From: Natronomonas sp.
Lineage (GTDB): Archaea > Halobacteriota > Halobacteria > Halobacteriales > Haloarculaceae
Assembly: GCF_028274965.1 (NCBI RefSeq)
Contig: NZ_JAQCNO010000057.1
Coordinates: 1 to 64,000, forward strand
DNA length: 64,000 nucleotides
Direction of reading: 5' to 3'
The notes beneath the pieces were generated by a model that worked only from the letters and a program-made list of their open reading frames with translations, was not told the origin of the DNA and searched no databases. Both the position numbers and the translations under genes were made by a program. Each line of letters begins with the position of its first letter. Position 1 is the stretch's first letter. This document shows, piece by piece, positions 1 through 64,000 of this stretch.

Positions 1-459
1 GTCAAGGGCGAGGACATCGCGTCGAAGGTCGACAGGAACCCCGGGACGATCCGCAACCAGATGCAGAGCCTCAAGGCCCTACAGCTCGTCGAGGGGGTAC
101 CGGGCCCGAAAGGCGGGTACAAGCCGACGGCGACGGCCTACGACACGCTCAAGATACAGGAGATGGAGCAGGCGGCGGACGTCCCGTTCCGGCACGAAGG
201 CGAACTCATCACGAGCGCGAACGTCCAGGAGATCGATCTGACGAGCGTCCATCACCCGGAGCTCTGTCGGGCCGAGATCAAACTCCAGGGGACGATGTCG
301 GAGTTCGACGAGGGCGACGCGATAAGCGTCGGACCGACGCCGCTCTCGAAGCTCCTCATCGAGGGGAACCTCGAGGGCAAAGACGACACGAACAACAGCC
401 TCATTCTCACGATCGACAACATGGAGGCGCCGGCCGGCGACGAGGAGCCGCTCCACTGA
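1..459 (+). CDS. HTH (Rrf2/TrmB-like) transcriptional regulator, 5'-truncated by window edge
   Basis: Open from base 1 in frame with ORF 61..459; reads ...VKGEDIASKVDRNPGTIRNQMQSLKALQLVEGVPGPKGGYKPTATAYDTL, a typical haloarchaeal winged-HTH segment. Confidence 0.8.
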   Translation, partial: VKGEDIASKVDRNPGTIRNQMQSLKALQLVEGVPGPKGGYKPTATAYDTLKIQEMEQAADVPFRHEGELITSANVQEIDLTSVHHPELCRAEIKLQGTMSEFDEGDAISVGPTPLSKLLIEGNLEGKDDTNNSLILTIDNMEAPAGDEEPLH

Positions 460-550
460 TCGGGGCGGGCGGACGCCCCGGGACCGACCGGAGCGTTCCG
501 GTCGGATCGGTTTCAACAGGTTTGTATCGGAGGGAACACACTAGAGAGGT

Positions 551-1717
551 ATGACGGACGACGTCGTCGTGCTCGGGTCGGGTTACGCCGGCACTGGTGC
601 GATCAAGCGGCTTGAATCGGAACTCGACGGCGAGGCGGATGTCACCTGGGTATCCGACGTCGATCACCACCTCGTGCTCCACGAGTCCCACCGGTGCATC
701 CGGAACCCGGACATCAAAGAGAAGATCACCTTCGACATCGACGAGATCAAACAGCCCTCGACGCGGTTCGTCCAGAGCCGCGTCGAGGGGATCGACACCG
801 ACGAGCGCGTCGTCACTCTCGCCGACGACTCGACGGTCGAGTACGACTACCTGCTCGTCGGCATCGGCTCGCGGACGGCGTTTTTCGGCATCGACGGGCT
901 CGAAGAGCACTCGCTGACGCTGAAGACGCTCGCCGACGTCCTCGAGATCCACGACGAGGTCACCGAAGCCTCCCGCGAGGCGTCCAGGAGCGATCCCGCA
1001 CAGGTCGTCATCGGCGGCGCCGGGCTCTCGGGGATCCAGTCGGCCGGCGAGATCGCCGAGTTCCGGGACAAACACCGCGCGCCCATCGAGATCCACCTCG
1101 TCGAGGGGCTCGACAACGTCTTTCCGAACAACGGTCCGGTGGTGCAGGCGAAACTCCGGAAGCTGCTCAAGGAGCGGGACGTCGAGATCCACACCGGCGA
1201 GTTCATCGGCGAGGTCGACGACGAGACGGTCTACATCGGCGAGGAGAAGGAACTCGACTACGACGTGTTGCTCTGGACCGGCGGGATCACCGGGCAGGAC
1301 GCGGCGGAGACCGCCGAACTCGACAAGGACGAACGGAACAACCGGATCGAGACCACCTCGAACTTCCAGACGTCCAACGAGCGCGTCTTCGCCATCGGCG
1401 ACGCCGCGCTCATCGATCAGCCGGATCAGGACGACCCCGCGCCGCCGACGGCGCAGGCCGCCTGGCAGGCCGCCGAGGTCGCCGGCGAAAACCTCGCCCG
1501 GAGCGTCCGCGGCCAGCCGCTCAAGGAGTGGACGTACGACGACAAGGGGACGCTCATCTCGGTCGGCAGCAAGGCGGTCGCTCACAACGTCAAGGGGCTG
1601 CCGATAGACACCTTCGGCGGCCCGGCGGCGAAGGCGCTCAAAAAGACCGTCGCGGCGCGGTGGATCAACACGGTCACCGGCTTCGGCGACGCCGCAAAGG
1701 CGTTCCCGAACATGTAA
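551..1717 (+). CDS. NAD(P)/FAD-dependent oxidoreductase (NDH-2-like)
   Basis: N-terminal VVVLGSGYAGTGAIKRLE dinucleotide-binding motif, internal VVIGGAGLSGIQSAGE, and FAIGDAALID FAD motif. Confidence 0.88.
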   Translation: MTDDVVVLGSGYAGTGAIKRLESELDGEADVTWVSDVDHHLVLHESHRCIRNPDIKEKITFDIDEIKQPSTRFVQSRVEGIDTDERVVTLADDSTVEYDYLLVGIGSRTAFFGIDGLEEHSLTLKTLADVLEIHDEVTEASREASRSDPAQVVIGGAGLSGIQSAGEIAEFRDKHRAPIEIHLVEGLDNVFPNNGPVVQAKLRKLLKERDVEIHTGEFIGEVDDETVYIGEEKELDYDVLLWTGGITGQDAAETAELDKDERNNRIETTSNFQTSNERVFAIGDAALIDQPDQDDPAPPTAQAAWQAAEVAGENLARSVRGQPLKEWTYDDKGTLISVGSKAVAHNVKGLPIDTFGGPAAKALKKTVAARWINTVTGFGDAAKAFPNM

Positions 1718-1807
1718 GATCGGGGACGACCCCGAGATCGGCTCTACTGTTCAAAGGCGGTCGGTTTCGTTCTCGGACGTGGCCCGTGTCGGCGCGGGTC
1801 GGTCGGC

Positions 1808-2629
1808 TCAGGGGAGCGAGAGCCCCGCGTGCCACCGGTCGACGCCGGCTTCCTGTTTCACCCGATCCATCCGCGAGAGCAGCGCCGCCGCCAGCGACGC
1901 CGTTTCGGCCGCCTTCCGTTGGCCCGCCGTCCGGAACTCCCCGGTGACCCGGTTTGCGTACACCGTACAGACCGCGCCGGCGCGGAGGCCGTACAGGCCC
2001 GCGAGCGTCAGGATCGCGCTCGCCTCCATCTCGAAGTTGAGGACGCCGGCGTTTCGCAGCGCCTCGATCCGCGCGTCGGCCTCGGGCGTCCGGAAGCCCC
2101 CGAAGCCCGGTCTGGACTGGCCGGCGTAAAACGAGTCCGTCGAGCAGGTGACCCCGAGGTGGTACTCGTGGCCGAGGCGTTCGGCGGCGGTGACGAGCGC
2201 GGTGACGACCTCGTCGTGGGCCGCCGCCGGATACCCCCGGCGGACGTACTCGTCGCTCGTTCCCTCCTGTCGGACCGCACCGGTGGTGATGACGAGGTCG
2301 CCGACGTCGACGTCTGCCTGAATGGCGCCGCAGGAGCCGACGCGGAGGAAGCTCTCGGCGCCGATCCGGGCCAGTTCCTCGACGGCGATCGCCGCCGACG
2401 GGGAGCCGATCCCCGTCGACGTGACGGCGAGCGCTTCGCCGTCGTACTCGCCGACGAGCGTCCGGTACTCTCGGTGGTCGGCCACCTGCTCGGAGCGGTC
2501 CCACAGGTCGGCGATGACCTCGACCCGGTCCGGGTCGCCGGGTAACAACACCGGGCCCTCGATGTCCCCGTCGCTGAGTTCGAGGTGGTACTGCTCGTCC
2601 CCGTCGGTGGCGCTGTCGTCCGCGCTCAT
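1808..2629 (-). CDS. Nucleoside (uridine) phosphorylase family protein
   Basis: LLPGDPDRVEVIADLWDRSEQVADHREYRTLVGEYDGEALAVTSTGIGSPSAAIAVEEL and NFEMEASAILTLAGL motifs; overlaps the upstream cytidine deaminase start. Confidence 0.9.
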   Translation of the reverse strand: MSADDSATDGDEQYHLELSDGDIEGPVLLPGDPDRVEVIADLWDRSEQVADHREYRTLVGEYDGEALAVTSTGIGSPSAAIAVEELARIGAESFLRVGSCGAIQADVDVGDLVITTGAVRQEGTSDEYVRRGYPAAAHDEVVTALVTAAERLGHEYHLGVTCSTDSFYAGQSRPGFGGFRTPEADARIEALRNAGVLNFEMEASAILTLAGLYGLRAGAVCTVYANRVTGEFRTAGQRKAAETASLAAALLSRMDRVKQEAGVDRWHAGLSLP

Positions 2630-3018
2630 TCGAGGTGCTCCGACGTGATCGTGTTCGGTAGCAACTCCCCGAGCGTGTACGCCGTTGTGCCGTCCTCGCC
2701 GTCACAGAGGACCCGAAACGCCCCGTCGCAGAACTCCGAAAGCGACTGGCGGCACGCCCCGCACGGCGTGACCCCGTCGCGGCGCTCGGAGCTGACCGCG
2801 ATCCGCTCGAAGGAGCGATGGCCCGCCTCGACGGCTTTCGAGAGCGCCAGCTCCTCGGCGTGGACGCTGTTCGAGTAGTTCGCGTTCTCGACGTTACAGC
2901 CCGAAAACACCGTTCCGTCGTCCGTTTCGAGCGCCGCGCCGACGCGGTACTCCGAGTACGGCGCGTACGAGCGTTCGACCGCGTCCCGCGCCGCGGCGAG
3001 GAGGTCTTTGTCGGTCAC
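2626..3018 (-). CDS. cdd: Cytidine deaminase
   Basis: SGCNVENANYSNSVHAEELAL and TPCGACRQSLSEF zinc-deaminase motifs. Confidence 0.93.
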   Translation of the reverse strand: MTDKDLLAAARDAVERSYAPYSEYRVGAALETDDGTVFSGCNVENANYSNSVHAEELALSKAVEAGHRSFERIAVSSERRDGVTPCGACRQSLSEFCDGAFRVLCDGEDGTTAYTLGELLPNTITSEHLE

Positions 3019-3048
3019 ACCGGCAGAACGGCGTCGGCGGGCAAATAG

Positions 3049-4422
3049 CTATGCCCGGCCCCGGCCCTCTGAGACGTCGCTCAGCGCGTCCTCGACGGTT
3101 TCGGTCGCCGCTCGTGTGAGGTCGTCCACCCGGTTGCTTTCGGCGTAGATGCGGACGTACGGCTCCGTCCCGCTTGGCCGGACGAGCACCCACGACCCGT
3201 CCGGGAACGTCAACCGGACGCCGTGTTCGGTTTCGGCGTCGGCCTCCGGGAACGCATCGGGGAGCAACGACTCGAGACGCGACATGACGGCCGGTTTGTG
3301 CTCGTCCGGGCACTCGACGTTCGTCTTCCGGTAGGGCCGTTCGGTGATCGGTTCCAACAGCGCCGGGAGACCGCGGTCCGCGATCATGGCGGTCAGAAGC
3401 GCCGCGCTCACCGTCGCGTCGATCCACGGTCCGAACCGGGTGTGGGTGTGCTTCCAGGGCTCCGCGGCGAACGCGACCGCGGTGTCGTCGGTGCCCTCTG
3501 CGTTCGCGGCGGCGATGCCCTCATGAAGCCCGCCGAGGCGGACGCGCTCGACGCGACCGCCGGCGGCCTCGACCCGTTCGTCGATGCGGCCGGAGGCGTT
3601 CGGCGTCGTTACGACGACCGGATCGGACGCGTCGCTCGTCTCGGTGTACCGCTCGGCGATGACCGCGAGGACGGTGTCCTCGTGGACGACCTCCCCGTCG
3701 GCATCGACGACGACGATCCGGTCGCCGTCGCCGTCGTGGCCGATCCCGAGGTCGAACGGTCCGTCGTCGACGAAGGCGCGAAGGTCGGCGAGGCTCTCGG
3801 CGGTCGGTTTCGATTCGCGTCCGGGAAAGTGGCCGTCGACGTTGGCGTTGAGCGTCGCGACGCGGGCGTCGAGGCCGCGGAGGACCTGCGGCGTCGTGAG
3901 ACCCGAGGTCCCGTTGCCGCAATCGACGGCGACGCGGACCCCCTCGCAGGTCCCCGCCTCGTCGGCGACGTATGCGCTGACCGCGTCCCGGTAGGCCTCG
4001 ATCGTCGCGAGTTCGGCGCGATCGCCCCACTCGTTCCACGGGACCGGCGGCGAGTCCGACCGGACGCGGGATTCGAGGTCCCGTTCGGCGCGCCGATCGT
4101 ACTCCGTTCCGTCGACGAAGAACTTGAGCCCGTTGTCGGCCGGCGGGTTGTGACTCGCCGTCACCATGATCCCGCGCCGGCCGCGGCTCGCGTACGCGAG
4201 CGCCGGCGTCGAGACCCGACCGACCCGGATCGCGTCCGCGCCGCCGCTTTGCAGTCCGGATTCGATCGCCGCCGCGAGCGCTGCCCCCGTCTCGCGGCCG
4301 TCCCGACCGATCACGAACTCGGCGCCGTCGACCGCGGCGGCCCGCCCCAACCGCAGCGCGAGTGAGGGGGTCACGTCCGTCCGTGCGGGTCCTCGGACCC
4401 CGGCCGTCCCGAACAGTTCCAT
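3049..4422 (-). CDS. Phosphohexomutase (phosphoglucomutase/phosphomannomutase family)
   Basis: FGTAGVRG start, GIMVTASHNPPADNGLKFF active site, GIGHDGDGDRIVVVD metal site, VRPSGTEPYVRIYAES. Confidence 0.93.
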   Translation of the reverse strand: MELFGTAGVRGPARTDVTPSLALRLGRAAAVDGAEFVIGRDGRETGAALAAAIESGLQSGGADAIRVGRVSTPALAYASRGRRGIMVTASHNPPADNGLKFFVDGTEYDRRAERDLESRVRSDSPPVPWNEWGDRAELATIEAYRDAVSAYVADEAGTCEGVRVAVDCGNGTSGLTTPQVLRGLDARVATLNANVDGHFPGRESKPTAESLADLRAFVDDGPFDLGIGHDGDGDRIVVVDADGEVVHEDTVLAVIAERYTETSDASDPVVVTTPNASGRIDERVEAAGGRVERVRLGGLHEGIAAANAEGTDDTAVAFAAEPWKHTHTRFGPWIDATVSAALLTAMIADRGLPALLEPITERPYRKTNVECPDEHKPAVMSRLESLLPDAFPEADAETEHGVRLTFPDGSWVLVRPSGTEPYVRIYAESNRVDDLTRAATETVEDALSDVSEGRGRA

Positions 4423-4653
4423 GCGCGGGACTCGGGCACCGAGGGTATTAAACGGGTAGTGTGCGAGCAGACAGCGCCGGCGCCGACAGGAGAGGGCAAG
4501 CGGCGGGAGCCGGCCTCCGGACCCCGGCTAAACGCCCCCGAGCCGGTCGGGTCTCGACAGCCCGTGCGCTGTGCGTCCGCCACGGCGGGCTGTCGGCGGT
4601 CTCTATGTCACGGGCCGTCTGGTCGCGCGATGACACATAAGCCGACGGGCGGC

Positions 4654-5280
4654 TCAGGCGATGTCGCGGCTGGTGTCGATGTCGATCGACCCGGAGAGAT
4701 CGAGTTTGATCACGTCCGAAAGCGCCCGGCCGCCGCGGAACTTGGGCACCGCGAGCCGGTTTTCGATCCGGTCGCCCTCGATCGTCGTTTCGAGTTCGAA
4801 GACGACGTCGGCCATGTGCTGTGTCGTGTCCCGGAGCTGGGGGACGTCGCGGCCGTCGAGACAGTGGAGGACGGCGAGGCCGCCGGTGTTGTAGATGTGG
4901 TTCTGGAGCTCGTTGAGGAAGTTCCGGTAGCGGGGGGCGTCGCTCCGTTCGAGGATGTCGATGGGGTCGACGATGAGGTTCGACGACTCCGGAAGCGCCG
5001 CGACGAGTTTCGAGGCGTTATCGAGCGGCGCGTCGCCGGTCACGTCGCGGACCGTCGGATCGCCGGTCCGCGTCGGCGACTCGTCGATGCTCTTCGAGAC
5101 CGCGTCGCTGGTCCGGTCCACGGAGAGATACAGCGTCCCGCGGGTCGCGGTCAGCTCATAGAGAAACAGCTCGGCCTGGCTGGCCGGCGCGGCGGCGAGC
5201 GAGACGATGCTGCCGGCCGGGATGCCGCCGTCGAGTTCGCGATCGAGGGCGGCGATGCCGGTGTCGAGGCGCTCGCTCAT
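4654..5280 (-). CDS. RecA/KaiC-fold (HTR-like) protein with degenerate P-loop
   Basis: LDTGIAALDRELDGGIPAGSIVSLAAAPASQAELFLYEL aligns by eye with KaiC-like N-termini but lacks GxxxxGK[S/T]. Confidence 0.75.
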   Translation of the reverse strand: MSERLDTGIAALDRELDGGIPAGSIVSLAAAPASQAELFLYELTATRGTLYLSVDRTSDAVSKSIDESPTRTGDPTVRDVTGDAPLDNASKLVAALPESSNLIVDPIDILERSDAPRYRNFLNELQNHIYNTGGLAVLHCLDGRDVPQLRDTTQHMADVVFELETTIEGDRIENRLAVPKFRGGRALSDVIKLDLSGSIDIDTSRDIA

Positions 5281-5425
5281 CGTACCATCTAGTCGAGTCC
5301 GACCTGATTAAACCTTCTGACGGATCGAGTCCTTACTGCCGGCGTCGGCGCGGTCGACGGGGACGCGTCTCACACCGCCGCCGCGGTCGGGGGATTCAAG
5401 ACCGTCCGCGCCGCCGGGGTGAACA

Positions 5426-6328
5426 ATGCGCCACGACCACCTCATCAGCGCGAAACAGCTCTCACGTGGCGACATCGAGGGGGTGTTGGACCGCGCCGCC
5501 GAGATCGCCGCCGATCCGGGGGCGTTCGCCGAGGCACACCCCGACACGCTGTTGGGGCTGCTCTTTTTCGAGCCGAGCACCCGGACCAAGATGTCGTTCG
5601 GCGCCGCGATGAAGCGCCTCGGCGGGGGCACGATCGACATGGGCAGCGTCGACTCCTCGTCGGTACAGAAAGGCGAGAGCCTCGCGGACACCGTCCGGGT
5701 CATCGAGGGGTACGCCGACGCGCTCGTGCTCAGACACCCCTCGGAGGGGTCGGCGAAACTCGCCAGCGAGTTCGTCGACGTGCCGGTCATCAACGCGGGC
5801 GACGGGGCCGGACAGCACCCGACACAGACCCTCTTGGACCTGCATACGATCAGGGAAAACGCCGGCCTGGACGACCTCACGATCGGTATCGTCGGCGATC
5901 TGAAGTACGGACGGACGGTGCATTCGCTGGCGCACGCGCTGACGAACTTCGGGGCGACACAGCACTTCATCAGCCCCGAGAGCCTCCGTCTGCCGCGGGG
6001 GGTCCGGTACGACCTCCGCGAGGCCGGCGCAGAGGTGCGCGAACACGCCGACATCGAGGCCGTCGTAGATCGCCTCGATGTGCTGTACGTGACCCGGATC
6101 CAGCGGGAGCGCTTCCCGGACGAAAACGAGTACCGACAGGTCGCCGGCGAGTACCGGGTCGACGTCGACCTTCTGGAGTCGGCGGCCCCCGGGCTGACGG
6201 TCATGCACCCCCTCCCGCGGGTCGACGAGATCGCCCCTGAGGTCGACGAGACGGACCACGCGACGTACTTCGAACAGGCGCACAACGGCGTCCCGGTTCG
6301 GATGGCGCTTTTGGATCAGATACTATGA
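5426..6328 (+). CDS. pyrB: Aspartate carbamoyltransferase catalytic subunit
   Basis: [53 protein letters not shown]; followed by pyrI with a 4-nt overlap. Confidence 0.97.
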
Positions 6329-6786
6329 CCGACACCGAACTCCGCGTTTCGAAGATCGAGAGCGGAACCGTCATCGATCACATCGCCGGCGGGCAGGCGC
6401 TCAACGTGCTCGCGATACTCGGGATCGACGGGACCTCGGGCGAGGAGGTGAGCGTCGGCATGAACGTCCCCTCCGACCGCCTCGGGCGGAAGGACATCGT
6501 GAAAGTCGAGGGCCGCGAGTTGAGCCAAGACGAGGTCGACGTGCTGTCGCTCATCGCCCCCGCGGCGACCATCAACATCGTCCGGGAGTTCGAGGTCGCG
6601 GACAAGCGGCGCGTGACGCGGCCGGACACCGTCGGCGGCGTGCTCTCGTGTCCGAACGCGAACTGCATCACCACCGAAAGCGAGCCCGTCGACTCGCGGT
6701 TCGACGTCCTCGAGGAGGGCGTCCGCTGTGCGTACTGCGGGACGATCGTCCGAGAGTCGATCGCGTCGTACATCGGTACGGCCTGA
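6325..6786 (+). CDS. pyrI: Aspartate carbamoyltransferase regulatory subunit
   Basis: [22 protein letters not shown]-terminal zinc site CPNANC...CAYC. Confidence 0.97.
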
Positions 6787-6841
6787 AACCGACCTCGCCC
6801 TGGCGAAGAGTTATCTCCTCGGGCGCTGTGTGTCGTAGTGT

Positions 6842-6910
6842 ATGTCGAAGAAAACACTCGCGGTGGTCCTGGTTGCGGCGGTCGCCCTGCTGTACGTAAA
6901 GAAGCGGTAA
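6842..6910 (+). CDS. Putative 22-aa single-TM microprotein MSKKTLAVVLVAAVALLYVKKR
   Basis: Complete ATG-to-TAA ORF below the 60-aa ORF-track cutoff; Lys-flanked hydrophobic core; AT-rich TATA-like stretch (agttatct) about 29 bp upstream of ATG, consistent with a leaderless transcript. Confidence 0.5.
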   Translation: MSKKTLAVVLVAAVALLYVKKR

Positions 6911-6971
6911 CTCGCCGGGTCGCGGTCCCGGCTTCCGAACGATTTACCCACGCCGGACGCCCACTAGCGGT

Positions 6972-7838
6972 ATGTACGGCGTCGTCACGCGAAACGAGGA
7001 CGAGACCGAGTGGGAGGAGTTCGATCGGGCGTTCTACGAGGTCAAGGACGTCTCGGGGCGGTCCTCGGAGCCGCTTTCGGAGGCGGTGAGCATGATCTCC
7101 TGTTTCGGCGACAACGCCGCCGGCGAGGAGAACCCCGATCTCGTCCCCGTGACGCCGGACGGTCAGCCCGCAACGAGAGAGCGGACGTACTTCGATTGGG
7201 CCTACGTCTGTCCCACGCACGAGGGGTACCGGGAGGGCCTCCTCGAGATGATCGCCGACAGCGCCGCGGTCAGTTCGGACGTGCGGCTCGACGACATCGG
7301 CTTTCCGCGGCCGGAGTACTGCTACTGCGAGCGCTGCAACGAGCGCTTCGAGTCGTGGGTCCGGGACCGACACGAGAGCGGCGACGGGCCGCCGCCGGCC
7401 GAGACGACCGTCGAGGACCGCTACGCCTGGCGGGCCGAGGTCATCGGCGAGTTCGTCGAGGCCGCCGCCGACCGGATCCCTGGGCGGACGTACATGACGC
7501 TGTACCCCGATCCCTACGAGGGGCACCTCTACGAGCGGGCGGGCATCGAGTTGTCGTCGATCGAACCGCACGTCGACGAGTTCGTCGTCCCGCTGTACGA
7601 CACGCACTACGGGACGACCTACTGGCTGGAGGCGATCGCCAGCGGGTTCGAGGACAGGCTACAGACGCCCCTCAGCGTCGAGTTGTACGCCGTCGACGTC
7701 GGCATCGACGAGCTGATACACGCCGTAGAGGTCGCGGCGGAGTACGGCGAGTCCGTCCTGTTCGGGTACGACGCCGCGAACGCGCGCGCGACGCTGCGGC
7801 GGATGGACGCCGACGCGAGGGAGGGCGTGGAGTGGTAG
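6972..7838 (+). CDS. Conserved haloarchaeal hypothetical protein (possibly glycosidase-like TIM barrel)
   Basis: 288-aa ORF with haloarchaeal codon bias; DDIGFPRPEYCYCERCNERF and VELYAVDVGIDELIHAVEVAAEYGESVLFGYDA segments; fold assignment tentative. Confidence 0.7.
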   Translation: MYGVVTRNEDETEWEEFDRAFYEVKDVSGRSSEPLSEAVSMISCFGDNAAGEENPDLVPVTPDGQPATRERTYFDWAYVCPTHEGYREGLLEMIADSAAVSSDVRLDDIGFPRPEYCYCERCNERFESWVRDRHESGDGPPPAETTVEDRYAWRAEVIGEFVEAAADRIPGRTYMTLYPDPYEGHLYERAGIELSSIEPHVDEFVVPLYDTHYGTTYWLEAIASGFEDRLQTPLSVELYAVDVGIDELIHAVEVAAEYGESVLFGYDAANARATLRRMDADAREGVEW

Positions 7839-7853
7839 TCGCCGGTGGGCGGG

Positions 7854-8426
7854 TCAGGCGACCGACATCGAGCGCGCGGCGGCGATGAGGTCGTCCCTGT
7901 CGCGGGTGTCCTCCGGAAGACGGGTCGGCTCGAACCACCGCGCCGCGCTGATCTCCCCGTCGGGGTCCGATACCGTCGGTTCGACCGTCTCGGCGGTCGC
8001 CCGGAAGACCGGCAGGAGCCCCCACGTATCGCAGCCGCGGCAGCTGATCTCGACGCGGTTCGCCATCGCGAGCCCCCGGTAGGTGGCGTCGATGCCGGCT
8101 TCCTCGTCGAGTTCGCGCTCGGCGGCCCCCCGGAGCGACTCCGATCCGTCGACGCCGCCGCCGGGGAGCACCCAGAGGTCGACGCCCTCGTGTCTGACCA
8201 CCAACAGCTCGCCGGTCTCGCGGCGGACGAGCGTGTGAGCCCCATAGGGGGTTCCGGTGCGGCGGATCCGATCGGCGAGCGTCCGGAACCGGGCCCGCGA
8301 GACGCGTTTTCGGTGGGTCCGTCTGAGACAGCCGTCGCCGTGGGCCTCGGTCACCTGGTGGTAGGCCCGCTCGGCGCGGCGCCTTGCCTCGTCGGCCAGA
8401 TACCACAGGCCGTCGACGCTCGTCAT
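7854..8426 (-). CDS. NUDIX hydrolase
   Basis: LPGGGVDGSESLRGAAERELDEEAGI NUDIX box; start MTSVDGLWYLADEARRR chosen over the longer upstream ORF. Confidence 0.88.
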   Translation of the reverse strand: MTSVDGLWYLADEARRRAERAYHQVTEAHGDGCLRRTHRKRVSRARFRTLADRIRRTGTPYGAHTLVRRETGELLVVRHEGVDLWVLPGGGVDGSESLRGAAERELDEEAGIDATYRGLAMANRVEISCRGCDTWGLLPVFRATAETVEPTVSDPDGEISAARWFEPTRLPEDTRDRDDLIAAARSMSVA

Positions 8427-8615
8427 CGGCGGGGCCTCCGGTCCGTGCGCGTCGCGTCCGTGGGGTCGTCCGAGGGCTCGAGCCGACAGAGCGGAGGGTG
8501 TGACATGGCGCCGAGTACGCCTGGGGGTTTCAAAAGGCGTTCGGACCGATCGGGGCGCGTCGGTCGGTGTACGCCGAAACGACGGGCTTTTTCCGCACCG
8601 GCGAAAAGCGGAGAC

Positions 8616-8801
8616 ATGGCATTCGAAAAGGGAGACAGCGTGGTGTTTCACGACAAGCACAGCGAGTACGACGGCGAGACGGGCGAGGTCACGCAGGTTT
8701 CCGAGACGATGTTCGGCGACAACACCTACATCGTCGACTTCGAGGAGGGACAAGAGGCGGGGATCGCCGAGGAGTCCCTCGAACCCGCCGAGGACGAGTG
8801 A
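8616..8801 (+). CDS. Small SH3-like (DUF1918-type) protein
   Basis: MAFEKGDSVVFHDKHSEYDGETGEVTQVSETMFGDNTYIVDFEEGQEAGIAEESLEPAEDE, 61 aa. Confidence 0.7.
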   Translation: MAFEKGDSVVFHDKHSEYDGETGEVTQVSETMFGDNTYIVDFEEGQEAGIAEESLEPAEDE

Positions 8802-8805
8802 GACG

Positions 8806-9252
8806 ATGAGCGCCGTCCCGTTTCACTACGTCGACCTCCGGGCGTTCTGTTATGCGACGGAGGACGAAAAACGGGTCGAGACGGCGCTTCGGACGTTCCT
8901 GCCCGAGGACACCGAGATCGAACGCGAGAGCAACGAGGGACACCACGGCGATCGGATCCTCGTCCTCTCCGTCCGGCTCGAGCGGGCCGACGACATCCGC
9001 TACGTGCTCTCGCGGCTGGCGGAACTGGGGTCGTTCGACCGCCTCATGGCGGAACTGGAAGACCGGATCGACGACAACTGCGCCTTTTTCATCCAACTCG
9101 ACAAGCAGGACGCCTACAGGGGCGAGGTCGGCCTCGGCGACGGGCTCATGCTCCGGGGGAAAGTCGAGGCCTACCCGGCGAAACGAGAGCGGGCCATCGA
9201 GACGGCCCGCGAGGCCCTGGCCGCCCTCGAAGCGAGCGCCGACGGGGCCTGA
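8806..9252 (+). CDS. RNA-binding/exosome-associated protein (COG1325-like)
   Basis: FHYVDLRAFCYATEDEKRVETALRTFLPEDTEIERE...SVRLERADDIRYVLSRL...DDNCAFFIQLDKQDAYRGEVGLGDGLMLRGKVEAYP is characteristic. Confidence 0.8.
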   Translation: MSAVPFHYVDLRAFCYATEDEKRVETALRTFLPEDTEIERESNEGHHGDRILVLSVRLERADDIRYVLSRLAELGSFDRLMAELEDRIDDNCAFFIQLDKQDAYRGEVGLGDGLMLRGKVEAYPAKRERAIETAREALAALEASADGA

Positions 9253-9319
9253 ACCGCGCGGGATCCCGGTAGGAGCCCTGGAACAGTGTTATGGGCCCTC
9301 GCTCGCTGGTGTGGTGTGT

Positions 9320-9970
9320 ATGTCCGGGGAGACGATACACGGCGAGAAACGCACGCGGAGCCGGAGAGGGATCGCCTCGTACCTGCGTCGGATCGCCAAC
9401 GCGCTCGGGCGCGGCGAGCCGGTGCCGGCCGACGAGAACCGGACGGTCACCGTCGACCCGCCCGAGGAGACCGACTTCGAGATCGAACTCGAACGCGAGG
9501 GCGACACCCTCAGTCTCGAACTCGAGATGGAGTGGGAGGAAGCCGAGGGCGACGTCGAGACGGGCGTGAACGCGAGCAAGGCCACATTCCAGCGCTACGA
9601 GGACGCCGCGGGCAAGTGGCGCTGGCGGCTCCGACACGACAACGGCAACATCATCGCCGACAGCAGCGAGGGCTACGCCTCCAAGCAGAAGGCCACCCAG
9701 GGGCTCGAAAGCGTCAGGACGAACGCGCCGGGCGCGGCGGTCGTCGACGGGTCGACGGAGGAGTCGGGCACGCCCGGGGAGGACGCGAGCAGCGCCACCT
9801 TCGAACTCTTCGAGGACGCCGGGGGGAAGTGGCGCTGGCGGCTCCGACACGACAACGGCAACATCATCGCCGACGGCGGACAGGGGTACGCCTCCAAGCA
9901 GAAGGCAAAACAGGGGCTCGGAAGCGTCAGGCTGAACGTCCCCGGCGCGGCGGTCACGGACGCCGAGTAG
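9320..9970 (+). CDS. Amphi-Trp-like domain protein with tandem DUF1508/YegP (HVO_2922-like) repeats
   Basis: GKWRWRLRHDNGNIIADSSEGYASKQKATQGLESVRTNAPGAAVVD followed by GKWRWRLRHDNGNIIADGGQGYASKQKAKQGLGSVRLNVPGAAVTD; acidic N-terminal EIELEREGDTLSLELEMEWEEA. Confidence 0.82.
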   Translation: MSGETIHGEKRTRSRRGIASYLRRIANALGRGEPVPADENRTVTVDPPEETDFEIELEREGDTLSLELEMEWEEAEGDVETGVNASKATFQRYEDAAGKWRWRLRHDNGNIIADSSEGYASKQKATQGLESVRTNAPGAAVVDGSTEESGTPGEDASSATFELFEDAGGKWRWRLRHDNGNIIADGGQGYASKQKAKQGLGSVRLNVPGAAVTDAE

Positions 9971-10042
9971 CGGGCCGGCCGGTTCCCGAGCGGTGAAGCG
10001 AGGCGAGGCGGTCCGGCTCCGTTCGGCGTCGGTCGGCTCCCC

Positions 10043-11338
10043 TCAGCGGGCGCGGAGCTCCGCCATGTGCTCGATGCGTCGCTCGATCAGCGCCGCCGTC
10101 CCGATGTCGTGACGGACGCGCAGCCCGTCGGTCCCGGTCCGCTCGAAGGCCTCCTCGACGGCCGCCTCGGCCTCGGCGATCGTGTCCTCGACGCCGACGA
10201 CGGCGAACGACCGGGACGTCGTCGTGTAGATGCCGTCCTCGCGGGCGTCGACGCTCGCGTAAAACAGCTCGGCCCGCCCGGCGCTGTCGGCGTCGATCGC
10301 GACCCGCGCGCCCGCGGCGGGATCGGTCGGATACCCCTCGGGGACGGCGTACTTACACACCGTTGCCCGCCCGGAAAACGACAGCTCCGGGAGCGTCTTG
10401 CCGTCGCGGGCCGCGGCGAGGAACTCGAGGAAGTCGGTCTCGAGGACGGGGAGGGTGTTCATCGCCTCCGGGTCGCCGAACCGGGCGTTGAACTCCACGA
10501 CCTTCGGGCCCTCGGCGGTCAGCATGAACTGCCCGTAGAGGATCCCCTTGTACTCGGGCATCGCTTCAACGACCGCGTCGATGATCCCGACGGCGGCCTC
10601 GTAGTCGGCCTCGGACATGAACGGAAGCTCGGGCGTGCCGTCGCTGTACGAGCCCATCCCGCCGGTGTTCGGCCCCTCGTCGCCTTCGTAGGCGCGTTTG
10701 TGGTCCTGGACGGCGGGCGAAACGCGGTACTGGCCCTCGGCGACGAACGCCTGTAGGGTGAACTCCTCGCCGACGAGACGCTCCTCTAGGACGAACGAGT
10801 CGTAGCCGCTTTCGAGGACGTACTCGGCGCCCTCGGCGGCCGTGAGCTGGTCGCCGATGACGCGGACGCCCTTGCCGCCGGTCAGCCCGCGCGGCTTGAT
10901 CGCGAGGTCCCCGTCGTGGGACTCGATGTACTCGGCGGCCGCCGCAGCGCTGTCGAACGTCTCGAAGGCCGGACAGCCCGGGATCGACTCGCGGTCCATG
11001 AACTCCCGCTGGAACGCCTTGTCGGTCTCGATGCGGGCCTCGGACTCCCGGGGGCCGAACGCGTAGACGCCGGCGTCGTCGAGGGCGTCCGCGACGCCGG
11101 CGTTCAGCGCGGACTCGGGACCGATGACAGCACAGCTCGCCCCGACGGACGCGGCGTACTCGACGATCGCGTCGGCGTCGGTCTCGTCGATCGACTCGTA
11201 GCCGGCCGCGAGCGCGTCGATGCCGGGGTTTCGGTTCGACGCGCAGGCGTACAACTCCCCGCGGTCGGCGTCGGCGACCGCCCGCGCGATCGCGTGTTCG
11301 CGCCCGCCGCCGCCGACGAGTAGGACCGTTTCGCTCAT
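10043..11338 (-). CDS. purD: Phosphoribosylamine--glycine ligase
   Basis: ETVLLVGGGGREHAIARAV, IKPRGLTGGKGVRVI, GPNTGGMGSYS, KVVEFNARFGDPEAMNTLP. Confidence 0.96.
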   Translation of the reverse strand: MSETVLLVGGGGREHAIARAVADADRGELYACASNRNPGIDALAAGYESIDETDADAIVEYAASVGASCAVIGPESALNAGVADALDDAGVYAFGPRESEARIETDKAFQREFMDRESIPGCPAFETFDSAAAAAEYIESHDGDLAIKPRGLTGGKGVRVIGDQLTAAEGAEYVLESGYDSFVLEERLVGEEFTLQAFVAEGQYRVSPAVQDHKRAYEGDEGPNTGGMGSYSDGTPELPFMSEADYEAAVGIIDAVVEAMPEYKGILYGQFMLTAEGPKVVEFNARFGDPEAMNTLPVLETDFLEFLAAARDGKTLPELSFSGRATVCKYAVPEGYPTDPAAGARVAIDADSAGRAELFYASVDAREDGIYTTTSRSFAVVGVEDTIAEAEAAVEEAFERTGTDGLRVRHDIGTAALIERRIEHMAELRAR

Positions 11339-11416
11339 ACCCAACCCGGGTGTCCACGGGGGCCTAAACGTTGCCCTTGCCGGCGGCTCGAGAGCGGCCG
11401 GCGGCGTCCGCACCCC

Positions 11417-12166
11417 TCAGGCGCACGAGAAGCCGCCGTCGACCACGAGCGCCTGTCCGGTCACCCACGCGGCCTCGTCGCTCGCGAGAAACAGCATCGC
11501 GTTCGCGACGTCCTCGGGGCGGCCGAGCCGACCGAGGGGGTACTCCGCCGCCATCCGCGAGGCCATCTCCTCCCACTCTTCGTCGGAGCGGCCGCTTTTC
11601 GGCATCGGCGTCTCGGTGACGCCGGGACAGACGGCGTTGACCCGGACGCCGTCGGAGCCGACCTCGGCGGCGAGCGAACGGGTGACGTTGACGACCGCAC
11701 CCTTCGTCATCGAGTACGCGGAGAGCCGCGGGGAGCCGATGACGCCGGCCAGGGAGGCGGTGTTGATGACCGAGCCCGAGCCCTGGGACTTGAGACGCGG
11801 CAGCGCCGCCGCGCAGCCGTTCCACACGCCCTTGACGTTGATGTCGATGAGCCGGTCGAGGGCGTCCCGCCCGAGGTCCTCCATCGGCGTCGGGTCGTGC
11901 ATGATCCCCGCGTTGTTCAAAACGATGTCGAGGCCGTGATCGTCGGCTGTCGCCCCGATCGCGTCGTCGAACGCCTCGAAGTCCCGGACGTCGAGTTCGT
12001 GGGCGAACACGTCGCCGTCGACGGTTTCGGCGGTCTCGACCGCGGCCTCATAATCGACGTCGGCGGCGACGACGGTCGCGCCCTCCGCGGCGAAGCGCTC
12101 CGTTGCGGCCCGCCCGATGCCGGACCCGCCGCCGGTGACGAACGCCGTCTTGTCTTGCAGTCGCAT
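11417..12166 (-). CDS. SDR family oxidoreductase
   Basis: FVTGGGSGIGRAATERFAAEGATVV, NNAGIM, YSMTKGAVVNVTRSLAAE. Confidence 0.93.
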   Translation of the reverse strand: MRLQDKTAFVTGGGSGIGRAATERFAAEGATVVAADVDYEAAVETAETVDGDVFAHELDVRDFEAFDDAIGATADDHGLDIVLNNAGIMHDPTPMEDLGRDALDRLIDINVKGVWNGCAAALPRLKSQGSGSVINTASLAGVIGSPRLSAYSMTKGAVVNVTRSLAAEVGSDGVRVNAVCPGVTETPMPKSGRSDEEWEEMASRMAAEYPLGRLGRPEDVANAMLFLASDEAAWVTGQALVVDGGFSCA

Positions 12167-12246
12167 ACGGGGGCTTCAGCGACGGCGGGGATAAATTCAC
12201 CCCAGCCGAAAGCGGGAACGCGACGGGACCGACGGGGCGAGCGGCG

Positions 12247-13479
12247 TCACATCGAGCGCCGCAGGATCCCCTCGATGTCCGTCTGCTCAACGCGGCGGGG
12301 GTTCCCGTCGAGGAGCCGCTGGATCTCCATGGTGTCCGCGGCCAGATCCGGGATCTCCTCGTCGGTCACGCCGAGTTCGGAGAGGCCATCGGGGATGCCG
12401 ACGTCCGCGGAGAGTTTGGCCACCGCGTCGGCGGCCAACTCGGCGCGTTCGTCCCGGCTTCGCCCCTCGACGTGTTCGCCGAGAATATCGGCGATCTCGC
12501 CGTAGCGATCGAACGCGCTCGTCGCGTTGAACCGCATCACCGCCGGGAGAAGCGTCGCGACCGTCACGCCGTGGGGCGTGTGGTGCTCGCCGGCGACGGG
12601 GTAGGCGATCGCGTGGGTCGCCCCGAGTCCGGCGTTCGTGAAGGCGACGCCCGCGAGCAGGCTCGCGAGCGACATGTTGCGCCTGGCGGTGAGATCGGAG
12701 CCGTTGTTGACCGCCTGCCGGAGGTTGTCGCCGACGAGTTCGATCGCCTTCCGGGCGAGTTGGTCCGTCACGATCGTCCGGCCGTCGTAGTCGGGGCGCT
12801 CGGCGGCGGACTCGGCCCGCTGTTTCATGTCGTAGCGCCGGGTGGTGTACGTCTCGATCGCGTGCGAGAGGGCGTCCATGCCCGAGGCGGCCGTCGGCCC
12901 CGGCGGCAGCGACGCGGTCAGGGCGGGGTCGACCAACGCGAGGTCGGGGTACAGGTGCCGACTCGAGATGCCGACCTTCAGCCGCTCGTCCGGCAGCGAG
13001 ATCACCGACACCGGGGAGGTCTCAGAGCCGGTCCCGGCGGTCGTCGGGATCCCGACGACGGGCAGCCCCGGGCCCGGTACCGGCTTCCCGCCGCCGGTTG
13101 GCGGGGCGACGTAGTCCAGTATGTCGCCGCCGTACTCGGCGACGACGCTCGTCGTCTTCGTGACGTCGATCGAACTGCCGCCGCCGATCCCGATGAGGAT
13201 GTCCGGGTCGAACTCGCGCGCGGCGGCGACGGCGCGTTCGAACACCGCCACGGAGGGGTCGGGTTCGACCCCGGTGAAGACCTCGACGGCCACGTCGGAC
13301 GGCAGCGACGAGACGGCCTGCTCGACGATGCCGGCCGCCTCGACGCCCTCGTCGGTGAGTATCATCGCCGACTCACAGCCCCGATCGGTGAGCTCCTCGC
13401 CGAGTTCCTCGATGGCCCCCGTTCCGAACGTCACCCGGTCGGCCATGCTGAACTCCCAGACGGTTTCGGCCTCGAACAT
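12247..13479 (-). CDS. Iron-containing alcohol dehydrogenase
   Basis: GIGGGSSIDVTKTTSVVAEYGGDILDY, VGIPTTAGTGSETSPVSVIS, GLGATHAIAYPVAGEHHTPHGVTVATLLPAV. Confidence 0.92.
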   Translation of the reverse strand: MFEAETVWEFSMADRVTFGTGAIEELGEELTDRGCESAMILTDEGVEAAGIVEQAVSSLPSDVAVEVFTGVEPDPSVAVFERAVAAAREFDPDILIGIGGGSSIDVTKTTSVVAEYGGDILDYVAPPTGGGKPVPGPGLPVVGIPTTAGTGSETSPVSVISLPDERLKVGISSRHLYPDLALVDPALTASLPPGPTAASGMDALSHAIETYTTRRYDMKQRAESAAERPDYDGRTIVTDQLARKAIELVGDNLRQAVNNGSDLTARRNMSLASLLAGVAFTNAGLGATHAIAYPVAGEHHTPHGVTVATLLPAVMRFNATSAFDRYGEIADILGEHVEGRSRDERAELAADAVAKLSADVGIPDGLSELGVTDEEIPDLAADTMEIQRLLDGNPRRVEQTDIEGILRRSM

Positions 13480-13580
13480 ACCGGTACGTCTCGATCGGCG
13501 GTCTTAAATCACCGCCACACGCGCCGCGTCGGTCGGGGGCCACCGCAAACGGTATACGTGTCCTTGGTATGCAATAGCGC

Positions 13581-15251
13581 ATGACGAGTCCGGACCGGAT
13601 CGACGCGTATCACTTCTACGAACGCGAGTGGGACGGGTACGACGAGCTGCTCTCGGCCTTCGAGTGGGAGGTTCCGGATCGCTTCAACATGGCGCGGTAC
13701 GCCTGCGATCGGTGGGCGGACGGCGGCGAGCGCGTCGCGGTGTACGCCACCGACGGCGAGGGGACCGAGCGGTACAGCTTCGAGCGGCTCCGGGCCGCCG
13801 CCGACGCGGTCGCAAGCTCCTTGCAAGCGGCGGGCGTCGAGCGCGGCGACCGCGTGGGGATCAACGCCCGACAGCGCCCCGAGACGGTGATCGCACACCT
13901 CGCCTGCTGGAAGCTCGGCGCGGTCTCGGTCCCGCTGAGCACGCTCTTCGGGACCGACGCGCTCCGGTACCGGCTCGAGGACGCCGGCGCGATCGCGTGT
14001 TTCGTCGACGGGTCGAACGCCGGGACGCTCCGGTCCGTCGCGGGGGGTCTCCCCGACTTGGAGACCGTCATCGCCATCGGCGACGCGGACCCGACCGGCG
14101 AGGAGCGCCGCTTCGAGTCGGTCGCCGCCGGCGAGGGGGCCTTCGAGACCGCCCGGACGGACCCCGAGGACGACGCGATACTCATCTACACGTCGGGGAC
14201 GACCGGCGATCCGAAGGGCGTCCTGCACGCCCACCGGGTCCTGCTTGGGAACCTCCCGCTTTTCGTGACCGGCTTTTGTGACCTCGAGATCAACGAGTCC
14301 GACGTCTTCTGGACGCCCTCGGAGTGGGCCTGGGTCGCGACGCTTTTCGACGTGGTCTTTCCGGCGCTGTTCTACGGGGCCCCGATCGTCGCGTACACCG
14401 GCGACGAGTCGTTCGATCCCGCGACCGCGATGGGCGTCATCGAGCGCTACGACGTGACGAACTTCTTCGCCCCACCGACCGCGCTGCGGATGATGGAGCA
14501 GCTACCGGACCCCGGGCGGTGGGACGTCGACAGCGTCCGCTGTGTCCCGAGCGGCGGCGAGTCGCTCGGCGAGACGATCACCGAGTGGGCCGCGGACGTG
14601 TTCGACGGCGCGGCGGTCCACGAGGGCTACGGGCAGACGGAGGCCAACATGATCGTCGGGGACTGCACGGCCCTGACGCCCTCAAAGCCCGGGAAGATCG
14701 GACCGCGCGCGCCGGGACACGAGATCGCGATCCTCGACCCCGAGACGGCGGAGCCGACCGTCGAGACGGGCGAGGTCGGCGAGATCGCCGTCCGGTACGA
14801 GGGCGATCCGGTCTGTTTCAAAGAGTACTGGAACAAGCCAGAGCGGACGGACCGAAAGGTCCAAGACGGGTGGCTGCTCACGGAGGATCTCGGCACCCTC
14901 GACGGGGACGGCTACGTCGAGTTCAAGTCCCGGAAGGACACGGTCATCATCTCCGCCGGCTACCGGATCGGCCCCGTCGAGATCGAGGAGGCGCTGGCGA
15001 AACACCCGGCCGTCGCCGACGCCGGCGTGATCGGCGTTCCCGACGACAGGCGGGGGGAGGTGCCGAAGGCGTTCGTGGTGCCGGCGGCGGGCCACGAGCC
15101 GAGCGGGGAGCTGACGCGGCGTCTCAAGCGCGACGTCAGGGACCGCCTCGCGGAGTACGAGTACCCCCGGGAGATCGCCTTCATCGACGAGCTCCCGAAG
15201 ACGAGCTCCGGGAAGGTCCGGCGGGCCTCGCTCGAAGAGGAGTTCGCGTAG
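13581..15251 (+). CDS. AMP-dependent acyl-CoA synthetase
   Basis: ILIYTSGTTGDPKGVLHAHR, VHEGYGQTEANMIVGD, GWLLTEDLGTLDGDGYVEFKSRKDTVIISAGYRIGPVEIEEAL, PKTSSGKVRRASL. Confidence 0.94.
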   Translation: MTSPDRIDAYHFYEREWDGYDELLSAFEWEVPDRFNMARYACDRWADGGERVAVYATDGEGTERYSFERLRAAADAVASSLQAAGVERGDRVGINARQRPETVIAHLACWKLGAVSVPLSTLFGTDALRYRLEDAGAIACFVDGSNAGTLRSVAGGLPDLETVIAIGDADPTGEERRFESVAAGEGAFETARTDPEDDAILIYTSGTTGDPKGVLHAHRVLLGNLPLFVTGFCDLEINESDVFWTPSEWAWVATLFDVVFPALFYGAPIVAYTGDESFDPATAMGVIERYDVTNFFAPPTALRMMEQLPDPGRWDVDSVRCVPSGGESLGETITEWAADVFDGAAVHEGYGQTEANMIVGDCTALTPSKPGKIGPRAPGHEIAILDPETAEPTVETGEVGEIAVRYEGDPVCFKEYWNKPERTDRKVQDGWLLTEDLGTLDGDGYVEFKSRKDTVIISAGYRIGPVEIEEALAKHPAVADAGVIGVPDDRRGEVPKAFVVPAAGHEPSGELTRRLKRDVRDRLAEYEYPREIAFIDELPKTSSGKVRRASLEEEFA

Positions 15252-15259
15252 CCGGCCGC

Positions 15260-16036
15260 CTACACCGTCTGCTCGAAGCTGTAGCCGAGCGACGTATCCC
15301 ACAGGAGCCGGTGCTCGCCGCCGCCGGCCTCCTCGCAGACGCCGTTGACCGACTGGACCCCGTCGAGTTCGCCGCGCCACTCGACGGTGTAGCGCCCCTC
15401 CTCGCCGGTGATCCGCGTGCTCCTGAGCCCGCCGCCCCGGAGCGGAAACGTCGCCGAGGGGGCCGTCCCGAGGCCGACCGAGGCCGAGTCGCCCTCGATC
15501 GAGGGCTCGGCCGCGTCGGTGAGGGCGCCCCGACGGAGCCTGAGCCCCACCGAGAGGTCGCTCAGATCGACGTCTCTGACCAGACGGCCCTCGGTCGGGT
15601 CGGCCGCCGCCCACAGCCAGTAGCGGCGGCGGCCGTCCTCGAGCCCGTAGACGGCGAGACAGGCGTTCGAGACGAGAAGCGGCGCGTCGGGGTCGACCTC
15701 GTCGGGATCGAGGCTCGTCTCGGTGCCGCCCGGGTCCCCCGGCGTCTCGCGGGTGATCGCAAAGCGCTGGACGTAGGCGGTCTCGAAGCGCTCGGCGCGC
15801 TCGGCCTCGATCCCCCAGACGCCGCTGTCGTCGTACCGCGACCCCATGCGCTCGGCGTAGTCCTCGAAGGCCTCGCGCGACAGCGCGGCGTCGGCGGTCT
15901 CCGGCGAGAGCGGCCAGACGCCGCTGGAGTCGACCCGGGTCCGCCGGTTCGTGACCCGTTCCTCGACGCATCCAGCCAGGGACAGCCCCGTGAGCAGGCC
16001 GCCGGCGCGGAGGGCGTCCCGACGCGAGAGTTCCAT
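15260..16036 (-). CDS. Haloarchaeal Tat-type lipoprotein of unknown function
   Basis: MELSRRDALRAGGLLTGLSLAGC twin-arginine + lipobox. Confidence 0.8.
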   Translation of the reverse strand: MELSRRDALRAGGLLTGLSLAGCVEERVTNRRTRVDSSGVWPLSPETADAALSREAFEDYAERMGSRYDDSGVWGIEAERAERFETAYVQRFAITRETPGDPGGTETSLDPDEVDPDAPLLVSNACLAVYGLEDGRRRYWLWAAADPTEGRLVRDVDLSDLSVGLRLRRGALTDAAEPSIEGDSASVGLGTAPSATFPLRGGGLRSTRITGEEGRYTVEWRGELDGVQSVNGVCEEAGGGEHRLLWDTSLGYSFEQTV

Positions 16037-16136
16037 GTGCGGTAGGACAGGCCGGCGACTCAAATAACGTGCTATCGACGGCGGAGGCGTCGGCCCGTTC
16101 CCCCGGGTTTAGTACCCTTCGGCCCTCAAACGAGGC

Positions 16137-18245
16137 ATGGAAAACCGCCTCGACGAGACGGCTTCGCCGTACCTCCGGCAGCACGCCGACAACCCCGTCG
16201 CGTGGCAGCCCTGGGACGAGGAGGCGTTCGAACTCGCCGCGGAGCGCGACGTGCCCATCTTCCTCTCGATCGGCTACGCCGCCTGCCACTGGTGTCATGT
16301 GATGGCCGACGAGAGCTTCGAGGACCCCGACATCGCGGAGGCGCTCAACCGGAACTTCGTCCCGATCAAGGTCGACCGCGAGGAGCGACCGGACGTCGAC
16401 AACCTCTATATGGGCGTCTGCCAGATGGTCCGCGGCGGCGGCGGGTGGCCGCTTTCGGTGTGGCTCACGCCCGACCGCGAGCCGTTTCACGTCGGGACGT
16501 ACTTCCCCCCCGAGCCGCGGGGGAACACCCCGGGGTTTGGCTCCGTCATCGAGGACATCGCCTCCTCGTGGGACGATCCCGAGAAGCGCCAACAGCTCGA
16601 ATCCCAGGCCGAGCAGTGGACCGCGTCGGTGACGGGCGAACTTGAGGGGACCCCGGAGACGCCCGGGGCGGCCCCGGAGGCGGAGTTCATCGACTCGGCG
16701 GCGGACGCCGCCGTCAGGCGGGCCGACCGGGAGCACGGCGGCTGGGGGCAACGACAGAAGTTCCCCCACGCCGGCCGGATCCACGTCCTGTTGCGCGCCC
16801 ACGACCGGACCGGTCGGGAGGCCTACCGGGACGTGGCGGTAGAGACCCTCGACGCGATGGCCGGCGGCGGGCTGTACGACCACGTCGGCGGCGGCTTCCA
16901 CCGGTACTGCGTCGACCGGGAGTGGACGGTCCCGCACTTCGAGAAGATGCTCTACGACAACGCCGAGATCTCACGGGCGTTCATCGCGGGGTATCAGGTG
17001 ACCGGCACGGAGCGCTACGCGGACGTCGTCAGAGAGACCTTCGCCTTCGTCGAGCGGGAGCTCACCCACCCCGACGGCGGGTTCTACTCGACGCTCGACG
17101 CACAGAGCGAGGACAGCACCGGAAGCCGAGAGGAGGGCGCGTTTTACGTCTGGACGCCGGCGGCCGTGCGCGACGCCGTCGAGGAGGGGACGACGGCGGA
17201 GCTGTTCTGCGAGCGCTACGGGGTCACCGAGTCGGGGAACTTCGAGGGGGGAACGACCGTTCTCACCGAGTCGAAACCGGTCGGCGAGATCGCCGCGGAC
17301 TCGGTGATGGACACCGACGCTGTCGAGGCGCGGATGGAGACGGCCAAAGAGCGGCTCTTCGAGGCCCGGAGCGAGCGGCACCGACCCCCGAGAGACGAGA
17401 AGATCCTCGCGGGGTGGAACGGCCTGATGATCTCCGCGTTCGCCGAGGGCGCGCTCGTCGTCGATCCGGCCTACGGCTCGGTCGCCGCGGAGGCGCTCTC
17501 GTTTTGCCGCGAGCGGCTGTGGGATGCCGACGACCGGCGGCTCAACCGGCGCTTCGAGAACGGGGCCGTCGGCGTCCCCGGGTACCTCGAGGACTACGCG
17601 TTTCTCGGCCGCGGCGCGCTCGACGTCTATCAGGCTACCGGGGACGTCGAACACCTCGCGTTCGCGCTCGAACTCGCCCGCGTCGTCCGGGACTCGTTTT
17701 ACGACGCCGAGGCGGGAACGCTGTATTTCACCCCGACCGAGGGCGAGGCCCTCGTGGCGCGCCCACAGGAGCTCACGGACAGTTCGACCCCCTCGAGCAC
17801 GGGGGTCGCGGTCCAGTTGCTCTCGGCGCTGTCACACGTCGCCCCCGAGGAGGGGTTCGACGACGTCGCCGAAGCCGTCCTCGAGACGCACGCCCCGACG
17901 CTGGAATCGAGCCCGCTCCCGCACGCCTCGCTCGTCCTCGGCGGCCACGATCGGGCCGCCGGCGCGACCGAGTTGACCGTCGCGGCCGAGGAGTTCCCGG
18001 AGGCCTGGCGGGCGGCCGTGGCCGAGGCGTACCTCCCCGGGCGGCTTCTCACGCGGCGCCCGCCGACCGACGACGCCCTCGGCGCGTGGCTCGAGGAACT
18101 CGGCGTCGAGTCGGTCCCGCCGCTTTGGGCCGGCCGAGACACAAGAGACGGTCGACCGACCGTCTACGCCTGTCGGTCGTTCAGCTGCTCGCCGCCGAAA
18201 CACGACATGGCCGAGGCGATCGCGTGGCTCGGCGAGGCAAACTGA
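16137..18245 (+). CDS. Thioredoxin-like DUF255 (YyaL-type) protein
   Basis: NRLDETASPYLRQHADNPVAWQPWDEEAFELAAERDVPIFLSIGYAACHWCHVMADESFEDPDIAEALNRNFVPIKVDREERPDVD. Confidence 0.94.
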   Translation: MENRLDETASPYLRQHADNPVAWQPWDEEAFELAAERDVPIFLSIGYAACHWCHVMADESFEDPDIAEALNRNFVPIKVDREERPDVDNLYMGVCQMVRGGGGWPLSVWLTPDREPFHVGTYFPPEPRGNTPGFGSVIEDIASSWDDPEKRQQLESQAEQWTASVTGELEGTPETPGAAPEAEFIDSAADAAVRRADREHGGWGQRQKFPHAGRIHVLLRAHDRTGREAYRDVAVETLDAMAGGGLYDHVGGGFHRYCVDREWTVPHFEKMLYDNAEISRAFIAGYQVTGTERYADVVRETFAFVERELTHPDGGFYSTLDAQSEDSTGSREEGAFYVWTPAAVRDAVEEGTTAELFCERYGVTESGNFEGGTTVLTESKPVGEIAADSVMDTDAVEARMETAKERLFEARSERHRPPRDEKILAGWNGLMISAFAEGALVVDPAYGSVAAEALSFCRERLWDADDRRLNRRFENGAVGVPGYLEDYAFLGRGALDVYQATGDVEHLAFALELARVVRDSFYDAEAGTLYFTPTEGEALVARPQELTDSSTPSSTGVAVQLLSALSHVAPEEGFDDVAEAVLETHAPTLESSPLPHASLVLGGHDRAAGATELTVAAEEFPEAWRAAVAEAYLPGRLLTRRPPTDDALGAWLEELGVESVPPLWAGRDTRDGRPTVYACRSFSCSPPKHDMAEAIAWLGEAN

Positions 18246-18278
18246 ACGCGCCGCGTTCGTTTCGCCCGACGCGTCCGT

Positions 18279-19013
18279 TCAGACGTCGCGGTACGACCCG
18301 AGGCGGGTCCCGTCGAGCAGGTACGCCTCGCCCTCCGAGAGCCCTTGTGGGAGAAACGGCGAGAGGAACCCGTCGCCGTCGTTGATCGCCGTCCCGCCGG
18401 AGAGGTCGTTGAACGCCGGCGCGACAACGAGTTCGCCGCCGACGCTCGGGTACTCCGCGAACCCCTCGGGGTCGAGTCGCCCCCGGAGCCAGACCCGCTC
18501 GCTCCGCGCGCCGCCGACGTCGTCCTCGAGGCGGACGAGCGGGTGTTCGTGCGCTGAACAGACCGTCGGCGCGGCGACGACCGCCTCGTCGGGCCAGGTG
18601 TGGCCGTGACAGAAGCCGACGTCGCCGATCCGCACCCCCGGGCCCTCGCGCACCTCGACGCCGTCGACGCCGCCGGCCACCGTCTCGATCCCGCCGTCGT
18701 GGTTGCCCTTTAGTACCGTGACCGGCGCGCGGTCGGCGGCGGCCTCGAGCACGCGGCGGATCTCGGTGCGCTCCTCGCGTCCGGGGGTGCCGATGCTGTC
18801 GCCGAGGTCCCCGAGGAAGACGACCCGATCGACGGGGTGGGCGTTGAGCGCTTCCAGAAGCGACTCGCGGCGCCGCGTCTCCCGGCTGTCGAGTTCGACG
18901 CCGTCGCGCCGGAGGCCGGTCTCGAGGCCGGCGTGGTAGTCGGCGACGACGAGGGCGCGCTCGGGTCCGCAGTCGGCGATCCCGGCGGGTCGACCGGGGA
19001 TCGGTTCGAGCAT
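18279..19013 (-). CDS. Calcineurin-like metallophosphoesterase (RPA operon)
   Basis: VVADYHAGLE, VFLGDLGDS, LKGNHDGGIE, CHGHTWP motifs; directly follows the RPA-associated gene. Confidence 0.87.
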   Translation of the reverse strand: MLEPIPGRPAGIADCGPERALVVADYHAGLETGLRRDGVELDSRETRRRESLLEALNAHPVDRVVFLGDLGDSIGTPGREERTEIRRVLEAAADRAPVTVLKGNHDGGIETVAGGVDGVEVREGPGVRIGDVGFCHGHTWPDEAVVAAPTVCSAHEHPLVRLEDDVGGARSERVWLRGRLDPEGFAEYPSVGGELVVAPAFNDLSGGTAINDGDGFLSPFLPQGLSEGEAYLLDGTRLGSYRDV

Positions 19014-20765
19014 TCAGATCGGCTTCAGCGCGTCGTCGCTCGGCTCGTAGCACCGCCCGCTCATCAGCGCCTCCTGGATCGACTCCTCGACGGCGTCCGC
19101 GGAGACGCCGCGTTCGTCTGCGACCGCATCGATGAGCGCCTCCCGGTCGGCCCCCTCCCCTTCGTCGAGGTCCTTCATCGCGTCCATCACCGCGTCGACG
19201 AGGTCGCCCTCCTCGGAGCCCGTCCCGGCCTCGGCGTCGTTCGGCGCGCTCTCGTCGGTCTCGGAGGCCGCCTCGGCGTCCGCTCGCGGCTCGGCGTCGG
19301 CGGGTTCGGGCGCGGCCGACGGATCGGGCGTCGCCTCCGTTTGCCCGCCCGTCGCGGCGGCCTCGGGGGTATCGGCGCTCTCCGGCGGGTCGACCTCGCC
19401 GGCCGTCGAGAACTCCGTGCCGTACTCCTCTTCGACCTCGCGGCGCTCCTCGTCGTCGAGTTCGAACTCGCCGGGATCGAACCCATCTGGATCGGCCTCG
19501 CCGGACTCGGAGTCGACCCCACCCGGCTCGGAGTCGCCGGTGTCGGACGCTGCTCCTGTCTCCGTCCCCGTTGCCGTTCCCGTTCCCGTTCCGGCGGTCG
19601 GGGCCTCCGCTCCCGAGGACGCCTGTTCGTCCCGCGTCGAACCGGCGCCGTCGGGGTCCGACCCGGCGGCCGCGTCCCGCTCGGATCCGGATGCGTCGAC
19701 GGTGGCGGCCGTTTCCGCGCCGTCCGGGTTCGGGTCCGGATCCGGGTCCGATCCCGGCTCCGTCGTCGCCGGCCCGTCGGCCGCGCTCGATCCCGTCGGC
19801 GCGGTCGGTTCGGTCGCACCGCCGGCCCCCGAACCGGCTCCCTCCGCGGGGTCGAAGGTCGTTCCGGGGGTGGCATCGCTGTCCGCACCGGGCTCCCTGG
19901 AGGTCTCGACCTCGCCGGCGCCGGCGCCGGCGCCGGAAGGTTCGGGGGACGTCTCCACCGGGTCGGCCCCGACCGATCCGGGGTCGTCGGGGCTGTCGGT
20001 ACCAGCGGTACCGGCGGAACGGGCCGTCGCCTCCGGGGCGGAGAGCTCAAGCGTCGAGAGCGAACTCGCGTCGCCGCCGCCCTCGTCGGGGGCGACGCCG
20101 AGCCGGTCGACCTCGTCGCGCTCGCCGGCGACCACCCTGACGGCGTCGATCGCGAGCCCCCTGAGGGCGTCGAGGTACGCCGGGGTCGTCCCGTAGTGCT
20201 CCACGGCGAGGGCGACCCCCTCGGCGAGGCCCTCCTCGACGCCGGCGTCGAGAAGCGCCGATTCGAGCCGATCGCCCGAGAGGCCCGAGTCGATCGCGGC
20301 GGCGGCGACGCCGACCCGCTCGAGGGTCCGCTCGGCGGCCGTCACAACCCAGCGGTCGCGGGTCTCAGCGTCGACCTCGTTGACCGATTCGGGGCGGACG
20401 GACGTGAAGATCCGATCGCCGTCCTCGGGCTCGTAGGTCCGGGCCTTCCCCGACAGGGCGAGAAACAGCGGCGGGTCGACGCGTTCCAAGAAGGCGAGGG
20501 CGTCGGGTTGGTACTGCCCGGCGTAGGTGACAAAGGCGCCGGTCGGATCGACGACCCGGCCCCGGACCATCTCGGGGTTGACGTCCTCGATTTCGGTGAG
20601 GACGCCGACGGCGAACAGCCGGTTCACGCGCGCGCCGGTCGGCGTCACGACGTAGTTCGGCGCGCGCTCCTCGTCGCTCTCGCTGTAGGACAGCTCCGAG
20701 TCCTCGAACTCCGCGGCGAACAGCCGGTAGGCGGTCTCCCGTTGGCCCGGCCCGGACTGGCTCAT
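19014..20765 (-). CDS. RPA-associated protein (COG3390-like) with about 290-aa acidic low-complexity linker
   Basis: N-terminal RETAYRLFAAEFEDSELSYSESDEERAPNYVVTPTGARVNRLFAVGVLTEIEDV OB-like domain, long D/E/G/S/P/T linker, C-terminal winged-helix-like LVDAVMDAMKDLDEGEGADREALIDAV. Start overlaps the RPA stop. Confidence 0.88.
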   Translation of the reverse strand: MSQSGPGQRETAYRLFAAEFEDSELSYSESDEERAPNYVVTPTGARVNRLFAVGVLTEIEDVNPEMVRGRVVDPTGAFVTYAGQYQPDALAFLERVDPPLFLALSGKARTYEPEDGDRIFTSVRPESVNEVDAETRDRWVVTAAERTLERVGVAAAAIDSGLSGDRLESALLDAGVEEGLAEGVALAVEHYGTTPAYLDALRGLAIDAVRVVAGERDEVDRLGVAPDEGGGDASSLSTLELSAPEATARSAGTAGTDSPDDPGSVGADPVETSPEPSGAGAGAGEVETSREPGADSDATPGTTFDPAEGAGSGAGGATEPTAPTGSSAADGPATTEPGSDPDPDPNPDGAETAATVDASGSERDAAAGSDPDGAGSTRDEQASSGAEAPTAGTGTGTATGTETGAASDTGDSEPGGVDSESGEADPDGFDPGEFELDDEERREVEEEYGTEFSTAGEVDPPESADTPEAAATGGQTEATPDPSAAPEPADAEPRADAEAASETDESAPNDAEAGTGSEEGDLVDAVMDAMKDLDEGEGADREALIDAVADERGVSADAVEESIQEALMSGRCYEPSDDALKPI

Positions 20766-22033
20766 GCGTCGACCTCCGAGAGGAACGCTCTCGCGCGCGC
20801 GGCCGGGTCGTCGTCGGTCCCCTCGAAGCGGTTCGCGTCGAGGTTCGCGCCGTACTCGTCGACGGAGAGCGCGCCGCGGACGCGGTACTCCCGGCCCTCG
20901 ATCGACTCGGCGATCGACGCCGCGACGACCTCCCGATCCATCGCGTCGCGGGCGTGATCTAAGGCGTCCTCGAGGGTGCCGCCGTACACCGATTCGGTCA
21001 ACTCGCGACCGAGGATCACCGTGACGGTGTCGGTCCCGTCGTCGAGGATCGCCTTGACGCGCATGTCGTCCTCGGGGTCGACGCGGCCGTGGGTCCGGCA
21101 CTGGTCGTTCTGGACGACGCGGCCGCAGTCCGGGCAGCGCTGGATGAGCCCCGACCCGTCGCGGACCTCGATGACGTTGCCGGTCAGCACCACGTCGAAC
21201 ACCCCGCCGGCCGCGACGGCCTCGCGGGCGGACAGTTCGGTCCCGGACTCGCTCACCGACACCTCGGGGATCGGTTCGACCGCGGTGAACTCGGTGGCGT
21301 TCACCGAGGGGACGCCGCGGAACTCGTCGACGTAGACGTCCTCGAGGCGGACGGACTCGCCTTCGCGCACCCCCGCGTGGGTGTCCCAGTCCGTGAACGG
21401 GAGCCGGGTCGTCTCGTCGCCGAGGACGCCGCTGAGTATCTCCGTTTCGCCGTCGCGGCCGTCGATCGTCTTCCGTTCGACCTCGAGCACGCGGACCTCG
21501 ATGTTCCGGCCGCGATCGCCCGGTTCGAGGTCGATGAGACCCCGGTCGCCGCCGGGCTCGTGGGGGACCGAAAGCGGGGTCTCCTCGAGGGTCACCGTCG
21601 TCGATTGGCCCAGGTTCAGTTCCGGTTGGCCGTCCCACTCCCTGACGCCGGCGTTGCCGGCCGTGATCGTGTCGCCGGGCGACAGCGAAAAGTCACTCCA
21701 GGCGGTATAGGAGATCCGGCCCGTCCCGTCGGCCAACTCGCCCTCGAAGATCGTCTGGTTTTCGCCCTCGTAGCGGATCGAGCGCGTGCCGACCGTCAGC
21801 ACCCGGGCGGTGACGGTGACGTTGCCCGTCTCCGGCGTGATCTCGCCGATGTCGGTCTTCGGCGGGGTCCCGCCGCCGTCGCCGCCGCCGTCGCCGTACT
21901 TCCGCCGCAGGCTCTGTTTCGCCTCGTCCATCGGCACCGAGTACGAGACGAGCTTTTCCAGATCGGTTTTGACCTCCGTTTTGTCCACGCCGAGGCTGGA
22001 GGCGAGTTCCTCGGCAGCGTCGTCCAAGCTCAT
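20762..22033 (-). CDS. Replication protein A (single-stranded DNA-binding, OB folds + zinc motif)
   Basis: Repeated OB-type VTVTARVLTVGTRSIRYEGENQTIFEGELADGTGRISYTAW; RCPDCGRVVQNDQCRTHGRVD zinc motif. Confidence 0.92.
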   Translation of the reverse strand: MSLDDAAEELASSLGVDKTEVKTDLEKLVSYSVPMDEAKQSLRRKYGDGGGDGGGTPPKTDIGEITPETGNVTVTARVLTVGTRSIRYEGENQTIFEGELADGTGRISYTAWSDFSLSPGDTITAGNAGVREWDGQPELNLGQSTTVTLEETPLSVPHEPGGDRGLIDLEPGDRGRNIEVRVLEVERKTIDGRDGETEILSGVLGDETTRLPFTDWDTHAGVREGESVRLEDVYVDEFRGVPSVNATEFTAVEPIPEVSVSESGTELSAREAVAAGGVFDVVLTGNVIEVRDGSGLIQRCPDCGRVVQNDQCRTHGRVDPEDDMRVKAILDDGTDTVTVILGRELTESVYGGTLEDALDHARDAMDREVVAASIAESIEGREYRVRGALSVDEYGANLDANRFEGTDDDPAARARAFLSEVDA

Positions 22034-22195
22034 CGTTCGACGGTTGGGTGGCCGTTCTCAAAAGCGTTCGTGCCGCGCCACAGCGGGGACGACGGGCGGG
22101 TATCCCGCCCCGACCGGGCCGGGGGCAGACGGCGGTCCCGTCCGGACGCGGCGCCGCGATCGGTCGTCGCCGCACCCGAACGATCGTTCCGTGGC

Positions 22196-23689
22196 TCAGG
22201 CAACCGGGTCCGGATCGTCGGGGCGCTCGGCCTCGATCGAGCGGAGTCGCTCGCGGCGGCGGCGCGTCCGTCGCTGCGAGACGCTCCGCTGGAGCCGGTC
22301 GGCGATCTCCTCTCGGAGCCGGTCGGCGCGGTCGGCGTCGATGTCGAGCGCCCGCGGCTGGCGGTTCGTCAGGCCGCTCGATCCGGCGGTGTCGACGACG
22401 AGCGTCGCCAGCCGGCGGCCCCGCTGGAACACCGTCTGGGAGTCCAGAACCGTCTGGACCCGATAATAGGGAACGACGGTGATCGTGCGGGTCCAAAAGC
22501 CCTCCTGGAGCACGACGTACTCCGATTGGACGTCGTACCCGAGGTTCGCCCACTTGAGGTGTGCGCCGAGCCAGGCAAGCGGTATCAGCCCCACGGCGAC
22601 GTACCACGCGAAGGTCAACGACGTGTACGAGTCGGCGGCGAAGGCGACGCCGACGGCGAGCAACGCGAGGACGGTGTACCTGATGACGTACCGCTCGCGG
22701 GCCCGTTTCGGCGGGCGCTCGAGTTCGAGGGGCTCGAACGCCTCGACGGAGCGGGCGAGGTCGGCGACGCGGTCGCGCTCGGCGAGCGGGACGGCCGACT
22801 GCGAGCCCGCGTCCCCCGGCGCGTAGCCGGCGGTTTCGACCGCCAGGGAGGCGTAGCCGAGGCGCCTGGCGATGACGTTCGCCGACACGGTCAGCGTCTG
22901 GACCTTCCCGAGCGGGATCGTTCCGCTGAACCGCTGGAGCAGCCCCCGTTCGTAGAGCAACTCGTCGTTCCGCCTGGAGAGCCGGAAGCCGTAGTAGTTC
23001 CCGATGGCGATGACGCCGCTTGCGAGCGCGGCGACGGCGACGATGCCGACCGCGGCGAGGGGAGCGGTCACGGCGAGACCGAGAAGGGGGTCGCCGAACC
23101 GCTCGCGCAGCGACGGCGCAACGACGGGCAACAGGACCGTGGCGAAGGACAGAAGACGGAGGTCGACGCCGACGACGCCGAGCAAGGCGAGTTCCTTCGT
23201 GGTGACCGAAAACAGCTCCGTCTCCGGCGTCGCGTCCTCGGGGTCGCGGTCCGTCCCGTCGCGTTTCAGCCGGCCGAGTTCGGACTGGAGCCGCGTCGCT
23301 TCCTCGTGGCTGACGTAGCGGAGCGACGCCTCCGTCGAGGAGCCGCCGGCGGTTTCGAGGTTGATCTGTGCGAGCCCGAACGCCCGCTGGAGGACGTTTC
23401 GGCTGATGTCGACGTTCTGGACCCGACCGATCGGTATCTCCCGGTTCCGCCGGGAGACGACGCCGGAGGCGATATCGAGCGTCCCGTCGGTGAGTTCGTA
23501 CTCGAAGCGCTGGTAGTACACCAACTGGTAGGCGAGCGCGACGACGAACCCGGCGACGACGACGGTGACGGGCCCGGAGATCCCGCCGCCGAGGGCGGGC
23601 GAGCCGATCACGGCGACGACGAGCAGCCACGCGAGCCTGACGACCGATTCGGCCGCCCGGACCGGAACGGAGAGCGGATCGAGCTTCAT
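22196..23689 (-). CDS. PH (bPH2) domain membrane protein, YdbT-like
   Basis: Repeated YELTDGTLDIASGVVSRRNREIPIGRVQNVDISRNVLQRAFGLAQINLETAGG bPH2 units with TM segments. Confidence 0.86.
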   Translation of the reverse strand: MKLDPLSVPVRAAESVVRLAWLLVVAVIGSPALGGGISGPVTVVVAGFVVALAYQLVYYQRFEYELTDGTLDIASGVVSRRNREIPIGRVQNVDISRNVLQRAFGLAQINLETAGGSSTEASLRYVSHEEATRLQSELGRLKRDGTDRDPEDATPETELFSVTTKELALLGVVGVDLRLLSFATVLLPVVAPSLRERFGDPLLGLAVTAPLAAVGIVAVAALASGVIAIGNYYGFRLSRRNDELLYERGLLQRFSGTIPLGKVQTLTVSANVIARRLGYASLAVETAGYAPGDAGSQSAVPLAERDRVADLARSVEAFEPLELERPPKRARERYVIRYTVLALLAVGVAFAADSYTSLTFAWYVAVGLIPLAWLGAHLKWANLGYDVQSEYVVLQEGFWTRTITVVPYYRVQTVLDSQTVFQRGRRLATLVVDTAGSSGLTNRQPRALDIDADRADRLREEIADRLQRSVSQRRTRRRRERLRSIEAERPDDPDPVA

Positions 23690-24279
23690 CAGACCGCGTC
23701 GTCGCCCTCGGCGGCGATCGCGAGCTGTTTCAGCCTGGCCTGTAGGTCGTCGGCGCGCTGGGGCGTCAGCCCGGGGATCGATACGTCCGCGCCGCGGGAG
23801 CCGGCGGTGTAGACGACGGTCGTCGCGAGCCCGAAGGCCCGCTCGAGCGGTCCGCGGCGGGTGTCGACGTGTTGGATCCGGACGTACGGCGCGACCGTGC
23901 TGACCCGCGTCAGCACGCCCCGCCGGAGGTACAGCGAGTCCGTCCTGACATGGTAGGCCCAGATCCGGTATCTGAGGACGGAAAAGGCGACCCCCAAGAC
24001 CGCAACGACGGCGAAGACGACGACGCCGACCCACGGTCCGCCGGGGTCGAGCAGGGTGAACGCGACCCCGGCGATGAGACCCAAGATGACCGCGGAAACG
24101 GCCGACTGGAGCGCCCAAACGCCCTGTATTTGCGGCTCGAGCGTCTGTTCGGGACCGATCAGTTCCTCGATGTCCGGGGTCGACCCGGCCGGCCGCGAGC
24201 CGTCGACGCGCCGGGTCGCCGGCGTCAACTCGGCACCGAACGGGCGGTCGCTCGCCCGGTCGCTGTCGGTCTCGTCCAT
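23689..24279 (-). CDS. PH (bPH2) domain membrane protein, YdbS-like
   Basis: RYRIWAYHVRTDSLYLRRGVLTRVSTVAPYVRIQHVDTRRGPLERAFGLATTVVYTAGS; overlaps YdbT-like gene. Confidence 0.86.
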   Translation of the reverse strand: MDETDSDRASDRPFGAELTPATRRVDGSRPAGSTPDIEELIGPEQTLEPQIQGVWALQSAVSAVILGLIAGVAFTLLDPGGPWVGVVVFAVVAVLGVAFSVLRYRIWAYHVRTDSLYLRRGVLTRVSTVAPYVRIQHVDTRRGPLERAFGLATTVVYTAGSRGADVSIPGLTPQRADDLQARLKQLAIAAEGDDAV

Positions 24280-24349
24280 TTGGCGACACTGAGAGCGCGA
24301 CGTATTTAGTAGGCCGTGTCCCGGCCGGACCGAGCGACCCGCCCCGGAC

Positions 24350-25051
24350 TCACCGGCGGACGCGTCTGATCCGGTCGGCGGTCACGTCGATCGGCGCGGC
24401 GACGCGGAGCCGCGGGGTCCCCTCCGGCCGGTCGAACCCGTTGGCCGAAAAGAGGTCGTTCGTTTCGATCTCCGCCCACGCCGGCGCGAGGCGCCACGGC
24501 TCGTGTTCGATGTCGCCGCGGTAGAGGCGACCGCGGTCGTCGGCGGTGAAAAAGCGGTACCGCTCGGTGAGAAACGCCTCAAGGCTGCCCGGGTCCGGCT
24601 CGGCGAAGCCCTCCTCGGGGCCGTACCGGCCCTCGAAGCGGGCGGGCGGGGCGTTTCGGGTCAGACGCCGGCTGCGAAAGCTCACCTCACGGTCGCGCCC
24701 GTCGCCGCGCGTCTCGACGTCCATGCGCGCCCGGTAGTACGGGAGCCGAAACAGCGAGCGGGCAAAGCGGACGCCGAGCCGATCGTCGGCGTCGAGGTTG
24801 AAAAAGTAGACGCCGGGGACGCCGTCGACGGTGACGTACGTCCGGAGGTTCAACTCGCCGAACGAGAGCCCGATCGGCGACCCCCGGGGGCGGATGTCGG
24901 ACATCACGAACGGGACGACGCCGAGGTACGCGTCGCCGTTTCGGGCGTCGACCGAGACGCCGTCTGGGAGCGCCTCGGCGACCGTCGGCGGATCGACCGC
25001 CCAGTGGGCAAAGAGGAGATCACGCCACCGCATGGACAGAAGCTCCCGCAT
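24350..25051 (-). CDS. DUF2071/YqjF family protein
   Basis: MRWRDLLFAHWAVDPPTVAEALPDGVSVDARNGDAYLGVVPFVMSDIRPRG...VYFFNLDADDRLGVRFARSLFRLPYYRARM. Confidence 0.86.
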   Translation of the reverse strand: MRELLSMRWRDLLFAHWAVDPPTVAEALPDGVSVDARNGDAYLGVVPFVMSDIRPRGSPIGLSFGELNLRTYVTVDGVPGVYFFNLDADDRLGVRFARSLFRLPYYRARMDVETRGDGRDREVSFRSRRLTRNAPPARFEGRYGPEEGFAEPDPGSLEAFLTERYRFFTADDRGRLYRGDIEHEPWRLAPAWAEIETNDLFSANGFDRPEGTPRLRVAAPIDVTADRIRRVRR

Positions 25052-25255
25052 ACCCGCGGTTGGGGACCGGCGGGTTTTGGGGTGTCGCTCCCGGAAGGCG
25101 CTTCGGGCGGGACCCGTTTGTTTTTCCGCCGGGCGAGACCGCGGCACGGAGTTCAGCGTCGCCCGGAGCGACATCGCGAACCGATCGGCGGACGCGCTCG
25201 TCAACGCGGCGGGAGCGAGTCTCAGGATGTGATCCGGCGTCGCCGGCGTCGGGCC

Positions 25256-28003
25256 TCAGGCCGCCCACTCGAGCATCCGCTCGTAGAAGTCGTCGCTCTC
25301 GAGGGCCGCCCGGTCGCCGACGAGCACGAGCGCCTTTTTCGCCCGGGTGAGCGCGACGTTGACGCGCCGGTGGTCCTCGAAGATCGGACTCGAGAGGTCC
25401 CCGGTCGCGACGAAGGAGACGACGACGACCTCCTTGGCGGAGCCCTGAAACCGGTCGACCGTGTCGACGGCGACCCCGGAGACGCGACGGGAGATCTCGG
25501 CGACCTGTGCGCGAAAGGGGGCGATGACGCCGATGTCGTCCGGATCGACGCCGGCGTCGAGAAACGAGTCGACGACCGCCGCGACCCGGTCGGCCTCCGT
25601 CGGGTTCGTGTGCCCCGAGGCGGTCCCCTCGGAGTCGAGGAAGCTGACCGGGTCCCGGAGCGCCGGCGGCAGCGGGTCGACGCTGACGCCGTCGAGGTCC
25701 TCGAGTCGCTGGGCCGCCACGTCGGCGCTCGCCGGGCGGAGGTCGCCGTCGTAGAACTCCCGGCTCGAGAAGTACTGGATGCGCTGGCTCATCCGGTACT
25801 GCCGGTCGAGGCGGACGGCGGCCTCCGGGGAACGCTCGATGAGCCGCTCGAACAGCGACCGTTTGAGGTCGTTGTCGGCCCGGACCACCGGCGGTAGCTG
25901 CTGGTGGTCGCCGACGAGGACGAACCGGTCGGCGAGCGTCGTCGCGAGAAAGGTCCCGGGCTCGGTGAGCTGTCCCGCCTCGTCGACGACCGCCACGTCG
26001 AAGGCGTTCTCCTTGAGGGCCCGCGAGCCGCAGGCGGCGGTCGTCGCCGCGACGACGCTCGCGTCTCCGAGCGCCGCCGCGCGCTCCTCGGGATCGCCCG
26101 TCCGCTCGAGGCGGTAGGGCTCCATGTCGTCGCGGACGCCGGTCTCCGAGCCCCACCGCACGGTGTCGCGAAAGCCCTGCGCCTCCAAGGCCTCGATGGC
26201 GTTGTCGACCGCGCGGTTCGTAAAGGCCGACAGCAGGACCCGATCGCCCCGCTCGACGAGCGCCCGGACCGTCCGGGCCAGCGTGTGGGTCTTTCCGGTG
26301 CCCGGCGGCCCGTGGATCAACGCGAAGTCCTCCGCGGCGAGGGCTTTGTTGACCGCGTCGTTCTGTGCGGCGTTGTTGTCGATGTAGGTCGCGTTCGGGC
26401 CGCTGAACGCCGGGTCGCGACGGCCGAAGAGGACGTCCTTTGCGTCCGGATCGCCCCGGAGCACCGCGTCGTGGAGCGCGGTCAACTGCCGGTCGACGCC
26501 GATCTCGGAGGGGTACTGATCGAGGCGGCGCAGCGAGAGCGGCTCGTCGGCGATCACGGTGACCGTCTCGCCCAACTCCGAGACGGTTGCGAGTTCCGCC
26601 GTGCCGCGCGTCGGGTGGCCGTCGCTCGCGAGCACCCGATCGCCCTCGCGGATCTTCGAGACGGCGTCGCCGGAGGCCCTCGCCCGAAGCTCCCAGCGGC
26701 CGCCGGACACCGGGGTCCGCCCGATCGGTTCCAGATCGGTTATCGCCCGGTCGTCGGCGACCCGCTCGGCCGCCGATTGCTCCCAAAGCTTCCGGTACTC
26801 GGCGTGGACGGCCCGGCGTTCGTCCTCTATGGCGGCGTAGAAGCGATCGAAGTACGCCCGCTCGGCCGCCGGGAGCGGGTCGCCGACCCTGCCGGCTTTC
26901 GACTCCTGATCGAGGTTGCCGGCGACGGCCATGCAGGTGTCGCGCTCGAAGCAGTACTCGCAGTTCGCCTCGGCCTCGAAGCCCGTCGGGACGGAGCGGT
27001 CGTACTCCGCGGCGGCGATCTCGTTTCTGACGCGGAGGACGTACTTCAGGAGTCCGGGACCGATCGAGAACTCCTTGGCCGGCGAGAGGTCACCGGAGGC
27101 CTCGCCGCGATCGAGCGTCGTGTTCTTCGTGTACAGAAGCGTCCCGGTGTCCGGGGCGGCGTCGATGCCCTCGCCCAACAGGAGCGCGTAACACGCCGCC
27201 TGGATCTTGTCCTGGAACCGCGGCTCGCGCTTGAGGTTCTTGCCCGTCTTCAGCTCGACCGGCATCCCGCGGCGGACGGCGTCGGCCCGCCCCTTGATCC
27301 CGAAGCGCTCCGAGAGAAGCGTCTGCTCGGAGCGCCAGGAGTCCTCGCCGAACCGCCCCTGCCGGAGCCACCCCTGGATTGCGGCCGCGTTCTGCCTGAC
27401 ATCGGCGGCGACGCTGTCGGCGGTCTCGCCGAGCAGCCCCACGTCGACGGCGGCCTCCGCAACCCGTTCGGCGACGCTGTCGTCGAGGTCCCGGCCGCGG
27501 AGCAGGTCTCCGAAGACCTCGTGGACGATCGTCCCCTTGACGACGGGGTACTTCAGCGGCAGTCCGGTCAGTTTGTTCAGATAGTAGATGCGCGGACACT
27601 GGACCCACCCGCGGACGTCGGTCACGTCGACCAGGAAATCCGGCTCGACGACGACCGCCGAGGAGCCGGTCGTCGAGTACTGCGTCTCGCCGCGGAACTC
27701 GCGCTCGTCGAGGTCGGTGAGCAGCAGTTCCATGCCCGGCTCGAGCAGAGCGGCCGTCTCCGTCCACTTCCCCCAGAGGGTCGCCCGAACGGGCGGGGCC
27801 GAACCGCGGTCGGGCCGGATGAGCACCTCGACGAGGTCGCTCGTCCCCCGGTCGGTCTCGACCGTGCGCGGGGCCTCGAGTTCGACGACCGGACCGCGTA
27901 CGTTCACGTTCGACACTGCGCCCTCGGCGAAAAAACGCTGTCGGTCGGGTTCGGGCGGGCGCGGCCGGCCGGATGCGATAGCTTCTTTTCCGTCATCGAA
28001 CAA
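25256..28003 (-). CDS. Dna2-like nuclease-helicase (PD-(D/E)XK/Fe-S + SF1 helicase)
   Basis: CPRIYYLNKLTGLPLKYPVVKGTIVHEVF, VELKTGKNLKREPRFQDKIQAACYALLL, CEYCFERDTCMA; helicase IHGPPGTGKTHTLARTV, VVDEAGQLTEPGTF, QYRMSQRIQ, VNVALTRAKKALVLVGD. Confidence 0.92.
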   Translation of the reverse strand: MFDDGKEAIASGRPRPPEPDRQRFFAEGAVSNVNVRGPVVELEAPRTVETDRGTSDLVEVLIRPDRGSAPPVRATLWGKWTETAALLEPGMELLLTDLDEREFRGETQYSTTGSSAVVVEPDFLVDVTDVRGWVQCPRIYYLNKLTGLPLKYPVVKGTIVHEVFGDLLRGRDLDDSVAERVAEAAVDVGLLGETADSVAADVRQNAAAIQGWLRQGRFGEDSWRSEQTLLSERFGIKGRADAVRRGMPVELKTGKNLKREPRFQDKIQAACYALLLGEGIDAAPDTGTLLYTKNTTLDRGEASGDLSPAKEFSIGPGLLKYVLRVRNEIAAAEYDRSVPTGFEAEANCEYCFERDTCMAVAGNLDQESKAGRVGDPLPAAERAYFDRFYAAIEDERRAVHAEYRKLWEQSAAERVADDRAITDLEPIGRTPVSGGRWELRARASGDAVSKIREGDRVLASDGHPTRGTAELATVSELGETVTVIADEPLSLRRLDQYPSEIGVDRQLTALHDAVLRGDPDAKDVLFGRRDPAFSGPNATYIDNNAAQNDAVNKALAAEDFALIHGPPGTGKTHTLARTVRALVERGDRVLLSAFTNRAVDNAIEALEAQGFRDTVRWGSETGVRDDMEPYRLERTGDPEERAAALGDASVVAATTAACGSRALKENAFDVAVVDEAGQLTEPGTFLATTLADRFVLVGDHQQLPPVVRADNDLKRSLFERLIERSPEAAVRLDRQYRMSQRIQYFSSREFYDGDLRPASADVAAQRLEDLDGVSVDPLPPALRDPVSFLDSEGTASGHTNPTEADRVAAVVDSFLDAGVDPDDIGVIAPFRAQVAEISRRVSGVAVDTVDRFQGSAKEVVVVSFVATGDLSSPIFEDHRRVNVALTRAKKALVLVGDRAALESDDFYERMLEWAA

Positions 28004-28011
28004 CGGTCGGT

Positions 28012-28560
28012 ATGCGCGTTCGCGACTGGCAGGATGTCCTGGAGGACGTCGTCGAATCGGACGCCGAGCCGAGCGGGTGGCGGGCCGTCGCCGGCGACCG
28101 GCGCGGCGGGGTCGGCGAGGACTTGTTCGTCGGGCATCCCACCGTCGGCGTGTTCCAGCTCAAGACGTTCGCGAAGAACCCCTTCGAGGTCCAAGGCGTC
28201 GGCTCGCGGGTCGCGCGGCGGATCGACGACGAACTGGAGCCGATCTTCCCGGCCGAGGACGAGGCCGGGCGGTTCGGCGTCAACCGCGGCGTCGAGGACG
28301 AGTCGGAGGCCAAAGCGCGGGCGGAGGAGCTCGAAACCGTGATCGAAACGCACGCCGACGCGCCGACGACCGGCGACGCGCTCTTCGAGGACGTGATGGA
28401 CGCACTCGACAGCCCCGCCTTCGGGCCGATGGCGTACGACATGTACGACAGGCCCGAGGAGCTCGACACCCTCTCGGAGACGTTCGAGGAGGCCGAAGAG
28501 GTCCTCTCCGCGGAACTCGAAGACCTCATCGAGGACGACGTCGGGCGCGGGTTTCACTGA
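28012..28560 (+). CDS. Haloarchaeal hypothetical protein
   Basis: 182-aa acidic ORF with consistent codon bias, divergent from the Dna2-like gene. Confidence 0.75.
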   Translation: MRVRDWQDVLEDVVESDAEPSGWRAVAGDRRGGVGEDLFVGHPTVGVFQLKTFAKNPFEVQGVGSRVARRIDDELEPIFPAEDEAGRFGVNRGVEDESEAKARAEELETVIETHADAPTTGDALFEDVMDALDSPAFGPMAYDMYDRPEELDTLSETFEEAEEVLSAELEDLIEDDVGRGFH

Positions 28561-28706
28561 GGTGGGCGGCTCACCCGGGCAAGCGGCCCGAGGCCGCGCT
28601 CGCTCCGGCCGCACTCGGTAGCGGGCGCTCCGATCAACGGGAGCGTTTCGGGCGCGGCCGAGGCTGTCGCACAATGGAGGGCAAACTATGACGGGATCGA
28701 TGTCGG

Positions 28707-28862
28707 CTACTCCGGCTCGCGCTTGACGTAGCTGCGGTAGCTCATCGCGGACCCCTCGACGATGACGGTGTCGGTCCCGTGTTGGCGCTCGTGGGGCGGG
28801 CCCTCAGAGATCGCTTCGAGGTCGGCGTCGCCGTACTCGTACGGTGTGTGGCTCTGTACCAT
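28707..28862 (-). CDS. Small hypothetical protein (51 aa)
   Basis: MVQSHTPYEYGDADLEAISEGPPHERQHGTDTVIVEGSAMSYRSYVKREPE; start chosen at internal ATG. Confidence 0.6.
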   Translation of the reverse strand: MVQSHTPYEYGDADLEAISEGPPHERQHGTDTVIVEGSAMSYRSYVKREPE

Positions 28863-28970
28863 ACCGCGAGGTGGGCGCCGTCGGTACATAAATCATTGGT
28901 ACGCTCTACCGTGCGACACGGGGGCCGATCGCGGGGATGCGAGGCGGGGTTCGGGCGGCCTCCGGGCGGA

Positions 28971-29750
28971 TCACAGGACCGAACCGACGTCGGCGAGGGA
29001 GTCGAGGACGTGATCGGGGACGACGTCGCTTTCGGCGAAGTCGTCGTCGGTCGTGACGCCGGTTCGGACGAGCACCGTCGTCATGCCGGCGCGTTCCCCG
29101 AGCGCGATGTCCGTGTTCAGCCGGTCGCCGACGACGAGACACCGCTCTGGTGGCACGCCGAGGGCTTCGACAGCGGCGTGCTGGGCCTCCGCGGACGGCT
29201 TTCCGAGGCACTTCCGGGGGTCTTTTTGTGCGGTCCCGGCGACGGCGTTGACGATCGCCCCCGAGCCCGGGGCCATCCCCTCGGCGGCGGGGATCAGCCG
29301 ATCGGGGTCCGTCCCGTAGAACGTCGCCCCCGAGGCGATCGCCCGGTAGCCGGCCAGGAGGTCGCCGTAATCGAACTCGTCGGTCCAGGAGACGACGAGG
29401 ACGTCCGCCGCCGTCGCGTCGGAGACGAGGTCGATGCCGGCCGTCGCGAACTGCTCGCGGAGGCCCGCCGCGCCGATCAGAAACACCGCCTCGCCGGCGT
29501 GCTCCTCGGTGAGATACCGCGTCGTGACGGTGCCGGCCGAGAGCACCTCCTCGGGGTCGGCGTCGATGCCGAGCCGACCGAGCCGTTCGACGTACGCCGC
29601 CCTCGATTTCGTCGGGTTGTTCGAGAAGAAAAGCGGCCGGATCCCCGCCGCCCGGAGCCGTTCGATCGCCTCGACCGCGCCGGGGATGGCGTCCTCGCCC
29701 CGGTAGACGGTCCCGTCCAGGTCCAACACGGCGCCCTCGAACGCGTTCAT
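28971..29750 (-). CDS. HAD-IIA family hydrolase (NagD-like)
   Basis: AVLDLDGTVYRGEDAIPGAVEAIERLRAAGIRPLFFSNNPTKSRAAY; VVGDRLNTDIALGERAGMTTVLVRTG. Confidence 0.93.
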   Translation of the reverse strand: MNAFEGAVLDLDGTVYRGEDAIPGAVEAIERLRAAGIRPLFFSNNPTKSRAAYVERLGRLGIDADPEEVLSAGTVTTRYLTEEHAGEAVFLIGAAGLREQFATAGIDLVSDATAADVLVVSWTDEFDYGDLLAGYRAIASGATFYGTDPDRLIPAAEGMAPGSGAIVNAVAGTAQKDPRKCLGKPSAEAQHAAVEALGVPPERCLVVGDRLNTDIALGERAGMTTVLVRTGVTTDDDFAESDVVPDHVLDSLADVGSVL

Positions 29751-29904
29751 GCGTCGGAAACGGGCCGCCGGCGCTTAGAGGTTGTCGTCGGTCCGTGCCG
29801 AAAACGGACCGAAACAACACGGTCGAACGTGGGGAATACGTCGTGAGCCGTTGGCACATCTCAACGGGAGTTTATGTGCATCGGAGCCCTACGACGACGC
29901 GGAT

Positions 29905-30435
29905 ATGAACGATCTCAGTCGACGCCGATTCGTGCTCGGCACAGGCGCTGTAGCGGTGACCGGAGCCCTCGCCGGCTGCGGTGGCAACGGTAACGGCAAC
30001 GGCGGCGGGAACGGCAACGGCAACGGCAACGGCGACGGGAGCGACGGCGGCAACGGCGGCGGCTCCGCGAGCCCCGAGGAGCAGGCGACGAGCTACCTCA
30101 ACGAGAACGAGGCCAACGGGTTCGAGGGCGACGTCTCCGATCAGACCGGACAGAGCGAGGTCACGGTCGAGGTCGGCGCCGGCCCGAACGGCTTCCAGTT
30201 CGCCCCGACCGCGATCACCGTCGACACCGGGACGACCGTCACCTGGGAGTGGACCGGCGAGGGCGGCCAGCACAACGTCGTCTCGAACGGCGGCGACTAC
30301 GGCGACCTCGAAAGCGAGCGCATCGCTGAGGAAGGCCACACCTACACCTACACCTTCGAGGAGGCGGGCGCCGCGCTGTACGTCTGTGAACCCCACCGGG
30401 CGCAGGGCAAGTACGGCGCCGTCGTCGTCCAGTAG
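29905..30435 (+). CDS. Halocyanin domain-containing Tat lipoprotein (blue copper)
   Basis: MNDLSRRRFVLGTGAVAVTGALAGCGGNGNGNGGG; VTWEWTGEGGQHNVVSNGG...ALYVCEPHRAQGKYGAVVV copper ligands. Confidence 0.93.
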   Translation: MNDLSRRRFVLGTGAVAVTGALAGCGGNGNGNGGGNGNGNGNGDGSDGGNGGGSASPEEQATSYLNENEANGFEGDVSDQTGQSEVTVEVGAGPNGFQFAPTAITVDTGTTVTWEWTGEGGQHNVVSNGGDYGDLESERIAEEGHTYTYTFEEAGAALYVCEPHRAQGKYGAVVVQ

Positions 30436-30484
30436 ACCCGGTTCATCCGCGCTGTTTTTATCGACCGCTCGACTACCGGCAGTC

Positions 30485-31072
30485 GTGAGACGAGTCACCG
30501 ACCGCGTGTCGAACCCCTTCGGTATGCGCGCGCCCGCCGACCCCGCGGTCTACGGGTACGGGGACGCGAACGCGGACTTCCACGTGATCGGCGCCGACGC
30601 CGACGCCCACGGCGGGGCCGAAACCGGCGTTCCGTTCACCGACTCGCCCGCCGGCGAGCGGATCCAGTCTGTCCTCCACGCGGTCGGGTTCGCCGCCGAG
30701 CCCTACAGCGACGCCCCCCGGTTGCGGAACTGCTATCTGTCGTATCTCCACCTCTCGCCGGGCGACCCCGCCGACCTCGAGCGGTACTTCGACGCCGAGC
30801 TCCGGGCGATAAACGCGCACATCCTGCTGCCCGTCGGGGACGACGCGCTCGCGTACGTGCTCTCTGAGTTCACGACCGAGGCGGGTCCGAGCGCGGCCGA
30901 GGCGGCGCGGCGACACGCCTCGGAGGTTCGCGGGCGGGGGTTTCTCGTCGTCCCGGTCGGCGACCCGGACGGGTGGGGCGCGGGCGACGAATCCGCGCTT
31001 ATCGGTCGGCTCCGGGCGCTTTTGAAAAGCGACTACCGGCAGACGAAAGGCGTCGCGACGAGGGTCGGCTGA
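30485..31072 (+). CDS. Uracil-DNA glycosylase family protein
   Basis: GTG start; YGDANADFHVIGADADAHGGAETGVPFTDSPAGERIQSVLHAVGF...RNCYLSYLHLSPG; UDG-superfamily-like arrangement. Confidence 0.72.
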   Translation: MRRVTDRVSNPFGMRAPADPAVYGYGDANADFHVIGADADAHGGAETGVPFTDSPAGERIQSVLHAVGFAAEPYSDAPRLRNCYLSYLHLSPGDPADLERYFDAELRAINAHILLPVGDDALAYVLSEFTTEAGPSAAEAARRHASEVRGRGFLVVPVGDPDGWGAGDESALIGRLRALLKSDYRQTKGVATRVG

Positions 31073-31093
31073 GCGCTCGAGCGTTCGGGGCCG

Positions 31094-31384
31094 TCACTCG
31101 GTTTTCCTTTGGCTTTCGGTCGTTTCTCCGGCGTCGGTGTCCGTCGTATACCGGGCCCAAAACCGGAGCCACTCCGCCAGCGGCCGCCGGTCGCCGTCGA
31201 CCGTGACCGTCACCGCGCCGTCGACGCGCCACGTCGCGTGCGCCGCGTCCTCGCCGAAGGCGACCGGCACGCGCGCCTCGACGTCGTCGAACTCGATCTC
31301 GGTCGACTCGCGGCGGTCGATCCGCTCGTCGAGGATCTCCGCGATGATCGCGTCCCAGGTCGGATCGCTTCGTTCTCGTTGCAT
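31094..31384 (-). CDS. Haloarchaeal small hypothetical protein, paralog of 31789..32010
   Basis: EIEFDDVEARVPVAFGEDAAHATWRVDGAVTVTV resembles IIYDFDDMQIEVPSGTGDDVEHAEWRLDGTLRVTT in the neighbour. Confidence 0.7.
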   Translation of the reverse strand: MQRERSDPTWDAIIAEILDERIDRRESTEIEFDDVEARVPVAFGEDAAHATWRVDGAVTVTVDGDRRPLAEWLRFWARYTTDTDAGETTESQRKTE

Positions 31385-31403
31385 ATCGGGCGCTTGTTCG
31401 CTG

Positions 31404-31796
31404 TCAGTCCGGGCGGATCGAACGGACGAGCCGACGCCCGGCCCCGAGTGCGGCGGAGAGTTCCGCGCCGACCGCCGAAAGGGCGCCGCCGACCCGGAGC
31501 TCGTCGGGGGCGACGCCGGTCCGCCGCGAGAGCGGTCCCGGTCGGCTGTCGGCCCCGGAGACGGCGACCGTTCGGCCGCGGACCCTGATCTCGACGGTCA
31601 GCGCCGTCCGGCCGAGCAGCGGTCGGAGTCGGTCTTCGATCCCGTTCGGGGAGCGCCGGAAGAGCCGGATCGCGTCGGCGACCGAGCCGATTTCGACGAA
31701 CAGGCGGTCGCCGGCGGACCTGATCTCCGCGGTCGTCCCCTCTGCCTCGAGCGTCAACTCGGCCGTGACGGCGAGCGGAGCGCCCGCGTCAGTCAC
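31404..31796 (-). CDS. Haloarchaeal hypothetical protein
   Basis: GTG start overlapping the stop of 31789..32010 (GTGACTGA); 130 aa with consistent codon bias. Confidence 0.68.
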   Translation of the reverse strand: MTDAGAPLAVTAELTLEAEGTTAEIRSAGDRLFVEIGSVADAIRLFRRSPNGIEDRLRPLLGRTALTVEIRVRGRTVAVSGADSRPGPLSRRTGVAPDELRVGGALSAVGAELSAALGAGRRLVRSIRPD

Positions 31797-32010
31797 GCTC
31801 TCTCGTCGTCACGCGGAGCGTCCCGTCGAGTCGCCACTCGGCGTGTTCGACGTCGTCGCCGGTGCCGCTCGGGACCTCGATCTGCATGTCGTCGAAGTCG
31901 TAGATGATCTCCGCGTTCCGCCCGGTCAGACGATCGTACAGGCTGATCGCGAGGTCGGGCCAACTGGTCGTCTCGTCGATCCGCTCTTCGGGGGTCTCTG
32001 CGTCCGCCAT
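31789..32010 (-). CDS. Haloarchaeal small hypothetical protein
   Basis: 73-aa ORF overlapping the next gene; homologous by eye to 31094..31384. Confidence 0.68.
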   Translation of the reverse strand: MADAETPEERIDETTSWPDLAISLYDRLTGRNAEIIYDFDDMQIEVPSGTGDDVEHAEWRLDGTLRVTTRERD

Positions 32011-32149
32011 GGTCGCGCTACGGCGTCGGGGGTATTAGTTGTTCGTGCGGGACGCGCCTCGCGCCCCCGACAGTGTCCGTCTCCATCCGCGTCCCGAGTC
32101 CGGCGTTCGCGTGTCGCCTTCTGGGAGCCGCCGGGGGCGCTCGGGCGCG

Positions 32150-33034
32150 TCAGGAGCCGGCCAGCGCGGCCCGGATCGCCTCGCGCACCGGCGTCCGGTC
32201 GATCGGGACGGCCCCTTGGATGTCTCGGTCGGGATCGACGGTTACGGGGTGACGCATGCTCTCGGCCAGCGGTCGGGCGATCGCGTACTGGACGTCCGTC
32301 GTCAGCCGAAGCCAGTGCGACGAGAGCCCGGGCGTCATCACCGGAACGGGCAGGATGAACACCCGGCGGCCCTTGATTTCGGCGGTCATCCGGAGCAGCG
32401 ACTCGTAGGAGTGGACCGACGGGCCGCCGATGTCGTACGTTCGGCCCCGGGTCTCCTCGGTCCCGAGCAGCCGAACGAGGTACGCGATGACGTCCTCGAT
32501 GCCGATCGGCTGACAGGGCGTCTGTATCCACGTCGGGACGACCATCACCGGGAGCCGGTCGGTCAGATCGTTGACGATCCGGAAGCTCGCGCTCTCGGCG
32601 CCGATGATCACCGCGGCACGCAGGACGGTCAGATCGAACGAGCCGCTCTCGAGCACCGACTCGACCTCCCGGCGCGACGCTAGGTGCTCCGAGAGGTCCG
32701 TCTCGTCGCCGCTGATGCCGCTGAGGTAGATCACCCGATCGACGCCCGCCCCGGTCGCGATGTCGCGAAACCGGGCCGCATAGCGCCTGTCGCGGTCCGC
32801 AAAGTCCTTCGCGGTCAGCGAGTGGATCAGGTAGTACGCGACGTCGACGCCGGCACAGAGCCCCTCGAGGGAGGCGGGATCGCCCAGGTCGCCCTCGAAC
32901 GGTTCGACGCCGTCGGGGAACGTCGTTTCGCTCGCGCTCCGGGAGAAGGCGACCACGTCGTGCCCCTCCGCGACGAGCGATCGGACAAGTCGAGCCCCGA
33001 CGAAGCCGGTCGCCCCCACGACGAGAACACGCAT
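32150..33034 (-). CDS. NAD(P)H-binding / NAD-dependent epimerase family protein
   Basis: MRVLVVGATGFVGARLVRSLVAEGHDVVAFSRS; VIYLSGISGDETDLSEHLASRREVESVLESGSFDLTVLRAAVIIG. Confidence 0.92.
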   Translation of the reverse strand: MRVLVVGATGFVGARLVRSLVAEGHDVVAFSRSASETTFPDGVEPFEGDLGDPASLEGLCAGVDVAYYLIHSLTAKDFADRDRRYAARFRDIATGAGVDRVIYLSGISGDETDLSEHLASRREVESVLESGSFDLTVLRAAVIIGAESASFRIVNDLTDRLPVMVVPTWIQTPCQPIGIEDVIAYLVRLLGTEETRGRTYDIGGPSVHSYESLLRMTAEIKGRRVFILPVPVMTPGLSSHWLRLTTDVQYAIARPLAESMRHPVTVDPDRDIQGAVPIDRTPVREAIRAALAGS

Positions 33035-33192
33035 ACCACGGTGTAGGGTCAGCGCACTGAAAGCCCTTCGGACGCTCCACTCGGCGCGGTTTCGGCCCCC
33101 GTTCGTCCCGGTAGCTCGGCCGGGCTACCGTTGCGCCGGCGCCCGTCGCGTGCGGGGGAAACGTTTTCGCGTGGGGCGCGAGGAGACACCGT

Positions 33193-33519
33193 ATGGATGT
33201 CGAGTTCGAGTTTCACGCGACGCTCAGGGACGCCGTCGGCGAGAAGACGCTGTCCCGGCGGTTCGACGACGGGACGACCGTCGCCGGGGCGATCCGGTCT
33301 CTCGTCGAGGAGTGCGACGACCTGCGTCCGCTCGTGGTCCGTTCGGACGGGTCGCTCCGGGCGCACCTCAGCGTGTCGATCGACGGCGACCCGCTCCTCG
33401 AGGCCGACCGGAGCGGGCGGGTGCTCGAGGGCGGCGAGACGATCGTGCTCTCGCCGGGCGTCGCCGGGGGCAAGGGCGGGGACGGAGACGAAGATCGGAC
33501 GGGGGGAGACGCGGCATGA
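33193..33519 (+). CDS. Ubiquitin-like small modifier / MoaD-ThiS family protein with C-terminal extension past Gly-Gly
   Basis: MDVEFEFHATLRDAVGEKTLSRRFDDGTTVAGAIRSLVEE...IVLSPGVAGG then KGGDGDEDRTGGDAA before stop. Confidence 0.83.
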   Translation: MDVEFEFHATLRDAVGEKTLSRRFDDGTTVAGAIRSLVEECDDLRPLVVRSDGSLRAHLSVSIDGDPLLEADRSGRVLEGGETIVLSPGVAGGKGGDGDEDRTGGDAA

Positions 33520-34538
33520 GCGATCCGGGCGTCGGGTTCGAACTCAACGTGCTCTCGCTCGGGAACACCGCCTTCGAGGGCGACAACAGCAGCTACCTCC
33601 TCGGGACCGAACCGGGCGCGGAGACGACGCTCGTCGACACCGGCGTCTCGGTCGGGGCGACGAGGCGGGCGCTCCGGGCGGCGCTCGATCGCCATGGGCT
33701 GTCGTTCGGCTCGATCGATCGGATCCTCCTGACGCACTACCACGCCGACCACGCCGGGTTGGCCGGCGAGATCCAGGCCGAAAGCGGCTGTCGGGTGTTC
33801 GCCCACGAGGCCGACGCGGCGCTCGTTGCGGGCGAGCCTGCGGCGCTCGCCGAGCGGTCCGAACGGCTCCGGCGGGCGACGAGGGAGTGGGGCATGCCGG
33901 ATGGAAAACGCGAGGACCTGCTGTCGTTTCTGGACTCGAACGCCGGCATACGCGGCGAGGACGTCGACGTGAGCGCGTTCACGGAGGGGGCGACGTTCGG
34001 CCTGGGGAGCGTCGAGTTGCGCGCCGTCCACATGCCCGGCCACACCGCCGGGCTCACCGGCTACGCCTTCGCGGGCGCGGCGGGGAGAGAACTGTTCAGC
34101 GGCGACGCGCTGTTGCCCTACTACACCCCGAACGTCGGCGGCGCGGATGTCCGCGTCGACGGCGCGCTCGCGGCGTACCTCCGGACCCTCGCCGGTATCG
34201 TCGAAACCGGGTACGCCCGCGCGTGGCCGGGACACCGCGGGCCGATAATCGATCCGGCCGGCCGGGCGCGGGACATCATCGAGCACCACCGCGAGCGGAC
34301 CGAGCGGGTCCTCTCGGTGCTCGAGTCCGAGCCGGCGACGCCGTGGGAGGTGAGCAGCGAACTGTTCGGCTCGCTGTCGGCGATCCACATCCTCCACGGG
34401 CCCGGCGAGGCCTACGCGCACCTAGAACACCTCGAGGACGCCGGGATCGTCGCGAGGACCGGACGGGCGTTCGAGCGGGTCGCGTCGGACCCCGATCTCG
34501 GATCGCTGTTTCCGTCCGTCGGGGACGAGGGGGACTGA
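33516..34538 (+). CDS. MBL-fold metallo-hydrolase
   Basis: DRILLTHYHADHAGLAGEI, HMPGHTAG, LFSGDALLPY; ATGA overlap with upstream ubiquitin-like gene. Confidence 0.91.
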   Translation: MSDPGVGFELNVLSLGNTAFEGDNSSYLLGTEPGAETTLVDTGVSVGATRRALRAALDRHGLSFGSIDRILLTHYHADHAGLAGEIQAESGCRVFAHEADAALVAGEPAALAERSERLRRATREWGMPDGKREDLLSFLDSNAGIRGEDVDVSAFTEGATFGLGSVELRAVHMPGHTAGLTGYAFAGAAGRELFSGDALLPYYTPNVGGADVRVDGALAAYLRTLAGIVETGYARAWPGHRGPIIDPAGRARDIIEHHRERTERVLSVLESEPATPWEVSSELFGSLSAIHILHGPGEAYAHLEHLEDAGIVARTGRAFERVASDPDLGSLFPSVGDEGD

Positions 34539-34560
34539 TCGGACCGGCGAGCGGGCGGCG

Positions 34561-35646
34561 TTACCCGCCCGGGAACCACACGCGGAACCGCGTGCCGCTC
34601 GGGGAGCGGTCGGCGACCTCGATCGCGCCGCCGTAGGACTCGACGAGCTTCCGGGCGAGATACAGCCCTAGGCCGTCACCGCCGCTGCTGTCGTCGCGGA
34701 CGCCGGGGTCGAAGACCTCCTCGCGGATCCGATCGGGGATCCCGTCGCCGTCGTCCACGATCCGGACGAGGACCCCGCCGTCGGCGGCGCCCGCCGAGAC
34801 GGAGACCGAGAGCTCCGCCGGGGGGTTGTGGACGACCGCGTTGTCGAGGATGTTGTGAAACACCTCCCCGACGAAACGGTTCGACTCGACGGTCAGTCCG
34901 TCCTCGATGTCCGTCTCGATCGTGGCCCGCGGGGCGTCGGCCCGAGTCGCAGCCACCTGCTCGCGGAGGACCGCCGAGAGATCGATCCGCCGGGACTCCC
35001 CCTCGCCGGTCTCGGACTCGAGGACGGCGTTCGCCGTCTCGAGGAGCCGCTCGATGTCGGCCGTCCGGCTTTCGATCCCCTCGACGGGGTCGAGCGTCGA
35101 GTCGACCGAGTCGGGGTCGATGGCGTCGTTGTAACTCGAGATCGCCGACAGGTGGTTCTGGATGTCGTGATCGAGCAGCCGCAACAGGAACACGAGCGTC
35201 TCCTCGCGGTCGTCCTTTCGCGCGGCCAGCCGGCGGTTCCGCTCGGCGCGGCCCCGGTTGATGCCGACGAGCACGCCGGCCGCCGCCCCGACGGAGCTGA
35301 CGACGACGAGCTCGTTGAAAAACGGGAGACCGACGGCGCCGGACCGGAGATCCGGAGCCGCCCGCCAGACGACGAGCGCCCCCATCAGGAGGCCGCCGCC
35401 GACACACCGCTTTGCGGCGAGGACGCACTCCGAGGTCGACAGCCGGCTCCGGTGGACGACGAGCCCCGACATCACGACGATGTACCCGAACAGCACGTGG
35501 ACGACGATACCCAAGACCGCCTGGCTGATCGCCGTCGTTCGGGGGCGGTACAGCGCGAACCAAAGGGCGAGCCCGGAGACCGCAAATCCGATGCCGATCG
35601 CCCCGATGAGGGCGGCGAGCCGCGACCGTCGGCGCCGCTCAGACAT
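34561..35646 (-). CDS. Membrane sensor histidine kinase
   Basis: N-terminal TM segments; RLLDHDIQNHLSAISSYNDAI dimerization box; NILDNAVVHNPPAE N-box; DDGDGIPD; GDGLGLYLARKLVESYGG. Confidence 0.88.
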   Translation of the reverse strand: MSERRRRSRLAALIGAIGIGFAVSGLALWFALYRPRTTAISQAVLGIVVHVLFGYIVVMSGLVVHRSRLSTSECVLAAKRCVGGGLLMGALVVWRAAPDLRSGAVGLPFFNELVVVSSVGAAAGVLVGINRGRAERNRRLAARKDDREETLVFLLRLLDHDIQNHLSAISSYNDAIDPDSVDSTLDPVEGIESRTADIERLLETANAVLESETGEGESRRIDLSAVLREQVAATRADAPRATIETDIEDGLTVESNRFVGEVFHNILDNAVVHNPPAELSVSVSAGAADGGVLVRIVDDGDGIPDRIREEVFDPGVRDDSSGGDGLGLYLARKLVESYGGAIEVADRSPSGTRFRVWFPGG

Positions 35647-35902
35647 CGACACCGATCGCGTCGGTCCGGGGCTGTGGGCCGCTCGACGGTCGGCGCGTCG
35701 GACCGGACGCCCGAGAGCGGGCGAACGCGGTTCGGACCGCCGGAGCATCGCGGGACTGCGGGGCGGCTCCGATGGGGTCCGGGCTCGACATACGACCGGA
35801 TAGGCGCCGTCGACACACTACGATTGGGGTCGATTCGTGCCTCGTTTCGGCGCTCGAAACCGCGGGTCACGTCGGGGTCCGGGTCGCTCTCAGTCCCGAA
35901 AA

Positions 35903-35936
35903 GAGCCATCGGCCACGAAAGGAGCCATCGGCCACG
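35903..35936. repeat. 15-bp element (GAGCCATCGGCCACG) repeated in tandem with 19-bp period upstream of RHH gene
   Basis: Exact copies at 35903-35917 and 35922-35936. Confidence 0.8.
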
Positions 35937-35980
35937 TCAGGAGGGACAGCGTTTTGTCGGCCCCTCGCAACGGTGCGGAC

Positions 35981-36124
35981 ATGTCGACGCCGGACGACCA
36001 CGAGGAGATACCTGTCGCCTTCGACGAGGAGACGCTCGCCGGGATCGATCGCCTGCGCCGCAAAGGGGGGTACGACAGCCGATCGGAGATGGTCGCTGCG
36101 GCCATCGACGCCGCCGGCGAGTGA
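35981..36124 (+). CDS. Ribbon-helix-helix (CopG-like) protein, 47 aa
   Basis: MSTPDDHEEIPVAFDEETLAGIDRLRRKGGYDSRSEMVAAAIDAAGE. Confidence 0.78.
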   Translation: MSTPDDHEEIPVAFDEETLAGIDRLRRKGGYDSRSEMVAAAIDAAGE

Positions 36125-36184
36125 GTTCAGGTGACGCCGGGGTCGGGGGCCGTTGACGCCTCCGGGTCCGCCGCCGGTATAAGA

Positions 36185-36283
36185 GGGCGTGGCGGGAGTG
36201 AGCAAACACGCAGTGTTTGCGAACGACGCCACGCACGTCTCGTTCGTCGTACTCACTCGACGTGCGTGGCGGGTATTCGAACC
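36185..36283 (-). repeat. Divergent copy of tRNA-tail/hairpin repeat (copy C)
   Basis: Starts GGGCGTGGCGGGA, has hairpin GCAAACAC-GCA-GTGTTTGC and 12-bp stem GCCACGCACGTC/GACGTGCGTGGC, ends GGGTATTCGAACC. Confidence 0.75.
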
Positions 36284-36375
36284 GGAGCAAGACGGTCGCC
36301 TCGCTTCGCTCGCCGCTGCGACTTGTAGGTTCGAACTTCGTGTCCGTCGACTCCTCACATCCGTTCGTCGCAGAG

Positions 36376-36487
36376 CGGGCGTGGCGGGACTGAGCGAAAC
36401 CGCAGGTTTCGCGAGGGTCGCCACGTCCGCGAGTGTGTTTCGAGCGGACGCGAGAAACCACGAAGCGGGCGTGGCGGGATTCGAACC
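36376..36487 (-). repeat. 112-bp tRNA-tail/hairpin repeat, copy A
   Basis: CGGGCGTGGCGGGACTGAGCGAAACCGCAGGTTTCGC...GGGCGTGGCGGGATTCGAACC; 111/112 identical to copy B by direct reading. Confidence 0.9.
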
Positions 36488-36594
36488 ACGGTCACTCCCG
36501 TTCGCTCGCTCCGCTCGCTCACCTCTCGTTCCCTGATTAGAGTCCTGCCATGCCGGTTCGGTCGCGGACTCGCTTCGCTCGCCGGCTCCCTGCA

Positions 36595-36706
36595 CGGGCG
36601 TGGCGGGACTGAGCGAAACCGCAGGTTTTGCGAGGGTCGCCACGTCCGCGAGTGTGTTTCGAGCGGACGCGAGAAACCACGAAGCGGGCGTGGCGGGATT
36701 CGAACC
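36595..36706 (-). repeat. 112-bp tRNA-tail/hairpin repeat, copy B (runs into the tRNA-Arg 3' end)
   Basis: Same 112-bp sequence as copy A with one C/T difference; its right end is the T-arm/acceptor of the intact tRNA. Confidence 0.9.
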
Positions 36707-36758
36707 CGCGGTCTAGAGGTTAGGAACCTCTCGCCCTGATCCGCTAGGCCACACGCCC
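36685..36758 (-). tRNA. tRNA-Arg (anticodon CCU)
   Basis: Reverse complement GGGCGTG-TG-GCC...GGGC-GAGAGGTTCCTAACCTCTA-...GCGGGTTCGAATCCCGC-CACGCCC-G: 7-bp acceptor pairing, anticodon loop TTCCTAA, TTCGAAT T-loop; no encoded CCA, no intron. Confidence 0.93.
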
Positions 36759-36826
36759 ACGCCGAAACCACCTCCCACTCGGACCGCCGTCGCGTGCGCG
36801 AAGCGTCGTGCGAAACGCGTCGCTGG

Positions 36827-37276
36827 CTACTGGTTCGTCTCCGCGTCCGTTCCCGCCTCGGCCTGTGCGATCTCGATGTCGTCGTTCGGTTCGTCCGCCT
36901 CCGTGTCGGGGGCAGCCTCAGCGTCGGGGGCAGCCTCAGCGTCGGGGGCAGCCTCAGCGTCGGCGTCTACGACGGTGTCGGGATCGGCGTCGGCGGCGTC
37001 GGCGTCCAGTTCCGCGGCCGGTTCCGCGTCGACGTTGGCGTCAGCGTCGACGTCGTCGCTCGTCCCCGGCGCGTCGTCCGTACTGCCCTCACGCATCTCT
37101 TTGAGTTCCTCCTCGACCTCCTGGCGGCCCTTCTGGAACTCGCCCATCGCCTCGCCGGTCGAGCGCGCGAGTTTCGGGATCTTGTTCGCGCCGAACAACA
37201 GCACGGCGATCAGCAGGATGACGAGCAGTTCCGGGCCGCCGGGGATGCCGAACTGTACCGGGAGTAGGGTTGTCAT
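36827..37276 (-). CDS. tatA: Twin-arginine translocase TatA/E family subunit (long acidic repeat tail)
   Basis: GIPGGPELLVILLIAVLLFGANKIPKLARSTGEAMGEFQKGRQEVEEEL; Asp/Ala-rich C-terminus. Confidence 0.92.
   Translation of the reverse strand: MTTLLPVQFGIPGGPELLVILLIAVLLFGANKIPKLARSTGEAMGEFQKGRQEVEEELKEMREGSTDDAPGTSDDVDADANVDAEPAAELDADAADADPDTVVDADAEAAPDAEAAPDAEAAPDTEADEPNDDIEIAQAEAGTDAETNQ
36907..36961. repeat. In-frame 18-bp tandem repeat in tatA 3' region
   Basis: TCGGGGGCAGCCTCAGCG three times in succession, encoding DAEAAP repeats. Confidence 0.85.
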
Positions 37277-37362
37277 TGCTATCGAAACGTAGCTGAGTAG
37301 CGATTATAGGTTTTTTCCTCGGCGGCCACGCCGCGGAGCCGCCCTCGACGCCGGAGGGAGGT

Positions 37363-37653
37363 TCAGGCGCCGGTCCGTTCGGTCTCGATGTCGCCGTCGT
37401 TGGCGATCTCTGCGTCCGATTCGGCGTCCGCGTCGATCTCCGCGTCGGGCTCGCGGTCGACCTCGTCGCCCTCCTTGAGGTCCTCGAGTTCCTCCTCGAC
37501 CTGCTCGCGGCCCTTCTTGAACTCGCCCGTGGCCGAGCCCATCGAGCGGGCGAGCTTCGGGAGCTTGCTCGCGCCGAAAAGCAGGATCAAGACACCGGCG
37601 ATCAACAGGAGCTCCGGCGGACCGAGCCCCCCAACGAACAGCGGTAAGTCCAT
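37363..37653 (-). CDS. tatA: Twin-arginine translocase TatA/E family subunit
   Basis: GGLGPPELLLIAGVLILLFGASKLPKLARSMGSATGEFKKGREQVEEEL. Confidence 0.92.
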   Translation of the reverse strand: MDLPLFVGGLGPPELLLIAGVLILLFGASKLPKLARSMGSATGEFKKGREQVEEELEDLKEGDEVDREPDAEIDADAESDAEIANDGDIETERTGA

Positions 37654-37743
37654 ACTGTGGGGTTCGCGCGGGTACTTGTATGCCTTTCGCACCCCCGGCC
37701 GGAACCGAAAACGACACCTTCCCGCCGCGTGAGCCCTCGCAGT

Positions 37744-38226
37744 ATGGTCACCGAAGGCGACTCAGCGCCCGATTTCACAGCACCGACGCGGACGCCCGAC
37801 GGGAACATCACCGAACTGACGCTCTCGTCCGTTCTGGGGGACGGACCGGTCGTGTTGGCCTTCTTCCCGGGCGCGTTCACGAGCGTCTGTACCGGCGAGA
37901 TGCGGACGTTCAGGGACCGACTCGACAGGCTGGCCGACGCCGGCGCGTCGCTGTACGGCATCAGCATCGATACCCCGTTCTCGCTCGGCGAGTTCGCCGA
38001 GCAGAACGAGCTCACCTTCCCGCTGGTAAGCGACAGCAACAAGGAGATCATCGAGGCGTACGACATCGCCATGGACTTCGACGAGCTCGGGGTCACCGGC
38101 GTTGCGAAGCGTTCGGTGTTCGTCGTCGACGGCGACGGGACGGTCACGTACGCCTGGGTGTCCGACGATCCCGGCGTCGAGCCGGACTACGAGGAGGTCG
38201 AACGCGCGGCCGCCGACGCGGCCTGA
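37744..38226 (+). CDS. Peroxiredoxin (redoxin domain)
   Basis: GDSAPDFTAPTRTPDGNITELTLSSVLGDGPVVLAFFPGAFTSVCTGEMRTFRDR. Confidence 0.92.
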   Translation: MVTEGDSAPDFTAPTRTPDGNITELTLSSVLGDGPVVLAFFPGAFTSVCTGEMRTFRDRLDRLADAGASLYGISIDTPFSLGEFAEQNELTFPLVSDSNKEIIEAYDIAMDFDELGVTGVAKRSVFVVDGDGTVTYAWVSDDPGVEPDYEEVERAAADAA

Positions 38227-38289
38227 GCGGGCGCGGACGGCGGCGGGCGGCGACGGACGTTTTTTTTCCGCCGCGGCACTCGTAGCGGT

Positions 38290-39114
38290 ATGGATAGCAC
38301 GGACGCGGCGCCCGAGGAGAGCGGCCGGCGGTACGACCCCGGTGCCGAACACCCGTTTCCGGACGAACCGCTCAACGACGTCCTCGGTCTGATCGAGGCG
38401 GACGAGGAGATCGCCGCCTACCTCGAGGCGCAGAACGTCAACCCGGTGACGCGGATGGGGTACAACGACCACGGCACCAAGCACGTCGAGATCGTCCGCG
38501 AGGCCGCGCTCCGGCTGTACGAGCTGCTCAAAGCCGGCGGCGTCGAGTTCAACGGTGCGCGCGATCAGGGCCTCGAGGAGGCGGACGAGGCGGTCGTCGT
38601 CGCGCTCGCGGCGACGCTTCACGACATCGGACACGTCGTGCACCGCCACGACCACTCGTACTACTCGATCCCGCTGGCCGCGGACGTCCTCGATCGGGTT
38701 CTCGGCGGCCTCGATCGCTACGACACCGCCGAGGCCGTCCGGGTCAAAGGCGAGGTCCTGCACGCGATCCTCTGTCATCACAGCGCCGAGACGCCGCTGA
38801 CCGCCGAGGCCGGCGTCGTCCGGATCGCCGACGCCCTCGACATGGAACGCGGGCGGTCGCGGATCCCCTACGAGAAGGGTGGCCGCGGGATCAACACGCT
38901 GTCCAGTCGAGCGATCCGGCGGGTCTCGTTGCAGCCCGGCGAGGAGGCGGCGGTCATGGTCGAAATAGAGATGACCGACGCGGTCGGCGTCTACCAGGTC
39001 GACGAGTTATTAAAGGGCAAACTGGACGGCTCGGGGCTCGAAGAGCACGTCCGGATCGTCGCGGTCAACACGCACAACGACAGCGGGGAGTTAGTCGAGC
39101 GGATCGAGATGTGA
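38290..39114 (+). CDS. HD domain phosphohydrolase
   Basis: MGYNDHGTKHVEIV...AATLHDIGHVVHRHDHSYYS...GEVLHAILCHHSAE. Confidence 0.9.
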   Translation: MDSTDAAPEESGRRYDPGAEHPFPDEPLNDVLGLIEADEEIAAYLEAQNVNPVTRMGYNDHGTKHVEIVREAALRLYELLKAGGVEFNGARDQGLEEADEAVVVALAATLHDIGHVVHRHDHSYYSIPLAADVLDRVLGGLDRYDTAEAVRVKGEVLHAILCHHSAETPLTAEAGVVRIADALDMERGRSRIPYEKGGRGINTLSSRAIRRVSLQPGEEAAVMVEIEMTDAVGVYQVDELLKGKLDGSGLEEHVRIVAVNTHNDSGELVERIEM

Positions 39115-39138
39115 CCGGCGCGACGCGGCGCCGATCGG

Positions 39139-39726
39139 TCACTCGAAGCCGGTCCCGGTGACCGAGTTCCCGTCCCCGGTGAGTTCGGCCTCGCAGTCGA
39201 AGACGGCCCGGATGGTGTTGTGGGCCTTGTCCTCGTGCATCGTCGGGTCCAAAGAGAAGACGCCGAACATGTCCCCCGACCGGATGCGGGCGGTGAAGAC
39301 GTGTAGGAACCGAAACATCGTCCGCAGTTCGGTGTACATCAGCGCCGTCGAGACCGAGGCGAACCCCACCCTCGCGCGGACACCGTCGTCGCCCGCGTCG
39401 TTGAACAGCTTCGCGAACTCGAGGCTGATCCCCGTCAGGTCACCCGGAGAACTCAGCTGTCGCACCGAGACGCCGTCGATGTCGCTGTCGGCGTTCGTAC
39501 AATCGATGATCCCGAGTTGGTCGCGATCGGTCCCGCGGCGTTCGAGCTCCCGAACGACCGTCTTTGCCCCCGTGTTCGTCGTGATGACGACCGCTCGCTC
39601 GTCGTCGTTCGGGGTGACGACGTCGAAGAGCCGCTCCGTCGTCGCGTTCGACCCGCCGGTCATCAGCAGGCTCACGCCGTCGTCGAAGGACGAGGCGCCG
39701 TCGAACCCCTCCACCCGATAGCTCAC
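39139..39726 (-). CDS. RecA/KaiC-fold haloarchaeal protein with degenerate P-loop
   Basis: SLLMTGGSNATTERLFDVVTPNDDERAVVITTNTGAKTVVREL; start overlaps stop of response regulator gene. Confidence 0.72.
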   Translation of the reverse strand: MSYRVEGFDGASSFDDGVSLLMTGGSNATTERLFDVVTPNDDERAVVITTNTGAKTVVRELERRGTDRDQLGIIDCTNADSDIDGVSVRQLSSPGDLTGISLEFAKLFNDAGDDGVRARVGFASVSTALMYTELRTMFRFLHVFTARIRSGDMFGVFSLDPTMHEDKAHNTIRAVFDCEAELTGDGNSVTGTGFE

Positions 39727-40349
39727 GTCGACCCCCCCGGCATGTCGAAGTCGGTGTCGTCGGCGTCGCCCTCGATGTCCCGCACCATCGCGACGAACTC
39801 GTCGTCCTCCATCCCCGGAAGGGTCGCGTCGAGTTCGTCCCGAAGCTGTTGGATGCGCTCTTGGAGCCGCTGGAACTCCTCGTTGTCGTCCAGTTCCTCC
39901 TTGGGCTTCGAGGCCCGGAGCGCGGCCTGCTTCGAGGAGAGGGCGTACAGTTCCTGTTCGATCCCGTCGAACTCCGAGCGGGACAGCAGTCGCTGTATCG
40001 TTTCGACCATCTCCTCGCGCTCGACGGGCTTGGTGAGGTAGTCGTCGAAGCCCATCGAGATCACGTCGAAGTCGGGCTCGACCGCGGTCACCATGGCCAC
40101 CTTGCAGTCGGAGGACCTGCCGCGTATCTCCTCGAGCGCCTCGTCGCCGCTCATCCCCGGCATCAGCCGATCGAGCAGCACGACATCCACGCGCTCGTCG
40201 AACTGTTCGAGCGCTTCTTCACCGCCGGTAGCGGTCAGTACCGTGTAGTCGTTTTCGAGCCAGCGAACGTATAGCTCGATGAGAGCGCGCTCGTCTTCGA
40301 CGACGAGGACGGTGGGCTGGTCATCTTCGTCGACCATTCTATGACTCAC
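39723..40349 (-). CDS. Response regulator with HalX-type C-terminal domain
   Basis: VLVVEDERALIELYVRWLENDYTVLTATGGEEALEQFDERVDVVLLDRLMPGMSGDEALEEIR receiver; C-terminal ...YALSSKQAALRASKPKEELDDNEEFQRLQERIQQLRDEL. Confidence 0.9.
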   Translation of the reverse strand: MSHRMVDEDDQPTVLVVEDERALIELYVRWLENDYTVLTATGGEEALEQFDERVDVVLLDRLMPGMSGDEALEEIRGRSSDCKVAMVTAVEPDFDVISMGFDDYLTKPVEREEMVETIQRLLSRSEFDGIEQELYALSSKQAALRASKPKEELDDNEEFQRLQERIQQLRDELDATLPGMEDDEFVAMVRDIEGDADDTDFDMPGGST

Positions 40350-40493
40350 CGTTCGTGGTACTGTGTCATATGTATTCGGGATATGTATCGCCCCGAAAGG
40401 GCCGCATCTCCGGGGCCGGGGCGGCGCGAGCCCGCCGTTTTACTTCCGGTGCGCTCTCGGAACGTTCTACCGTTCGGGCGAGAAAAGGCCGGT

Positions 40494-41708
40494 ATGGCAC
40501 GACTCCCGGGGGTCGAACCGCCCGATCGGCTCGTCTGTCACGTCGATATGGACTGCTTTTATGCGGCCTGCGAGCGGCTCCGGGAGCCGGACCTCGAGGG
40601 CGAACCGGTCGTCGTGGGGATGGGGTACGAGCCGGGGACGGACCACGGCGCGGTCGCGACGGCGAGTTACGAGGCCCGCGAGCACGGCATCGAGTCGGCG
40701 ATGGCCGTCTCGGAGGCGCTCGAACGGCTTCCGCGCCGGGAGACGGCGGAAGGACGGGCCGATACCGCGGTCTATCGGCCCGTCGACATGGAGTTCTACG
40801 AGTCGGTCAGCGAGACGGTCCGGGACGCACTCGAGGACGTCCCCGGGACCGTCCGGAACGTGTCCATCGACGAGGCGTATCTCGACCCAGACGGCGTCTC
40901 CTGGGACGACGCGGCGACGTTCGGGCGGTCGTTGAAACGGGACATCGAGTCGGCCGCCGGCGTCGAGGCCTCGGTCGGGATCGCCCCCGACATGACGACC
41001 GCAAAGCTCGCCTCGGACGCGGAGAAGCCCGACGGATTGGTCGTTGTGACGCCCGAGGCGGTCCGTTCGTTTCTCGCGCCGATGGCGGTCGAGTCACTAC
41101 ACGGCGTCGGGCCGGTGACCGCCCGGGAGCTCGGGGAGATGGGGTTCGAGACGGCCGGCGACATCGCCGCGGCGGACGCGTCGACGCTCGTCGCCGCCTT
41201 CGGCGAACGGGGGCGTGACCTCCACGCGCAGGCCCGCGGGGAGGACGGCCGTCCCGTCGAACCGAAGGGGCGGCCGAAGAGCCTCTCGTCGGAGTCGGCC
41301 TTCGTGGAGGCGACGGCGAAGCGACGGCGAAAGCGCGAGACGGTCCGTGCGCTCGCGATGGACGTGGCCGAGCGGGCGTCGACCGAGGACGTGCTCTACA
41401 AGACGATCGGCATCAAGATCGTCCGACCGCCGTTCGACGTCCACACCCGGTCTCGTTCGCTTCCGGGGCCGATCGAGGATCCGGAGCTGATCGAGTCGAT
41501 CGCGCTCGATCTCCTCGGGGAGTTCGAGGGAAAGCGGGTCCGGAAGCTCGGCGTGCGCGTCTCGAATCTCTCGTTCGACGAACGCAAGCAGGCGACCATC
41601 GGCGAGTGGGGCGACGGGGCGGACGGCACCGACGCGAGTGAGTCGAGCGCGTGCGGGTCCGGCGAGGCGCGGGCGCTCGGACAGGTGACGCTCTCTCGGT
41701 TCGAGTGA
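40494..41708 (+). CDS. dinB: DNA polymerase IV (Y-family)
   Basis: VCHVDMDCFYAACERLREPDLEGEPVVVGMGY, NVSIDEAYLD, SVGIAPDMTTAKLASDAEKPDGL. Confidence 0.95.
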   Translation: MARLPGVEPPDRLVCHVDMDCFYAACERLREPDLEGEPVVVGMGYEPGTDHGAVATASYEAREHGIESAMAVSEALERLPRRETAEGRADTAVYRPVDMEFYESVSETVRDALEDVPGTVRNVSIDEAYLDPDGVSWDDAATFGRSLKRDIESAAGVEASVGIAPDMTTAKLASDAEKPDGLVVVTPEAVRSFLAPMAVESLHGVGPVTARELGEMGFETAGDIAAADASTLVAAFGERGRDLHAQARGEDGRPVEPKGRPKSLSSESAFVEATAKRRRKRETVRALAMDVAERASTEDVLYKTIGIKIVRPPFDVHTRSRSLPGPIEDPELIESIALDLLGEFEGKRVRKLGVRVSNLSFDERKQATIGEWGDGADGTDASESSACGSGEARALGQVTLSRFE

Positions 41709-41749
41709 TCGATCCGGGCGGTTTTGACCCGGGCGGTCGAACGGGTCAC

Positions 41750-42055
41750 ATGAACAACCTTCCGGGGATCGACGAGCGAACCTGGCGGCTGCCGGAGCAC
41801 GCACACGTCGTCGTTCACCGGGCGGACGGCGGGGACGACGGGAATGGGGGCGATCTCGTCACGATCTACGACTGCGGGGCGGCACAGAAGCCGCCGTCCG
41901 CGCAGGTGGTCGGGAGCTTCGTGCGCTGTGAGGCCGACCACGAGCGCCTGTACCAGCCGACGGGGTACATCCTGAAGTTGCGGGAGCCGTCGGTGCTCGA
42001 GCGCCAGGCCGAGCGGCGATGGGTCGTCCGGCGGTCACCGCGGACCGATGGGTAA
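41750..42055 (+). CDS. Haloarchaeal hypothetical protein
   Basis: MNNLPGIDERTWRLPEHAHVVVHRADGGDDGNGGDLVTIYDCGAAQKPPSAQVVGSF..., 101 aa. Confidence 0.7.
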   Translation: MNNLPGIDERTWRLPEHAHVVVHRADGGDDGNGGDLVTIYDCGAAQKPPSAQVVGSFVRCEADHERLYQPTGYILKLREPSVLERQAERRWVVRRSPRTDG

Positions 42056-42260
42056 ATCGAGCAGGCGGGGAGACCGCTCCGGCGTCGGTGCCCCGCGCGT
42101 CCGCGCTGGCCGACGACCGGCGACGTTCAGACCACGGGCGGCGTGGTCGCCCAAAGGGGTATAAACCGACGGGTCCGAACGCGGCACCGACCGGGGGCTT
42201 TCCCCGGGGCGAAACGCTCCGTACCGGAACAGTAAAACGGTCGACGGACGGGGGTTCGGT

Positions 42261-43394
42261 ATGGAGCTTCCCGGCGACGCGGACCCCGCCCGCGCGTGGC
42301 TCGCGGCCTTTTTCGGCGGCGTGACCGTGATCGCTGCCGCCGCCGTCGCGTTCCCACGGCGGGTGTACGATGGGTTCCTGTGGCGGTACTTCTGGGGACC
42401 GGTGGACGCCGACGCCCACGGGGCGAACTGCGCGGTCCGCTCGGGCGGTCTGACGGAGCGACTCCACAGCGGGTCGGCCTGCGCTGCGGCCGACGGGATC
42501 GTCGTCACGCCCGGGTACACGACGGTTTCGACGGTGAGCTACGCCGTCGTGTTGGTGTTTATGCTCCTCGGCGTGCTGTTGTTGTTGCGGCGACTCAACG
42601 TCCGGATGAACCCGCGGTTTTACGCCGCGCTGTTCCCGTTTATGCTCCTCGGCGGGGCCCTGCGCGTCGTGGAGGACGTCAACGTGCGGTTCTTAGAGAG
42701 CGGCGTCGGGATGGCGATCCCGTACCCGTCGGTCGCGCTCATCATCAGCCCCTTCATCTACTTCGTCATGTTCGTCGTCACCCTGTCGGCCCTCGTCGCC
42801 GGCGTCTCCCTCGCCCGGCGGGAGGTCGTCGGGTCGTTCGAGCGGTTCGTGGCCGGCGTCGGGATCGTCGGGCTGGCCGCCACCGTCGGGTGGCTGTTGT
42901 ACGTCTCGGCGACGAGTCGGTTCGTCGGGTTCTTCCCGGCGATAACGGTCATCACCCTCGGGGGGGCGACCCTCGTCGCGGGGCTGTTTTGGGTCCTCAG
43001 CCGGCGGTACGCGCCGTGGATCAACGAGGGGACGGGACGGATCGGCGTGCTCGTCGTCTGGGGCCACACCGTCGACGGGATCGCCAACGTGTTGAGCCTC
43101 GATTGGACCGAGGTCTTCGGGACCGGACAGCGGTACAACTCGAAGCACGTGGTGAACGAGGCGACGGTCCGGATCACCGAAAGTCTTCAACCGGGGTGGC
43201 TCTCGGAGGCGATCGGGACCGCCTGGCCGTTTCTGTTGATAAAGATCGCGGCGGCGGTGTTCGTGGTCTGGGTGTTCAACGAGGAGATCTTCCGCGAGAG
43301 CCCGCGGTACGCGTACCTGCTGTTGATCGCGATACTCGCCGTCGGGCTGGGCCCCGGGACGCGGGACATGATCCGGGCGACGCTGGCCGTGTAG
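42261..43394 (+). CDS. DUF63 family membrane protein
   Basis: Many TM segments; [68 protein letters not shown]-type C-terminus. Confidence 0.88.
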   Translation: [377 protein letters not shown]

Positions 43395-43544
43395 AGGCCG
43401 AGAAAGCGGGCCGGCTCGGTTGTATTCCGCGACCGCTGTCGGACCGAAAGTCACCGGCCCGCCCGCCGGCGTAACCGTCCGACGGGGCGCCGTTCGTGCC
43501 GTCGAATGATTTTTACGTCGGCTAGCGCATACCACGCACGTACT

Positions 43545-43793
43545 ATGGTAGACAAAGAGGACGTCCGCCAACAGATGATCGACGCGTTCGAGGGGGCTGA
43601 TTACCCGATCGACAGCCCGATGGACCTCGTCCCGGCGCTCCCGCAGGGGCCCGGCACGAAGTTCGAATCGGGCGAGTTCTCGATGACGGCGATGGAGCTC
43701 AACACGAAACTCGGCGGCGAGTTCCCCTATGACTCCCCCGAGGAGTTCGTCGACGACGTCATCGGACAGCTCGAAGACCAGGACCTCCTCTGA
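43545..43793 (+). CDS. MTH865-like family protein
   Basis: MVDKEDVRQQMIDAFEGADYPIDSPMDLVPALPQGPGTKFESGEFSMTAMELNTKL. Confidence 0.85.
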   Translation: MVDKEDVRQQMIDAFEGADYPIDSPMDLVPALPQGPGTKFESGEFSMTAMELNTKLGGEFPYDSPEEFVDDVIGQLEDQDLL

Positions 43794-43802
43794 TCTGGCC
43801 GG

Positions 43803-44342
43803 CTACTCTCGCGTCGTATCGGCCTCACCCCCGGCCTCGGTACCGGTTTCGGTCTCTCCTCCCATCGCCGCTTCCACGTCGTCGAAGAGCGCTTCGACGT
43901 TGTCCTCGATCGTATCGCGGATCCCCCGTGCATCCTCGATGTCGGCGTCGTCGGGGTCCGAAAGCGCCCAATCGCGCAGTTCCGTCTCCGTATCGAGCGC
44001 GAGCGTCGAACAGCCCATCGTCGCCACGACGTCGCAGGCGGCCAACTCCGCATCGGAGACCGCCCGCGGCATCCGCCCGGAGAGGTCGAACCCGGCCTCG
44101 TCCATCACCCGGATCACGACGTCGTGGACCGAGTCGGCGGGGCGCGTGCCGCCGGTGATTATCTCGACGGCGTCCCCGAGCCCCCGCCGGTCCCGCTCGG
44201 CCTCGGCGAAGGCGGTCGCCATCTGGCTCCGGCCGGCGTTCTGCACGCAGACGAACCCGAGCGTGATGGCGTTCGTGTTCGTGTCCCTGTTCGTGTTCGT
44301 GTCGGTGTCCGTGCTCGCGTCGGTGTTGGCGTCGGTGTTCAT
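43803..44342 (-). CDS. Low-molecular-weight phosphatase / ArsC-like protein with N/D/T-rich leader
   Basis: ITLGFVCVQNAGRSQMATAFAEAE P-loop CX5R; DPDDADIEDARGIRDTIEDNVEALFDDVE; leader MNTDANTDASTDTDTNTNRDTNTN. Confidence 0.85.
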   Translation of the reverse strand: MNTDANTDASTDTDTNTNRDTNTNAITLGFVCVQNAGRSQMATAFAEAERDRRGLGDAVEIITGGTRPADSVHDVVIRVMDEAGFDLSGRMPRAVSDAELAACDVVATMGCSTLALDTETELRDWALSDPDDADIEDARGIRDTIEDNVEALFDDVEAAMGGETETGTEAGGEADTTRE

Positions 44343-44369
44343 GTCCGTGTTCGCGTCTCCGTACCGGCG

Positions 44370-45035
44370 TCAGTAGAGCAACTCCGTGTCGTGGTCGGTC
44401 ATGTAGACGGTCCTGGCGCAGACGTTCACCGCGTGGTCGCCGACCCGTTCGAGGTCCCGGACGGTCAACAGCAGCCGCGAGACGTCGTCCATCAGCTCGG
44501 CCGGGTCGTCGTCGTACTCCGTCCGGATCAGGTCCTCGACGATGGCGTTGCTCGCGTCCGAACAGAGCCGATCGACCGCGTCGTCGCGGTCCGCGATCTC
44601 GGCGGCGAGTTCGGCGTCGCCGGCCTCGTATGCGGCCACCGCCTCGGCGAGCATCGCCCCGGTCTCCGTGCCGATGTGCGCGAGGTCGATCTCCGGGTAC
44701 CGCTCGCGCTCGGCGGCGATGGCGTACTCGGCGACGTTGACCGCGAGATCGGCGATCCGTTCTAAGTCGGTGATGATCTTGAACGACGAGGCGACGAACC
44801 GGAGGTCGCTCGCGACGGGCTGTTGGAGCGCAAAGAGATCGATACAGTCGCCCTCGAGGGCGAGATAGGACTCGTTGACGTCGCCGTCGCCCTCGATAAC
44901 CTCGCGGGCGAGCGACTCGTTTTTCGCTTCGAGCGCCGTCAGCGCCGCGTCGTACCGGTCGATCACCAACTCGCCCATGGCGACGACGTTCGATCGGAGC
45001 TCGTCCAGTTGCTCTTGGTACTCGGTGCGCGCCAT
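44370..45035 (-). CDS. phoU: Phosphate signaling complex protein PhoU
   Basis: MARTEYQEQLDELRSNVVAMGELVIDRYDAALTALEAKNESLAREVIEGD...RVGDHAVNVCARTVYM. Confidence 0.95.
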   Translation of the reverse strand: MARTEYQEQLDELRSNVVAMGELVIDRYDAALTALEAKNESLAREVIEGDGDVNESYLALEGDCIDLFALQQPVASDLRFVASSFKIITDLERIADLAVNVAEYAIAAERERYPEIDLAHIGTETGAMLAEAVAAYEAGDAELAAEIADRDDAVDRLCSDASNAIVEDLIRTEYDDDPAELMDDVSRLLLTVRDLERVGDHAVNVCARTVYMTDHDTELLY

Positions 45036-45037
45036 GG

Positions 45038-45886
45038 CTATCCGAACTTGCCGGTGATGTAGTCCTCGACGCGGTCGTCGGCGGGGTCCTCGAAGATCGT
45101 CGCCGTGTCGTCGTACTCGACGAGTTCGCCGCCGGTCAGGAACACGGCGGTCCGATCGGAGATCCGGGCGGCCTGTTGCATGTTGTGGGTGACGATGACG
45201 ACCGTGTACTCCTCTGCAAGGTCGTCGATCAGGTCCTCGATCTTCGAGGCGGCGACGGGGTCGAGCGCAGAGGTCGGCTCGTCCATGAGGATCACCTCGG
45301 GGTCGGGCGCGATCGCCCGGGCGATACAGAGCCGCTGTTGTTGGCCCCCCGAGAGATCCAGCCCCGAGGAGCCGAGTTGATCCTTCACCTCGTCCCACAG
45401 CGCCGCCCCCTTCAGCGCCCGCTCGACGTCCTCGTCGGTCGCGGATTTGCCCTGGACCTCCAGGCCGTAGGTGACGTTGTCCCGGATCGACTTCGGGAAC
45501 GGGTTGGGCTTTTGGAACACCTGTCCGATCTGTCGGCGGAGCGCGACCGGATCGACGTCCTCGTCGTAGACGTTCTTGCCCCGGAGCGTGACCTCCCCCT
45601 CGACCCGACAGGCGTCGATGAGGTCGTTCATCCGGTTGAGACACCGCAGGAACGTCGATTTCCCACAGCCCGAGGGCCCGATCAGCGCCGTGACGCTGTG
45701 TTCCGGGATCTCGATCGACACGTCGGTGAGCGCGCGGTCGTCGCCGTAGTACACGCTGAGGTCCCGCGTCTCGAGTATCGTGGCCGACCGGCTCCGCCGG
45801 TTCGTTTCGGCTGGCTGTACGTCGGTCGTTATCAGCGACTCCGACTCCGCGCTGGCCTCGTCGCCTGATTGTTGGTTCTGTGACAT
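45038..45886 (-). CDS. pstB: Phosphate ABC transporter ATP-binding protein
   Basis: [56 protein letters not shown]. Confidence 0.97.
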
Positions 45887-45887
45887 G

Positions 45888-47657
45888 TTATGAGTCCCGT
45901 TCGAGCTTGTTCCGGACGATGATCGCCGTTGTGTTCATACTGAGCAGCACGATCAAAAGCGTCACGACGCCGGCGGCGACGACGCCGTACCGGAACTCCG
46001 CCTGCGGAAAGTTGGCCCAGGCGTAGATCTGCATCGGCATCGCGCTGAAGCGGCTCCAGACGTTGCTTGGCGCGCTGAAGACGGTCGTCGCCGCGCCGAT
46101 CATGATGAGCGGCGCGGTCTCGCCGATCGCCCGCCCCAGCGCCAGGATGGTCCCCGTCAGGATCCCCGGCATCGCCTCCGGGAGGACGACCTTCTTCGTC
46201 GTCTGCCAGCGGGTCGCCCCCATCGCGTACGAGCCCTGTCTGAGCTCGTCCGGGACCGCGCGGATGGCCTCCTGGGCCGAGATGACCGTGATCGGGAGGA
46301 TCAGAAGCGAAAGCGTCAGCGCGGCCGTCACGGCCGTTCCGAACCCGAACCCGAGCAGGTTCGCGAACAGCCCGAGCCCGAGCAGCCCGTAGACGACCGA
46401 GGGGACGGCGGCCAGGTTCGCGATGTTGATCTGGATGATGCGGGCGATCGCGCCGACGACGCCGGTGTCGGCGGTGTACTCCTCGAGGAAGACGGCGGCG
46501 CCGACGCCGAGGACAAAGGAGAGCACCGCGACCAGCGCGATGATGATGACCGAGCCGACGATCGCCGGGTAGAGCCCGGCTTCGACGGCGGTCCGGGAGG
46601 GGGCTTCCGTGAGGTAGCCGGGATCGAGCCACGGGTCCGGGCCGGGGATCCCGAACGCCCCGACGAGGGCGGCTCCGAGGAGGACGCCGCCGCCCAAAAT
46701 CACCGGAAGGACCAGCCCGACCCGTCCCTTCTCGGCGTCGAGGACGCCGTGTAGATGGATCGCCAGCGGGGCCGCTGCGGCGGCGAACACCAGGACGGCC
46801 GATCCCTCCGGAAGCGCCGAGGAGCCGGTCACCGTTCCGACCGCGGCGGCCGCGAGGGAGACGCCGCCGACCGCGGCGGCCGAGCGCCGGGTGCCGCCCC
46901 GGTTGAGGACGAACAGGCCCGCGGCAAGCGCGATCGGGGCGCCGAACGTCCAGATGAAAATGAACGGCGGCGTCGGGTACGTCCGGAGGACGTCGCGCAG
47001 GAAGACGGCGGCGACGGCCCCGAGGACCCCGACCGGGATCGAGAGGCCGAGTGCGCGGCCCGATCCCCGATAGCGGCCGTAGGCCCGCGCCGCCCCGGCG
47101 GGGACGACGCCGAGCGTGAACACCAAAAACCACAGCCGCATGTCGAGGACGATGAACAGTATCGCAACGGCGGTCCCGAGGACGGCGCCGCCGAGGGTGC
47201 GACCGAGCAGACCGAACCCGGTCGCGCCGACCGGCTTCTGTGCGCCGACGAAGACGACGTAGGAGACGACGGGGGCCACGACGACGAACAGGTACGCGAG
47301 TTGCCACGTGAGCCGCGGGATCGGGGTGATCAGGAGTTCGATCGCCTCGAAGGCGACGGCGGTCGCCACGAGTCCGCCGCCGAGCACGAGCGCCGTCCGT
47401 CGGGTCAACGCCCGGTCGCCGGCGCTGTAGAGACAGAACCCGATGAAGGGGACGACGAGCGTCAGGAAGTACACGAGCAGCCACACCGGGTTGGTGTTGG
47501 CGAGGTCGAACGCGTCGATGAACACGTACACCAGAAGCGTCGCGAGCGCGACGAGACCGACGATCGACGCGCCGAAGGAGACGTACCGGAAGGCGACGCC
47601 TTTCACCCGGCTGACCTCGCCGAAGCCCGCTCCGGCGCGTTCGCGATCGACCGCCAT
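45888..47657 (-). CDS. pstA: Phosphate ABC transporter permease PstA (N-terminally extended)
   Basis: [84 protein letters not shown]. Confidence 0.94.
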
Positions 47658-48632
47658 TCAGTACGCCTCCCGGTACCGTTCGGCGATGATGTCACTGAGA
47701 ACGTTCATGATGAGCGTGATGACGAAAAGCGTCAGCCCGAGGGCGAACATCGCGTCGTACGGCAGCGTCCCGCCGACGAGGTCGCCGCCGGCGATCTGAA
47801 CCATCGAGACGGTGATCGTCATCCCGGAGTCGAAAAGCACCTCGGCCGGGTGGATGTAGGGGATCCCGAACAGCGCCGATCGGACCTCGGGCATGTTGGC
47901 CTGTGCGCCCATCGCGACGACGACGATCATCGTCTCGCCGATCGCCCGCGAGATGGCGAGGATGTACGACGAGGCGATACCGGAAAGCGACGCGGGGACG
48001 ACGATCCCCGTCGAGACCTCGTATTTCGTCGCGCCGAGCCCGTAGCCCGCCTGCCGCAGCGAGTCGGGGACGGCGCTCATCGCGTCCTCGCTGATCGAGG
48101 ACACCATCGGGATCGTCATGATCCCGATCATGAGCGACGCCGACAGCGCGTTGAACGTCCGCATCTCCGGGAACAGCGTCGCCTGCAGCGCCGGCGTGAT
48201 GTACACCAACGCGAAGTAGCCGTAGACGACCGTCGGCACGCCGGCCAGTATCTCGAGCATCGGTTTCAGGATCGATCGCACGCGCGGGGTGGCGTACTCG
48301 CTGAGGTAGATCGCGGTGAGCGTCCCGATCGGCAGCGCGACGAACGCCGCCGTGATCGTCACGGTGAGCGTCCCGATGACGAGCGGGACGATACCGAAGG
48401 AGAGCCCGCCGCCGCGCGGGTTCGGGCTCCACTCCGTTCCGGACAGGAACTCGGTTATCGGCACCTCCGAGAAGAAAAACAGCGCGTCCGAAAGCAGCGT
48501 CGCGAAGATCGCGATCGTCGTCAGAAGCGTCACGGCCGCACAGGCGACGAAGACGCCGCCGTACCCCGACTCCTTGATCCGCGTGAGGCTGCTCGGTCGC
48601 TGGAGGTCGGGGGTCCCGGCACCGTCGCTCAC
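47658..48632 (-). CDS. pstC: Phosphate ABC transporter permease PstC
   Basis: LAGVPTVVYGYFALVYITP; GYGLGATKYEVSTGIVVPASLSGIASSYILAISRAIGETMIV. Confidence 0.95.
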   Translation of the reverse strand: MSDGAGTPDLQRPSSLTRIKESGYGGVFVACAAVTLLTTIAIFATLLSDALFFFSEVPITEFLSGTEWSPNPRGGGLSFGIVPLVIGTLTVTITAAFVALPIGTLTAIYLSEYATPRVRSILKPMLEILAGVPTVVYGYFALVYITPALQATLFPEMRTFNALSASLMIGIMTIPMVSSISEDAMSAVPDSLRQAGYGLGATKYEVSTGIVVPASLSGIASSYILAISRAIGETMIVVVAMGAQANMPEVRSALFGIPYIHPAEVLFDSGMTITVSMVQIAGGDLVGGTLPYDAMFALGLTLFVITLIMNVLSDIIAERYREAY

Positions 48633-48738
48633 GAGGTCTCACCCCGTTGGACGGGCGGGCCGGTTCGGCCCTCCGGTCGGGCGATCGGGCCGCGCCGCGC
48701 GTCCGACCGACGGGTTCGGTGCCGGGACATCGATCGGG

Positions 48739-49812
48739 TTAGCCCTGTGCCTGTTCGATCGCGTCTTCGAGTGTCTGCATCTGTTCTTCCTTGGTCTCCT
48801 GGGTCGCCGGGACGTACCCGACGTCCCCGGCAACGAGTTCCTCGTTGTCGGTCTGGTCGACGAAGTACCGGGCGAACTCGGCGATGTGTTCCTCGGCGAG
48901 CGAGGAGATCGAGGGGTAGGTGAAAAGCGGCCGCGAGAGCGGCTGGTACTCGCCCGAAGAGGCCGTTTTGAGGCTCGGCTCGACCGGGCCGTCGCCGTTG
49001 TCGACCGCCACCGGCGTGATCTGGTCTTGGTTCTGGAACCAGTAGGCGAACCCGAAGTAGCCGATCGCGAACTCGCTGCCCGCGACGCCCTGTGCGATCG
49101 TGTTGTCCTGTTCGGTCGCCTGGTAGTCGTCCGTGTGGCCCGCTTCGCCCATGACGTTCTCGAGGAAATAGTCGTACGTGCCCGACGTGTCCGCGGCGCC
49201 GTAGCGATCGATCTCCTCGTTGGGCCACTCGTCGCGGACCTCGTCCCAGGTTTCGGCCGCGTCCGACTGCCATATCTGGGAGAGTTCGTCCACCGTCATT
49301 TCTGTTGCGAAATCGTTGTCGTTGTTGATGACGATCGTCAGGGCGTCGGTCGCAGCGACCAACTCGACGTACTCGACGTCGTTCTCCGAACAGAGGTTCA
49401 TCTCCTCTTCCTGTATCGGCCGGCTCGCGTTGTTGAAGTCCGTCTCGCCGACGCAGAAGAAATTCGAGAAGCCACCGCCCGAGCCGGTTGAGCTGACATC
49501 GATGCTGACCTCGGGGTTCTGCTCGGAGAAGTCCTCGGCGACCGCGGTCATGAGCGGGAAGACCGTGCTCGACCCGGCGATGTTGATCTCGCCGGAGAGC
49601 TGGTCCGAACCGCTGTCGCTTCCGTCCGACCCGTCGGAGCTGCCGTCACCGGAGCCGTCGGAGCTGCCGCCGCCGTTGCCGTTGCCGCCACCGTTCCCGT
49701 TTCCGTTCCCGCTTTCGGTCTCCGTACAACCGGCGAGGCCGATCGCCCCCGCGCCGCCGATTGCCTTGATCGCGTTGCGCCGCGTCAACCTGTCAGGGTG
49801 GCTTGGTGCCAT
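48739..49812 (-). CDS. pstS: Phosphate ABC transporter substrate-binding lipoprotein PstS
   Basis: RRNAIKAIGGAGAIGLAGC Tat/lipobox, Gly/Asn linker, GEINIAGSSTVFPLMTAVAEDFSEQNPEVSIDVSSTGSGGGFSNF. Confidence 0.95.
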   Translation of the reverse strand: MAPSHPDRLTRRNAIKAIGGAGAIGLAGCTETESGNGNGNGGGNGNGGGSSDGSGDGSSDGSDGSDSGSDQLSGEINIAGSSTVFPLMTAVAEDFSEQNPEVSIDVSSTGSGGGFSNFFCVGETDFNNASRPIQEEEMNLCSENDVEYVELVAATDALTIVINNDNDFATEMTVDELSQIWQSDAAETWDEVRDEWPNEEIDRYGAADTSGTYDYFLENVMGEAGHTDDYQATEQDNTIAQGVAGSEFAIGYFGFAYWFQNQDQITPVAVDNGDGPVEPSLKTASSGEYQPLSRPLFTYPSISSLAEEHIAEFARYFVDQTDNEELVAGDVGYVPATQETKEEQMQTLEDAIEQAQG

Positions 49813-49839
49813 CACGCGTCGGTTTCCCAGGACGGCATA

Positions 49840-49925
49840 TAGAAGATGCTATGATAACTACGTAAACGAGCGGTTGCATACAGTACCCAATGCACAACTC
49901 TGAGTGATATATAGAAATATATAGA
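49840..49925. promoter_or_regulatory. AT-rich divergent promoter region between pstS and a cyclophilin gene
   Basis: GTGATATATAGAAATATATAG in an otherwise GC-rich context, positioned between divergent starts at 49812(-) and 50024(+). Confidence 0.5.
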
Positions 49926-50023
49926 CGTGCGGACGCCTGGCGCAACGCGGGGCGGCGGTCGGGCGGCGCCGGAGCGACGCCGGGAGTCGGCAGTCTTTTG
50001 CGAGCGCCGGACCACGATGGCGT

Positions 50024-50596
50024 ATGAGCAACGGCAGAGACGTCGAAAACCCCGAGAACCCGACCGTCACGCTCCGGACGACCCACGGCGACATCACCGT
50101 CGAACTGTTCGCCGAGCGCGCCCCCCGGACCGTCGAGAACTTCCTCGGCCTCGCCGAGCACGACCCGGCCGCAAGCGCCGATCCGGCCGTCGACACGAAC
50201 ACCTGGGAGGACCCCGAAAGCGGCGAACTCCGCGGCGACTCGCTGTACGAGGGCGTCGTCTTCCACCGCGTCATCGGCGAGTTCATGATCCAGGGCGGGG
50301 ACCCAACGGGGACCGGCCGCGGCGGCCCGGGCTATCAGTTCGCCGACGAGTTCCACGACGAGTTGAGCCACGACGGCCCCGGGGTCCTCTCGATGGCCAA
50401 CTCCGGGCCCGACACGAACGGCAGCCAGTTTTTCATCACGCTGGCCGCACAGCCGCACCTCGACGGCAAACACGCCGTCTTCGGGCAGGTGATCGACGGG
50501 ATGGACGTCGTCGAGGAGATCGGATCGCTCCCGACCGACCGCAACGACGCGCCCAGCGAGGACGTCGAGATCGAGACCGTCGAGATCGACGCCTGA
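50024..50596 (+). CDS. Peptidylprolyl isomerase (cyclophilin)
   Basis: VVFHRVIGEFMIQGGDPTGTGRGGPGYQF; SMANSGPDTNGSQFFITLAAQPHLDGKHAVFGQV. Confidence 0.95.
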   Translation: MSNGRDVENPENPTVTLRTTHGDITVELFAERAPRTVENFLGLAEHDPAASADPAVDTNTWEDPESGELRGDSLYEGVVFHRVIGEFMIQGGDPTGTGRGGPGYQFADEFHDELSHDGPGVLSMANSGPDTNGSQFFITLAAQPHLDGKHAVFGQVIDGMDVVEEIGSLPTDRNDAPSEDVEIETVEIDA

Positions 50597-50607
50597 GCGC
50601 GGCCGTT

Positions 50608-51159
50608 TCAGCGGTCCGTTCGCGCCGCGTACTGCAGGACGGCCAGCGCCGATCGACCGTCTCTGAGGTCGCCGCCGACCGCCCGCTCGCGGAGGTCGTC
50701 GAACGTCGCGGTCCCGACGGCGATCGACTCGTTGTCGTCGAGGTCCTGATCGGTCGTCGGCTCACAGCCCCGGGCGACGACGTAATGAAAGACCGAATCG
50801 AAAAGCCCGTTCGAGGGCTCGTACGTCGCGATCCGCTCGACGGAGCCCGCCTCGTAGCCCGTCTCCTCGCGGAGTTCCCGGCGCGCGGCCGCCCGGACGT
50901 CCTCGTCGTCGGCCTCGAGGCCGCCGGCCGGAAGCCCGAAGTTCACCCGGTCGACCGCCTGTCGCCACTCCCGGATGACGACGACCTCGCCACCGTCGGT
51001 GAACGCCAACACGACGACCGAGGGCGGTTCCGAGACGTAATGAAAGTCGGTTTCCGTGCCGTCGGGGAGCTCGACGTCGTCCCGGACGACGTCGAACCCG
51101 GGGCAGGTGTAGTCGGTCTCGGAGCCGAGCGTCCGCCAGGCGAGATCCTCTGGTGCCAT
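50608..51159 (-). CDS. NUDIX hydrolase (ADP-ribose pyrophosphatase-like)
   Basis: GLPAGGLEADDEDVRAAARRELREETGYEAG. Confidence 0.9.
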   Translation of the reverse strand: MAPEDLAWRTLGSETDYTCPGFDVVRDDVELPDGTETDFHYVSEPPSVVVLAFTDGGEVVVIREWRQAVDRVNFGLPAGGLEADDEDVRAAARRELREETGYEAGSVERIATYEPSNGLFDSVFHYVVARGCEPTTDQDLDDNESIAVGTATFDDLRERAVGGDLRDGRSALAVLQYAARTDR

Positions 51160-51207
51160 GGGCGCAGTCGGGCGGCGCGGTTGAAAACCCGCCCGATCGC
51201 GGCGGTC

Positions 51208-51549
51208 TCACCCGCCGTCGTCCGGGTCGATCCACTCGAAGTAGCGGTGGTAGTGCTCGGCACACCCCGGGTTGAACGGGGCGTCACACGCCGGGCACGC
51301 CTCACTCGAGGTGTACGTCGCCGCCGTCATCTCGGCCCCGCAGACCCCACAGCGGACGGAGGGCTCCCCGCGGCGCGCCGTCGGCCACGGCTCCGGCGGG
51401 TGCTCGGCGATCGCCTCGTGGCACTCGAAGCAGGCGTAGTACGTCTCACAGCAGCCGAACCTGAGCGCGGCGACGTCGCTCTCGGTCGCGTAGTGCACAC
51501 AGCGTGTCTCGGAGTCGGTTCCGACGCCGCGTACGGGATCGATCGACAC
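51208..51549 (-). CDS. CHY zinc finger protein
   Basis: TRCVHYATESDVAALRFGCCETYYACFECHEAI...CGVCGAEMTAATYTSSEACPACDAPFNPGCAEHYHRYF. Confidence 0.9.
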   Translation of the reverse strand: MSIDPVRGVGTDSETRCVHYATESDVAALRFGCCETYYACFECHEAIAEHPPEPWPTARRGEPSVRCGVCGAEMTAATYTSSEACPACDAPFNPGCAEHYHRYFEWIDPDDGG

Positions 51550-51647
51550 GTCCGGAGTAGGCCCCCATCCGTCTTAGTTTCGACGGCGGCGCGTGCGCGG
51601 CGCGTCTCGGGGGCGAGGCGGGGCGGGCGAGGGCGAGGGCGGGCCGA

Positions 51648-52859
51648 TCAGCGGAGGGCGAACAGGGCGAGAAACGTCGCGTACGAGCCGAACGTCGCAA
51701 CGATCGGCACCACGTTCTGCATGATCACGACGCGGGCGGTCGTCGAGGGGTTGAAAAGCTCCGAGGCCGCGGGCACCTCCTCGGGGTCCTCCTCGCCGAT
51801 CGGTTCGGGATCGGGCTGCTCGGAGAGGGTCGGATCGCCGACGGTCGCGGTGCCCTCGTCGGCGGTCAGCGCCCCCACCGACGCCCGCGGCGTTTCGGCC
51901 CCGCGGACGCCCTCCGTGACGGTCGTCGTCCGGGTCGCCCGCCCCCAGCCCAGCCCGACGATCGACATCGTCGCGATGACGACGAAACTCGCCGGGACGC
52001 CGATCAGCGAGAGGCTGATGACGAGGATCGAACTGATCGTCGCGACGATGATCGCCGCGGTCAGCGGGAGGTGCGTGATGTCGTTGCCGAGCGTCTCCAT
52101 CGTCCGCCGCGCGATGGTGAACGCGCCGATCGCGACCGCGACCGAGGCGATGATGATGCCGGTGTTCATCTCCAGTTGGCCGCTCCCGACGAGCGGGGCG
52201 ATGGCGTTTGCGACGTTGCTCGTCCCGGAGCTGAAGGCCATGATACAGCCGATGCCGATGACGATCCCCGAGCCCGCGAGTTCCCGACGCGTCGTGCCGG
52301 GGCCGGCGATCGGCACGGGGACGGCCCCGCTGCGGTCGAACTCGACGAGCGGGCCGTTGGTCTGGTTGATCGCGATCAGGCTGTCGATGTACACGTAGAA
52401 GTACCGCCCGATCATCCCGGCGACCCAAAAACCGAGGATCGGGGCGACGATCCACCACGAGACGATCTCGCCGAGCACAGCCCAGTTCAACTGCCCCGAG
52501 GCGAGCCCGAGCCCCGCGATTGAGCCCACGGCGGTCATCGAGGTTGAGGCGGGGACGCCGAAGACGTTGCCGACGAACAGCGCGCCGCCGATGAAAAAGA
52601 GGACGACGATGCTCGCCGGCAGCGTGAACACGGCCGGGTCGGTCACGAGTTCCGTACCGAGCGTGTCGACGACGCGGCGGCCGATCGTCCACGCGCCGAT
52701 GAAAAAGAAGACCGACATGAGCCCGGCTGCGATCACCTTCGTGATGACGCTCGCTCCGACCGCCGGGGCGAACGCGGGACCCGTCGTCGCTCCGCCGATG
52801 TTGTACGCGACGAAACAGGCGACCGCGATCCCAACGACGAGCAGAGCAGATGCGACCAT
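51648..52859 (-). CDS. Inorganic phosphate transporter (PiT family)
   Basis: VAYNIGGATTGPAFAPAVGASVITK and internal repeat MAFSSGTSNVANAIAPLVGSGQLEMNTGI. Confidence 0.92.
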   Translation of the reverse strand: MVASALLVVGIAVACFVAYNIGGATTGPAFAPAVGASVITKVIAAGLMSVFFFIGAWTIGRRVVDTLGTELVTDPAVFTLPASIVVLFFIGGALFVGNVFGVPASTSMTAVGSIAGLGLASGQLNWAVLGEIVSWWIVAPILGFWVAGMIGRYFYVYIDSLIAINQTNGPLVEFDRSGAVPVPIAGPGTTRRELAGSGIVIGIGCIMAFSSGTSNVANAIAPLVGSGQLEMNTGIIIASVAVAIGAFTIARRTMETLGNDITHLPLTAAIIVATISSILVISLSLIGVPASFVVIATMSIVGLGWGRATRTTTVTEGVRGAETPRASVGALTADEGTATVGDPTLSEQPDPEPIGEEDPEEVPAASELFNPSTTARVVIMQNVVPIVATFGSYATFLALFALR

Positions 52860-53117
52860 TCTCGGGTTCGACGACGGTCCCGACGGTAAAATACATGTTC
52901 ACTCACCGGCATCGGGGAGCGTTTTCGGGGCGACCGCGGCCGATCAGACGCCCCAGATGGACAGCAGTCCGGTCGTCGTGACGACGTTGATTTCCTCCGG
53001 AGAACGGGCGAGGCTTCCGCTAGCTATCCGTCAGAAGCAACTGCAGCGGCGCGCCGACCCGGAAGACGTCACTGAACCGGCACCCGCCGGGGCCGTACAC
53101 CGGCAGATGTCTGGTAG

Positions 53118-53312
53118 CCGTATCGGCGTTCGTCACGTCGCCGCACGAATAAGCATGAGTACCGGGCGATCACGAGAGATTTAGAACCCGTACAGGATGC
53201 GTACGATCTCCACGCTGTGACGGCGCAGCTCAACGACGAGGATGGGGGAATCGACCCGGACGAGTGGGATGCGGCCGCTCCGGACGAGCCACATCCCAGC
53301 GAGAAGGACTGA
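53118..53312 (+). pseudogene. Probable antitoxin C-terminal remnant
   Basis: Open stretch ...RRRTNKHEYRAITRDLEPVQDAYDLHAVTAQLNDEDGGIDPDEWDAAAPDEPHPSEKD* preceded by an in-frame stop; 3 nt from the toxin-like remnant. Confidence 0.45.
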
Positions 53313-53315
53313 AAA

Positions 53316-53585
53316 ATGCAACCGGAACGAGGCGACGTGGTTGCAGTTCCGATCCGTTCAAATCAGGTGAGGACAGCCAGCGACCGTGGCTGATCGTCAA
53401 CAACAGTTCGCACCCGTTCGCCGATGAACAGTTCCTCGCAGTCGCCATCATACTCCTGAATACGATACGGATCTCGTATGACCAGTCAGTAGTCCGGGAA
53501 ACCGAGGCTCGTTCTCGCTGTGATCCCATGGTAACGTACCCATTTCCAGGGTCACCTTCAGTACGTCGTTGAGTACGCGTTGGTA
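53316..53585 (+). pseudogene. PemK/MazF-like toxin pseudogene
   Basis: MQPERGDVVAV, then another frame SDPFKSGEDSQRPWLIVNNSSHPFADEQFLAVAI, then TPEYDTDLV and LVLAVIPW*RTHFQGHLQYVVEYAL; reading frame broken by shifts and stops. Confidence 0.6.
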
Positions 53586-56500
53586 GCAGTTTCGTCTCTG
53601 ACTGGTATCATGAGACTGACCGTCGTCCCGTCCGGGGTCGCATCAACAGAGACATCACCGCCGGCCTGTTTGACGAGCATCCGTATCATCCACACACCGA
53701 GCCCTTTTCCATGATTGAGCGGCGTCTCTTCACCGTTTTCGAGCACGTCGGCTTCCATCTCGGGCATCCCGGGGCCGTTATCGAGCACGTCAACAGAAAC
53801 CCAATCATCGTCGGGCCGAGAGAGCCGAATCTCAACGCGGCAGTCGTCGTCCGGGGTCGCTTCGGTAGCGTTCTCGATCAACTCCCGCAACGCTTCACCG
53901 AGCACCGCTGGAACCGGTGCAGACTCTATATCAGCGGTCTCTGCCTCAATTACAGCCTCCGGGAACGTCTCCTTGCTTGATTCTGTTACTTTCTCTACGA
54001 GTCCCGACACGTCGACGGTAGCCTGCTCATCTCGCTGTGACTGTATCGCGCCCTGGATTCGCTCTATGTTCTCGGTCATACTCCCCCACTTGTTCAGAAT
54101 GCGTTCGATCGTCTCGAATTGGCGAGCCCGTTCGTCGGGATCGGACTCCTCGGCGAGTAACTCAGCCCATCCTCGGACTTTGCTCAGATCGTTTCGCATG
54201 TTGTGCCGCATCACGCGCTGCATTACATCCAGGTGTTGCCCTTGTTGCCGTTGGGCTGTGATGTCGCGCCCTTCCACGATGAGCAGCGTCACATCGCCGT
54301 CCTCGTCAGTCACTGGCTTGACGGAAAAATCGATCGTCGCAAGTCCCTCTGCACCCTTGACATCTGTCTCATAGCGAATGAACTCGCCTTCGGCTGCACG
54401 CGCAAGTGCGTCCTGGACACGGGTATTGACTTCTTCGGAGTGTGTCCACCATGGTGCTTCGTAGAACGGCTCTCCGACAGCGTCCTCGCGGTCGAACCCG
54501 CCGAACTCGAGCGCGGCGTCGTTGACCTCGATCACTGTCGAGTCGGGCTCTAACAGTCCCGTGAACTGGAACGTGCCGTTGAAGATCGCTTCCAGCCGCC
54601 GGGTGCGCTTTTTGCTGTCGGTCACGTCACGGAGATACAGGAGCGTCCCGTCGATCGCATCATCGGCACGCATGTTGCGGCACCTGATATTGACGTTTAA
54701 GTACTCGCTACTACCGGACTCAAGCCGGCCATCGATCTCGATGTCGCCCTCTACACCTTCGGCGCAGTCGAAGAACGCTTCCATGACCCGCGTCCGGTCG
54801 CTGGGATGTATGTAATCAAAGAAGCTCTCTTCGAGCAGAGCATCGGGATCGTGACCGAGCACGTGACCGGCGGAACCGCTGATATAATCAAACGTTCCGT
54901 CCGCATCGAGTATCGAGACGACATCGTCGGATTCCTCAACGAACCGCTCGGTTCTACGACGCTGTTGTCGCTCTTCGGTCATGTCCCGAACAATCGCCGC
55001 GTGGCCCCGAAACTCGCCGTCGTCGGTTTCAAGCGCTGCGTAGCGAACGTCGGCGTAGAACTCCGAGCCGTCGGCACGGACGCGCCAGCCCTCATCGCTG
55101 CTTTCGCCGGCAATCCGGGCTTGCTGGAGCAACCGGGTTGGGAGCTCTGACTGGCGGTCAGCTTCAGGGTGAAGGTGAGCCATCGGCATCCCGAGGGCGG
55201 TCTCGGCTTTGTAGCCAAAGAGGTTCCTTGCACCCCCGTTCCACGTCTGGATGTCGCCGTCTTCATCGACCACGATGAAAGCGTATTCCTCGACGCTCTC
55301 GGTCAGTAGCTCAAACCGCTCCTGTTCCGCTCGCAATTGGCGCCCCTGTTCTTTCCGCTCGGTCACGTCCTGCTGGATACCGATGTGGTTGGTCAAGTCG
55401 CCGGCCTCGTCGTAGATCGGTGTCACCGAGAGACGGTTCCAGAACTGTTCGCCGTCCTTGCGGTAGTTACGCAGTTCGACGGTTATCGGCTCTTCGGCCG
55501 CGATTGCTTCCCGCAGGTCGTCAAGCTCGGCTTGGTCCCTATCGTCGCCTTGCAGGAACCGACAGTTCCGTCCGAGTACCTCGTCGGGACTGTAGCCAGT
55601 TTGCTCGACGAACCCGTCGTTCACATACACCAGCGGGTTATCCTCGGTGTCCGGGTCGCTGATCGTGATCCCGACCGTCGCCTCATCCATGGCTCGCTGT
55701 TTCAATTCAATATCGCGTTTCCGCTCCCTTCGCTCCGTGACATCCCGAACCCCGGCGACCGTTCCAACGTTCTCGGTCCCTATCCCCATCGGATTAATTG
55801 TAATGTCGAAGTACCGGGTCGATCCGTCGGTTTCGATAGAGACGACGCTCGACGCATCGTCTTCATCGGCAGGTTTGAACGTCTGCTCAAAGGCCTCGAT
55901 GGTTGGACACCTGATGCCGATATTCGACTGGAGGCTGTCGGCCTGTCTGTTGGTTTCGACGAGTTCTCCGTTGGGATCGTACACGAACATAGCATCATCA
56001 GCCTTCTCGAAGACCTCTGATCGAGCAGAGCGTTCGACTCGCCGGAACGTGTCCTCGACGAAGACCAACATTGCAAGCGTGAAGCCGGCGACACCGACCG
56101 GCTCGAAACTCACCCCTAAGAAGACAGGCGGGAAGGCCTCGGCTGGAAGTACCGTGAAGGCTACCCGTGGAACGACCGGAACCAGCGAAAGCACTGCGAG
56201 CGCGCTGAGCCCCGCGGTCGGCTGCGAGGAGCTGCGGAAAGCATCGAGCAGCCAGTAGAAACTGATCGCTACGAGTGTGTAGGTGAGCGTGAACGAGATC
56301 CAATAGAACAGTTGCGGTTCGACGACGAGATGTGGGTATGGAACCGGCTGGATTTGTGTCTGAACGTAGAGGCCGTACAACGGATTGGTGAGTTTGACCG
56401 TGATGAGACCAAGATAGACGCCGACCGCGAGTCTTCGGTAGCGTCGATCTCGGTGATACGATCGGCCGGTGTAGGCGGAGATGAAGTACACCCATGCGCC

Positions 56501-56836
56501 GACCCCAGTGAGGCCCCAGATCAGGCCGCCGATATACAGTGCGGCACTGAGGCTCTCAGTTGTCGTAAACAGTCCAAGTGCTTGGAAGGTCAGCCACAGT
56601 CCGTTCGTTACCAATACGGCTCTGAGCCCGAGTTGCGTATCCCGTCCTTGAAGCCGTGATCCGTAAACGGCAGCGACGAAGCATCCGATGGCGATCGATA
56701 CGAAGAGGAGTACGAGGCCCAAGTGGACTGTTCCCCCTTCCAAAATAACAGTCCATATCTGGGTACTATGAGTGATAAGAGAAATACAAGTTTTGCACTC
56801 ATATACACTTTGATCGGAATTATACGCCCGGAACAC
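53558..56836 (-). CDS. Multi-PAS sensor histidine kinase with 7TM N-terminus and LOV-type PAS domain
   Basis: TM-rich N-terminus; about five PAS units; LOV signature GRNCRFLQGDDRDQAELDDLREAI; HisKA RVMRHNMRNDLSKVRGWAELL; HATPase ELIENATEA, NHGKGLGVWMIRMLVKQAGG. True start uncertain. Confidence 0.9.
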   Translation of the reverse strand: MFRAYNSDQSVYECKTCISLITHSTQIWTVILEGGTVHLGLVLLFVSIAIGCFVAAVYGSRLQGRDTQLGLRAVLVTNGLWLTFQALGLFTTTESLSAALYIGGLIWGLTGVGAWVYFISAYTGRSYHRDRRYRRLAVGVYLGLITVKLTNPLYGLYVQTQIQPVPYPHLVVEPQLFYWISFTLTYTLVAISFYWLLDAFRSSSQPTAGLSALAVLSLVPVVPRVAFTVLPAEAFPPVFLGVSFEPVGVAGFTLAMLVFVEDTFRRVERSARSEVFEKADDAMFVYDPNGELVETNRQADSLQSNIGIRCPTIEAFEQTFKPADEDDASSVVSIETDGSTRYFDITINPMGIGTENVGTVAGVRDVTERRERKRDIELKQRAMDEATVGITISDPDTEDNPLVYVNDGFVEQTGYSPDEVLGRNCRFLQGDDRDQAELDDLREAIAAEEPITVELRNYRKDGEQFWNRLSVTPIYDEAGDLTNHIGIQQDVTERKEQGRQLRAEQERFELLTESVEEYAFIVVDEDGDIQTWNGGARNLFGYKAETALGMPMAHLHPEADRQSELPTRLLQQARIAGESSDEGWRVRADGSEFYADVRYAALETDDGEFRGHAAIVRDMTEERQQRRRTERFVEESDDVVSILDADGTFDYISGSAGHVLGHDPDALLEESFFDYIHPSDRTRVMEAFFDCAEGVEGDIEIDGRLESGSSEYLNVNIRCRNMRADDAIDGTLLYLRDVTDSKKRTRRLEAIFNGTFQFTGLLEPDSTVIEVNDAALEFGGFDREDAVGEPFYEAPWWTHSEEVNTRVQDALARAAEGEFIRYETDVKGAEGLATIDFSVKPVTDEDGDVTLLIVEGRDITAQRQQGQHLDVMQRVMRHNMRNDLSKVRGWAELLAEESDPDERARQFETIERILNKWGSMTENIERIQGAIQSQRDEQATVDVSGLVEKVTESSKETFPEAVIEAETADIESAPVPAVLGEALRELIENATEATPDDDCRVEIRLSRPDDDWVSVDVLDNGPGMPEMEADVLENGEETPLNHGKGLGVWMIRMLVKQAGGDVSVDATPDGTTVSLMIPVRDETATNAYSTTY

Positions 56837-56838
56837 TA
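56823..56838. repeat. 16-bp direct repeat TACGCCCGGAACACTA, left copy
   Basis: Exact match to 57907-57922. Confidence 0.85.
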
Positions 56839-56902
56839 CCGGGCGAGAATCTACTAGTAGGCTCGGTGGAAGTATAATGAGTCGAGCACACGGTGTCCTG
56901 AT

Positions 56903-57256
56903 CTACTCCGACAGCTTCCAAGACCCGTCAAGAACCGCTTTACTCTGAGTGATTATTTGATCGGTGAACTCCGTCGTGATGCGTCCCTGTGGATTCGCTA
57001 CGGCACGGTGTCTGACCGTTCCAATAACCCATGGAGAACAGTATGATGTCTTATCGGGGTTTCGGCCTGTAATCCACGCATCTCCGACCTCGTGGTTTGC
57101 CGGAAGGTCGCTCGTCGTGAGTGCAGCACAAACGTACTCCTCGCCGGGATACGGTAGCTGCTCTGCGGCCAGAATTAACCAGAGTCGAGGATTCAATCCC
57201 TGTCTGAAGGGATCGGGAGCCCAGAAGACATCCCCCTTCTGATAGGAGTCACTCAC
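56903..57256 (-). CDS. PemK/MazF-like toxin family protein
   Basis: GTG start: VSDSYQKGDVFWAPDPFRQGLNPRLWLILAAEQLPYPGEEYVCAALTTSDLPANHEVGDAWITGRNPDKTSYCSPWVIGTVRHRAVANPQGRITTEFTDQIITQSKAVLDGSWKLSE; overlaps HTH gene stop. Confidence 0.72.
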   Translation of the reverse strand: MSDSYQKGDVFWAPDPFRQGLNPRLWLILAAEQLPYPGEEYVCAALTTSDLPANHEVGDAWITGRNPDKTSYCSPWVIGTVRHRAVANPQGRITTEFTDQIITQSKAVLDGSWKLSE

Positions 57257-57608
57257 GCTGTTCACGCGGATCGGCCGCGTACTGCTGCCACTCGTCGTAC
57301 TCGAACGGTGCTTCTTCGTGACTTGCGACTTCACTCGCATGAATCGTTGCAGCGTCGACGCTCCGATCGTGATCACTGATTCGCCAGTACTGTCCTCTGT
57401 GGTCTACTCGCCCGCGTTCCCGAAGCCGCACCAGCGTCGGTCCGACCGAGCCACGCTTGACGTTGGTCGCCTCTGCGATCTCGGTTTGAGTGAACGCCTC
57501 GTGTGCATGCTCTTCGAGAAATTCGAGTATCCTGGCAGCATTCGTCTCGGGTCTTGGTTGTCCCTCGTCGTTATCGATCTCCTCGAACCGATCAGCACTG
57601 ATTGGCAT
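57249..57608 (-). CDS. HTH (MarR-like) protein, putative antitoxin
   Basis: ARILEFLEEHAHEAFTQTEIAEATNVKRGSVGPTLVRLRERGRVDHRGQYWRIS winged HTH; translationally coupled to PemK/MazF-like gene (GTGAGTGA). Confidence 0.75.
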   Translation of the reverse strand: MPISADRFEEIDNDEGQPRPETNAARILEFLEEHAHEAFTQTEIAEATNVKRGSVGPTLVRLRERGRVDHRGQYWRISDHDRSVDAATIHASEVASHEEAPFEYDEWQQYAADPREQRE

Positions 57609-57906
57609 ATGTATGTACTGTTTTGTATTAGATGTACTAAAGGCTTCCCCGGATGCTCTCTCGCGTCAGTCTGTGGCCCAGGGGATCGCAAATGTTGATA
57701 CCACGAAGCGTATTTCGGTTCCGATACGAATCGATCACCATGCGAAAAAGCAACCCAGCAGTCATCGTTTTATGCTCTTCATCGGCAGCAGTTTTCCAGC
57801 CTTACAGTAGTATACCAGCTTACTTCGGGAAAACCGACTTGACAAAAGATTGTAGCCGATGCTATACGTATTATTTGTAAATAATTCCAGTAAGCTATTT
57901 GAAATG

Positions 57907-57922
57907 TACGCCCGGAACACTA
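57907..57922. repeat. 16-bp direct repeat TACGCCCGGAACACTA, right copy
   Basis: Exact match to 56823-56838. Confidence 0.85.
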
Positions 57923-58214
57923 ACGTCCGACCTCATCCCAGGCGGCGTGCCGCGGTCGGTCGGCTAACCCTCGTGCCGGGCGGTCGGTCCGTTCGGACCG
58001 ACGGTCGGTGGTCCGTACCGCGATCGCCGGGGCGACAGTGCCGCCGCGGCGGGCGTATCGCGCACCCGGGTTCTCCGGGCGGTCATCGCTACCCGAACGG
58101 GCTGCTCGGCCGGGGACTAGTGGTGCGCACGGACCGGTACGCCCCGCGGCGGTAATCCTCTTTCGGCCCGCTCGCCCCGGTCGGTATATATTCGCGGCCT
58201 CCGTACGACCGATC

Positions 58215-58880
58215 GTGTCACACGCCGTCGTGTTCGATCTCGACGACACGCTCGCCGTGACCGACCGCGACCGCGAGACGCTCCTGTCGGTCGCGGCCGA
58301 CCGGGCCGGGATCGCGCTGTCGTTCGATCGCAGCGCCTACCGGGAGGCCCACCGCGAACACAGCGGCACCGAGAGCCGCCGGCCGGTCTTCGAGGCGCTC
58401 GTCGGCGAGGACGCGCCCGCGCTCACCCGGGCGTACCGCGAGGCGATCGGCGAGGCGCTGAGGCCGGTCGACGGTGCCGAACGCCTCGTCGCGACCCTCC
58501 GGGAGCGCTATCGAGTCGGGCTGTTGACCGACGGCCCCGGGAGGACCCAACGGGACAAACTCGAACGGCTCGGGTGGACGGACGCGTTCGATGCCGTCCT
58601 CATAACCGGGGCGATCGGAGCGCCGAAACCGGACGGGGAGGGCTTCGCGCGGATCGCGGCCGAACTCGGTGTCGATCCGGGGCGGGCGGCCTACGTCGGC
58701 GACGACCCCAAGCGGGACATCGCGGGGGCGGCCGGCGCCGGATTCGCGCCCGTGCAGGTTCGCTATCCGGGAGGCCCGGCGGCGCACCCGGCAGCCGAAG
58801 CGACCGTGCCCCGCGACGACATCGGGCGGTTACCCGGTCTGCTCGGGGCCGTCTTCGAGGACGGCCTCGAAGACGCGTAA
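58215..58880 (+). CDS. HAD family hydrolase
   Basis: GTG start: VSHAVVFDLDDTLAVTDRDRETLL; GLLTDGPGRTQRDKLERLG; YVGDDPKRDIAGAAGAG. Confidence 0.92.
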   Translation: MSHAVVFDLDDTLAVTDRDRETLLSVAADRAGIALSFDRSAYREAHREHSGTESRRPVFEALVGEDAPALTRAYREAIGEALRPVDGAERLVATLRERYRVGLLTDGPGRTQRDKLERLGWTDAFDAVLITGAIGAPKPDGEGFARIAAELGVDPGRAAYVGDDPKRDIAGAAGAGFAPVQVRYPGGPAAHPAAEATVPRDDIGRLPGLLGAVFEDGLEDA

Positions 58881-59231
58881 GCTCCGCTTGACGTCGGCGC
58901 CGCTCTCTACGAAGACGAGCGTTCGGGGCGGTTGGGTCGCCTTCGGCCGGGCGCGGAGGCCGGCCTCCGCGGCAGCGTCGAGGGCTGTTCGAACCCCGGT
59001 TTCGAACTCGACGCGGAGCCGGTCAGGGTGGACGTACGCGGCGCCGACGTCGGTCCGTTCGTCACCCCCGGCGACGATGCGGTAGGCGAACGCGCCGCCC
59101 GTCGCGGGTTCGACGTCGGGATCGGCCTCGAGAACGTCGAGCGATCCCAAGACGCCGCGGTCCGGGCCGTCGATCTCGGAGGCCAAAAGCTGGCCGATCC
59201 GCTTGCCGTCGGTGATCGCGTCCCAGACCAT
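58830..59231 (-). CDS. Haloarchaeal hypothetical protein
   Basis: MVWDAITDGKRIGQLLASEIDGPDRGVLGSLDVLEADPDVEPATGGAFAYRIV; overlaps 59231..59674 gene and converges with the HAD gene. Confidence 0.75.
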   Translation of the reverse strand: MVWDAITDGKRIGQLLASEIDGPDRGVLGSLDVLEADPDVEPATGGAFAYRIVAGGDERTDVGAAYVHPDRLRVEFETGVRTALDAAAEAGLRARPKATQPPRTLVFVESGADVKRSLRVFEAVLEDGPEQTG

Positions 59232-59674
59232 CAGCGCAACTCCGAGCGCGCGCTGCGGGCGTGCTCCGCGACGTCGATCCCCCGGCGGTGCGCGTAGAGT
59301 ACCGCCGCCGCTTCGATCGTCACCCCGAGTTCGGACTGCAGGCCGTTGACCGCAGCGACGCTTGACTGTTTGTCCTCGCCGGCCTCGACGAGGGCGCCGA
59401 GGACGCGCTCGAACGTCGATCGTTCCTGGAGGATCGACTCGTCGGGTCGGAACCCCTCCGGGACGGACGTCTCCGCCGGGTCGAACTGCGCCTCGAGGTC
59501 CCCCTCAACACGCCGGAGTAACCCTTCGCTTGCGGCCACGTCAACGAGGCGTTTGGCCTGGTCGGGCGAGAACCAATCGCGGTCGAGCGAGAGCGCAACG
59601 ACGAAGGCGCTCTCGCCCATCCTGCGGCTGCCGTCGGCCCGAAACGGGGCCGCGACCGCCGTTCGGAGGCTCAT
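59231..59674 (-). CDS. DUF2240 family protein
   Basis: MSLRTAVAAPFRADGSRRMGESAFVVALSLDRDWFSPDQAKRLVDVAASEGLLRRVEGDLEAQFDPAETSVPEGFRPDESIL. Confidence 0.85.
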   Translation of the reverse strand: MSLRTAVAAPFRADGSRRMGESAFVVALSLDRDWFSPDQAKRLVDVAASEGLLRRVEGDLEAQFDPAETSVPEGFRPDESILQERSTFERVLGALVEAGEDKQSSVAAVNGLQSELGVTIEAAAVLYAHRRGIDVAEHARSARSELR

Positions 59675-59781
59675 GACCGAGCACTGCGGTGGCCGGGACA
59701 AATAGCCGTCGGTCCCTCGGCTCTCCACGCTACTCTACTCCCCGCGGCCGCTCGCGTCCCGGCCCGCGCCCGTACCCGCGC

Positions 59782-60210
59782 TCAGTCCGCCTCGGCCCCG
59801 CCCCCGCCGGTCAGCACGGAGACGTTCCGCTCGCCCCAGACGAACGACGCCCGGCGCCGCCCCTCGAAGGAGAGGTACGACCCGATCGCACAGAGCGCGC
59901 GATCTGAGAGACGCAGGCCGGCGTGGCCGTCGTCCGATCGACGGTCGGTCGCCGAGGCGTCGTCGCCCCGAAGCGCCGGGGCCTCGACGACGTTCGTCCG
60001 GGCGGGGTCGTCGTCGTTCGGGCCGAACCACGCTTCGCGGACGCCGTCGGCCGCGGCCCGATACCGGATGCGCGCGCCGTTCGAAAAGCGGATCTCGACC
60101 GCCGGGTCGCCGGTTTCGGTCCGCGCCCGCGGTCGGACCGCGGCGAGTTCCGGGAGCGATCGGTCTGGCGACGCGCCGTCCTCGAGGCGGTCGGTGTCGT
60201 GTTTCGCCAC
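59782..60210 (-). CDS. Haloarchaeal hypothetical protein
   Basis: 142-aa ORF with consistent codon bias; VEIRFSNGARIRYRAAADGVREAWFGPNDDDPARTNVVEAPAL. Confidence 0.7.
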   Translation of the reverse strand: MAKHDTDRLEDGASPDRSLPELAAVRPRARTETGDPAVEIRFSNGARIRYRAAADGVREAWFGPNDDDPARTNVVEAPALRGDDASATDRRSDDGHAGLRLSDRALCAIGSYLSFEGRRRASFVWGERNVSVLTGGGGAEAD

Positions 60211-60243
60211 GCCGGCGGTTCGGCCGCGAGCAGTCTGAGCGTT

Positions 60244-60263
60244 CCCCCACGTTCGCGTGGGGG
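60244..60263. other. Perfect 8-bp hairpin CCCCCACG-TTCG-CGTGGGGG
   Basis: Direct reading; lies between the transducer stop (60401) and the start of 59782..60210. Confidence 0.8.
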
Positions 60264-60400
60264 TCTATGACCGGCCGAGAAGCGGCCCGTCGGTCCGGAG
60301 ACGGAGGCAGAGGCGGAGGCGGGGACGCTCGGTCGATGGCCCGGCCGCGACGGGTCGACCGCGCCGAAACGTCGGGCGGACCCTCCGCGGGAGCGGCGAT

Positions 60401-62308
60401 CTACTCGCGACCGCCGTCGCTGCGGGCTGGTGGGCGTCCGGACCGGGCGGGGTCGGAATCGGGCGACTCCGCGGCGGCCGGTGGGGATCGCTCGTCGGTG
60501 CGGCCCCGCGGTTCGGCCTCGAAGGCGGCGACCTGCTCGGAGAGTTCGTCCGCCGCGTCGGCGAGTGCCTTGACGTCGGTGACCGTCTCCCCGAGCGATT
60601 CGGCCTGAGCGGTCGTCCGGTCGGCGACGTCGGCGGTGTCGCGGGCGGTCTCTCGGCTCGTCGTCGAAACGTCGTCGACCATCGAGGCGATCTCCTCGGC
60701 GGAGGCGGCCTGATCGTCGGTCGCGGCGCTGATCTCGGTGATGCCGTTTTCGGCCTGTTCGATCTCCGTCACGATGTCGTCGAACAGCTCGATCGTCTCC
60801 TCGATCGTCTCGGCGCCCGTTTCGACGCGGGCGTTCATCTCCTCGATGCTGTCGGCGGTTTCGTCCGTCACGTCCCGGACGTTCTCGATCCGTCGCTCGA
60901 TGTCGTCGGTCGCGTCGGCGGCCTCCCCGGCCAGCGACTTCACCTCCTCGGCGACGACGGCGAACCCGTCGCCGTCCGCGTCGGCGCTGGCGGCTTCGAT
61001 CGATGCGTTGAGCGCCAGGATGTTGGTCTGGTCCGCGATGCTCCCGATCAGTTCGACGATCTCGCCGATCTCGTCCATGCGGTCGTTTAGCGCCGCGATC
61101 CCCGCAGCGACGTCCTCGGCCTGTGACTCGATGGCCTCGATCTCCGCCGTCGCGTCGCCGGCGTACTCGCGGCCCCGGTTTCCGCGTTCGACGGCGGTTT
61201 TCGCCGTGGCGGCGACCTCCTCGGAGGAGGAGGCGATCTCCTCGATCGTCGCCGACATGTCGTTTATTTCGCCCGTCACGGTTCGGAGCTGGTCGTCCTG
61301 CTCTTCGGCCCGCGTCGCGACGTCGGAGACCGACGTCTCGATCTCCGTGCTCATCGTCTTGATATCCGTCGAGCGGTCGGCGATGCTCTCCGTGGCGTCA
61401 CAGACCGTCGTCGCGAACGTCTGGATGTCGTCGACCGTCCGTTCGACGTCGTCCATCATGTCGTTGAACGCCCGCGCGACGTCTCGCATCGCGTCGTGAT
61501 TGACGGAGTCGTCGAGTCGCCGCGTCAGATCGCCGTCGGCACACGCCGTCATCACCGCCCGGTACTCGTCGGCCGTCTCGTTCAGTTCGCTGTTCAGCGC
61601 CGCCATCTCCTCTTTCTGTTCGGCGGCCTCGCGCCGCTTGTCCTCGGCGTTTTGCTTTGCCCGCTCGACCTCGTCGAGTTTCTCCTCGATGCGCTCGCGG
61701 GTCTTCTGTCGCTGGATGGCGAGCGACTGCCAGAGAAACGTCACGGTCGTCGCGAGCATCAGGACGCCGAGCGCGTGGATGCTGCCCCACACGATGGGGT
61801 TCGCCATCGCCGCCTGGTGGTTGTAGACGGTGAACCACTCGATGAGCCCGAAGACGCTGTGTTGTACCCCGACGTACCCGATTGTGAGGACGAACGGCAC
61901 CCAGTCCTCGTACAGCGCAACGACGCCGACGCCGATGAAGTACAGAAAGTGCGCCTCAATGAAGCCGCCGGTGAAGTACGCCAACACGGATGCGAGCATC
62001 ATAAACGCGATTGCGGCGAGCGCCGAGCGGGCGCGCCGCGGCAGCTGCGGCAGCGCGCCCAGAACCAACAGTCCCACGACGAGTCCCGTTCCGGCGATCG
62101 AGTGCGAAAGCGGTATCGCCGGAAGCTCGGCCCCGGTGACCGACTGGACGCCGGTCAGGCGGCTGATTGCGAACACGATCGGCGCGAGGACCGCGGTGAA
62201 CGCGAGGATACCACGGTGTCGCTTGTGGAACGCCTCATCTGGTATCTCCGTCCCGTTCGGCGTGTTATCAACGTACTGGGCGAGCGCGGACTGCGACGCG
62301 TCTGACAT
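60401..62308 (-). CDS. Methyl-accepting chemotaxis (Htr-like) transducer protein
   Basis: N-terminal multi-TM region, HAMP-like segment, and [55 protein letters not shown] signaling tip. Confidence 0.95.
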
Positions 62309-62478
62309 TAGCGCGTGTTCACCGGGCCGAGATAAAACCCTCCACGCGAGCCCGGACGGCGATACGGCCAGAAGCGTTAAACCGGTGGCGAGGGCCGCGC
62401 GCTCGTCCGTGTGCGCGCGACTCGAGACTGAGCCGCCGCGCGTCGGTCGGAGCCCGCCGGTCGGCCGGCGAGGCTGCG

Positions 62479-62757
62479 TTAGTCGGCGAGTTCGTCGAAG
62501 CGGGCGGCGAGATCGATGTCTTTCGTCGTGACGCCGCCGGCGTCGTGGGTCGTCAGCCGGACCTCGACCTCCCGCCAGTTGATCGTCAACTCGGGGTGAT
62601 GGAAGGCCTCCTCGGCGAGCCCGCCGGCACCGGCGGCGAACCCGACGCCCTCGAGATAGGAGTCGAACTCGAAGGTCCGGACGATCTCGTCGCCCTCGCG
62701 CGTCCAGTGCTCCGGGAGTTCGGCGTCGATCTCGTCGTCGGAGAGTACGTCACTCAT
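62479..62757 (-). CDS. 4a-hydroxytetrahydrobiopterin dehydratase
   Basis: [75 protein letters not shown]. Confidence 0.95.
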
Positions 62758-62880
62758 GAAACGCTGTTCGGGTCGGTGTCGTTTAGTTCTTGTCGGGGGT
62801 CGGCCGAGCCCCGACGGACGCGTTGGGCGGTACGGGAGACACGGCCGAGGAGAGCGTTCCGCGCGAGCGGGGTCGCGGCG

Positions 62881-63732
62881 TCAATCGAGAGCCTGGTCGT
62901 CGGTCGGCGGCGGGACGGCGACCGGCGCCGAGTCGAGGTTCCGGAGGCGCCAGACCGCCGCCAGCGTCAGCCCGAAGGCCACGAACGAAACGCCGAGGAT
63001 CGCGAGCTGTCCGGCGTCGCCGAACGCCCGCCTCGCGAGGACGAGTTGGCCGATGACGAGAAGCCCCGCGAGGCCGCCCGCGGTCGGCACGGCACGGAGG
63101 CCGAGTTCCCGGCCCCAGAGGGACATCACGACGAGCGCGGCGAACATCCCGAACCCGACGCCGTAGTAGAGCAGCTGGGCGAGCTCCCCGAAGATGAAGA
63201 ACAGTCGCGGGGTGAGCGCAACGGCGATCGGAAACCCGAACAGCGCGGCGGTACCGGCCTGACGGATCCGGGTCGTCGAGACCGGCGACGTCTCGGCGTA
63301 GGCCCACACCGTCGCGGCGATGAGGAGGCTCAAAATCAGCGAGGCGAGCCCGAAGTGCAGCGTCAACACGAGGATCGAGTAGCCGAACACGAACTCCTCG
63401 ACGAGGACGGTAAAGGCGCCGAAGACGATCTGCAGCGGCGTCAAGAGAAGCGCCGCAAGGACCGCAAGCAGGGTCCGTCGGCGCCCGCCGCTCCGCCAGA
63501 CGGCGGCCGCCGAGCCGAGTATCATGAAGCCGGTGACCATCGCAACGAGGCGGTGGGACCACTCGATGAACGACATCAGGTTCGCCGGGAAGAGCCCGAA
63601 GACGGCGCCGTCACACAGCGGCCACCGCGCCTCGCAGGTCAGCCCGGACCCGGTGGCCGCGGTGACGACGCCGACGACGGCGGTGATCGCCGTTACGACC
63701 GTCGTGGCGAGCAGTAGCCGGCGGAGGTGCAT
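62881..63732 (-). CDS. COX15/CtaA family heme A synthase
   Basis: MHLRRLLLATTVVTAITAVVGVVTAATGSGLTCEARWPLCDGAVFGLFPANLMSFIEWSHRLVAMVTGF. Confidence 0.92.
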   Translation of the reverse strand: MHLRRLLLATTVVTAITAVVGVVTAATGSGLTCEARWPLCDGAVFGLFPANLMSFIEWSHRLVAMVTGFMILGSAAAVWRSGGRRRTLLAVLAALLLTPLQIVFGAFTVLVEEFVFGYSILVLTLHFGLASLILSLLIAATVWAYAETSPVSTTRIRQAGTAALFGFPIAVALTPRLFFIFGELAQLLYYGVGFGMFAALVVMSLWGRELGLRAVPTAGGLAGLLVIGQLVLARRAFGDAGQLAILGVSFVAFGLTLAAVWRLRNLDSAPVAVPPPTDDQALD

Positions 63733-63836
63733 AAACGACGTTCGGACCCGGATCGGTATATACCACTCGGAACGGGAAGCCTGACCGGAGCGGGCGAGGT
63801 GGGTAGATTTTTCAGGCCGCTGGACGGGGTACGTGC

Positions 63837-64000
63837 ATGGGACTTGAGGAAGACTCGCTGGAGTACCACCGGCGCACACCCCCCGGCAAACTCGAAATCT
63901 CGACCACCAAACCCACCAACACACAACGAGACCTCTCGCTCGCGTACTCCCCCGGCGTCGCCGCACCCTGCACCGAAATCGCGGAGACGCCCACCGACGC
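63837..64000 (+). CDS. Malic enzyme (N-terminal part, truncated by window edge)
   Basis: [55 protein letters not shown]. Confidence 0.88.

Follow-up and report, generated by a model that had tools for sequence, protein, structure and literature searches.

The array behind the tRNA-Arg(CCU) gene of Natronomonas sp. is probably an accumulation of small DNA hairpin cassettes, non-coding and lacking a transposase, which were inserted serially; a probability of about 0.6 is assigned to this reading. The hairpin cassette family is real, more general than the original prediction held, and widespread in one order of archaea, the Halobacteriales.

The sole tRNA gene detected in the window (the whole stretch of 64,000 nucleotides analysed) is tRNA-Arg(CCU), placed by ARAGORN and Rfam on the minus strand at 36758-36684/36685. 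Its 3′ end, from T-loop to discriminator, is GGTTCGAATCCCGCCACGCCCG (36685-36706) and is the source copied into the downstream units. It recurs five times within 500 nt downstream, with copies ending near 36595, 36466, 36376, 36261, and 36185. The array consists of five units (Table 1), namely, three of type IV with one of type II and one of type I sitting between them, all of which terminate in the tRNA 3′ end. Their lengths range from 76 to 129 bp, and they are non-coding and transposase-free. The original prediction had recognized at least three units, called copies A (36376-36487), B (36595-36706), and C (36185-36283). The repeats are real, but they were undercounted, as there are five tRNA-end copies and the supposed spacers are the type II and type I units. 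Copies A and B are indeed 112 bp each and 99% identical, with one difference; however, they are not themselves units, each being the preceding 22-bp tRNA-end copy plus one 90-bp type IV unit. Copy C had been said to keep the fold, and it does so with a perfect 13-bp stem (36227-36239/36259-36271) and with GCAAACAC-TGC-GTGTTTGC on the tRNA strand. Units 1 and 3 differ by a single base, unit 2 has two type II relatives at 90% elsewhere in the same genome, and the core of unit 4 is a match of the covariance model R1 described below (G000:C6:36282-36330(-), 58.6 bits, E 3e-10).

Table 1. The tRNA-Arg(CCU) gene and the five hairpin units of its array
Feature	Coordinates	Strand	Parts and remarks
tRNA-Arg(CCU), intact host gene	36685..36758	-	ARAGORN; Rfam RF00005, 68.3 bits
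Unit 1, type IV	36595..36684	-	Within copy B; linker hairpin; reverse-complement acceptor 36638-36644; core hairpin 36608-36634; tRNA-end copy 36595-36607
Unit 2, type II	36466..36594	-	Overlooked originally; linker hairpin; decayed reverse-complement T-arm (GGACTCTAATC); type II core; tRNA-end copy GGTTCGAATCCCGCCACGCCCG 36466-36487
Unit 3, type IV	36376..36465	-	Within copy A; reverse-complement acceptor 36419-36425; core hairpin 36389-36415; tRNA-end copy 36376-36388
Unit 4, type I	36261..36375	-	Overlooked originally; linker; reverse-complement T-arm GTTCGAACC; core 36282-36330; tRNA-end copy GGTTCGAATACCCGCCACGCACG 36261-36283
Unit 5, type IV	36185..36260	-	Within copy C; reverse-complement acceptor 36227-36233; core hairpin 36197-36223; tRNA-end copy 36185-36196

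A cmscan of positions 35900-37000 against all Rfam families (E<=1) returned nothing but the tRNA and one sub-threshold antisense T-arm match, and a known RNA family other than tRNA was discarded as the identity of the array. Two ORFs of more than 100 aa lie over it, 36355-36771 (-) and 36189-36536 (+), and are tRNA and hairpin sequence read as protein; the GSNPATPA-like peptides that they contain antisense to T-arms are an annotation trap. Two adjacent TatA/B/E genes are located upstream of tRNA-Arg(CCU), at 36827-37276 and 37363-37692 (-), the first of which has an acidic repeat tail (DAEAAPDAEAAPD).

Structurally, the units of the family measure about 75-160 bp and follow one plan: X, a linker hairpin L, X′ (the reverse complement of part of X), a core hairpin C, and X again, where X is the T-arm and acceptor 3′ strand of the host tRNA itself. 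Four core types (I-IV) recur. Type I has the 5′ arm GGATTCGAACC, the stem GGAAGTC(G)/(C)GTCTTCC, and a fixed internal loop CAG/AC, inward of which lie an inner stem, tandem G.A pairs, and a GNA loop; GGTTCGAATCC and the acceptor then follow. Types II and III share the frame of type I and have different cores. In type IV, the arm is the acceptor (63-68), and the tandem G.A and GNA motif lies mainly on the strand opposite the tRNA, 31 of 51 loops being TNC on the tRNA strand. Type I loops are GNA in 126/147 units and tandem G.A pairs are present in 89/96; these tandem pairs and the CAG/AC internal loop are the most conserved parts of the units. DNA C(GNA)G triloops and tandem G.A pairs, as in d(GCGAAGC) hairpins, are very stable. 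The unit boundaries, as judged by eye, fall near positions 52-53 (types I-III) and 60-61 (type IV), thus bracketing the 7-nt T-loop, and 7 nt is the length of a recombinase overlap region. At three loci from three Natronomonas species (L012, L014, and L015), the type IV linker hairpin changes from GTTCGC-TTC-GCTCAC to GCTCAC-TTC-GTTCGC, so that its arms look swapped through four matched transitions.

The units are closely associated with tRNA genes. Model R1 covers the type I core from after TTCGAA to before TTCGAAT and includes neither T-loop nor acceptor of the tRNA. In 12 genomes, 77 of its 93 matches lie on the same strand as a tRNA gene and just downstream of it, as compared to less than 1% expected from random placement by a rough estimate (about 45 tRNAs x 600 nt over both strands of 3 Mb). 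The covariance search, which the original prediction had offered as a check, hence found matches that are not scattered, and the marked tRNA genes cover nearly all isoacceptor kinds. A wider regex set, which shares loci with the R1 set, gave 125/147 downstream of a tRNA at a median of 81 nt, and BLAST with the array led to the surroundings of tRNA genes for many isoacceptors in related genomes. In G003, a complete genome, the tRNA 3′ end is repeated within 600 nt downstream at 7 of the 30 tRNA loci fetched and within 600 nt upstream at none. Eight of the non-tRNA R1 matches form one dispersed repeat family in G059, and others look severed from their tRNA. The dispersed repeat (L098, L100, L102, L105, L106, L107, L118, and L124) has at least 8 copies and a relative in L226; it is an intergenic hairpin in which a type I core is followed by GAAGGCTGGGGAGGA, and the core module is therefore not bound to tRNA arms. 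At locus L093 (G031:C1:3021511), a type I unit has no tRNA nearby, and a tyrosine recombinase gene (3020271-3020840) lies at a distance of about 0.7 kb; it looks as though an integrative element had come between the array and its tRNA.

The family is specific to the Halobacteriales. The type I core model matches 47 of 53 sampled genomes of the order, but not one of about 240 genomes from elsewhere in the phylum. An exact pattern was found in 114 stretches among 85,462 species genomes, and, among the 80 matches listed, all are from Halobacteria. Carriage by viruses or plasmids was rejected, as searches of viral contigs (with one exact pattern), of plasmids, and of phages yielded no copies. The number of type I matches per genome reaches 22 in G059, as against 0 in G044 of the same family, and the two form a natural pair for finding a spreading factor.

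The arms of a unit match the tRNA behind which it lies, in sense orientation on the 3′ side and as a complement on the 5′ side. The 3′ arm agrees with positions 54-72 of its own tRNA in 17.8/19 positions, as compared to 12.8/19 for other tRNAs. The 5′ arm is complementary to its own host at the variable positions 57 (0.88 vs 0.54) and 63 (0.71 vs 0.46), and beyond position 65 the complementarity falls to background. At position 57, which is G or A according to the host, the arms pair in 114/121 units. Mismatches between arm and host were not used for the G.T bias considered below, since T is invariant at positions 54 and 60, which skews the count. The cores cluster neither by tRNA nor by genome; vertical tRNA-specific lineages were discarded, given that core similarity is equal within a tRNA kind, within a genome, and between both. 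Simple insertion of a foreign element leaves the host matching of the 5′ arm unexplained, and fold-back copying or later correction is a possible addition to account for it.

Empty and occupied sites had been proposed for comparison in relatives, and both states were found at orthologous tRNA-Arg(CCU) and tRNA-Phe genes, the junctions at the end of the tRNA being clean. In Natronomonas, a 77-bp type IV unit directly follows tRNA-Arg(CCU) in G016 and is missing in G006 and G010, where the end of the tRNA abuts the sequence that in G016 comes beyond the unit; the core between the matching arms differs between G016 and G010. Since G001, G009, and G015 also have a linker directly after tRNA-Arg(CCU), gain in G016 is the simpler reading, though loss is an alternative in single cases because the sites are compared between species and not between strains. 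Behind tRNA-Phe, a unit of 108-111 bp is found in G019 and G004 and none in G007, and the site is followed by the conserved flank T[TC]ACACTCAC (L347: TCATACTCAC). The tRNA end is duplicated at both of these sites, and duplication through X is evident from the tandem copies found in G003 behind tRNA-Lys, -Leu, and -Met. In the three Natronomonas species G001, G009, and G015, a type I unit shows one difference, whereas its flanks have diverged, by about 10% in coding sequence and to a greater extent between genes. Some units thus appear to be constrained or converted, and the near-unchanged unit suggests function or conversion rather than idle insertion.

The stems of the units covary far beyond chance, as the original prediction had supposed. 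For type I (104 distinct units), 250 two-sided cells were counted against a shuffled mean of 77.3, the observed count being reached in 0/500 shuffles, and the alignment being fitted to the structure of the model, which leans the count toward covariation. For type IV (29 units), there were 87 against 30.9, again with 0/500 shuffles, in a set chosen for at least 6/8 core pairs, which leans the count in the same direction; its core stem alone has 57 two-sided cells and one G.U. Pairing that acts on DNA is expected to leave G.T and A.C mispairs equally frequent, whereas pairing that acts on RNA should make them unequal. The unit stems contain 31 GT and 27 AC (25 and 23 in type I, 6 and 4 in type IV), whereas, in 233 tRNAs of the same loci, the acceptor and T stems together contain 97 GT and 3 AC (Fisher p 2e-11, which is nominal since related sequences are not independent). 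A G.T excess of 19:0 is seen at the pair adjoining the T-loop (columns 1/108 of alignment A2); without this pair and the mis-registered pair 23/85, the same alignment has 17 GT and 13 AC. The unit stems therefore change by full Watson-Crick swaps with no G.U preference, and the equal rarity of G.T and A.C argues for DNA hairpins and against an RNA gene.

These counts weigh on the other reading that the original prediction had offered beside serial insertion, namely, a structured RNA processed with the tRNA. According to it, the units would be cis-encoded 3′ trailer hairpins, co-transcribed with the tRNA and guiding its maturation, termination, or regulation. The strong covariation, the position of the units on the tRNA's own strand, and the near constancy of one unit over three species would all suit such an RNA, and yet it is improbable: the 31 GT and 27 AC against 97 and 3 in tRNAs leave no G.U preference, the type IV GNA loop and tandem G.A lie mainly on the opposite strand, presence varies within a genus, and only 7/30 tRNAs of G003 have downstream copies. 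An RNA gene as the main reading was rejected on the absence of G.U preference. Serial insertion at the tRNA 3′ end, conversely, is supported by the tRNA association, the host-matched arms, and the empty and occupied sites. Repeats could also arise in place, by replication slippage with hairpin-templated correction and no mobility at all. Templated correction would yield compensatory changes that bypass G.U intermediates, as well as host-matched arms; however, it should erase the conserved mismatches (tandem G.A in 89/96, CAG/AC), which are instead the most conserved, and near-identical cores stand at unrelated tRNAs in different families. Such an origin is therefore quite unlikely.

Very unlikely, too, is a derivation from many independent integrative elements, such as proviruses or plasmids, which used the tRNA 3′ end as attB and left the units as remnants. 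Duplication of the tRNA 3′ end is indeed a feature of haloarchaeal integrative elements, and in Haloferax gibbonsii full tRNA copies are accompanied by partial ones (PMC7921747). Nevertheless, the units are of about 100 bp with conserved structured cores common to various tRNA kinds and genera, and neither these shared cores nor the inverted host arms are expected from deletion remnants. Moreover, a scan of ten neighbouring ORFs of the window revealed no integrase, and the cores are absent from the viral contigs, phages, and plasmids mentioned above. The lowest probability, a very small one, is given to REP/BIME-like or PATE-like elements moved as single-stranded hairpins by an IS200/IS605 (Y1) transposase. 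The conserved mismatches of the hairpins and their strand-specific motif recall the substrates of Y1 enzymes, and halophiles are rich in REP/PATE/IS605-like elements (PMC3119063). The Y1 domain PF01797, however, is absent from G059, despite its 22 type I matches, and from G194 and G004, while it is present in genomes lacking type I matches; the absence from heavy carriers weakens IS605/RAYT mobilization, and insertion duplicates a 22-bp tRNA end, unlike IS605. A SINE-like, tRNA-targeting retroelement was ruled out, because reverse transcriptase (PF00078) was found in 0/20 genomes by a search that detected it in 3/14 control genomes.

Under serial insertion of hairpin cassettes, each event would add one unit, which then separates the tRNA from its former downstream flank. 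The tRNA would stay intact, X would thereby be duplicated, and further units could follow; the X repeats would also let units duplicate or vanish by ordinary recombination. The unit may travel as a DNA hairpin, and a tyrosine recombinase, host- or virus-encoded, could recognize the T-arm and join the folded strand to the tRNA gene, with the X′/X stem recreating a double-stranded T-arm. This joining at the T-arm is modelled on attC sites. Archaeal tyrosine recombinases favour tRNA 3′ ends and T-arm symmetry (PMC8371274). They were detected in 20/20 genomes tested, including ones with no type I units, and their presence was dropped as a carrier marker because it does not separate carriers from non-carriers; no enzyme is linked to the units in the genomes tested. 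The action of a tyrosine recombinase on the T-arm is the favoured mechanism, proposed tentatively by analogy, and the least certain part of the account. A wider reading is doubtful, according to which tRNA genes of the Halobacteriales would be a platform where a host recombinase inserts single-strand hairpin cassettes serially at tRNA 3′ ends, the folded arms of the cassettes recreating the tRNA T-arm and each cassette adopting the sequence of its tRNA.

The family appears to be unnamed in the literature searched (main text of open papers), where a search for repeats downstream of haloarchaeal tRNAs yielded just remarks about partial tRNAs and about integrative elements. The family is present in about nine in ten genomes of the Halobacteriales. 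It represents a natural and abundant case of hairpin evolution at the DNA level with host-copied arms and gives a concrete handle on the movement of transposase-free repeats in archaea. The units may also account for some ‘partial tRNAs’ that accompany full tRNA genes and for some spurious short ORFs antisense to T-arms.

Several known systems resemble the units in part. The 178-bp tyrT repeats of E. coli, or rtT RNA (Rfam RF00391), reportedly line up in tandem behind a tRNA gene, every unit including the 3′ end of the tRNA, and are said to occupy one tRNA locus in enterobacteria. The haloarchaeal units share the tandem arrangement behind a tRNA gene and the tRNA 3′ end in each unit, but they involve many tRNAs, many genera, and covarying hairpins, and the rtT model had no match in the array in the cmscan described above. 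The SMR-A elements of Haloquadratum walsbyi are non-coding sequences of about 110 bp with terminal inverted repeats that insert into palindromes (PMC3119063). The units are likewise haloarchaeal, of about 110 bp, non-coding, and transposase-free, and they share the terminal inverted repeats and the insertion into palindromes. By description, SMR-A copies are near-identical and target the near-terminal palindromes of PATEs/IS605 with no target duplication (PMC3119063), whereas the units are directed to tRNA 3′ ends, with a duplication of about 13-22 bp, and have host-matched arms, the tRNA end being duplicated at both sites compared. As in integron attC arrays, the units form an array beside a fixed platform and are imperfect hairpins, conserved in structure and variable in sequence, with conserved unpaired bases. 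Unlike integron cassettes, they have no cassette ORFs, their arms copy the tRNA, and a search for the general tyrosine recombinase family, which is present in all 20 genomes with or without units, linked no IntI to them; the text of the paper on archaeal integrons makes no mention of Halobacteria (PMC9668308). Finally, archaeal tRNA-targeting integrative elements use the 3′ part of a tRNA, regenerate the tRNA, and duplicate its 3′ end as the units do, but they bring an integrase and kilobases of genes (PMC8371274), whereas the units are hairpins alone.
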